A stretch of 42,230 nucleotides of DNA from Thermodesulfobacteriota bacterium (lineage in GTDB: Bacteria > Desulfobacterota > DSM-4660 > Desulfatiglandales > Desulfatiglandaceae). Position numbers and translations under genes: made by a program. The DNA is taken from positions 1-42,230 of the forward strand of contig JAUPKI010000024.1 of assembly GCA_030837545.1 (NCBI GenBank). Reading direction: 5' to 3'. The notes below the pieces were generated by a model, which was not told the DNA's origin, made no database searches, and worked only from the letters and a program-made list of their open reading frames with translations. Of this stretch, positions 1 through 42,230 are shown piece after piece (positions within the stretch are counted from its first letter, which is position 1; every line of letters starts with the position of its first letter).

Positions 1-1176
1 GCGGCCGTTATCGGAAGCGTCGCCATGAAGGAGGCCATTACCCGGGCGGGGATCGCCCCCGACATGATCGACGATGTCCGCTTCGGCAACTGTTTAGAGC
101 CTGCGGACTCCCTCAATGTGGCTCGCGTCGCCGCCCTGATGGCCGGGATACCGGAGCAGGTCACGGCAGTCACCATCAACCGGGTCTGCACCTCTGCCAT
201 GGAATGCGTCATTTCCGGAATGGCCATGATCCAGGCGGGCATGGCCGATATCATTCTGGCCGGGGGAACGGAGCACATGTCCGGCGTTGCCTACACCGTC
301 CCAGGGGCCCGCTGGGGGTGCAGGCTCCAGGACCATGTCTTTGTGGATGCCTTGATTCATGCCCTCCACTGCGGGTCCTATCTGCTGCCCCATCCTGAAG
401 AGGGTCCTGTAAAAGAGGGGATGCCCCTGGAGCTTTTCAGGGGGAAACCCTACATCATGGGGCATACCGCCGAGTTTGTGGCCCAGTTGCACAACATCAG
501 CCGGGAAGAGATGGATGAAGTGGCCCTCCGCAGTCACAACAATGCGGAAAGGGCAACATTAGAGGGTGATTTCAAGGACGAGATTGTACCGATCGAGATA
601 CCCCAGCGGAAGAAGCCGTCTATCCTATTTGATAAGGATGAACATTTCCGCCCAGGCCTGACCATGGAGCAACTGGTCAAGCTGCCGCCGGCCTTCATCC
701 CCAAGACCGGCAAGGTCACGGCCGGGAATTCATCGGGCATCAATGACGGGTCCAGCGCCATGGTCATCATGTCCGCGGACAAGGCCGAGGAATTGGGAAT
801 CCAGCCGATGGCGCGGATTCGGGCTACCGGCCGGGGCGCATGCCACCCATCGGTCATGGGCCTGAGCCCCGTCCCGGCAGTCAGAAACCTTCTCGATCGA
901 CATCCGGACGTTAAACTGGAAGATTTCGATCTGATCGAACTCAACGAGGCATTCGCCGCCCAGTATCTGGGGTGTGAAAAGGAACTGGGCCTCAACCGGG
1001 AGATCACCAATGTAAACGGCTCCGGCATCGGGCTGGGTCATCCGGTCGGATCCACCGGGGTGCGTATTATGGTCACCCTCCTCTATACCATGAAAAAGAG
1101 GGGCAAGAGCTTAGGTCTCGCCACCCTCTGCGGCGGCGGGGGCGTTTCCATGGCCTGCGCCCTGGAAATGCTCTAA
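1..1176 (+). CDS. Thiolase / acetyl-CoA acetyltransferase, 5' end cut by window edge
   Basis: Frame is open from base 1 (AAVIGSVAMKEAI...); thiolase-like NRVCTSAMECVISG active-site region, LNEAFAAQ, and C-terminal NVNGSGIGLGHPVGSTGVRI...CGGGG motifs. Confidence 0.93.
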   Translation, partial: AAVIGSVAMKEAITRAGIAPDMIDDVRFGNCLEPADSLNVARVAALMAGIPEQVTAVTINRVCTSAMECVISGMAMIQAGMADIILAGGTEHMSGVAYTVPGARWGCRLQDHVFVDALIHALHCGSYLLPHPEEGPVKEGMPLELFRGKPYIMGHTAEFVAQLHNISREEMDEVALRSHNNAERATLEGDFKDEIVPIEIPQRKKPSILFDKDEHFRPGLTMEQLVKLPPAFIPKTGKVTAGNSSGINDGSSAMVIMSADKAEELGIQPMARIRATGRGACHPSVMGLSPVPAVRNLLDRHPDVKLEDFDLIELNEAFAAQYLGCEKELGLNREITNVNGSGIGLGHPVGSTGVRIMVTLLYTMKKRGKSLGLATLCGGGGVSMACALEML

Positions 1177-1196
1177 TTCATCCTTCCATCCCATTC

Positions 1197-1225
1197 AAAG
1201 AGGCCCCCGAAAAAGGGGCCTCTTT
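1197..1225 (+). terminator. Rho-independent-type terminator hairpin after thiolase
   Basis: aaagaggcccc-cgaaaaa-ggggcctcttt: perfect 11-bp stem about 20 nt after the thiolase stop, ending in a short T run. Confidence 0.85.
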
Positions 1226-1307
1226 CTGCATGGACAACAGAAGGGATTCCGAAGTCCATACGCACTCGACAGGCCACATCCCTATCGCCAACTTTAGCCA
1301 CTTTAGC

Positions 1308-4300
1308 TCACTTCTTTTTTTCTATCCTTTTGAGTGTATCCAGGTAGTCCTGGGAGTGATCCAGATAGAAAGCCAGGGGCTTTGAGAAGTTCTTTCCAAC
1401 AAGCCCTTCCACGAACAGGAGGGTCACATCCCTCTTTTGCCTGAGGATGGACTGGTAACCGATCAGGATTCGACGCTCTTCATCCGACAGCGCCCGAATG
1501 AGCAAGGTGAGCGCGCTCCTGGCACGAGGCTGATACATCCAGAAATAGAGGAGATCGAGGGCATTGATCATCATGATTTTTTTGAAATCCTGGACTTCCC
1601 CGCCTGACACGGACTCGAACCTCTCTGGGGAGTTAAGAAGTTCCAGCGTCTCGACTTCCGGGAAAAAGAGTTCCAGCCCGGCGTAGGTCTCGAAGAGTTG
1701 GGACAGCTTGGTGTTGTAGTCCCTCAACCGCATACGGATATTCTGATATCGGTCGGCGATGCCCTCAATGATTCCGGCCACCAGATCAGAAGCGGCCTTG
1801 GAGATGATGGCCGCCCATTTCTGCAGGATCTCATCAACGCCGGTCACCCCCGCAGCCCCCAGAATTCCCCCTGTTGCCGCATTCAATCCCACGGCAATCG
1901 GTATAGACAGAAGGGTGCGGAACAGGTTTCCAAAGGCCACCCCCCTGGGCAATCCTCTATAGATATTGTGGCTCGAAATATACACCCCGTTCATCAGCGC
2001 CATGACCGCATACAGCGCTGCCGGATTGGTTGCGGTGGTAATATTGAAGCCGTGGTGAAGGATCACGGTTTTGGTCACGTAGTCGAGCAGAGGGACCGAA
2101 AAGCCGGTAAACAGGAGGGAATCGGTCAGCCTTTCCCAGTTGACATAGTCATCCCATCTCAAGAGCGGCGAGCGCCGTATGCCGCCCCCCCCGAGCACGG
2201 ACTGAAGGATATTTCGCAACCCGGTAATCCCGAACCAGATAAACGCGCCGAAGTACGCGAGAAGCCACCAGTCTTTGGTCAGGGCGAAAGTGGCAAAGGC
2301 GGGAACAAATCCGATCAATGCCTTCAAACCATTCTTGATCCCGGTGTTGAGGTATCTCCACGACATGCGGGCGCCGCTCTTTTTGGAGGCTATAGCCTCA
2401 AGGGTCAGTTCGTTATCTACATAGGCCTGAACGCCTCCTAACGTGACCACATTTCCAGGGGTTTCCAGTCGCGTCGAATCCTCTTGAACCACCCAGTCGC
2501 TGCATCTCTCTACGCCTAACCATCGTAAGACAGGGAGGCGGCGAAGGCGCTTGTAAAGGAAGCTCATAGAGGCATTTGGACTTGAACGGAGATGAAAGGT
2601 CATCCGTCTGAGCGCGGATATCCTGACTGGGATGATCTCCCGGGAACGCGCTCGCGGGTTCCGGATCTCGCGCAGGGCCCGCCGCGGGAGGGTATTCTGA
2701 ATGGCAAGGCCCATCCCGTAAACCCGCGGGGAACGACCTGTGGAATCGCTCCCGATACGGGCCTTCAAAGGCGCCCCCTTGTAAAGGTGCCTCAGCGTGG
2801 CGATGTCGTGGAGGATATGCGTCAGCTTTTGGACCCGGTCATCCCGATCGGGAAGATCGGAAGACGCGACCCGCTCGATCACCTTTCTGATGAGACGTTT
2901 TAAATGGATGACATTCCCGTGATTGACGGCCTGTTGAAGCTCGCTGATCTCTCCGATATGGGCTGTTTTTCCTGCTGCATAATCCTTGAGGTTGAAGATC
3001 TCCAGCCGTGTGATCATCCCCTCGCAATCGTATAAGAGTTCAATGACGTCCTCGACATCGACGTTGCTCAGATTCAGCGTCATACGAAAACCGGAATGAA
3101 GCCGGGCCACCCGGCTGATGATCTCACTGGGAGAAAAGCGGAGCATCTCCGGGATATCCGTCCCGTCCCGTGGGACATTCGGATCACAAATTCCTGGATT
3201 CTTGCCCGGCTGCAGGTAGTCCTGGACAATCATCTCCCAATCCAGCCGATTCATCTTTTCCACATGATGCGTGAGCTCAAGGCGCTCCCCAGCCTTCGCA
3301 TGGCCATAGCGCTCCCGCAGCACTTCCATGCGGGCCTTCATGGAGGCGAGCATCCGTTGGTGAATCAATCTTGCGAGGTGGAGGAGCGATGCCTGACCGG
3401 TTCCCACAAAGGCCAGGAAATCGTTGGTCTCAATCCGGTCCACTTCAATTCCGTAGGCCTCAGCGAGGGCGTGACGGTGTCTGGAATTAAATGCCTCCAA
3501 TACGGCCAGGACGTACCGCTGCTGATAGGCTGAAACCCGCTTCCCGTCTTCCATGAAAGCAGCGACCGGATCTTCCGTCAGAAAGGATAGAAACTCCTGC
3601 GAATCGGCAAAACCACGCGGGACCCAGATGATCTGAATGAATTTGTTTCGGAATCGCGCACAGAACTCGATTCCGATCCGGAGGTCGATCCCCATGATCC
3701 TGGCCGCCTCTAACAGTTCAACGGCGAACCTGGGCTCCAGAAAGTTGTAATAAACCACCCTGAGGCGACGGATGCCTTTGATCCAGGCATCCATGATCAG
3801 GTGGCTGGAAGACTTGCGACCCTTTGTGTTGGCATCGTGGACATGATCATCAAAGGAAATCTGGTTCCATTCCTCCGGCATCTCCAGGAGGTGATACCGA
3901 CGCAACTGCTCGCGGATAACCCGCGGATTGCCCGAAACAGCGGTCCTGAAGTCGTGGGCGAGCCGAAGTTGTCTCTCGGTGTCCCCGTGGGCCCGCACCA
4001 GTTCCTTCATGATCTGAAGAAGGACACGCGCCGTATTTTTGGGGAGAGAACCGCCGGCCGTGTGCAGTACCTCATCCCGCAGGCAGGTGAGTGCGGCCAA
4101 CCGGTCATTAACCCCTCCCGCTTCTAGGGATTCCAGGAGATTGACGACCGCGAAGGCAATCCGAAGGCCTCTGGATTCGGCCATCTCTTTGATGCCGTGG
4201 GGATGGAGGTAGGGATAAACCAGTTTTCTGGCGTTGGTCCGGGCATCATCCCTGTTGAGCACGTCATTGACGATGCTCAACAACTGATGGTCCCGTCTGT

Positions 4301-4346
4301 CAAAGAGGATTTTGCGCATAAGAAGGCCTGCGATAAAGCGCCCCAA
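1308..4346 (-). CDS. Large uncharacterised membrane protein with a possible degenerate PHP-like N-terminal domain
   Basis: 1012-aa ORF; SFDDHVHDAN...IGIEFCARF resembles the PHP H-x-H...E layout; hydrophobic segments in the C-terminal third. Start may be the internal Met (MRKILFD) at 4319. Confidence 0.8.
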   Translation of the reverse strand: MGRFIAGLLMRKILFDRRDHQLLSIVNDVLNRDDARTNARKLVYPYLHPHGIKEMAESRGLRIAFAVVNLLESLEAGGVNDRLAALTCLRDEVLHTAGGSLPKNTARVLLQIMKELVRAHGDTERQLRLAHDFRTAVSGNPRVIREQLRRYHLLEMPEEWNQISFDDHVHDANTKGRKSSSHLIMDAWIKGIRRLRVVYYNFLEPRFAVELLEAARIMGIDLRIGIEFCARFRNKFIQIIWVPRGFADSQEFLSFLTEDPVAAFMEDGKRVSAYQQRYVLAVLEAFNSRHRHALAEAYGIEVDRIETNDFLAFVGTGQASLLHLARLIHQRMLASMKARMEVLRERYGHAKAGERLELTHHVEKMNRLDWEMIVQDYLQPGKNPGICDPNVPRDGTDIPEMLRFSPSEIISRVARLHSGFRMTLNLSNVDVEDVIELLYDCEGMITRLEIFNLKDYAAGKTAHIGEISELQQAVNHGNVIHLKRLIRKVIERVASSDLPDRDDRVQKLTHILHDIATLRHLYKGAPLKARIGSDSTGRSPRVYGMGLAIQNTLPRRALREIRNPRARSREIIPVRISALRRMTFHLRSSPNASMSFLYKRLRRLPVLRWLGVERCSDWVVQEDSTRLETPGNVVTLGGVQAYVDNELTLEAIASKKSGARMSWRYLNTGIKNGLKALIGFVPAFATFALTKDWWLLAYFGAFIWFGITGLRNILQSVLGGGGIRRSPLLRWDDYVNWERLTDSLLFTGFSVPLLDYVTKTVILHHGFNITTATNPAALYAVMALMNGVYISSHNIYRGLPRGVAFGNLFRTLLSIPIAVGLNAATGGILGAAGVTGVDEILQKWAAIISKAASDLVAGIIEGIADRYQNIRMRLRDYNTKLSQLFETYAGLELFFPEVETLELLNSPERFESVSGGEVQDFKKIMMINALDLLYFWMYQPRARSALTLLIRALSDEERRILIGYQSILRQKRDVTLLFVEGLVGKNFSKPLAFYLDHSQDYLDTLKRIEKKK

Positions 4347-4424
4347 TCACCTCTTTAACACGCCTGAAACAGGACCTTCCGTTCTGGCGAGGGGGCGGGG
4401 CAAGAATGTAAAAAAACCACTGCG

Positions 4425-5333
4425 TCACTCCGTCACCGTTTCCTGGCCCGCTGGGTCCACATGCACGATCACCCGGTCCAGGTCCGCCACTTCCTCTGCA
4501 AGGCAACTCTCGACGGCCTTGGCGATCCGGTGACCCTCGGCGACCGTCAATTGACCATCCACCACAATATGGGTCTCCATCTGATACAGACCCCCGGAGG
4601 TCCGGACCCTGAGGTCGTGCATATCCAGGACCCCGGGCACGCCCCTGGCACAGACCCTGATGCTGTCCAGAATTTCGGGCGGCGGGGCCGTATCTGTAAA
4701 TTCACGAAGGCTCTCCCTTAGGCTATCGAGACCGACCTTTATGATAAAAAAAGAGACCAGGAGGGCTGCGTACCCGTCCAAGACATGCCAGGCAGGACGG
4801 ATGAGAGCCCCTGTCACACCGATCAGGACGGCCACAGACGAGAGGGAATCCGAACGGTGATTCCATGCATTGGCCACAATCAGCCTGCTCTTGATGCGCC
4901 GGCCCACCCGCACCATATAGTGATAGAGCGCCTCTTTCAAAACGATCGAAACACCGGCGCCGATCAGGGCCAGTTTAGTGGGATGGCATTCCGTATGACG
5001 GTAGATGTTCAGGGCCGCCTCTATCCCCAGGTACAGTGCCGTGCCAATCAGGGCGACACCCACAATAAAAGAGGCCAGGGTCTCAAGCCGGGCATGGCCG
5101 AAATGATGTCGCTCGTCAGGTCCCTTCCGGCCCATCCGAAGCCCGACGACTACAATGATGTCTGTGAAGAGATCGGAGACAGAATGGACTGCATCCGCGA
5201 TGAGGGCCTGGCTCTGCCCGAAGATTCCCGCAACGAACTTCAGCGCAATCAAGACCGCATCGAGCAGGGCCCCGACCCACGTAACGGTCCTCCCCTCCTT
5301 GGCTGACATTGCCCTCAAATCCAAATCAGACAT
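4425..5333 (-). CDS. Cation diffusion facilitator (CDF) family transporter
   Basis: LIADAVHSVSDLFTDIIVVVGLRMGRKGPDERHHFGHARLETLASF is the CDF signature; cytoplasmic C-terminal domain present. Confidence 0.93.
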   Translation of the reverse strand: MSDLDLRAMSAKEGRTVTWVGALLDAVLIALKFVAGIFGQSQALIADAVHSVSDLFTDIIVVVGLRMGRKGPDERHHFGHARLETLASFIVGVALIGTALYLGIEAALNIYRHTECHPTKLALIGAGVSIVLKEALYHYMVRVGRRIKSRLIVANAWNHRSDSLSSVAVLIGVTGALIRPAWHVLDGYAALLVSFFIIKVGLDSLRESLREFTDTAPPPEILDSIRVCARGVPGVLDMHDLRVRTSGGLYQMETHIVVDGQLTVAEGHRIAKAVESCLAEEVADLDRVIVHVDPAGQETVTE

Positions 5334-5388
5334 GTTCTTTCACCGAAACCTGATAAACGCAACGACGATTCCCAACCTTCTGACCGCC

Positions 5389-5850
5389 TCACTCATTCGA
5401 GGTCCGGCAATCGGCCCCCACCTCTTTGCATATCCGCAAAATGCCATCCACCACATAGGTGGTATCCTGCGGCGTGTCCCCTCCGGAAGAGACCACCAGG
5501 ATCTGGGTTAGGTCATCCTGAAGACGGGCCACCTTGAGGGTAATAGCCCGGCCATCGTGCCTGAAGGAGATGGACCTGTCGGCCTCATTTTTGGACAAGA
5601 TCTCGTTCTCAGACTTTTCACGGATGATCCTTTCCGCTGCCGCAAACACCTTGTTCGCATCGGCCTCCACAAGGACCGAGGCCGTCTGGTGACCCTGGGC
5701 CTGATCGGCGATCTTGGAGATCAGACCCAGGGCCTTTCTGGCGAGGAACACCGCCTGACCCGGCACAACCGATGGAAAAAGAAACAAGATAACCAATCCC
5801 AGAAAAACCCCCTGCGTCTTCTTGAACATGACCATTACCTCCCTATGCAA
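5389..5850 (-). CDS. Small exported protein of unknown function, DUF3568-like layout
   Basis: N-terminal hydrophobic signal-like segment (GVFLGLVILFLFPSVVPGQA) followed by a ~110-aa alpha/beta domain with two C-terminal Cys. Confidence 0.65.
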   Translation of the reverse strand: MHREVMVMFKKTQGVFLGLVILFLFPSVVPGQAVFLARKALGLISKIADQAQGHQTASVLVEADANKVFAAAERIIREKSENEILSKNEADRSISFRHDGRAITLKVARLQDDLTQILVVSSGGDTPQDTTYVVDGILRICKEVGADCRTSNE

Positions 5851-6062
5851 TTCAATCGTTGCCCGGGATCCATGCCCGATTTCTTCCTAACAATCCCCGG
5901 GACCAGAGACGCAATCATGATAGGATCGCACGGGTCTGTCAAGCGGCATTTAGCCTCGAAATAGGTTCCGGGGTTCAGAGGTTCAGCGGCATTTCCCCCG
6001 GCTATGAGCAATTTAGCATCCGAAGGCCTGATACGGAAAGGCCCGGCGTCTGTCAGCACATA

Positions 6063-7592
6063 TCAGCCTGCCCGCTCCCGGGCCAGGCAGAGGAGCGGCG
6101 CGTGGTTGGAGGTGAAGATGGGCGGGTCTCGCCGCAGGATGGCCCCCACGCTGGGATGGCGACGAAAGGACTTGTCCAGAAAGCGCCTTACCTCGCCGCG
6201 ATGCCAGCCCAACGGATGGCGGAACCGGCCGTACAGCGACAGGTCTCCATCGTAGAAAGGGTCCATATCCAGGGCCTGGGCCTGCGGGCTGTGGAGGGGA
6301 AGGTTAAAGATCGCCACGTTCAGGAAGGTAATTTCAGCGTGGTGCGTGGCAACAAAATTGAGGGTATGTTGGGCCTCGACAGGCCCCTCGGCCGGCGTGC
6401 CGAAAAGGAGGTACACATACGTCGCAATCCCGGCTGCCCCGAGGTTTCCGAGAATGCGGTCAGCGGTCTCAAGCCGGATCCCCTTGTCGAGCGCATCCAG
6501 AACCCCCTGATCCCCCGACTCGAGACCGAGTTTGAGCATGACGCACCCTCCCCGGCGGAGGGCCAGGCAGAAATCGAGATCGTCGAGCGGCGATGTCAAA
6601 CGCGCGAACCCATACCAAGGCCGGGGCAGCCCCTGAAGCGCAAGCCTCTTCAAGAGCGCGGGACTCAGGGCGTTGTCCAGCAGGTGCACCAGGACCGGCC
6701 CATTGGCAACGCACAGGTTGTCCAGCTCCTCAACGGTCTTATCGGGCGACATCGGACGATAGGGGTTTCCTTCGCTTTTCTCAGGACAAAAGGCGCAGCG
6801 GTTCCAGTAACAGCCTCTGGAGGCGCTGTAGGGGAGGATAAAGCCGGGCGCCAGATAGCCCTTTTCTTGAAAAAGGGTGTAATCCGGGAAAAACGTTCCG
6901 GAAGTGGACCGCACACCCAAAAGCCCTAACAGCGCCTCTTCGCCAGGCCCTTCAATCCAGGCGTCCGGGACGCCGTCCCATCTCTTGTTCCGCAGCGCCC
7001 CACGCATCCAGGAAGTTATCAGGCCGCCGCCCACCACCACTCGGACCCCCGGAAACTCCCGCTGAATAAAGCCCATCATGGCCCAGGCGCACAGGGCCTG
7101 AGACAGGAAGTTCACTGAAACGCCCACCCAGGCGACCGGCCGTTTATCCAGCATATCCCTCATACGGGGGGCGAAATACCCGTAAAAGGGGTTGGTTTCC
7201 GGGTGTTCCGCAGCCCAGGTCAAATCGCCCTGGCGCACCGGCGAGCGTTCAGCATGGCCATAATTGCCCAGGCTGACAGCGGCGCCGGAAAGACGGCCGG
7301 CCACTTGAAGCAGCCGGTTCAGATCGGCTATGGCCCGTCGGTAGGCATCGGTACGGCCGTAAACGGGCCAGGCGCGAAGTCCAGACAGATGGTCTCTACG
7401 GTGGGCCACGGCCCGGTCTGTCCACCGGTCCTGGCCTGGCCGTGCCTTCCGCATCAAATAGAAGAGGCCCTCAAGGCTTGCGTCCAAAACCTCGCAGGGG
7501 ACTCCACTGGCCTTGAGCGCACCCGCCAGCCGGGCAATGCCGGGGGGCGGCTCGCAGGGCTTGGACACGGGTGGGTGAACCAGAAGGATCAT
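6063..7592 (-). CDS. B12-binding-type radical SAM protein
   Basis: MILLVHPPVSKPCEPPPGIARLAGALKASGV N-terminal cobalamin-binding-like region; SRGCYWNRCAFCPEKS cluster motif; MLKLGLESGDQGVLDALDKG. Confidence 0.9.
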   Translation of the reverse strand: MILLVHPPVSKPCEPPPGIARLAGALKASGVPCEVLDASLEGLFYLMRKARPGQDRWTDRAVAHRRDHLSGLRAWPVYGRTDAYRRAIADLNRLLQVAGRLSGAAVSLGNYGHAERSPVRQGDLTWAAEHPETNPFYGYFAPRMRDMLDKRPVAWVGVSVNFLSQALCAWAMMGFIQREFPGVRVVVGGGLITSWMRGALRNKRWDGVPDAWIEGPGEEALLGLLGVRSTSGTFFPDYTLFQEKGYLAPGFILPYSASRGCYWNRCAFCPEKSEGNPYRPMSPDKTVEELDNLCVANGPVLVHLLDNALSPALLKRLALQGLPRPWYGFARLTSPLDDLDFCLALRRGGCVMLKLGLESGDQGVLDALDKGIRLETADRILGNLGAAGIATYVYLLFGTPAEGPVEAQHTLNFVATHHAEITFLNVAIFNLPLHSPQAQALDMDPFYDGDLSLYGRFRHPLGWHRGEVRRFLDKSFRRHPSVGAILRRDPPIFTSNHAPLLCLARERAG

Positions 7593-7627
7593 GGATATGG
7601 GCTCCGACCAGCATCAAAATGATATCA

Positions 7628-8725
7628 TCAGGGTCCAGCTTCAGCCTTTCCCGGTGGAGAAGAGCCGGATGGATCTTCTTCCGATGGAATGATGCCCAGG
7701 GCACGGGCCCGTTTGGTCCATTGCCGGCGGGCCACTGCCTGCATATCCGAATCGACATCTCTCTCGTCCACGATTTCGATTCCCAGAAAGGTCTCCACCA
7801 CATCCTCCATCGTGACGATCCCTTCAATCCCGCCGTATTCATTCACCACCATGGCAACAGATTCAGACTCACTTAGAAACTGCTCCAGAATCAGGATCAA
7901 AGGCATCATCTCAGGCACTATCTTAATGCACCGGCCGAGAGGGGCCAGAATGGCATTTGGACGGTCTCGGGAGGCCTCCAAAATAATATCATTTGTCAGG
8001 ACAAAGGAATGAATGTTTTCCGGACCGGTATCATAAATCGGGATGCGGGAAAATCTAATCTTGGGATACCGGCTCATGACCTCTCCCACGGTCATGTCCG
8101 CCGGCAGCGTAAACAGCACAGGCCGCGGGGTCATGACATCCCTCACCTTGAGTTTTCCAACCCAGAGGAGATTCTTCAGAATGCGGGACTCCTGTTTGCT
8201 GAACAGGCCCAGCTTCCTTGCCAGATCGGTCATGGCCTGTAGTTCTTCACGACTGACCACAGGGACCCTCTTTCCCGAAGAAAGCCAACCGGTGATTTTC
8301 TGAGACAGTATCACCAGGGGGTAGACAGATCCGATGAGAACGGGAAGGACCCGAACGGCCATAGGCGTCAAGCGCTTCCAGTAAAGGACCCCCAGCGTCT
8401 TGGGGAGGATCTCGGAAAGGATCAGGATCAGAAAGGTGAGAATGGCCGAGCTCAGGGCCACATAGGCGCTCCCGAACACCACCAGGGACTGGGCCCCCAC
8501 CCCTGCGGCCCCCACCGTATGGGCAATCGTATTCAGGCTCAGTATCCCCGCAAGGGGTCGATCAACATTTAATTTAAGCTGACGCAGCTTAGCGCCGATC
8601 GCCGGGGATTTCTGCTCCAGGGCCTCAACATAGCTCGGGGTGACCGACAGAATCACCGCCTCCAGGATCGAACAAAAAAATGAGATCATCAACGCAAGAA
8701 GGAGATAAAATATGAGCCAGAACAT
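7628..8725 (-). CDS. CNNM/CorC (DUF21 + CBS) membrane protein
   Basis: DUF21-like transmembrane N-terminus, then VRDVMTPRPVLFTLPADMTVGEVM...FSRIPIYD and VNEYGGIEGIVTMEDVVETFLGIEIVDERD CBS signatures. Confidence 0.93.
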   Translation of the reverse strand: MFWLIFYLLLALMISFFCSILEAVILSVTPSYVEALEQKSPAIGAKLRQLKLNVDRPLAGILSLNTIAHTVGAAGVGAQSLVVFGSAYVALSSAILTFLILILSEILPKTLGVLYWKRLTPMAVRVLPVLIGSVYPLVILSQKITGWLSSGKRVPVVSREELQAMTDLARKLGLFSKQESRILKNLLWVGKLKVRDVMTPRPVLFTLPADMTVGEVMSRYPKIRFSRIPIYDTGPENIHSFVLTNDIILEASRDRPNAILAPLGRCIKIVPEMMPLILILEQFLSESESVAMVVNEYGGIEGIVTMEDVVETFLGIEIVDERDVDSDMQAVARRQWTKRARALGIIPSEEDPSGSSPPGKAEAGP

Positions 8726-8803
8726 CGCAGATCACTTTCCTTACTGACTATTCTTTGGTTCAATTCCTAAATCCCTGAATTCCTGAATCGAAAGCATTCA
8801 ATC

Positions 8804-10114
8804 TTAATTGTCCGGCCGGTAGGTCTCAGGATCAAAGTAGGTCAAGGCCTCGCCCACGGTAAAGAGAGAGCCGCAGACCAGGATCAGGTCCTCGGGATTG
8901 GCTATTTTCCTGGCCCTGGTCAGGGCATCGGTCAGCAGGAGGACCGTTTCTCCGGGTCTTCCAAGGGGGGCGGCCTCTTTCATCAGGATCTCAGGATTCG
9001 CGGCCCGGTAATAGAGGGGCCGTGTGCAGATCAGATAATCGGCCAAGGGAACAATGATCCGCATCATCTCGCTAATGGCCTTGTCTGCCATCACCCCGAT
9101 CACCAGGATCAGACGCCGGTATCGGAACCCTGCCCTGATGGAGCGGGCCAGCACCCTCAATGCGCCGGGGTTGTGGGCCCCATCCAACAAAATGGTCGGG
9201 GTCGTCCCCACAATCTGCATCCGCCCTGTCCACACCGTGTTCTCTAAACCTTTTCGAATCGTCTCTTCAGAGACGCGGATCCCCTTTTCCCCCAGCCTTT
9301 CAATGATCCCCAATGCGAGGGCTGCATTCCGTCCCTGAAGCATGCCCGCCAGGCCCAGACGAAGCCCCCGTAGACTGAGTCCCAGCCCCCTGTAGTGAAG
9401 ACCGGCCGAGGTGGTACGATATCGGATATCCTTGCCGACCCGCCACAGGGGGGCGCCCCTTTCCGCAGCAATGGCTTCCAACGTCCTGACCACAGGGGGC
9501 TGGGCCGCAGCCGTGACCACATCCACGCCTTTCTTGATAATCCCCCCCTTTTCTTTAGCGATATCCACCAGGTGGTTTCCGAGAAACGCCTGATGCTCCA
9601 GGGAGATGTTGGTAATCCCGCAAACCAAGGGCGCAATCACATTGGTGGCATCGAGACGCCCTCCCATGCCCACCTCCATAATGGCCAGGTCGGTCTTTTC
9701 CCGTTCAAAATAGATGAGGGCCATGGCCGTAGTCGCCTCGAAAAAGGTCGGAGGCGCCTCGGGAACAAAGACCCTGCGCAGTTCATCAATGAGGCCCGCG
9801 GCCGTATCCCGAGGGATTTCGTCTCCGTTTATCCTGAATCGTTCGGTGAACCGGACCAGATGGGGCGAGGAATAAAACCCCACCCTCAGGCCCGCCTCTT
9901 TCAGGATGCTGCCGATAAAGGCGGCCACCGAGCCCTTGCCGTTGGTCCCGGCGATATGCACATATCTTCGACCCTTATGAGGGTTTCCAAATGCATCGAG
10001 CAGGTTCTCGGTCTTTGAGAGCCCAAATTTGATCCCGTATTTCTGTAGGCTGTAAAGATAGCCGAGTGCGGCCTGATATGTTGTCTTCTGGGTTTCCATG
10101 GCTCCACTTGTCAT
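8804..10114 (-). CDS. folC: Bifunctional folylpolyglutamate synthase / dihydrofolate synthase
   Basis: HIAGTNGKGSVAAFIGSIL, SPHLVRFTERFRING, EVGMGGRLDATNVI, LLDGAHNPGALRVLA motifs. Confidence 0.95.
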   Translation of the reverse strand: MTSGAMETQKTTYQAALGYLYSLQKYGIKFGLSKTENLLDAFGNPHKGRRYVHIAGTNGKGSVAAFIGSILKEAGLRVGFYSSPHLVRFTERFRINGDEIPRDTAAGLIDELRRVFVPEAPPTFFEATTAMALIYFEREKTDLAIMEVGMGGRLDATNVIAPLVCGITNISLEHQAFLGNHLVDIAKEKGGIIKKGVDVVTAAAQPPVVRTLEAIAAERGAPLWRVGKDIRYRTTSAGLHYRGLGLSLRGLRLGLAGMLQGRNAALALGIIERLGEKGIRVSEETIRKGLENTVWTGRMQIVGTTPTILLDGAHNPGALRVLARSIRAGFRYRRLILVIGVMADKAISEMMRIIVPLADYLICTRPLYYRAANPEILMKEAAPLGRPGETVLLLTDALTRARKIANPEDLILVCGSLFTVGEALTYFDPETYRPDN

Positions 10115-10282
10115 TCGATGGTCATTCGCTGGGTTGCGATAAATCTGTCATGTCTGGTCATGAGGTAGTCATGTTTGGTCATAAAATTGTTTTCTGTTCA
10201 AGAACTCAATGGCCAATCCCTAAATTCCTCAATCCCTAAATTATTTTGTCCTAAATTATTTTGCCATAAATCTTTTTGCAGA

Positions 10283-12436
10283 TCAGACCTTTTCCAGGGT
10301 TGTGTATTCGAGATGGAGGAGTTTGCGGCCCGCCTTCTTGAAAAATACCTCCACCTTGTTGTCGGCCACGAATCTGGAGACAACGCCCGTGCCGAACGCA
10401 GGGTGACGCACCTTTTGGCCCTGAGAAAACGGCGATGACCTGTCCGCTGCCTTGAAACGATCCACGTCGCCTCTTTTCACGTCGCCCCCGCGGTCCCGGT
10501 CCGTCGGAGTGGACCCGCATTCGTGGGAAAACAGGTCGGTCGGAAGGGCCGCAATAAAAGAGGACAGACCATTCCCGGCCCTTTGATACGAAGACCATAT
10601 AGGAGGCGATTCCTCCCCCGGGTAGGAGATGATCAACTGGTCTTTGGCCCGCGTGGCCGCCACATACATGAGACGCCGCTCTTCTTCCAGGTTCAGGGGG
10701 TTGCTGTAGGACATGGAAGAGGGGAATCGCCCTTCCATGACCCAGATAATAAAGACCACCGGCCACTCAAGCCCCTTGGCGGAATGGACCGTGGACAGGG
10801 TAAGGGTCTTTCTCCTTTGACCAGGTTCCACGTCTGCTGTACTGCTCGGAGGCTCCAGGACCAGATCGTCAAGGAAGCTACCCATCTTTTTATACCGATC
10901 AGCCATGGGGAGTAGCTGCTCCAGTTCCTTTTCGCGCCTCGGATAGTCATCGAACTTCTCCTTTAGGATCGGTAGGTAATAGGCCATGACCCGCTCAACG
11001 GCCTTTCGCGGGGTGGTCTCTCGGGCCGTTAAGTGGCTCAGGAGTTCCCCCAAGGCCTTGAGGCCTCCCTCTCGCTTCCCTGTCCCGGGCCACGCGGCAA
11101 CCCGATCCGGAGATATGTCTTCTTTCTTCATCCACTCAATAATGGTCTGACTCTTACCCAGACCCACGTTTTTGACCAGTCTCAGGATCCGAATCCAGCT
11201 TATGGCCTCATCCCGGTTTACCAGGACCCGCATGTGTGCCAGAAAGTCCTTGATGTGGGCGGACTCAAGAAACTTGAACCCTCCATACTTCACATAGGGG
11301 ATATGCTGCCGGGTCAATTCAGCCTCCAGTTCAAAGGAATGGTATGCGGCCCGGAACAGGACTGCAACGTCATCAAGAGACCGGCCTTTAGCCACCTGTT
11401 CCTTGATATACCGGCAGATGAGCAGGGCCTGGCCATGTTCGGTCTTTGTGTTGACGACCATCGGCTTATCCCCTCCGCTGCGGCTCGTGAAGAGACATTT
11501 TGTGTAGCGCTCATTCGCCTGCCCCATCAGGGCGTTGGTCAGGGCCAGAATCGGCTGGGTGGAACGGTAATTCTGCTCCAGTTTGATGATTTTTGTCTTC
11601 TGAAAGAGCGAGGGAAAATCGAGCATGTTCCGGTAATTAGCCCCCCTGAAGGAGTATATGGACTGGGAATCGTCGCCGACCACCATGATATTCTGGCGCT
11701 CATGGGCCAACCATTTGACGATCTCCGCCTGGATTCCGTTGGTGTCCTGGTATTCGTCCACCATAATATGGCCGTACTGGCGACTCAGTTCAGCGCGGAT
11801 CTCCCTGTTTTCCCGCAGAAGCCTCTGAAAGGAGATGATCAGATCGTCATAATCCATGAGCTGATGGGTTCTCTTGTATGCTGCGTAGAGACTTCCCAGA
11901 TGTTCTATCTGGGGCGCCACCTCAACAAACTGCCCATATTCCTCCAATATGACCGCTTCGACAGGCGTCTGAAGATTAGCTGCCTTGCTCAGCATATTTG
12001 CCAGGGTTCCCCGTTTTGGAAACCGTTGGGCCGCCTTCTGCATCTGAATGGCAGGGATGAGGGAGTGGATAACCTCCTCCATGTCAGATCTGTCCAGGAT
12101 GGTAAACGAGTTGTCGTATCCCACGGCCTCGGCATGGCGACGGAGAACCTTCAGAGCAAGGGAGTGGAAGGTGCCCCCGGAAACGAAACGACACCTGGCG
12201 TCGGAGAGACGGGCCGCCCGGTCCAGCATCTCCTGGGCCGCTTTACGGGTAAAAGTTAGGAGCAGGATGGATTCAGGAGGCGAGCCGGACTCCACCAGCC
12301 GGGCCACTCGATACACCAGGGTCCGGGTCTTGCCGCTCCCGGCGCCGGCGATGACGAGTATAGGGCCGTCAGCAGCCATCACAGCCTCCAACTGGGCCGG
12401 ATTCAGCATGGTTTCGTAGTCAATGCGGTTTGCCAA
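10283..12436 (-). CDS. UvrD/PcrA/Rep-family superfamily 1 DNA helicase
   Basis: LNPAQLEAVMAADGPILVIAGAGSGKTRTLVYR, VDEYQDTNGIQ, VGDDSQSIYSFRGA, LTLSTVHSAKGLEWPVVFI, EEERRLMYVAATRAKDQL. Confidence 0.96.
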   Translation of the reverse strand: MANRIDYETMLNPAQLEAVMAADGPILVIAGAGSGKTRTLVYRVARLVESGSPPESILLLTFTRKAAQEMLDRAARLSDARCRFVSGGTFHSLALKVLRRHAEAVGYDNSFTILDRSDMEEVIHSLIPAIQMQKAAQRFPKRGTLANMLSKAANLQTPVEAVILEEYGQFVEVAPQIEHLGSLYAAYKRTHQLMDYDDLIISFQRLLRENREIRAELSRQYGHIMVDEYQDTNGIQAEIVKWLAHERQNIMVVGDDSQSIYSFRGANYRNMLDFPSLFQKTKIIKLEQNYRSTQPILALTNALMGQANERYTKCLFTSRSGGDKPMVVNTKTEHGQALLICRYIKEQVAKGRSLDDVAVLFRAAYHSFELEAELTRQHIPYVKYGGFKFLESAHIKDFLAHMRVLVNRDEAISWIRILRLVKNVGLGKSQTIIEWMKKEDISPDRVAAWPGTGKREGGLKALGELLSHLTARETTPRKAVERVMAYYLPILKEKFDDYPRREKELEQLLPMADRYKKMGSFLDDLVLEPPSSTADVEPGQRRKTLTLSTVHSAKGLEWPVVFIIWVMEGRFPSSMSYSNPLNLEEERRLMYVAATRAKDQLIISYPGEESPPIWSSYQRAGNGLSSFIAALPTDLFSHECGSTPTDRDRGGDVKRGDVDRFKAADRSSPFSQGQKVRHPAFGTGVVSRFVADNKVEVFFKKAGRKLLHLEYTTLEKV

Positions 12437-12562
12437 GGGTGTAAGGTCCTTTTCGCTTCAGGCTATCCGTTTACCACCAGATAGAGCATATATCCGCCGT
12501 ATCACAGCAATAGAAGAAGACCCCCCCTTTCGCGTGAGGGTTAAGCTCCTTCTCATCATGAT

Positions 12563-12763
12563 TCAGGGCAGAATGCCGAGACTGCGCGACAGGCCTGAAG
12601 ATCCCTTGACAAGCCATTCTGCGCCATAATAGAGCATGGCCAATCCGATGAGGAAAAAGAGGATGAGGGGGGAAATGGTATATTTCCTTTCTTCAAAAAT
12701 AGGGTTAGCACAAGACGCGCCCGTATCCCGAAATATCCGGACCGGAGGTGGGTCTTGGATCAA
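12563..12763 (-). pseudogene. N-terminal remnant of a YrbG-type Na+/Ca2+ exchanger-like protein
   Basis: ISPLILFFLIGLAMLYYGAEWLVKGSSGLSRSLGILP* matches the start of this exchanger family and then stops; no continuation found before the helicase gene. Confidence 0.7.
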
Positions 12764-12993
12764 GGATTACATAGCCTGTATTCCGGATTTAATCAAGAGG
12801 AAAGGCCCAGAGCAAAACCAACGGGAGATCCTTTTCAGGGACGGTCCGGTAAAAAACCCTTTTACACATTGAACACTCTGCTGACAATTGGCCGTGTTTC
12901 CCGGATGCTTGCGGCGGAATTTCCTGTTTGATAAAATCGATAAAAGCTAATAAAAAGAAAGGGTTTTGCGAAGAGGGCTTCTCCGGAGATGGT

Positions 12994-13009
12994 TGGCACG
13001 CATCTTGTT
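12994..13009 (+). promoter_or_regulatory. Candidate sigma-54 (-24/-12) promoter upstream of porin
   Basis: tggcacgcatcttgtt versus consensus TGGCACGNNNNTTGCW (one mismatch); ~180 bp upstream of the porin ATG. Confidence 0.6.
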
Positions 13010-13188
13010 GGTGATGAAACGGGCATGTTTTGCCCTGCTGGAAGCCAAGCACATTTCCATCCCTTGTGCAAAATGGCCCTATGGCTTAATCCCCCAAGGC
13101 CTTATCTCAGGCGATTAAAATTTTAGAGTTTCAATACGATAATTCAGTTTTTTGAATAGGTTAAAATAGCAACTGAAAGGAGTTTGAT

Positions 13189-14589
13189 ATGAAAAACCGG
13201 TTCAAGGCAGTGGGTGCAATGGCATTGACGGGACTGCTGATCTTCTGGGGTCAGCCCCGCGCGTTCTGCGGGACCGGGACCACGGAAGATATGATGAAAC
13301 GGCTCGAAAATCTGAGTGCGATCATCCAGGAGCAGCAGAAGGAGATTGAACGGCTGAAGGAGGAACTGATCCATCAACGGAAATCCATTCAACAGGGACA
13401 GGCGACGCAGAAAGAGGAGATCCAGAAGGCGGTCAAGGCTGAAACGGAACAGGCCGAGAAATCGTGGCGCGAATGGGTCCCCGAATGGGTGCAGAAAATC
13501 AAGATCTCCGGGGACCTGAGGCTTCGGTACGAGAGGCTCTGGGACCGGGGGATGTTGAACCCGGACGGGACCCCGGCGAAACAGGACCCCCGGGACCGGG
13601 GCAGGGTCCGGGTAAGGCTCTACGTGGACGCTCCCGTCACCGACGAGATCGACACCCACCTCATGCTCAGCACCAACATGTCCACCCACCAGGAGGCCAC
13701 CACGAGCAATGCAGACTTTGGGGGGGATTTCAACGACAAGGGAATTTATCTTGCCAGGGCCTATGCCGAATACCGGCCCAACTGGCTCAAGGGGCTGGGG
13801 CTCGGGGCCGGCAAATTCAAAAAGAACTTTTGCAACACCGACATCACGTGGGATCCGGACGTGAATCCTGAAGGCGCTTATGAATATTACAGATATTCGG
13901 GATCAAAGGTCTTTCAGCCCTTTATCTACCTGAGCCAGATGGTGGTCAATGAAAACAACCGAACGCCCGACGCCATGCTTTACCTCACCCAGGCAGGTTT
14001 TGACTGGAAAATCGGTCCGGTCAAGTGGATGCTGGCAGGGAGTTATTACAGTTGGAGCAATCTGGCCGGCTCCAAGTGGATGGGCACGGGCGACTACAAC
14101 TCGGGGGGCGGCAATACATTCATCACGGACAGCGCCGGCAATATCCGGTACAAATACGATTACAAGCTCTGCGAGGCCATCTCGACCATCAAATTCGATC
14201 TGGGACCTTTCCCCGTAGACCTGGATCTTGACTATGTCCGCAATACGGCCGAAGGCGTTCCCAGCGATGAGGATTCGGCCTACTATGCCTCGGCCAAGAT
14301 CGGCAGGGACAAAGATAAAGGCGATTATTCGCTCTTTTACAAATACGCCTACATCGAGCAGAACGCGCTTGTCGGGGCCATAAACGATCAAGATTTCTAC
14401 GGCGCCAACCGAAAAGGACACAAGATTGCGCTTCACTATTGGCCTTTCAGAAACACGCTGGTGAGGGCGGTCTTTTTCTATACAGACCCGGTCTCCACAT
14501 GGAAAAAGGATGGAAATCCCCTCTGGAACGTGGATCGGTACAAGATGCATGAGGACAGACTGCAGATGGATTTCATCTTCAAATTTTAA
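13189..14589 (+). CDS. Putative outer-membrane porin with N-terminal coiled coil
   Basis: Signal peptide, coiled coil (MMKRLENLSAIIQEQQKEIERLKEEL), then amphipathic beta-strand pattern (KIKISGDLRLRYERLWDRG...) ending in DRLQMDFIFKF with terminal Phe. Confidence 0.88.
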   Translation: MKNRFKAVGAMALTGLLIFWGQPRAFCGTGTTEDMMKRLENLSAIIQEQQKEIERLKEELIHQRKSIQQGQATQKEEIQKAVKAETEQAEKSWREWVPEWVQKIKISGDLRLRYERLWDRGMLNPDGTPAKQDPRDRGRVRVRLYVDAPVTDEIDTHLMLSTNMSTHQEATTSNADFGGDFNDKGIYLARAYAEYRPNWLKGLGLGAGKFKKNFCNTDITWDPDVNPEGAYEYYRYSGSKVFQPFIYLSQMVVNENNRTPDAMLYLTQAGFDWKIGPVKWMLAGSYYSWSNLAGSKWMGTGDYNSGGGNTFITDSAGNIRYKYDYKLCEAISTIKFDLGPFPVDLDLDYVRNTAEGVPSDEDSAYYASAKIGRDKDKGDYSLFYKYAYIEQNALVGAINDQDFYGANRKGHKIALHYWPFRNTLVRAVFFYTDPVSTWKKDGNPLWNVDRYKMHEDRLQMDFIFKF

Positions 14590-14624
14590 TCCGCAGATGA
14601 CGCAGATTTGATCCCCATGTAAAA

Positions 14625-14650
14625 AGTCTTTTTTACATGGATTTAGGGAT
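14625..14650. terminator. Hairpin downstream of porin, possible terminator
   Basis: ccatgtaaaaagtcttttttacatgg inverted repeat, 35 bp after the porin stop. Confidence 0.5.
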
Positions 14651-14685
14651 TCAGGAATTTACGAATTGCAAATCATTGTAACTTG

Positions 14686-15510
14686 TCACTGCACCAGAAG
14701 GATAAGGAAGGGGACCACAACGGCAAGGCTGACGACGACCAGAAAGGCGACCGGGAGCAGAAAGGCGACGATGATTTTAAGGTAGGAGACGCCATGGATC
14801 TCACGCAGGCCGATAACCCAAACCACGAGCCGCCAGAAACCGCCGATCCAGCTCCCGATGACGGGTATCAGTTCCCACGCCTGGGCCGCCTGGGAATAGG
14901 CCACGACCCTGAAGGTGGCCTCGAACCCGTTCTTCCCCCCTCTCACGATCAGGAGCAACAGATGAAAGACAGCGCTGTAGATGAACATACTGAGCGTGAC
15001 GCTGATCGGGATTACGACCACCAGAATCAAAAAGATCAGCCCGGCGCCCAACTGTCCCAACACGGAACTCCCAAAGGGAAAAAGACCCGTTGAAACCAGT
15101 ATCACCGGCCAAAAAAGACCCAACATGTTGCCCACAGCGCCCACCAGGAGACCAAAGGCCAGTGGTTCTCCCATGCCCCCATTGAAAGTCAGTCTTCGGA
15201 AGAAGGCTGCAGGAGAAAAGAGCACCTCTTTGAAGGTACGCCAGGTCCCCCAGACAAACCCATTTTCGGAACGTCTTTCCCACGGGGCGCCGCTCCGCTC
15301 TGACCCCATTTCCAATTTCCGATCGATTCCATGAGGGCTCTCCTTTTGACTCATCTCTTCGTCGCAGGAAGCGGTTCCTCTGCCTGGCAGGGAGATCTCG
15401 AACCTCCGCCTGCAGCGGGGGCAGATCGCCCATTTTGCCCGCTCAGGTATCATCTTTTCCGACGTCTTCTTTGAAAAACCACAGAAGGGGCATACTAATT
15501 CCACGGCCAT
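14686..15510 (-). CDS. Zinc-ribbon plus Yip1-like membrane protein
   Basis: CPFCGFSKKTSEKMIPERAKWAICPRCRRRFEI (two CxxC knuckles) followed by several hydrophobic helices. Confidence 0.82.
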   Translation of the reverse strand: MAVELVCPFCGFSKKTSEKMIPERAKWAICPRCRRRFEISLPGRGTASCDEEMSQKESPHGIDRKLEMGSERSGAPWERRSENGFVWGTWRTFKEVLFSPAAFFRRLTFNGGMGEPLAFGLLVGAVGNMLGLFWPVILVSTGLFPFGSSVLGQLGAGLIFLILVVVIPISVTLSMFIYSAVFHLLLLIVRGGKNGFEATFRVVAYSQAAQAWELIPVIGSWIGGFWRLVVWVIGLREIHGVSYLKIIVAFLLPVAFLVVVSLAVVVPFLILLVQ

Positions 15511-15779
15511 GTCTTGCCTCCTTGCCGCGCATTCTTGAGCCGGCTCATTTCCTTCTTTTCAGACCACCGTCTGAGTCTTCCGACAATCCCACGGGCGGAA
15601 GACCGCTCCAGTGCCTGGCTCCTGAGTTCAAATCCCTCCTCGGTCTGCAGGGCTGCCTGCAGGCATTCCTTCCTTTGGGGGCAATCGAAACAGGCCGGAA
15701 CGATTTCCCTCAGACCCTCCTTTCCCAGGGGAAACACCTTATCCAAAATACCAAAACAATCCTTGTGTGACTGCGTCAT
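15495..15779 (-). CDS. Small Cys-containing protein of unknown function
   Basis: MTQSHKDCFGILDKVFPLGKEGLREIVPACFDCPQRKECLQAAL, 94 aa; start overlaps the zinc-ribbon gene by 16 nt in operon-like fashion. Confidence 0.6.
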   Translation of the reverse strand: MTQSHKDCFGILDKVFPLGKEGLREIVPACFDCPQRKECLQAALQTEEGFELRSQALERSSARGIVGRLRRWSEKKEMSRLKNARQGGKTWPWN

Positions 15780-16223
15780 GATGGACCGTTCGTCATTGAA
15801 GTGACTAAAATGCCTAAAGTTTAAAGTCCTAAAGTTAAGGTAAGCGTTCACAGGTTCCGGGTTCAACGTTCAGGGTTAATGGGATTAAGGGACCAAGAAT
15901 GCAACCTTAAATCCCGCTGCAGCGGGAAACCTTTGAAACCGTGAACGGTTACAAGTTAAGGAACTGCGTAGGAGAGACGGCGCCAATGCATTTGACGTTG
16001 GACGAGTCCTGGAAACGCCAGGATCCTCACGCATATCGGTTCCGCACTATACACCATTGCCTCAATCGAATAAAGTACGTTCTGGAAAAATCCACCCTGA
16101 CCCCTTCCCGAGGCCCCCGCCAGACCCTATGCAATCGCCCTATCCTCCCCCAATTCCGCTATAAATCACCAAAACCCTGAACCTCTAAACCCTGAACCCT
16201 TGAACCTTCCTGGTGCAAACCCG

Positions 16224-16253
16224 TTGACACGCAACCTTTGGATACCGTATAAT
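16224..16253 (+). promoter_or_regulatory. Sigma-70-type promoter with consensus -35 and -10
   Basis: TTGACA (16224-16229), 18-bp spacer, TATAAT (16248-16253). Confidence 0.85.
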
Positions 16254-16261
16254 CTATCGCC

Positions 16262-16864
16262 ATGCAGCGGGACAATCGAGTCTATCTTATACGGCATGGT
16301 CAGGTGACAGGGTATGAGCGCTTCCCTGTATACGGCCACACCGATGTGGATCTGACCGACGTGGGGATTCTCCAGATGGAGCAGATGGCCGAACGCCTCC
16401 GCCTCACAGAACTAAAGGCCATTTTTTCAAGCGACCTGATCCGATCTGCAACCAGTGCACGTCTGATCGCCCGCCATCACGATGTGCCGATCTATTTTCT
16501 GCCCGAACTGCGGGAGATGAAATTCGGCGACTGGGAAGGTCTGACCCTGACAGACATCCGAACGCGTTTTCCAGAGGAACTCCAAAAAAGGGAGGATGAC
16601 CTGGTGAACTACAGGGCCCCAGGGAACGGGGAATCCATCGCCGATCTGGCCGCGAGAGTCGAAGCGGTTTTTGATCGCATCCGCGCCGAACAGCAGGCAA
16701 ACGACATCGTCATTGCAGCCCACGGCGCCGTCAACCGGGTGATTCTCTGCAAGGCCTTGGGCCTGGACCTCGCCCGAATGTTCAATATTCACCAGGCATA
16801 TGGCTGCCTTAATATCATTGACTATTTTCCTGACGCCACCCTGGTGCGGCTGATCAACGGTTGA
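16262..16864 (+). CDS. Histidine phosphatase family protein (phosphoglycerate mutase / CobC-like)
   Basis: VYLIRHGQVTGYERFPVYGHTDVDLTDVG, FSSDLIRSATSA, LREMKFGDWEG, VIAAHGAVNRVIL. Confidence 0.93.
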   Translation: MQRDNRVYLIRHGQVTGYERFPVYGHTDVDLTDVGILQMEQMAERLRLTELKAIFSSDLIRSATSARLIARHHDVPIYFLPELREMKFGDWEGLTLTDIRTRFPEELQKREDDLVNYRAPGNGESIADLAARVEAVFDRIRAEQQANDIVIAAHGAVNRVILCKALGLDLARMFNIHQAYGCLNIIDYFPDATLVRLING

Positions 16865-17008
16865 CAAAGGCCGATCCCCCAAACCCTCTGGAAAGAAGAC
16901 GACCTGATCGCTGTGTGAGCAGGTCAGCGCCCGGCGCCGACAGGTTCTTCCGGTCCCGCAGGAAAAGGCCCTGGGCCCCATATTAGCAACAAAACAACAG
17001 GTGCGCGA

Positions 17009-19171
17009 ATGGGCTCTCCCGAGCAAACGGCCAGCATCCGGCAACTCCCCCGAACCCCTGATCCTGTCCAGGATATCCTGGACAGGACATTCTCTCTTGG
17101 GGAACTCGGGCTGAATGTGGAGGCTGTCGCTGAATACAAGAAGCTCTTTTCTTCCCGGTGTCAGCCAACCAAGATCATCCCCGGACTCGTGACATGTCTC
17201 GCCAAGACAAATTCACCCTCCAGGATCATCCAGAAGATAGAGGAGATGGCCGCTCACTCGGACGTAAGCAGGAGCAGGCTGGCCCAGTTCAGGGGGTGCC
17301 TCGGTGTGGAGATGGAGAAAAGGGGGAACAAGGACCTGGCCCTCGAACTGTACAAAGCCGCCTTGGAAACCGATCCAGACAACAAGCAACTCAAGGAAAA
17401 AATTGATCAGTTAACCCCGAATCTCGCCCTCACATCACGATATGGCTACCTCCTTCAGAACGCCCTGGTGACTGCCGACCAGTTGCAGAAGGCCCTCTCT
17501 CTTTCAAAAAATTCCCACAGAAGCGTCGAATCTATCCTCATAGAGGAGTTCAAAATACGCAAACAAGAGGTGGGAAAATCCCTCTCCCTGTTCTATGGTT
17601 GCCCCTTCAGGACCTTCGATCCCGGGGTCCCCGTTCCCGTAGAACTCATTAGCAGCCTGAAAAAGCCCTTTCTGCTGCACGATATGTGGGTGCCGCTGGG
17701 CTGGAACCAGAACGGCGTGGAGATACTCATCGACGACCCCGGCGATCTTAGAAAAACAGGGCTGATCAGGGGACTGACTAAGACCAAGCGGATCCATTTT
17801 TCCGTGGCGATCAAAGAGGATATCGAGGCCTTCATCCGGTATTTCTTTGATCGAAAGACCGAAGATTCCGTAAAGAAAATGATCGACGAACTCGACCTGA
17901 TCCCGGATATCTCGTTTGAAGAAGACGAAGCAGAAAAAGAGATAAACATGGAGGAGAGCGTCGATGAATCGTCAAGCCAGGTGGTAAGGCTGGTAGACCA
18001 GGTTATTGTGACCGCCCTTCGAAGAAATGCCTCGGATATCCATATTGAACCCTCCCCGGTCACCAGCAAGACCGGGATCCGTTTTCGCTTGGACGGGGTG
18101 TGCCATGAATATCTGCAGGTCCCCAACTCCATGGCAAGAGGGGTCCTGTCCAGATTGAAAATCATGGCCGGCCTCGACATCGCCGAAAGACGGCTTCCCC
18201 AGGACGGCAAGATCAAGTTCAGACGCAAGGGAATCCCCCCCCTTGACCTTCGCCTGGCGACGCTCCCCACAGCAGGCGGACATGAGGATGCGGTATTGCG
18301 TCTCCTCCCGGACTCCGGGGCCTTGAAACTGGGAGACATGGGGCTGAATGAACGGAATATGCGCGTCATGAAGAAGATCCTTGTGCAGCCCTATGGACTC
18401 ATCCTGGTGGTGGGACCCACAGGATCCGGCAAGACCACGACCCTCCATTCGGCCCTGGACCACATTAACAACCCCGGCGTCAAGATATGGACCGCCGAAG
18501 ACCCGGTAGAAATTACGCAGCCGGGGCTGCGGCAGGTAGAGGTCAAACCCAGAATCGGTCTTGACTTTGCAAGGGTCATGAGGGCGTTTCTCCGCGCAGA
18601 CCCCGATGTGATCATGATCGGCGAGATGAGGGACAATGAAACGGCCTCCATCGGAATAGAGGCCTCGCTGACCGGCCACCTCGTCTTCTCCACGCTCCAT
18701 ACCAACAGCGCGCCTGAGACCGTTACCAGGCTCCTCGACATGGGATTGAATGCCCTCAATTTCTCAGACGCCCTCCTTGGGATACTGGCCCAGAGACTGG
18801 TCAGAAAATTATGTTCCAATTGCCGCAAGGCCTACCACCCCTCTTCGGAAGAATTTGAGGAGATCCAGGCAACCTACGGCAGGGAGGCATTCACCCAACT
18901 TGGCATCGAATACACATCCGATCTGATCCTCTATGGCCGTTCCAAATGCGATGCCTGTTCAGGCACAGGCTACAAGGGAAGAATGGGTATTCATGAGCTG
19001 TTAGAGGGCACCCCGGCCATCAAGAAACTCGTAAAAACAGAGGCCCCCACAGACGAAATATTCGAGCAGGCGGTTCAAGAAGATATGACAACCCTGAAAC
19101 AGGATGGGATCAGCAAGGTCCTGTCAGGGCTCACCGACATGGCCGAGGTGCGCAGGGTGTGTATCAGTTGA
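17009..19171 (+). CDS. GspE/PilB-family secretion or pilus assembly ATPase with TPR-like N-terminus
   Basis: GPTGSGKTTTLHSAL Walker A, RAFLRADPDVIMIGEMRD, ASLTGHLVFSTLHTNSAPETVTRL, C-terminal CSNCRKAY...CDACSGTGYKGRMGIHELL zinc motif. Confidence 0.94.
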   Translation: MGSPEQTASIRQLPRTPDPVQDILDRTFSLGELGLNVEAVAEYKKLFSSRCQPTKIIPGLVTCLAKTNSPSRIIQKIEEMAAHSDVSRSRLAQFRGCLGVEMEKRGNKDLALELYKAALETDPDNKQLKEKIDQLTPNLALTSRYGYLLQNALVTADQLQKALSLSKNSHRSVESILIEEFKIRKQEVGKSLSLFYGCPFRTFDPGVPVPVELISSLKKPFLLHDMWVPLGWNQNGVEILIDDPGDLRKTGLIRGLTKTKRIHFSVAIKEDIEAFIRYFFDRKTEDSVKKMIDELDLIPDISFEEDEAEKEINMEESVDESSSQVVRLVDQVIVTALRRNASDIHIEPSPVTSKTGIRFRLDGVCHEYLQVPNSMARGVLSRLKIMAGLDIAERRLPQDGKIKFRRKGIPPLDLRLATLPTAGGHEDAVLRLLPDSGALKLGDMGLNERNMRVMKKILVQPYGLILVVGPTGSGKTTTLHSALDHINNPGVKIWTAEDPVEITQPGLRQVEVKPRIGLDFARVMRAFLRADPDVIMIGEMRDNETASIGIEASLTGHLVFSTLHTNSAPETVTRLLDMGLNALNFSDALLGILAQRLVRKLCSNCRKAYHPSSEEFEEIQATYGREAFTQLGIEYTSDLILYGRSKCDACSGTGYKGRMGIHELLEGTPAIKKLVKTEAPTDEIFEQAVQEDMTTLKQDGISKVLSGLTDMAEVRRVCIS

Positions 19172-19298
19172 AGACGCTGCTGTCAATAACGGGTTGCAGA
19201 TTGCAGGCGACTCTGCATGTTGGACCCTGAACAGTGCGCGCGCTCGTCCTTTGAACGTCAACCATCAATAGCCAATTGTCCATTGTCAATTCAGTGAG

Positions 19299-20117
19299 GT
19301 GGTAGCGATGCCGAAACGGGCACTGGTAGTGGACGACGATTTTTTCTTTGTCGAATTTCTTGGAGAACTCCTTGAAAAAAGGGGATACCAGGTCATAAAG
19401 GCCCATGACGGCAAAGAGGGGTTATTAAAACTTGAGGACGGTCCTTTCGATATCCTGTTCTCCGATCTGATTATGTCCAAGATAGACGGGACTCAATTCA
19501 TCAAGATCGCCCGCAAGAAATTTTCGGACGTTTCCTTTCACATTATCGTTGTATCAGGGAGCGTTGTCGAGCAGATGGATCAGCTTACGGATGCAGAGGT
19601 TGACTGGTTTCTCGCAAAAGGCCCCCTCGAACAAATGGAAGCTCAGATCAACGAACTTCTGGATCAGATGGAAAATGGTGGAGTCATCTCGCCCAAGGAA
19701 GGGAACAAATTTCTGGAGTCTGGCACCCTGTATCCGAGGCAGATTACAAGCGAACTGGTGGATAGACTCAACTTCCACAAGGGCGTCATTGAAAGCATCG
19801 GCTTCGGCATCCTGGTCGTTGACAGAGACGCACGGGTCATCAATGCCACCTTACAGGCCCTCGACATCCTGAATGCGTCTCCCGGAGATACCCTGAACAA
19901 ACATATTACCTCTCTCTTCCCCCGGCAGGAGCGGGCCTATCTGATCGATGCCCTGAAGGCTGTCGCCCAGAATCTGGACCTTAAAAAGGTCCGTCTCAAC
20001 ATCGTCGTCGACGCCAAAATAACTCAGTTGACGGTCTCGCTCTTGAGGGTGGGGAGAGAGATCGCGGGGTGGATCATTGCCATGGAGGAAACTCGCCAAT
20101 GCATCGAACAAGCATAA
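19299..20117 (+). CDS. Response regulator: REC domain plus PAS-like domain
   Basis: ALVVDDDFFFVEFLGELLEKRGYQV...DILFSDLIM...WFLAKGP receiver features, then ESIGFGILVVDRDARVINATLQALDIL PAS-like segment. Confidence 0.88.
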   Translation: MVAMPKRALVVDDDFFFVEFLGELLEKRGYQVIKAHDGKEGLLKLEDGPFDILFSDLIMSKIDGTQFIKIARKKFSDVSFHIIVVSGSVVEQMDQLTDAEVDWFLAKGPLEQMEAQINELLDQMENGGVISPKEGNKFLESGTLYPRQITSELVDRLNFHKGVIESIGFGILVVDRDARVINATLQALDILNASPGDTLNKHITSLFPRQERAYLIDALKAVAQNLDLKKVRLNIVVDAKITQLTVSLLRVGREIAGWIIAMEETRQCIEQA

Positions 20118-21358
20118 AAAACAAGCTCATCCTGAGCTTTCTCGCCCTGCTCCTGATCGTCATGGTGGTTGTAGTCGCCGCTCAGCAGATTACAGACAAC
20201 GTCATTACGGCCCTGGGTGTCTCGGCTGCACTGGCCCTGGCCGCCGGAATCATCTTCGGCGGCATTTTTTCAAGGTCCATTGTGAGACGGCTAAACAGCC
20301 TGAGCAGTGTGGCCAAAGAGATCAGTCATGGGGACCTTTCAAAGGAAATCCCCTTTCTGTCCCAAGACGAAATCCGGGATCTCGAAGAGGTCTTTGCCGC
20401 GATGGTCAGGGATCTGAGGGAAATTATTTCGGAGATAAAGGACGTCTCCACCCGGATCGAAGAGACCGGCAGAAATCTCGGCGTCCAGATAGAAAAGGTC
20501 CTGTCCAGCAGCCGGGAAATCGACGAGTCCGCCCTGGCAATTGCCAAGGGCTCGGAAACGCAAAGCCTCATCGTCCAGAAGACATCTCTCGTCCTCGAGA
20601 AAAGCCTGGAACAGATGGACGAGGCATCTCGACAGTCCGCCCAGACCGTATCCAAGACCACTGACGCGCTGCAAAAGACCGAAGTGGGCGAAGCCAAGGC
20701 CCGCGAGACCCTGCATTACCTGGAAGATGTCCTCAAACAGACGGTGGAGAACGCAGAACCGATATATCGGTTATCCGGCAAGGTGGAAAAGATCAAGATG
20801 GTCATGCGCGTCATCGAAGAACTCTCCCAGAAGACCGATCTCCTTTCCCTAAACGCCTCCATCGAGGCCACCAGGGCCGGGGAAATGGGAAAGGGATTTG
20901 CCCTTGTGGCGAACGAGATACGCAACATGGCAGAAAACTCCAGGAACTCGTCCCATGAGATCCGGGCGGTTGTAGATGATATCTTCGAGGACAACAAGGC
21001 CGTCATCGCGGCCCTCAGGAAGAGCGAGGAGGATATCAACAAGGGCCGCGGGATCATTCACGGCATCGTTGGGACCTTCGGCGAGATGCTTTCCGGGGTC
21101 AAAGAAATCTCGACTGAGGTAAGAGAGGTGGGGGAAATAACCCGAAAGCAGGTAAAAGAGATGAGGGGATTGCTCCACCAGTTCCAGGAACTCTCCAGAC
21201 TGGCACACGAGAATTTTGTATCGACCCAAAAGACGACCATCGGCACGAAAAGCCAGAAAGAGGAAATTATGGAGATCGTCAGGGCGGCCAAGTCATTGAA
21301 TGTCCTGTCCCAGAAAATGATGGAAACTCAGGAGCGATTCAGACTCCGCGGGGCGTAA
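20099..21358 (+). CDS. Methyl-accepting chemotaxis protein lacking a periplasmic sensor
   Basis: Two adjacent hydrophobic segments, HAMP-like region, and signalling tip VIEELSQKTDLLSLNASIEATRAGEMGKGFALVANEIRNMAENS. Confidence 0.93.
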   Translation: MHRTSIKNKLILSFLALLLIVMVVVVAAQQITDNVITALGVSAALALAAGIIFGGIFSRSIVRRLNSLSSVAKEISHGDLSKEIPFLSQDEIRDLEEVFAAMVRDLREIISEIKDVSTRIEETGRNLGVQIEKVLSSSREIDESALAIAKGSETQSLIVQKTSLVLEKSLEQMDEASRQSAQTVSKTTDALQKTEVGEAKARETLHYLEDVLKQTVENAEPIYRLSGKVEKIKMVMRVIEELSQKTDLLSLNASIEATRAGEMGKGFALVANEIRNMAENSRNSSHEIRAVVDDIFEDNKAVIAALRKSEEDINKGRGIIHGIVGTFGEMLSGVKEISTEVREVGEITRKQVKEMRGLLHQFQELSRLAHENFVSTQKTTIGTKSQKEEIMEIVRAAKSLNVLSQKMMETQERFRLRGA

Positions 21359-21361
21359 GAA

Positions 21362-21757
21362 ATGGACTGTTTTGTATTTGAGGCGGCAGGAAAGCACCTG
21401 GGAATTGAGGCCCGATACATCTATCGCATTGCCGACGAGGTGAGGGTGGCCCCTGTTCCCCTTCTCCCCTCCTGCCATGTGGGAATTATCTATTACAGAG
21501 GCGACCTGTTTGATGTTATCGATGCCGGCCGGCTTCTGGGGAAAGAAGGCCGCCTCTCCGACAAACCCTCCTATGTGATCCTCATGAAATGGGATCAGCG
21601 GAAACTGGGTCTGATACCGGAGCGCATTGTGGGGATAACCTGGGTCGAAGATGCGAAGGCCACAGACACGGTCTTCACCAAGGATGGACTCGCCATTCAC
21701 ATGATTACCCCCGAAAAAATCTGGGATACCCTATCGGAACTCCCCTATGGACATTGA
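21362..21757 (+). CDS. CheW-like adaptor protein
   Basis: 131-aa CheW-like fold pattern (FEAAGKHLGIEARYIYRIADEVRVAPVPLLPSCHVGIIYYRGDLFDVIDAGRLLG), lying between MCP and CheA. Confidence 0.85.
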   Translation: MDCFVFEAAGKHLGIEARYIYRIADEVRVAPVPLLPSCHVGIIYYRGDLFDVIDAGRLLGKEGRLSDKPSYVILMKWDQRKLGLIPERIVGITWVEDAKATDTVFTKDGLAIHMITPEKIWDTLSELPYGH

Positions 21758-23309
21758 CAAGTACAAAAGAATCTTCATCCAGGAATCCGGCAAGTATCTC
21801 CAGGACCTGAATACGGACCTCATTCGAGGGGAACATGACCTCCTGAACCGGAGTCTCTGGAGCGACATCCACGGCAAAATCCATTCCATCAAGGGAATGG
21901 CCCGCGCACTCAACCTGGATGCCGTATCCGGGCTGTGCCACTCCATGGAGGGATGGTGCAAGGAGTTTCAAGGGGGAACCATGACGCCTAATGCCGATGC
22001 CGTGCAGGTGCTGATGGACGGGGCAGAGCTGCTTAAGGGGCTGGTGGCGGCGACGGCCGAAGGCGCCGCTCCTGAGGCTTCACCACAGCTCGACAGGATC
22101 AGCGCGCTGCTGGCCCAACGCCCGGATAAGTTGATACCCCAGACACAGCCCGACACACACCCCGTTTCTTCTCCCTCAAAAATCGACCATATCCGCGTTG
22201 AATATTCGCTGATCGAAGAGCTCCTTGCCCGTTCTCAGGAAATCATCCTGCTGGAAAAGACCCTCCCTCCCCTTTCTCAAGAACAGATATCGTCCGGGCT
22301 GAGAGGCTGGATAGACCATTATATGGCCATGTTGAGAGGTCTTCACTTTCAGTTGGCCCGCCTGAGGCTGATGCCCGTCCAGGATTTCGTTTCCCTATTT
22401 GACAAGCCCGTCCGGGACCTGGCCAGGAACTACCATAGGGAGGTCAGGCTTGAGATGGTGGGGGGGGAACTCCAGGTGGATATCGGACTCATGGAGCGTC
22501 TGAGAGAGCCCTTCATGCACCTCTTGCGCAATGCCATTGCCCACGGAATCGAGCTGCCTGACGAACGGGAAAGATCGGGCAAAAACCGGGAGGGCAAGAT
22601 CGTTTTTGAGGCGGACAAACGAGGAGATAGCCTGGTGCTCACTGTAAGCGACGATGGCAGAGGCATCGATCAAACGGCTATTCAGCGCTACCTCAGGGGC
22701 ACGATGGGCATGTCTGATCAAGAGATCAGCGGCATGCCCCGTGAGGAATTCCTCCATACCATCCTCCGTGTCGATTACTCCTCTGCAGACGCTACGAACC
22801 AACTCGCAGGGAGAGGGATCGGGATGGATGTGATCGCAAAGGCCATCCAATACCTGAGCGGTTCCCTCGCCATTCAGTCAGAGCCGCTCGAGGGAACACA
22901 GTTTGTCATTAAGCTCCCCCTCTCTCTTTCCATTGTGTACGCGATCGTCTTTAAGATAGGCCCATACACCCTCTCTGTGCCGACGTCCCATGTCGCGTCG
23001 ATTGAAAGGGCAGAAGCCACATCCGCAGAACAGGGCGGAGATCTTTATGACTTGTGGGACAGACTCGGGATACATCCCGGCACGAGAAAATCGACCCATA
23101 TCCTGAAGCTCAGGCAGCCCCCCGCAATCGACGATTCAATCCCTACGGAACCCCCCCCCTCGCGGTTTGCCGTTGACGCGGTCATCGGCAACATGCCCCT
23201 CATGGTCATGCCCTCGGGGGAACTCCTGGCCCGGACCGGGTCTTTTGCCGGCGTCGGCATCATGGAAAACGGCGACCTGTCGATCCTTCTGGATATGGAA
23301 AAGCTTTAA
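21747..23309 (+). CDS. CheA-like histidine kinase (Hpt, HATPase, CheW-like C-terminus)
   Basis: IHSIKGMARAL Hpt motif, HLLRNAIAHGIELPDER N-box, SDDGRGID G1, AGRGIGMDVI G2. Confidence 0.93.
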   Translation: MDIDKYKRIFIQESGKYLQDLNTDLIRGEHDLLNRSLWSDIHGKIHSIKGMARALNLDAVSGLCHSMEGWCKEFQGGTMTPNADAVQVLMDGAELLKGLVAATAEGAAPEASPQLDRISALLAQRPDKLIPQTQPDTHPVSSPSKIDHIRVEYSLIEELLARSQEIILLEKTLPPLSQEQISSGLRGWIDHYMAMLRGLHFQLARLRLMPVQDFVSLFDKPVRDLARNYHREVRLEMVGGELQVDIGLMERLREPFMHLLRNAIAHGIELPDERERSGKNREGKIVFEADKRGDSLVLTVSDDGRGIDQTAIQRYLRGTMGMSDQEISGMPREEFLHTILRVDYSSADATNQLAGRGIGMDVIAKAIQYLSGSLAIQSEPLEGTQFVIKLPLSLSIVYAIVFKIGPYTLSVPTSHVASIERAEATSAEQGGDLYDLWDRLGIHPGTRKSTHILKLRQPPAIDDSIPTEPPPSRFAVDAVIGNMPLMVMPSGELLARTGSFAGVGIMENGDLSILLDMEKL

Positions 23310-23381
23310 AGGATCACCATCCAGGGAGGCCGTGGCGAACCATCAAAGGGGATACGGACAACCTATTCAAAGGAGTCTGTT

Positions 23382-24509
23382 ATGGAGCTACAACGACGAG
23401 AGCATCCTGTTTTCATTTGGAATCCGTTTTTTCGAAAGGGTTGGCCAGTCACTGAAAGGGTAGTCCTTCTCGCAATGGCAATTGCTTTCCTCATACCCCT
23501 GTTGTCGCTGGAAAGGCCTGCCGGAGCCGCAGTGTCAATAACCGCAACCCATCAATCTGCTAATGACTTCAGCAATATACCTGCCTCATATTTTACACAG
23601 GTGCGATCAACATTTCACATTTACTATGGCCATACCTCCCACGGAAGCCAGGTGGTCACCGGGCTCAACATGCTCCAAAGCCAGGATTCGGAGCGCTATG
23701 CCATACCTGACATTTACGATGACTACAACATTGATCTGGGAGATCCGGCCTGGGAAACTGATACCCGGAATTATCTCAGCGGCCATCCGGAGACCAACCT
23801 GGTCATGTGGTCCTGGTGCGGGCAATTGTCTAATGAAGACACTGATGTGAGTGATTATTTCAGCAGGATGAATGGCCTCATCAACGACTTTCCAGGCGTT
23901 ACCTTTGTCTACATGACAGGGCATCTGGACGGCGGCGGCACAACAGGGACCCTGTACACGCACAACAACCAGATTCGCGCCTATTGCCATACAAACAACA
24001 AGGTCCTCTTCGATTTTGCCGACATCGAGAGCTATAACCCAGATGGCACCTACTATCCCTATGGCTCGGACTGGTGCGAGTGGTGCACCGACTGGTGTGA
24101 AACCCATAGTTGTCCCAGCTATGGTTGTGAAGATTGCGCCCATTCGCAGTGCTTCAACTGCTACCGGAAAGGAAGGGCCTTCTGGTGGTTGCTGGCAAGG
24201 ATAGCGGGATGGAACCCCTCTGCGACAGTCTTCTACGTCCATCCAAACGGGACCTGCGGGAACAATCATCCCTGCTACACGACCATTCAGGCAGCCATGA
24301 CCGCAGCCGGCGACGGCATCGAGATCAGAGTTGCCGGGAGGACCTTCAACGAGGCCCCGACAAAGGGCACGACCGGCACGGTGACCCTCACCGGGGGGTG
24401 GAACGATGCATTCACAGGACAGACGGGGACAACCGAAATGTACGCACCGGTTGTAACAGGAGGGGCGATCGTAAGGCTGCTGCCTAACATCCGGGTGGTT
24501 GCCCCTTAG
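23382..24509 (+). CDS. Secreted Cys-rich protein, possible SGNH-like domain plus beta-helix start
   Basis: Signal-like N-terminus (VVLLAMAIAFLIPLLSLERPAGAA), GHTSHGSQ and GHLDGGG motifs, Cys-rich WCEWCTDWCETHSCPSYGCEDCAHSQCFNC, then DUF1565-like YVHPNGTCGNNHPCYTTIQAAMTAAGDGIEIRVAG. Confidence 0.75.
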   Translation: MELQRREHPVFIWNPFFRKGWPVTERVVLLAMAIAFLIPLLSLERPAGAAVSITATHQSANDFSNIPASYFTQVRSTFHIYYGHTSHGSQVVTGLNMLQSQDSERYAIPDIYDDYNIDLGDPAWETDTRNYLSGHPETNLVMWSWCGQLSNEDTDVSDYFSRMNGLINDFPGVTFVYMTGHLDGGGTTGTLYTHNNQIRAYCHTNNKVLFDFADIESYNPDGTYYPYGSDWCEWCTDWCETHSCPSYGCEDCAHSQCFNCYRKGRAFWWLLARIAGWNPSATVFYVHPNGTCGNNHPCYTTIQAAMTAAGDGIEIRVAGRTFNEAPTKGTTGTVTLTGGWNDAFTGQTGTTEMYAPVVTGGAIVRLLPNIRVVAP

Positions 24510-24567
24510 AGATAAGGATTCGGGGCCAGTCTGATCATAGAGTAGCCTTCTCCCCATGCGACTTTGT

Positions 24568-24628
24568 TGTGGGAGCGTCTTTTAGCCGCGATATTCCCGT
24601 GCGTCGCGGATAGAAATCCGCTCTCACA
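24568..24628. repeat. REP-like inverted pair (REPIN-like)
   Basis: tgtgggagcgtcttttagccgcga ... tcgcggatagaaatccgctctcaca: two head-to-head related arms in an intergenic gap. Confidence 0.6.
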
Positions 24629-24694
24629 GGGATCTCTAAAGCGACTGAGCACGGTGACATAATTGAAGTTTCAAAGGAGAAATGCAGGTGAAGG

Positions 24695-26239
24695 ATGGCG
24701 CGATATTTGAGAGCAGCTATTCGGTTATCCCTTGTCCTTTCAGTTTTAGTGCCTTCCATCGGCTTTGGCGAGAGGCTTCAGACATCGGATCTCATGTATC
24801 AAGGCGCCTTCCGCCTACCCGAAAATTTCAACTGGGGCGCCCGGGGTCTTTCCTACTATCCCTTAGGAAACAGCGGCGCAGGTTCCTTGCTGGTAACCGG
24901 TTTTGAAGGCCTCACAGGCGGATTCGCCAATTATGGTGAGGTATCCATCCCCACGCCTCAACAGGAAGCCAACTGGGAAGATCTCCCCATGGCAGCATTC
25001 TTGAGGCCCCTGATGCCCTTTGATGGAGGACTTGTGCAGGCGCTCGAAGGAGACTCCGTGTTTGTCTCCGGCATCCAGTATGTACCACGTCAGGGGACCC
25101 AGACGGCAGACAAGATCTACGGGTCACTCAATGAATGGTATCCTGAAGGGGACTTTGGCGATGACTCCTTTCCCACTATCTGGCTCAGCAACTTGAATGG
25201 TTCCAGCGCTCGGGGGCTCTTCTATGTGGGGCCCCAGCCCCAGACCGCACCCTATCATGGCAGAAAGATGGGGGAATATCTCTTTACCGTGCCCCAATCG
25301 TATGCAGACACCTATCTGGGCGGCCGCATTCTCATAACCGGCCGGTCCCGGGGAACGCCGGTCGGTTCGGAACCGGTCACAACCCAGGGCGGTTCTCAAG
25401 GCCCCACCCTGTTCGCCATTGAGCCCTGGCAGATCGATAGTCCGGCGGCCAACGCCAGCATGGACGCTCTTCCCATTCTTTACTACCGGGCCGCTTATCC
25501 AGGCTGTGCAGGACCGGATATCGGGGCAAATGGCGAAAATGTGGACTGTGACTACGAGTTTTCGGATCAGGTGTTTAGGATGTGCGACGCCTGGTCCGGG
25601 GCCGGTTTTGTGGAAAGCGGATCAAAGCGAGCCATCCTCATTCTGGGGCAGAAATCAAGCACCAACTGCTACTACTGCGGCGATCCGGTTGACCCTACTG
25701 GATGCCCCTATGCCACAACCCCGCCGGCGTGCGCCACCTACTGGTGCAATGAAAGCCGGGGGTATCACTGCGGCCCCTATGAACGCCAGGTCATCTTCTA
25801 CGACACGGACGAATTGGGGCAGGCTGCGAAGGGTCTTCGCGATCCATGGACCGTCCTCCCCTATGCCCTCTGGCGTCCCACAACCTTCTATTTACAGGGA
25901 TACACCTGCGGCGATGTGGGCGGCATGGCGGTGGACCCGACCCGTGGACGGGTATTTATGGTCGAAAGGGGCCTAGGAGAAGGGGACATCAATGCCGCGG
26001 CAGTCCATGTCTGGACGGTTAGCGCTTCTTCATGCCCGACCTGCTCCGGTGATGAAGTGACCCTGAACGTAGCGTTCCCTGCGGGAAAGACCTGTGCGTG
26101 CACGGCTAAAACATCCATCACTCTCGGCTCCGGAGTGGTGATCCCCCGCGACGCCACAGTCACTTTCATTGCCCCGCTTGTGACCATCCAGCCCGGCGTC
26201 ACCATTGAAAATGGCGCGGTGGTCCATATCCGCCAATAA
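24695..26239 (+). CDS. Secreted Cys-rich protein of unknown function with shared C-terminal domain
   Basis: Signal-like N-terminus (LRAAIRLSLVLSVLVPSIGFG); NCYYCGDPVDPTGCP...CATYWCNESRGYHCGPYERQ; C-terminal CPTCSGDEVTLNVAFP...GAVVHIRQ. Confidence 0.8.
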   Translation: MARYLRAAIRLSLVLSVLVPSIGFGERLQTSDLMYQGAFRLPENFNWGARGLSYYPLGNSGAGSLLVTGFEGLTGGFANYGEVSIPTPQQEANWEDLPMAAFLRPLMPFDGGLVQALEGDSVFVSGIQYVPRQGTQTADKIYGSLNEWYPEGDFGDDSFPTIWLSNLNGSSARGLFYVGPQPQTAPYHGRKMGEYLFTVPQSYADTYLGGRILITGRSRGTPVGSEPVTTQGGSQGPTLFAIEPWQIDSPAANASMDALPILYYRAAYPGCAGPDIGANGENVDCDYEFSDQVFRMCDAWSGAGFVESGSKRAILILGQKSSTNCYYCGDPVDPTGCPYATTPPACATYWCNESRGYHCGPYERQVIFYDTDELGQAAKGLRDPWTVLPYALWRPTTFYLQGYTCGDVGGMAVDPTRGRVFMVERGLGEGDINAAAVHVWTVSASSCPTCSGDEVTLNVAFPAGKTCACTAKTSITLGSGVVIPRDATVTFIAPLVTIQPGVTIENGAVVHIRQ

Positions 26240-26445
26240 GACCCAAAAATTGTCTCGCACAGAGGCGAAAAGCCACAGAGAAACAGCCAGACCCAAACAC
26301 TGAAAAAGCCGAGGATGCCGCGTTGAGACATTTTTGCAAACCATGACTGCAAAAACAAAAGGCTCTTTGTGTCTTGGTGTCTCCGTGTGAAATACTTCTG
26401 TTTTGTGCTGTGCTCTATTATTGATAACAACAAGCGAGGCGTACG

Positions 26446-27918
26446 ATGAAAAGCGAGCGATTATGCTTGATCTTCGGCATCCTGTTTCTTCTTTTCCCTG
26501 TGCATAGTTACGCTGCCACCTACTATGTGTCGCCTACAGGGAATGATGAATCTGCCGGATCGTCATCCGCTCCCTGGCGCACGCTGCAGCATGCGGCGGA
26601 CAAGGTCATTGCAGGGGACACGGTCATGATCAGAAGCGGCGTCTATGCAGGGTTCAGGGCAAAATCGGGCGGTTCACCCGGACTCGCCATCACCTTCAAA
26701 TCCGAGAGCGGTGCCTCTGTGGTTGTCAACGACACAGGACCCGATGCCTGGCATGGAAGTCTGATCAACATTGAAGGATATAATTGGTGGGTGTTGGACG
26801 GTCTGGAGGTCACTGGAGCACCCGACAATGCGGGCATCGACATCCGCGAGGCGGACCACATTACCGTGCGCAACTGCTACTGCCACCACAACAGGAAATG
26901 GGGCATTTTTACAGGATTTGCCGAATACTTCACCGCCGAATACAATGAGTGCGCCTATTCCACGATAGAGCACGGCATCTATCACAGCAACAGCGGGGAC
27001 AACGCCATCATCCGTTTCAACACCTGCCATCACAACAACGGGTGCGGCATTCAGATCAATGCGGATCCTTCCATGGGAGGCGACGGCATCAGCAGTAATT
27101 GCACGGTTACCCACAATGTTTTGTATGAAAACGGTTTCGGCGGGGGATCGGCGATTAACCTGGCCTCTGTTCGTGACAGCCTGATCGCAAATAACCTGAT
27201 TTACAGCAACCATGCCGGCGGGATCGCTGCGTGGGACGATGATCAGGGGGTTGAGTGGGGCAGCAAAAATAACACGTATTACAACAATACAGTTCATATG
27301 CCCTCAGACGGCCGATGGGCCATCAACCTGAAAAACGGCAGCACCGGGTCCAAGGTCTATAACAACATCCTGATCCATGAAAACGCCGCAAGGGGCGGTC
27401 TTGAGATAGACACATCCAGCCTTGCGGGGTTTTCGAGCGACTACAATATCCTTACGCAGGCCAGCGTGGATGAACTCACCATGAGCCTTTCAGCCTGGCA
27501 AGACAACTATTCGCAGGATGCCCACTCGCTTAGTCAAACAGCAGGCCAGAACTTTGTTTCCCCGGGGAGCGATTATCACTTGCTGGCGACAACCCTGGCT
27601 ATCGATGCAGGAAGCCCCCTTCCCGAGATCACAGACGACCTGGATGGGAATGCAAGGCCCCAGGGTGCAGGCTATGACATCGGGGCCTATGAGTTCGTCG
27701 CCCCCTCTTGCCCACCATGTTCCGAGGATGAGGTGGAGTTAACCAACGTCACATTCCCTACAGGGATACCCTGTGAATGTGTCGGCACCATATCCATCAC
27801 CATCGGTTCCGGCGTGATTATTCCAAACGGCGCCACGGTCATTTTCAGGGCGCCCATAGTAGCAATTAAGCCTGGTGTCAGTATTCAACAAGGGGCCGTA
27901 GTCCACATCAGGCAATAA
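26446..27918 (+). CDS. Secreted right-handed parallel beta-helix protein with shared C-terminal domain
   Basis: TYYVSPTGNDESAGSSSAPWRTLQHAADKVIAGDTVMIRSGVYAG, repeated beta-helix rungs, C-terminal CPPCSEDEVELTNVTFP...GAVVHIRQ. Confidence 0.88.
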   Translation: MKSERLCLIFGILFLLFPVHSYAATYYVSPTGNDESAGSSSAPWRTLQHAADKVIAGDTVMIRSGVYAGFRAKSGGSPGLAITFKSESGASVVVNDTGPDAWHGSLINIEGYNWWVLDGLEVTGAPDNAGIDIREADHITVRNCYCHHNRKWGIFTGFAEYFTAEYNECAYSTIEHGIYHSNSGDNAIIRFNTCHHNNGCGIQINADPSMGGDGISSNCTVTHNVLYENGFGGGSAINLASVRDSLIANNLIYSNHAGGIAAWDDDQGVEWGSKNNTYYNNTVHMPSDGRWAINLKNGSTGSKVYNNILIHENAARGGLEIDTSSLAGFSSDYNILTQASVDELTMSLSAWQDNYSQDAHSLSQTAGQNFVSPGSDYHLLATTLAIDAGSPLPEITDDLDGNARPQGAGYDIGAYEFVAPSCPPCSEDEVELTNVTFPTGIPCECVGTISITIGSGVIIPNGATVIFRAPIVAIKPGVSIQQGAVVHIRQ

Positions 27919-28052
27919 GGCGTGGCTTTTTGCTGGAAAGCCTCATTCCTCCGAGCGACAAGGGTGTTTCGAAAAGCCGGATTAAATTGGGCCGAAGAAG
28001 GCCTGCCATATGCACAGAAGAAAGATTATCGTTTTCAGCGTCGTTGATCTGA

Positions 28053-28928
28053 TCAATGAGTCACAGCCGCCTGGTACAGCGGCAATAGCCGTGTAAACAA
28101 TTGAGCGACATTCCCGACAATATCCCGCCCGCTCGCCACGGCTTCGTTTTTGTCGATGGTGCGGACAAGTTGCAAATCGAAGGGCCTCGTTTCCGGCGCA
28201 TCATTGATATATCCTGCCAGAGCTTCTTTACTCGGTTGACGTCCGTTCTCATCGGTGCACCAGCCGTCATCTGAAGCCAGCAGGGCGCCTGAGGAGGGAC
28301 TTGTGAGGTTACAAAAGCTCAAATTGTCCTTGACGGCTATTGCATGAAGCATCTCCTCGTTTTCCTGCTGCGTCAGCCATCCGCTAAAAGCTTTCCAATC
28401 GGTTGACGTGCCTCCTTTGGCATCAGGGCGTGCTACTCGGAATCCATAATAAAGGGCCCGGTGGTCCACTCTGACAAAAAACCTGGTCTGATAATCAGTT
28501 TCCGCATGAACGTGGTGTTCGATATCCTGCACATGCATTTCAGGTTTGTTGCCGAATGCCCAGGAATTGAACTTAAACTGTGTGGTGTCGATTTTTTGAG
28601 CTACTGCCGCACCTAGCTGGCTGCGGGAGCGCCAGATCGTTCCGTATGCACTCTTTTTGAAGTCCGTCGGCGCAAAACCGGAAAACACGGTTTTTTCCCT
28701 GTTCGAGGTGGACTTAGGGGAAGGTTTACCGGCGGACTCCCGTTCCTGTTTTTCCCTATGCCTGCGCTCCGCAATGCGAAGCTGCAGCTCGATATCTGTG
28801 AGGATCTCTTCGCCGTTTTCCCATCGGATAATCATCTCGTCTTTATTGATGGAAATGACCCGGAAGACACCTTTTTCATTTTCGTACTGTCCGTCAACGC
28901 TAAATTCGAACTCTGCCGGCTTGTCCAT
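28053..28928 (-). CDS. Two-part protein of unknown function
   Basis: N-terminal YENEKGVFRVISINKDEMIIRWENGEEILTDIELQLRIAERRHREKQERE small beta-domain plus helix, then a ~200-aa unique domain. Confidence 0.65.
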   Translation of the reverse strand: MDKPAEFEFSVDGQYENEKGVFRVISINKDEMIIRWENGEEILTDIELQLRIAERRHREKQERESAGKPSPKSTSNREKTVFSGFAPTDFKKSAYGTIWRSRSQLGAAVAQKIDTTQFKFNSWAFGNKPEMHVQDIEHHVHAETDYQTRFFVRVDHRALYYGFRVARPDAKGGTSTDWKAFSGWLTQQENEEMLHAIAVKDNLSFCNLTSPSSGALLASDDGWCTDENGRQPSKEALAGYINDAPETRPFDLQLVRTIDKNEAVASGRDIVGNVAQLFTRLLPLYQAAVTH

Positions 28929-29021
28929 GGGACCTCCTTTGGCTTAGATGATCAAATTGCTCGCACTACAATACAAAAAAATTGAATACCTGAAAGGAAC
29001 ATAAGGAACCCAGTTCGGCCG

Positions 29022-29186
29022 CTAAGGGGAGGGAAAACGCTTATCTTTTTCACCTTTACGACGGCGAATCGTATTGCCTGTGCCTGATTGGAGTTTTGGT
29101 TGTTTTTGTTTCACTTCGTCTTGATCCAGTTGATTGAGCATCTTCCTAAGTTTTTCATCTAATTGATTTCGTGTACTTTCGGTCAT
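29022..29186 (-). CDS. Small basic protein of unknown function
   Basis: MTESTRNQLDEKLRKMLNQLDQDEVKQKQPKLQSGTGNTIRRRKGEKDKRFPSP; internal Met of the 68-aa ORF is the likelier start. Confidence 0.4.
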   Translation of the reverse strand: MTESTRNQLDEKLRKMLNQLDQDEVKQKQPKLQSGTGNTIRRRKGEKDKRFPSP

Positions 29187-29434
29187 TATGAATCCTTTTT
29201 CTGTTTGCTGGTGTAGAAATGTTAACATTTTTACCGATGAATGATGTCCATAACATCATGAGAGGAGTCTCACAAATCGTGCATATCAGTACATCATTCC
29301 CGCGCTTGTGGGCTTATAGTCTGAGTTTTTGAGGGGGTACCGGCTATCTGAGTTGCTTCGTGTTCAAAGTCAAAGCAAAGAGAGTCAAAGAGAAGGGTAT
29401 AGGCATAAAATGGAGACACCCTTGAATTATTTCT

Positions 29435-29596
29435 TTAGCCTTTGGCGATCCATTGATCAATGACCTCTTTGTCAAATCGCCAGACCCTACCAATTCGAAC
29501 TGCAGGGATTTTACCTTCCTTGGATAATTTACATATTGTTATTTGATGCAATTGTAAATAGTTAGCCATTTCTTTGGTTGTCATAATCTGGGCCAA
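29435..29596 (-). CDS. Excisionase-family helix-turn-helix protein (HTH_17-like)
   Basis: Own translation, not in the ORF track: (L)AQIMTTKEMANYLQLHQITICKLSKEGKIPAVRIGRVWRFDKEVIDQWIAKG*; TTG start 8 nt after gaggag, or ATG at 29584. Confidence 0.85.
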   Translation of the reverse strand: MAQIMTTKEMANYLQLHQITICKLSKEGKIPAVRIGRVWRFDKEVIDQWIAKG

Positions 29597-30113
29597 AATA
29601 AATTCTCCTCTATCTTCATCTCATAAAAGATCCAACACACACCAAAAAAGCTCAAAAACACACTCAGATGCGGTAACCAGCCCTACGCCAATAGCGCTGA
29701 CTCCAATGAAAACAGCCTGCTTCGGCAGTCTCACCAATTCCTTCTTGGCATAGAACTCTCCCATTTTCACTATATTTTTTTATATTCTATATCATTTTGT
29801 ATCAATACATAACATATGTCAAGTTATTATTTTATTTAATTTATTTATTCCAATTAAATAGCATTGTTATAGAATATTTTACCATCTTTTTGCGGGAAAA
29901 CCGTCAGCATATCGGTGCGTTTCCAAATCCAGGCATTTTCGGCACTCTCATTTTAAGGGCCCCCTCTACTCAAACTCCTCCCTTTACATCAGGGAACTGG
30001 TTTCTACGTTCCCAGTTGCCACAGGAGCATATATCAAAGGTACGATACCTTCCTGCCGAATGCCCGCCCAGGGAGTTTCTTTTTCGGACCAAGCTATGAA
30101 TTCATATCTTTGA

Positions 30114-30136
30114 CCAGTTAAGAGCTCTTCAACTGG
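30114..30136. promoter_or_regulatory. Near-perfect palindrome upstream of molybdopterin oxidoreductase
   Basis: ccagtt-a-agagctct-tc-aactgg: 6-bp arms flanking an 8-bp palindrome, 89 bp before the ATG. Confidence 0.4.
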
Positions 30137-30224
30137 AATATACAGTCATGTTGTGATATAAGGCACTCTTGGAAGAGACCATTGCCAAACCTTTGCTCAC
30201 CCAATCTGCCGAGGTATAACCCAT

Positions 30225-32471
30225 ATGACCAGCCATCGAAATGAAACCGAGAAGTTGCGGATTGCCTATCGCACGTGTCCCTTTTGCGAAGCCACCTGCG
30301 GGTTGGAGATCGCCCTACAGGACGGCCGTGCCGTAACCGTCAAAGGAGATAAGGACGACGTGTTCAGCAAAGGATATCTCTGCCCAAAGGGCGCGGCCCT
30401 GGCCGACCTCCATTATGATCCCGATCGCCTGCGCCACCCGCTGATAAAAAGGAACGGCCATTGGGTAGAGGTGGGCTGGGATGAGGCATTTGCCGCAGTC
30501 GAATCGGGCCTGATCCCCTTGATGGACACCTACGGTCGTGACACCGTAGGTGTGTACGCGGGCAACCCTTGCTCCCATACCATGGCCGGCGCTCTGTGCC
30601 TGAGGCCCCTGTTCAAGGCCTTGCGGAGCCGGAACATCTTCAGCGCCAGCACCGTGGACCAGATGCCCAAACACGTCTCCAGCGGCTTGATGTTCGGCCA
30701 CCCCGGCACGATTCCAGTGCCCGACATCGACCGCACCCATTTTTTGTTGATACTCGGGGCAGACCCCATGGAGTCTAACGGGTCGCTCGCCACGGCTCCC
30801 GACTGGCCTGGTCGGTTGCGCGCCCTTAAGCGGCGGGGGGGCAAGCTGGTGGTTGTAGATCCTCGCGCCAGTCGAACTGCAAAGCTGGCCCACGAGCACC
30901 TGCGGATAAAACCTGGAGGAGATCCGTTTCTCCTCATGGCCTTGACCTGGGTTTTGTTTGAAGAGGACAGAGTCAATCCCGGGCGGCTCTCTGATCACAT
31001 CATCGGACTGGATGCAGTGCGCGACCTTTGCAGGCCGTTTTCCCCTGAGGCCGTGGAGAGGCGCAGCGGCATTGATCCCTCTATCGTGTACCGAACCGCA
31101 AGGGAACTTGCCTCTGCACCGTCTGCCGCAGTGTACGGCCGCATGGGCACAAGCACCGTGGAATTTGGGGCTCTCAACCAGTGGCTCATCGACATGGTCA
31201 ACATCCTGACCGGAAATTTGGACCGTCCTGGAGGGGCCATGTTCCCCTCGCCGGCTCATATGCCGCGCCGTAACCGCCCAGGTGGAAAAGGCTGGACTCT
31301 GGGACGATGGAAAAGCCGCGTCAAAGGTCTGCATGAGGTCATGGGCGAACTACCGGTCTGTACATTGTGCGACGAGATTGAGACGCCGGGAGAAGGGCAA
31401 GTCCGGGCCCTGATCACTGTGGCCTCCAACCCCGTGATCGCCCTGCCCAATTCCGCTCGAGTAGACCGGGCTTTGGCCGGTTTGGACTTCATGGTGTCGG
31501 TGGACTTTTACCTAAACGCCTCCACACGACACGCACATGTGATTCTCCCTCCCACCGGCCCTTTATCCACGTCGCAATATGATTTTTCATTTTACAACCT
31601 GTCCGTGCGAAACATTGCCAACTACTCGCCCCCTGTCATTCCCAAACCCAATGACGAGATGGATAAATGGGAGATCCTCTATCGGCTGGCCATGATCTTT
31701 AGCGGTCAAGGGGCCTCTGCCAATGCAGCGCAGATGGATGATTTCATCATCCGCATGATGGTGGATGGTTTGGCCGAAAAAGAGGGTTCACCCCTTTTCG
31801 GCAAGCAAACAGAAATATTGCAGGCCATGAAAGATCTCCGAGGTCCGGATCGAATGCTCGACCTCATGCTCCGCACCGGAGCCTACGGTGACGGCTTTGG
31901 CCTGAATCATGGCGGCTTATCGCTCTCCAGGCTAAAAGAGCATCCCCACGGCATGGACCTGGGACCTCTTGAGCCCCGAATCCCGGGAATATTACGGACC
32001 ACTTCAGGCAAGATCGATCTGGCGCCACACCCCATGGTCCAGGACGTGCAGCGGCTTATTGAAGTGATAAATCGCCCAGAGCCAAGTAGCCTGGTGCTTG
32101 TCGGACGTCGGCATCTTCGCACCAACAACTCATGGATGGCCAACATTTCGTCCCTTGTATCCGGACCCCCCCGGTGCGTTCTCCTTGTTCATCCGGAGGA
32201 CGCCTCGCGTCTTGGGCTTGAGGGCGGGGCTGCCGTGGAAGTAAAGAGCCGCGTGGGACGGATAGCGGTCCCAGTAGAAATTACAACAGACATCCGGCCG
32301 GGCGTGGTCAGTCTACCCCATGGCTGGGGCCATGATCTAACCGGAGTTAGGATGGGTGTGGCCATGACCCATGGAGGAGTAAACAGCAATATACTGAGCG
32401 ATGACGAGTGCTTTGATCCACTGTCCAACAATGCAGTGTTGAACGGAATTCCCGTGGAGGTGTCAGCTTGA
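30225..32471 (+). CDS. Molybdopterin-dependent oxidoreductase with N-terminal 4Fe-4S motif
   Basis: CPFCEATCGLEIALQDG...GYLCPKGAALADLHYDPDRLRHPL, LILGADPMESNGSLATAPDWPGRLRALKRRGGKLVVVDPRASRTAKLA; C-terminal molydopterin dinucleotide-binding-like region. Confidence 0.94.
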   Translation: MTSHRNETEKLRIAYRTCPFCEATCGLEIALQDGRAVTVKGDKDDVFSKGYLCPKGAALADLHYDPDRLRHPLIKRNGHWVEVGWDEAFAAVESGLIPLMDTYGRDTVGVYAGNPCSHTMAGALCLRPLFKALRSRNIFSASTVDQMPKHVSSGLMFGHPGTIPVPDIDRTHFLLILGADPMESNGSLATAPDWPGRLRALKRRGGKLVVVDPRASRTAKLAHEHLRIKPGGDPFLLMALTWVLFEEDRVNPGRLSDHIIGLDAVRDLCRPFSPEAVERRSGIDPSIVYRTARELASAPSAAVYGRMGTSTVEFGALNQWLIDMVNILTGNLDRPGGAMFPSPAHMPRRNRPGGKGWTLGRWKSRVKGLHEVMGELPVCTLCDEIETPGEGQVRALITVASNPVIALPNSARVDRALAGLDFMVSVDFYLNASTRHAHVILPPTGPLSTSQYDFSFYNLSVRNIANYSPPVIPKPNDEMDKWEILYRLAMIFSGQGASANAAQMDDFIIRMMVDGLAEKEGSPLFGKQTEILQAMKDLRGPDRMLDLMLRTGAYGDGFGLNHGGLSLSRLKEHPHGMDLGPLEPRIPGILRTTSGKIDLAPHPMVQDVQRLIEVINRPEPSSLVLVGRRHLRTNNSWMANISSLVSGPPRCVLLVHPEDASRLGLEGGAAVEVKSRVGRIAVPVEITTDIRPGVVSLPHGWGHDLTGVRMGVAMTHGGVNSNILSDDECFDPLSNNAVLNGIPVEVSA

Positions 32472-32640
32472 CCCTACCAAAACAAAGGTCTTCTGACATC
32501 CTCAATTCACATTCAAATGCGCCACTCTGTGATGGCAAGCGACCACAGCATAGTGGGCCATTTGGGCAAAAACGCGTCTTTCGGGCTGGGGAAGATCCGC
32601 ACACAAAAGGCGTAGCGATGGGAAACAGGAGGTCATGGAA

Positions 32641-32868
32641 ATGGACTTGAAACGCCTGACATGGGATTATGCAGACCCTCCAAAAGATGATGCCTGGCGG
32701 GCCAGAAGGCTGGCCGAATTCTTTCCTTTTGTTATCGAAGGGCTCAGCAGAGAAGACAAAGATCTCCTCCTGAGGGAGATCGATAAGATCACTCTCCCTG
32801 ATGAGCGGAAGGAATATATCCGAATGGCATGCGGAGGCGAAAGGAATGGAAAACAAGATACTGACTGA
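32641..32868 (+). CDS. Small protein overlapping the AbiEii-like gene, possible antitoxin
   Basis: aggaggtcatggaaATG; MDLKRLTWDYADPPKDDAWRARRLAEFFPFVIEGLSREDKDLLLREIDKI...; overlaps the next ORF by 23 nt. Confidence 0.6.
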   Translation: MDLKRLTWDYADPPKDDAWRARRLAEFFPFVIEGLSREDKDLLLREIDKITLPDERKEYIRMACGGERNGKQDTD

Positions 32869-33511
32869 AAAACAGAGTCTCCTGATCGATCATCTGCCAG
32901 AAGAGATTCTGTCCGCATTTTACCTGACGGGCGGAACAGCGCTCTCTGCCTTCTACCTGGAACACAGGCTTTCTGACGATCTCGAACTGTTCACGGAAAC
33001 GGAAGAGACCATACCCCCCGTGGAATTCCTGACAGCATTCATGAAAAAACTCCCCGATTCCGAGGCCATTCGCTATCAGCGCCTTTTTGATCGCAGGATA
33101 TTTGCTGTCGTCTTTAAGGATGGGGACACGCTTAAAGTAGAATTTACGACCTACCCCTTCAGGAGCATTGAAGAGCGAATAAAATTCGGAAAGCTGACGA
33201 TTGACAGCCTGTCGAACATGATCACAGGGAAGCTCTTTGCCATAACCGACCGCTTCGATCCGAAAGACTTTGTTGATCTCTACGTTGCTGTCCACCGATA
33301 TGCCTTGAAATTTGATGATCTGATAATGCAAACCGAGCAGAGATTCGACATAAAAGGGCTAAATTACGTCATTCCGGAAAGGCTCCTGATGGTCAAACGG
33401 ATGGGTCCAGGAGATCTGCCCATAATGTTGAGTGCGCTGAATCTCAATCAACTCAAAACCTATTTCATCGAACAGTCCGCCGCGCTCGTGAAGTCACGCG
33501 CCATGCTCTGA
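32846..33511 (+). CDS. AbiEii/AbiGii-like nucleotidyltransferase
   Basis: YLTGGTALSAFYLEHRLSDDLELFTETEE nucleotidyltransferase signature; FDPKDFVDLYVAV. Confidence 0.85.
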   Translation: MENKILTEKQSLLIDHLPEEILSAFYLTGGTALSAFYLEHRLSDDLELFTETEETIPPVEFLTAFMKKLPDSEAIRYQRLFDRRIFAVVFKDGDTLKVEFTTYPFRSIEERIKFGKLTIDSLSNMITGKLFAITDRFDPKDFVDLYVAVHRYALKFDDLIMQTEQRFDIKGLNYVIPERLLMVKRMGPGDLPIMLSALNLNQLKTYFIEQSAALVKSRAML

Positions 33512-33610
33512 AGGGGAAAAATATTTTCGTTTTGAAAAAATCTTCATTCAACGCCATATATGCCAACAGAAGGGACGTACCCCTTTCCATGAAGCGCCGG
33601 CCGATGGCCC

Positions 33611-33636
33611 TGTAGGTGCGGATTCATCCGCACATG
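33611..33636. repeat. REP-like single hairpin
   Basis: tgtaggtgcggattcatccgcacatg: GTGCGGAT-TC-ATCCGCAC stem, similar in form to the arms at 24568-24628. Confidence 0.5.
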
Positions 33637-33747
33637 TTGAGCGTCAAACCACTAACCGACAACCCGTGACCCGTAGCCATATCTGGATTCCGCAACGCCT
33701 TTACCAGTAAGAGCTTTTACCAGAGGCGCCCATGACCACGCACGACC

Positions 33748-35282
33748 TTATTCCTCCATGTTGGCCGTTTCCCCGGCCGGGAGTCCCAGTTCTCCGGCCC
33801 GAAGCACCCTGCGAAGGAGCTTCCCGCTCCTTGTTTTGGGGAGCCGTTCGAGGAAACTGAGTTCCTTGACGATAATGTCTGAAGAGAGGCTTGCCTTCAC
33901 AAAGGCCTTGATCTCGTGATTCAGCCGGGCAGACGGGGTGAACCCTTTCTGGATGGTGATAAAGGCCTTTAGATAAGAGACCCCCTCGTCCGGTTCCGCG
34001 CCCTTTGAAATAACTGCGGCCTCTGAGACCGCCGGATGCATGCAGAGGACCTGCTCGATCTCATAGGGCCCGATGACCTTGTGTCCCCCGGCCTTGATGA
34101 GATCGTCGTTGCGGCCCTGGTGGTAATAGTACCCCTCGTCATCCATGATGGCGATGTCGCCCGTCAGGAACCACCCCTTTTCGTTGAAATAGGCCCGGTA
34201 CCGCGCCTCATCCCGCCAGAGACCGACCATCATGGCGGGCCATCGGGGCCTGAGGGCCAGTTCACCCAGACTCAGGGCCGGCATGGGGTCGCCTTTTTCA
34301 TCCAGGATAGCGGCCTGTACTCCGGGGACCGGCTTTCCCATGGAACCGGGCTTGATGTCCATGGAAGGGAAATTGGCCAGGCAGATCATTCCCGTCTCGG
34401 TCATCCAGTAGGTATCGTGAGGCGATCGGCCCAGGTGCTGCTTCGCCCAGTAAAAGAGGTCCGGGATTAAGGGCGCGCCCACCGTCGCCATGTGACGCAG
34501 GTGGGAGATGTCGTACCGGCTGGCCAGGTTCCCCCCGGCCTCTTTCAGCCTCGTCAGGGTCCTGGGGGTGGTGTACCAGACCGAAACGCTGTGTTTTTCA
34601 AGCGTCCAGTACCAGTGGGCAGGCTCAAAAGGGTCTCCCTGAACAAGGGCCGTGGCCCCGCACAACCAGGGCCCCAGAACCCCGTACACGATCCCTGTGA
34701 CCCAGGCCGGGTCTGCATCCACCCAGAGGATCGTATCTTCCTTCAGGTCAAGGACATCCCTGGACGTGCTCAGGATCCCCACCATATCGTCATGGGTGTG
34801 TACCACGCCCTTGGGAGGGCCGGTAGATCCTGATGTGTAGCTCAGATAGAGGGGGGAGCGGGCAGACAGCCAGGTATTGGGAAACTCAGTCGGCATTTGC
34901 TGCGGGATGCCGCCCACCAGGATTTCGTTAGAAAGCAGGTTCGGCAGGGGGCCTTCGGTCAGAAACACGAACTCCGTGGTCCCCTGGATATCCGTCGGGA
35001 GCATCTCGGCCAGGTCCGGATGGGTCAGTATCCCCTTGGGGGCCGCATCCGAGATGCGGACGCTGACTTCATCAAAGGTGGACGTGGCATATATCGGACA
35101 GAAAAGGACGCCGATGCGCGCGCAGGCCAGGAGCGAGAAGTAGATTTCCGGGCAGGGGGGAGGAATACAAACAGTCGGTCCCCTGTCTCGAACCCGTAGC
35201 GGGCGAGAAGGTTGGCCCATTGGGGTCGCTTCCGTCTCAATCTGAGTTCTCGGTTACACCCGAACGGGCATGAGTTCTTGCT
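33748..35282 (-). pseudogene. AMP-binding acyl-/acetyl-CoA synthetase, 5'-truncated and frameshifted
   Basis: C-terminal bulk intact (LSYTSGSTGPPKGVVHTHDD, TGDIAIMDDEGYYYHQGRNDDLIKAGGHKVIGPYEIE, LPKTRSGKLLRRVLR). QWANLLARYGFETGDRLFVFLPP lies in another frame and joins CPEIYFSLLACARIG at the G6 run 35155-35160; in-frame TAG just upstream. Confidence 0.82.
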
Positions 35283-35443
35283 CTATTCATGAAAAGAGTA
35301 TACGGGGAATCAACGGCTGGTGTCAATACGGCAACTGGAAGGCCTTTTCCTTCATCCCGGCATCACCGCGATCCGAAGCTCGGCCGCGTCGGAAGAATTC
35401 GTTGAGTAAATTTTTGTCCCATTGGAGTGCATGGTTGACGGCA

Positions 35444-36805
35444 TCAGCCAAACAGGCGTTCATACAGGTCTTGGACCGACCCCACCCCCGAAATGTTCAT
35501 GTTTTTGGAAGGCTTCAGTCCCTCCAGGCTGGTTTTGGGGAGAATGGCGTGTAAAAATCCTAACTTTCTGGCCTCGTTAAGCCTCATCTCAGGCTGGCTC
35601 ACCCCCCGGACCTCGCCGGCAAGTCCCACCTCGCCAAACACCACAAGGTCGCGGCTGATGGGCCGGTTCAGAAAGCTCGACATCATGGCCGATACGATCC
35701 CCAGATCCGCGGCCGGCTCGTCTACCTTCAGCCCCCCGGCCACATTGACGAAGATATCCTGATCTCCTAATTGCATGCCCAGACGTTTCCCCAGCACGGC
35801 CACGAGGAGGGAAATCCGGTTGTGGTCCACGCCGATGGCCGTTCTTCGCGGCATGCCCAGGGGACTGGGACCCACCAGGGCCTGGATCTCCACCAGGAGG
35901 GGCCGGGTCCCTTCTATGCAGGAGATCACCGCAGAGCCCGGCACGTCTTCGGGCCTCTCCTGAAGGAAGATCCTGGAGGGGTTGCCGACGGCGTCGAGAC
36001 CCGAGTCCTTCATCTCAAATACGCCGATCTCGTTGGTGGAACCGTATCGGTTCTTGACCGCCCGCAAGATCCTGAACAGGTGTCCCCCGTCCCCCTCGAA
36101 ATAGAGGACCGTGTCCACCAGATGTTCCAGGACCTTTGGCCCGGCAATAGCCCCGTCTTTGGTCACATGGCCCACTAAGAAGACCGGTATCCCCGTTCCC
36201 TTGGCATAGGCCATCAGGCGGGAGGCCACTTCCCTGACCTGGCCCACGCTTCCGGGGGCCGATGGCATATCTTCCGTATACAAGGTCTGGATCGAGTCCA
36301 CGGCCACGATGTCCGGCTTGAAAGGGCCCAGCCGTTCCAGGAAGTCCTCGATGCAGGTCCCTGTCATGACATACAGATCTTCAGAATGGACGCCCAGCCT
36401 CTCGGCCCTCAGCTTGATCTGCTGGGCCGATTCCTCGCCTGAAAGATACAAGGCCCGCAACTTCTGCCGCGCCAGACGGTCCATCACCTGGAGAATAATG
36501 GTCGACTTCCCGATCCCGGGATCCCCGCCGATCAGGATCAGCGAACCGGGGACCACGCCGCCCCCGAGGGTCCGGTCAAATTCGGAGAGACCTGTCTTCA
36601 GCCGCATCTCAGGGGCCAGAGAAATGGACTCCAGCCGCTCTGCCTGACCCATGGCAGAGGCCCGCCGGGTCTCCTTTCCAGGCGCCTTGCGGACCTCCTC
36701 CACCATACTGCTCCACTGACCGCAGTCAGGGCATCGGCCCATCCATTTGATGGCCTCATACCCGCAGTTCTGACAGACAAAGCGGGTCTTTTCCTTTTTG
36801 GTCAT
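35444..36805 (-). CDS. radA: DNA repair protein RadA/Sms
   Basis: FVCQNCGYEAIKWMGRCPDCGQWSSMVEE zinc finger, GGDPGIGKSTIILQV, LYLSGEESAQQIKLRAERL, KNRYGSTNEIGVFEM. Confidence 0.97.
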   Translation of the reverse strand: MTKKEKTRFVCQNCGYEAIKWMGRCPDCGQWSSMVEEVRKAPGKETRRASAMGQAERLESISLAPEMRLKTGLSEFDRTLGGGVVPGSLILIGGDPGIGKSTIILQVMDRLARQKLRALYLSGEESAQQIKLRAERLGVHSEDLYVMTGTCIEDFLERLGPFKPDIVAVDSIQTLYTEDMPSAPGSVGQVREVASRLMAYAKGTGIPVFLVGHVTKDGAIAGPKVLEHLVDTVLYFEGDGGHLFRILRAVKNRYGSTNEIGVFEMKDSGLDAVGNPSRIFLQERPEDVPGSAVISCIEGTRPLLVEIQALVGPSPLGMPRRTAIGVDHNRISLLVAVLGKRLGMQLGDQDIFVNVAGGLKVDEPAADLGIVSAMMSSFLNRPISRDLVVFGEVGLAGEVRGVSQPEMRLNEARKLGFLHAILPKTSLEGLKPSKNMNISGVGSVQDLYERLFG

Positions 36806-36820
36806 GATGAAATGGCTGCC

Positions 36821-37213
36821 TCACTCCCACCGGCCATCGTCCCTCCTCCTGAGGTCCGTGTACCCCACCGTCCCCCGATCCGTGATAAACGAACTCAAGA
36901 GCCAGTTCACCAGGCTGATGATCAGGGCGCCCCATACGGCCGACCAGAACCCGTGCACCTCAAATCCGGAGATGACGCCCGAGGCCATTTTCAACAGGAT
37001 CGCATTGATGACAAAGGTAAAGAGACCGAGGGTCAGGATATTGATGGGGAGGGTCAGGATGAGGAGGATCGGCCGGAAAAAAACGTTCAGAACCCCCAGA
37101 ATGGCGGCCGCGAACAATGCACTGAAAAAACCGCTCACCTCGATCCCCTTGATCAGATATGACGCCACTGTGATTGCAGCGGTCAGAATCAACCATCTCA
37201 CAAGCAGTCCCAT
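36821..37213 (-). CDS. Phage holin family IV-like membrane protein (PF04020-type)
   Basis: 130 aa with four hydrophobic segments; GIEVSGFFSALFAAAILGVLNVFFRPILLILTLPINILTLGLFTFVINAILL. Confidence 0.9.
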   Translation of the reverse strand: MGLLVRWLILTAAITVASYLIKGIEVSGFFSALFAAAILGVLNVFFRPILLILTLPINILTLGLFTFVINAILLKMASGVISGFEVHGFWSAVWGALIISLVNWLLSSFITDRGTVGYTDLRRRDDGRWE

Positions 37214-37721
37214 GAATTATTTCTCCTCATCCCGATACAGGATTGATGATTGTTGATTGAAAAACGACCTAAAAACAAGATAATGGCTGGTCAAGAACCC
37301 CAAAAACATTTTTTTTGAAAACGATAAGAGATGTTAGGCGATTCCCTATGTTAAAGAGTTAAGCCCATCCACAATCCTTCGTGAGCGTGGCGGCTATTGT
37401 AGTGCATACCCATTTGGGATGTCAAACATTCCCGGGACGTCACGCCCCAAGACATGCAGGCCGATCGGGTCATCCGCCTCTCCGTCTCAAAGGCCCTGGA
37501 TTGAATCCTGGGATTCTTTTTTCTTGAACGCGCGACAAATTCAGGCTATTTAGCATGATAGCTGTTTTTAACCACGAATCAAACGAATGAGACGAATAAA
37601 CGAAGACCTTGGCTTTTTCTGGTTCGGGCTTTAGAATCAGAAGTTGACTCATTCGACGTTTCCCGCTGGCAGCGGGATCGGACGTTCAACGTTCCTTTTT
37701 TAATGAGCAAGGAGGGCTTCC

Positions 37722-38837
37722 ATGTTGCGAATCGGGTTTGTCGGATGGCGGGGGATGGTCGGATCGGTACTCATGGGCCGAATGAATGAAGAGCAGGACT
37801 TCAAGGGCTTTGAACCGGTCTTTTTCACCACCTCCAATGTGGGCGGAAAAGCTCCGGACGTGGGTCTCGACATCCCGTCCTTAAGAGACGCCCATGACAT
37901 CGACCTTCTGTCCTCCCTCGATATGGTTGTCACCTGCCAGGGGGGCGACTACACCAAAGAGGTCTACCCCAGGCTGAGGGGAGGCGGCTGGACGGGCTAC
38001 TGGATCGATTCGGCCTCGGCCCTGCGCCTCGCTGACGACGCCATTATTGTCCTCGATCCGGTCAACCGGTCTGTGATCGAGGAGGCACTGTCTTCCGGCA
38101 TCAAAACGTATGTCGGCGGCAACTGCACAGTCAGTCTCATGCTCATGGGACTGTCAGGCCTGTTTGCACAAGGCCTAATCCAATGGATATCGGCCATGAC
38201 CTATCAGGCCGCATCGGGCGCAGGGGCCAAGAACATGAAAGAACTCATCGCCCAGATGCTCGTTCTCGGAAACGTTTCAAAGTCCCTGCTGGATGACCCG
38301 GCATCTTCGGCCATCGACATCGACCGGATCGTGACTGAGCAGATGCGGGGCGCCGCCTTCCCCACGGATAACTTCCTGGCCCCCCTGGCCGGGAGTCTGA
38401 TCCCCTGGATCGATTCGCCCATGCCATCGGGCCAGACGAGAGAGGAGTGGAAGGGCCAGGTGGAGACCAACAAGATCCTGAAGACAAAGGAACCGATTCC
38501 GGTCGACGGCATCTGTGTGCGCGTGGGCGCCATGCGCTGCCACAGCCAGGGTCTCACCATCAAACTGACCCGGGACGTTCCCCTGAACGAGGTTGCGGAG
38601 ATCATCCAAAAAGGGAACCCCTGGGTGACTCTGGTCCCCAATGACAAGGAATCCACACTGAAACACCTGACCCCCGCAGCGGTCAACGGGACCCTGACCG
38701 TCCCGGTGGGAAGGCTGCGAAAGATGCTGCTCGGGCCCGAATATGTGACGGCCTTCACCGTGGGGGACCAGCTTCTGTGGGGGGCGGCCGAGCCGATACG
38801 GAGGATACTCAACATCATCATTGAGCGCCTGTCATAG
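37722..38837 (+). CDS. asd: Aspartate-semialdehyde dehydrogenase
   Basis: [71 protein letters not shown]. Confidence 0.96.
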
Positions 38838-38881
38838 CCGTTCAGCCGGGGGCGGGTTTCCGATCCAGAAATGGGAATGTG

Positions 38882-38909
38882 TTGACAAACCCAACCCCGT
38901 GACTAAAAT
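38882..38909 (+). promoter_or_regulatory. Sigma-70-type promoter for selC
   Basis: TTGACA, 16-bp spacer, TAAAAT; ends 23 bp before the tRNA. Confidence 0.7.
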
Positions 38910-38932
38910 TAGGACTTCCAACCAGGCCGTGT

Positions 38933-39030
38933 GGAAGTGGAAAGCTCACTGGTGGGGCTCCCGGACTTCAAATCCGGTGTGCGGGGCTAAAACCCTCGCA
39001 GGTGGGTTCGATTCCCATGCACTTCCGCCA
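38933..39030 (+). tRNA. selC: tRNA-Sec (anticodon TCA), CCA encoded
   Basis: ggaagtgg...cccggacttcaaatccggtgtgcggggctaaaaccctcgcaggtgggttcgattcccatgcacttccgcca: TCA anticodon loop, long variable arm, T-arm GGTTCGATTCC. Confidence 0.95.
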
Positions 39031-39058
39031 CAGTTCATGAATCGGAATCAGGATCTTC

Positions 39059-39907
39059 TCAACCCCCCTGAAAGCTGAACACCCTTCCTGCGGATGCAGA
39101 GACAAATCGGTCGCCAAAGCGGTTCGAAAGCGCTACCGCCGCCTGAAAACCGGTGCAGTGGGAAACCCCTACCAGTTCTATGGAAAATCTCTCGAATTGA
39201 TCCATCACAACCGGCAAATCCTTTGGGCCGTAGAACATCAGGTGGGTTCCGCCTAAGATGGCGCGAAGACGCTCAACCCCCATCTTTTCTCGAACATGGT
39301 TCAGGATGTTCAAGACCCCGGCATGGGCGCACCCCAGGATCAGCACAGGATGACCCTCGGTCTCGATCAAAAGCGAGGCGTCATCTTGAATGGGATCCAA
39401 AACCAACCCGTCTCCATCAGGCAATACCAGTCGGGGATCATTAGGCGCCTTGCCAGGGTCGCGATCTATTCCGGTCACAAACCAGATACCTGGCGCCGCC
39501 TCCCGGGTATGGTCGATAAACCTGAAGGCTGCGCCGGATCGCTCCAGCTCTTTCTGGGTCGCCGGGCATCCAATATACCTCGGAGGCTTGTCCGGCGCCG
39601 CAGGATCGATCACCATATGCCGGGAAAAAATGGCTGGATGGGCAATGACCTCTATCTGACCGAGCTGCCTGGCGACCCAAAGGAGTCCACCGGTATGGTC
39701 GTAATGTCCATGGCTGATGAATACCCTGGCCAGACCTGACAGATCCTCATTCAGTGTTTCCAGGTTGATGGGAAGGGATCTCCCCGGTCCTGTATCCAAG
39801 AGGTATTTCTCATCCCTCCTCTCGATCAGGCAACTGAACCCGTGTTCGCCCACAAATCCTGATCGGCTGATGCTGTTGTCGCACACGATGGTAATTCGGG
39901 TCTCCAT
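39059..39907 (-). CDS. MBL-fold metallo-hydrolase
   Basis: VFISHGHYDHTGGLLWVAR, LLDTGPG, ILGCAHAGVLNILNHV; start at METRITIV. Confidence 0.92.
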   Translation of the reverse strand: METRITIVCDNSISRSGFVGEHGFSCLIERRDEKYLLDTGPGRSLPINLETLNEDLSGLARVFISHGHYDHTGGLLWVARQLGQIEVIAHPAIFSRHMVIDPAAPDKPPRYIGCPATQKELERSGAAFRFIDHTREAAPGIWFVTGIDRDPGKAPNDPRLVLPDGDGLVLDPIQDDASLLIETEGHPVLILGCAHAGVLNILNHVREKMGVERLRAILGGTHLMFYGPKDLPVVMDQFERFSIELVGVSHCTGFQAAVALSNRFGDRFVSASAGRVFSFQGG

Positions 39908-39965
39908 GTCGGCTTCCTTCACCTGAATGTCGATAGTGTCTGAACGAAAATCCTCTATCTGAGCG

Positions 39966-40464
39966 TTAGCACCTGTTCGCCATATTTTCAGCCATTTGAA
40001 TCAAATTTACCATAAGCTCCGGATAGATGTAAAGGCCTTCGATCCATCTCATGGCCTCGGTATCTGGAGCCTTTGCAAGGTAAATTTGGGTTGTTTGCAT
40101 GGCGTAATCCCGCAGGGCGTGATTGCTCACGATCTCCTAAGAGATGATGGGTCTGGCCCGGAACATCTTTCTTAGCATCGGGTTGTCGGAGGGGTTGCGG
40201 AAATCTGTATTGATATTGGCTCTGATAAAGTTGAAGAAGGTTGAGAGGTGGGCATATTTGATGCGCTTGGTTTGTTGTTTCTTCCCTTCGGTGATTCCGT
40301 TCAGAAATTCCAGGATCTCGTCAGTGGTAACGCTTTCGATGCTCCTTTCTCCGAAATCCTGGTTAAACCTGGAGAGGAGTGCCTCATACGACCTGACCGT
40401 ATTTTTTTTGTGAATTGAACCTGTGGTACTCCAGCTAGAGTTTCCCCGCTTCTTTGATTTCCAT
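39966..40464 (-). pseudogene. Tyrosine recombinase/integrase remnant lacking its catalytic core
   Basis: Own translation: MEIKEAGKL*LEYHRFNSQKK, frame change at A8 run, NTVRSYEALLSRFNQDFGERSIESVTTDEILEFLNGITEGKKQQTKRIKYAHLSTFFNFIRANINTDFRNPSDNPMLRKMFRARPIIS*EIVSNHALRDYAMQTTQIYLAKAPDTEAMRWIEGLY. aaggaggg precedes the ATG. Confidence 0.85.
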
Positions 40465-40861
40465 TTTTCGCCCTCCTTGTGTTGGGGTTAATAATGCCAT
40501 GGTGTCACGGTAACTATATGATGCCTTGGCAGGATTTGTAAGGAGATGGCGTAAGAACGAGCCGGTTGGTGTTAAGAGGAACCGGCATCCTGTTCATACA
40601 CAAGTTCGCTGCTCTATCATGGCGAGTGGCCACAAAATATGGTGGCGTTTCACGACCTCTCAAACTTTGGAGATGTTGAACCTTGTGCCTCTTATGTCAG
40701 GTTCTTGAATCGGTTTCTGCCGTCGGCCGGGCATCATGGAAGGAACCGATCCAAATGACTTCTTCAACTCGGTGGGCGCCCAGGGGTTTAAGGGGGTTTG
40801 CGAAATTGCTTGAAAACGATCGAGACTTTCAATAATATGGTTGCAAAAGGGGGCAATCACC

Positions 40862-41185
40862 ATGACAGGGACAAAGGGACAGGACCGATTGGATCGACTG
40901 GAGAAATTGGCCGAGGCGATGTTTGCAGGGACCGCTGAGCTGAGGGAATCCCAGGCGACTTATACTCAGGAGCGGAGAGAGGCATGAAAGAAAGATTGAT
41001 GAAGAAATCCTCGCACTAAAAGAAGCCCAGGACAGGACGGATGAGCAGCTTGACAGGACTATCAAGAAACTGGATGATATCGGTCGCCAGCTTGGGGACC
41101 TGAGGCTGGTCCAGGGGGAAGTGGCCGATGAAGGCGGAGTGACCCTTCTGAACCGGGAAGGATTTGAGCCCAGGACGTTCAATTG
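40862..41185 (+). pseudogene. Frameshifted coiled-coil protein remnant, DUF3782/PD-(D/E)XK-associated style
   Basis: MTGTKGQDRLDRLEKLAEAMFAGTAELRESQATYTQERREA* then, in another frame, RHERKIDEEILALKEAQDRTDEQLDRTIKKLDDIGRQLGDLRLVQGEVADEGGVTLLNREGFEPRTFN*. Confidence 0.6.
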
Positions 41186-41255
41186 ATGTTCCTCGGTCCG
41201 GCCATTGATAACCGGTAACGTTGTAAGTTGACTACGGAGGTAGGCGGAGCACAAG

Positions 41256-41501
41256 ATGAAAGCGCATGAGGAATTCATTGTTTCAAACCCGAATGTGATG
41301 ATGGGAAAGCCGGTCATAGCGGGGACCCGGATCACGGTGGAACTTATCCTTGAAAAACTGGCGGCCGGTGAAAAGATTGAGCAAATAACCGAGGCGCATC
41401 CTCGTCTTACGCCCGAATCCATACAGGCGGCGTTATCATTTGCCGCTGAGGCATTAAAGGCAGATGTGGTGTATCCGATTGCCACGGAAACGGCCGCATG
41501 A
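41256..41501 (+). CDS. DUF433-family protein (putative antitoxin)
   Basis: IVSNPNVMMGKPVIAGTRITVELILEKLAAGEKIEQITEAHPRLTPESIQAALSFAAEAL. Confidence 0.92.
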   Translation: MKAHEEFIVSNPNVMMGKPVIAGTRITVELILEKLAAGEKIEQITEAHPRLTPESIQAALSFAAEALKADVVYPIATETAA

Positions 41502-41853
41502 AGTTCGTTGCAGACGAAAGCCTGGATTTTCAGATAGTCGAACGTCTGCGGCAGGACGGTTGGGATGTCTCATATGTTGCCGAGATGGAACCCGGTATTT
41601 CAGATGCCGACGTTCTGCATCTGGCGAACACCAGTAGGCATTAATCATCACATCGGATAGAGATTTCGGAGAATTGATATTTCGCCAGCATCTTGTGTCG
41701 AACGGCATCATCCTGGTCCGATTAGCCGGTTTTACGCCCCAACTTAAAGCGGAGACCGTCTCGTCCGCCATTAATCGCCATCAGGCAGAACTCCCCCATT
41801 CCTTTGTTGTCATCTCCCCGGGTCTTATCCGTATTCGTCGTCAATTGCAGTGA
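41498..41853 (+). pseudogene. DUF5615-like (PIN-fold-like) toxin, frameshifted
   Basis: ATGA overlap with DUF433; MKFVADESLDFQIVERLRQDGWDVSYVAEMEPGISDADVLHLANTSRH* then in another frame ALIITSDRDFGELIFRQHLVSNGIILVRLAGFTPQLKAETVSSAINRHQAELPHSFVVISPGLIRIRRQLQ*. Confidence 0.85.
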
Positions 41854-42230
41854 ATCGCAGTATTTCCTGATTTGCCCCTTTCGGACAAGGAAAAAGAGGG
41901 TATGGATTTTTCTGTGTTTACTGAGTGCTGATGACACCCTCGACTATTTCCCCCCTTCCATTCCACCAGCCTCGGCAACATCTCATTGAACAGCTCCAGA
42001 TCTGTGGCATCCAGACCCCGCAAAAGCACAATCAGCCTTTCCAGCCTGTCTTCCTGTTCACCTTCACCCGATGGGCGGCCCTATTCCTATGTGAACAATT
42101 TGCCGAGACAATGAGTCGCCCATTGCAGATCTTTCCCAAAAAGACACATTGTTTGCCTTGACTTACTCTCTTTCGAGATGTATGAGTTCCGTTCAGCAGG
42201 ATTTTTTCACAGTATGTCTTCTTTGAACCC

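Follow-up and report, generated by a model that had tools for sequence, protein, structure and literature searches.

A cysteine-bearing 3-coathanger-type domain at the C-terminus of unrelated exported proteins in Desulfobacterota

Introduction

The closest described systems to the one reported here are the T9SS of Bacteroidota, the PEP-CTERM and LPXTG-type tails, and the 3-coathanger stack domain GCX_COOH, catalogued in NCBIfam as NF045639. T9SS cargo in Prevotella includes proteases, choice-of-anchor J proteins and pectin-lyase beta-helices, and the protease domain of PorU, the T9SS sortase, is gingipain-like (PMC11969387). The NF045639 model spans 49 positions and has a cut-off of 26 bits. 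The domain is named in NCBIfam, but we found no mechanism for it and a literature search for the 3-coathanger domain, GFHAE or GCX_COOH found no paper. We take NF045639 to be mostly a Bacteroidota family, and its name presumably implies a terminal Cys.

Here we analyse two genes from a 42,230-nt stretch of DNA (the window), which corresponds to contig C450 in a draft genome of 4.2 Mb. A sequence-only reading of the window had proposed that two otherwise different secreted proteins share a C-terminus of ~69 residues, that this resembles the 3-coathanger stack with added CxxC and CxC motifs, and that it could serve as a secretion, sorting or anchoring module.

Results

Both open reading frames are present, and BLASTP and profile searches identified the tail that they share. 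The first gene (24695..26239, + strand) encodes a 514-aa protein with a signal-peptide-like N-terminus; its body is without a match in Pfam, in NCBIfam or, by sequence, among solved structures. The second (26446..27918, + strand) encodes a 490-aa exported right-handed beta-helix protein (PF13229, 52 bits against a cut-off of 25.9), which confirms the beta-helix of the sequence-only reading. Putative Sec signal peptides, with boundaries inferred from hydropathy, lie at 24695..24769 (+) in the 514-aa protein, where a 12-residue segment from residue 11 has a mean hydropathy of 2.36 with three K/R ahead of it, and at 26446..26514 (+) in the 490-aa protein, where a 12-residue segment from residue 6 reaches 3.21. 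Comparison of the full proteins yielded one significant match, between residues 444-514 and 419-490, with 46 of 72 positions identical (E 5e-24); all other segments had E ≥ 1.6. Both tails terminate at the stop codon. In the 490-aa protein a choice-of-anchor Q domain (NF041518, 27571..27696, +; residues 376-417; 40.1 bits against a cut-off of 25) stands directly ahead of the tail, which starts at residue 422.

The tails proper are 68 aa (26033..26236, +) and 69 aa (27709..27915, +) long and are 65% identical, with 44 of 68 aligned residues shared; this recount reproduces the 44 identical positions of the sequence-only reading. As DNA the two tails are 66% identical, and the third codon position differs in 24 of the 44 shared residues, so that neither is a recent copy of the other. 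They are either old copies under protein-level constraint or the product of an old exchange. In the tail tree the two are sister sequences (support 96/84), with unrelated bodies.

Each tail begins with a cysteine element and continues as a series of irregular repeats, with the approximate consensus CPxCxGDxVxLxNVTFxxGTxCxCxxxxSITIGxxVxIexGAxVTFxAPxVxIxxGFxAExGAVVxIxQ. In tail 1 the CPxC...CxC element covers 26033..26101 (+) and its cysteines, which are invariant columns in our alignments, are residues 447, 450, 467 and 469 of the 514-aa protein. Both cysteines of the first pair are kept in all 21 copies that have the N-terminal part (three of these read CxxC without the Pro), and CxC is present in 25 of 25 tails. 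The tails finish in VxIxQ, without a terminal Cys. No C-terminal membrane helix was found in the proteins examined: over their last 80 residues the mean hydropathy of 19-residue stretches does not exceed 1.68. We therefore rejected a membrane-helix sorting tail as a candidate.

The best AlphaFold model of the tail, built from four sequences, is all-beta with a pLDDT of 85.4 and a pTM of 0.68, and has strands at 15-18, 27-31, 35-38, 49-53, 56-59 and 70-74. The other tail models were weaker, with pLDDT from 76 down to 42 (five models, 85 to 42). In a two-sequence model of the full 490-aa protein only residues 421-490 were confident, at ~72-86 per block against ~30 elsewhere. The tail is thus predicted to be an autonomous domain that folds by itself, in a model whose body stays near pLDDT 30. 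The shape appears to be a short beta-solenoid, as judged from the one model from four sequences, and disulfides may form among the CPxC and CxC cysteines. Foldseek of the tail against the PDB gave no match (best E 1.2), and against a viral library it gave one unnamed 92-aa protein (E 0.03). A profile built from the seven tails of the window's own genome (A1) had no usable match among PDB sequences.

Using the A1 profile, we found 25 tails in 7 genomes, all of one GTDB family, with up to 7 per genome. The window's own genome (G000) has 7, another species of the same genus (G001) has 6, and the others have 5 (G018), 3 (G069), 2 (G011), 1 (G070) and 1 (G072). The scores were 101-122 bits for the seven own-genome tails, which are the training set of the profile, and 81-107 bits for the complete tails of G001. 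Any match at all was seen in only 8 of 85 genomes of the class, the eighth (G074) carrying a canonical Cys-less relative. Across a phylum-wide sample 3 of 395 genomes matched, all in the window's own family, and a second profile (A2) run against wider genome contigs matched a single genome, the Desulfobacteraceae MAG BH30 (which is G069). The tail-bearing group is therefore deltaproteobacterial and Desulfobacteraceae-like. Close relatives without the tail exist, including G002 of the same genus, in which the profile search found no tail (genome 89% complete); G005 and G017 are further relatives that lack it. A search of plasmids with a hand-made consensus tail gave no match. The tail copies of L020, L024 and L025 occupy very short open frames (64-68 aa); L020 is at a contig end, and L024 and L025 may be broken genes.

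Comparison with NF045639 supports the resemblance to the 3-coathanger stack. Sibling tails score 21-33 bits against this model, several above 26, and the cut-off is passed by tails of three genomes (G000, G001 and G018); one G000 tail alone reaches 27.5 bits. The window tails fall below the cut-off (15.0 bits for tail 1, no match for tail 2), but the A1 profile groups them with the siblings above it, so that they are members by transitive homology. The matches cover tail residues ~28-69, starting at model positions 2-12 and stopping at 40-44, which leaves the invariant cysteines largely outside the model. In the sampled phylum, 3-coathanger matches are rare. L029 (48.3 bits, positions 12-46), a canonical member that lacks the four Cys, comes from a different family within this order, and a Cys-less copy above the cut-off in G069 (L067:254-1460) lies N-terminal to an esterase-like domain, indicating that this fold also occurs away from the C-terminus. 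A weak match in G456 (L051) was set aside, with no convincing tail readable there.

The sequence-only reading had named two outcomes that would count against it: restriction of the tail to paralogues of one protein, and a structure prediction in which the tail packs as part of the upstream fold. The prediction above has the tail folding alone, and across the seven genomes we find it on no fewer than nine unrelated bodies that are predicted to be exported by Sec. Beta-helix bodies with a choice-of-anchor Q domain are the window's 490-aa protein and L043 (NF041518, 36.0 bits), and L030 has a second beta-helix-type body that resembles the window beta-helix protein along its length. The peptidases include Peptidase_C1 proteins with a MAM/choice-of-anchor-J-like domain (L032 and L004; in a C1 peptidase choice-of-anchor J scores 25.5 bits, under its cut-off of 30), a C39-like peptidase (L032) and two kinds of subtilase, S8 (L040; L041/L042). 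One body is a Propeptide_C25 protein in which the C25 catalytic model is unmatched (L035), and another combines NHL repeats with Peptidase_C13 (L037); the NHL cargo body partially matches a family whose members carry PEP-CTERM. The remaining bodies are SBBP beta-propellers (L034/L005), another propeller-like protein (L032), a short YD-type protein (L038) and the unassigned 446-aa body of the window's 514-aa protein. All examined tailed proteins with a complete N-terminus have a signal-peptide-like start, as judged by hydropathy only and not by a trained predictor, and in 21 of 25 cases no more than 2 residues separate the end of the tail from the stop. A single supported clade (95/89) unites six tails from four genera that are borne by C1, C39, C25-propeptide and S8 proteins; because these are four unrelated peptidase classes, tails have moved between unrelated bodies.

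We also observed secreted proteins that consist of little more than the tail, L033:5136-5546 (with an EEPPPPPG end) and L039:6723-7193 (with an EEPPIPPG end), in two genera. A shared histidine kinase (76% identical) lies close to both genes.

Co-occurring genes were examined by all-against-all comparison of neighbouring genes. Neighbours are indeed shared, but only where synteny explains them, and the comparison revealed no receptor, sortase or conserved neighbour beyond synteny. An FKBP isomerase (shared by G000 and G001) and a histidine kinase (shared by G000 and G018) were rejected as partners for this reason.

Several other features lie upstream of the tail genes in the window. A different shared C-terminal module of ~94 aa (24225-24506; ...PCYTTIQAA...GTVTLTGGW...GTTEMYAP...LPNIRVVAP) forms the end of a 375-aa protein (23382-24509) and has six matches in its own genome. 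In the window this module is next to the two tail genes; in G011, likewise, it forms the C-terminus of a protein near a tail-bearing subtilase (L040:10177-12273). Further upstream, 17009-19171 encodes a PilB/GspE-like ATPase (T2SSE, MshEN) whose N-terminal part is TPR-like. Genes for a pilus or a T2SS were not identified beside it; it is followed by a response-regulator-like protein, an MCP and a CheA-like kinase (19299-23309).

Discussion

The presence of one small domain at the end of many different exported proteins suggests, by analogy with known C-terminal signals, an address or retention function. We consider the tail to be probably a portable surface-retention tag. Our full reading, which we judge about as apt to prove right as wrong, is that it is a 3-coathanger variant, stapled by its cysteines, that keeps exported proteins at the cell surface. 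In this mechanism the cargo would be exported by Sec, and in the periplasm the tail would fold to a short beta-solenoid, with disulfides of the CPxC and CxC cysteines stapling its open N-terminal edge. The cargo would then cross the outer membrane, most simply via the T2SS. There the folded tail, neither cleaved nor attached through a lipid, would bind a putative receptor and so hold its proteases, propellers and beta-helix proteins on the cell surface or matrix. The T2SS secretin GspD was found in 13 of 13 genomes tested, so that a route for folded cargo exists; since it is equally present in tail-less relatives, the T2SS is no specific partner of the tail. Of the module proposed by the sequence-only reading, what stands is a portable C-terminal domain on varied exported cargo; neither a partner nor a processing enzyme was found by our searches, and the sorting or anchoring role is plausible by analogy. 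A T9SS-independent surface-sorting pathway of Desulfobacterota, with a dedicated receptor and with the CPxC/CxC thiols used chemically in a disulfide or thioether to a surface partner, seems to us unlikely.

Other explanations account for parts of these observations. The tail could be a ligand-binding or self-associating module, directed at polysaccharide, matrix or itself, that is no sorting signal and for which surface retention is a side effect. The near tail-only secreted proteins are the best argument for such an adhesive or structural role, as they have no cargo to anchor and fit it as well, and the Cys-less G069 member ahead of an esterase-like domain also favours it. However, 21 of 25 Cys-type tails are at the extreme C-terminus, and some stand behind choice-of-anchor domains, where sorting signals are usually found (the Q domains of the 490-aa protein and L043, and the sub-cut-off J domain of a C1 peptidase); we regard the adhesive module as possible but doubtful. 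The spread of tails over four peptidase classes within one clade, together with their small size and their cysteines, would also be expected if the tail were a passive cap, one that aids folding or stability, carries no address and was distributed by recombination. Bodies that differ so much in fold should have no need of one common cap, though, and the NHL body part-matches a family that carries another C-terminal signal, PEP-CTERM, making a cap decidedly unlikely.

The cargo classes, which include proteases, choice-of-anchor J and beta-helix proteins as in the T9SS (PMC11969387), raise the question of a T9SS-type signal that a PorU-like C25 sortase would cleave or exchange at the outer membrane. 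Four tail-bearing draft genomes that are 95-98% complete (G000, G011, G018 and G069) yielded no C25 peptidase, and the same search was positive in four others (G001, G005, G020 and G072). In addition, SprA had no match in 12 genomes, in a search that had no positive control, and the tailed proteins examined (hmmscan, tails and cargo) matched none of the T9SS C-terminal domain models in NCBIfam. Even with the presumed Bacteroidota bias of NF045639 in its favour, we consider a T9SS-type signal very improbable. Genomes that have several tails, with no T9SS-type sortase found in four of them, suggest that the domain can do without that sortase. Finally, the shared tail could reflect plain paralogy, for which the adjacency of the window genes and the sister position of their tails speak, or the tail could be an integral part of the upstream fold. 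Given that the bodies are without similarity, that the tail is on many unrelated bodies and that it is predicted to fold alone, these explanations are scarcely credible.

We therefore return to a retention tag as the preferred reading, for which the case as a 3-coathanger variant is strong and surface retention is inferred. With one 69-aa tag, many cargoes and close relatives that do not have the tag, this is a compact and testable system.

Like the T9SS C-terminal domains of Bacteroidota, the tail is in outline a small all-beta end on varied exported proteases and beta-helix proteins (PMC11969387). With the PEP-CTERM and LPXTG-type tails it shares an upstream choice-of-anchor domain and, in one cargo, a partial match to a PEP-CTERM protein family; unlike them it is all-beta and has no C-terminal transmembrane helix. 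The left-handed beta-helix PF00132 shows a weak likeness (21.9 bits against a cut-off of 27), but the repeats of the tail are irregular, it has four Cys and there is no transferase. The closest relation is to NF045639, with which the tail shares the GFHAE-type core, the C-terminal place and the short beta strands, the last as seen in the all-beta AlphaFold model rather than as the three-coathanger geometry itself. It differs from NF045639 in the CPxC...CxC element and most of the first coil, which precede the model, in matches that stop before model positions 45-49 where the canonical L029 reaches 46, and in ending without the terminal Cys that the name seems to imply. Judged by sequence, the tail is on present evidence no new class but a Cys-bearing variant of a catalogued, apparently unstudied domain.
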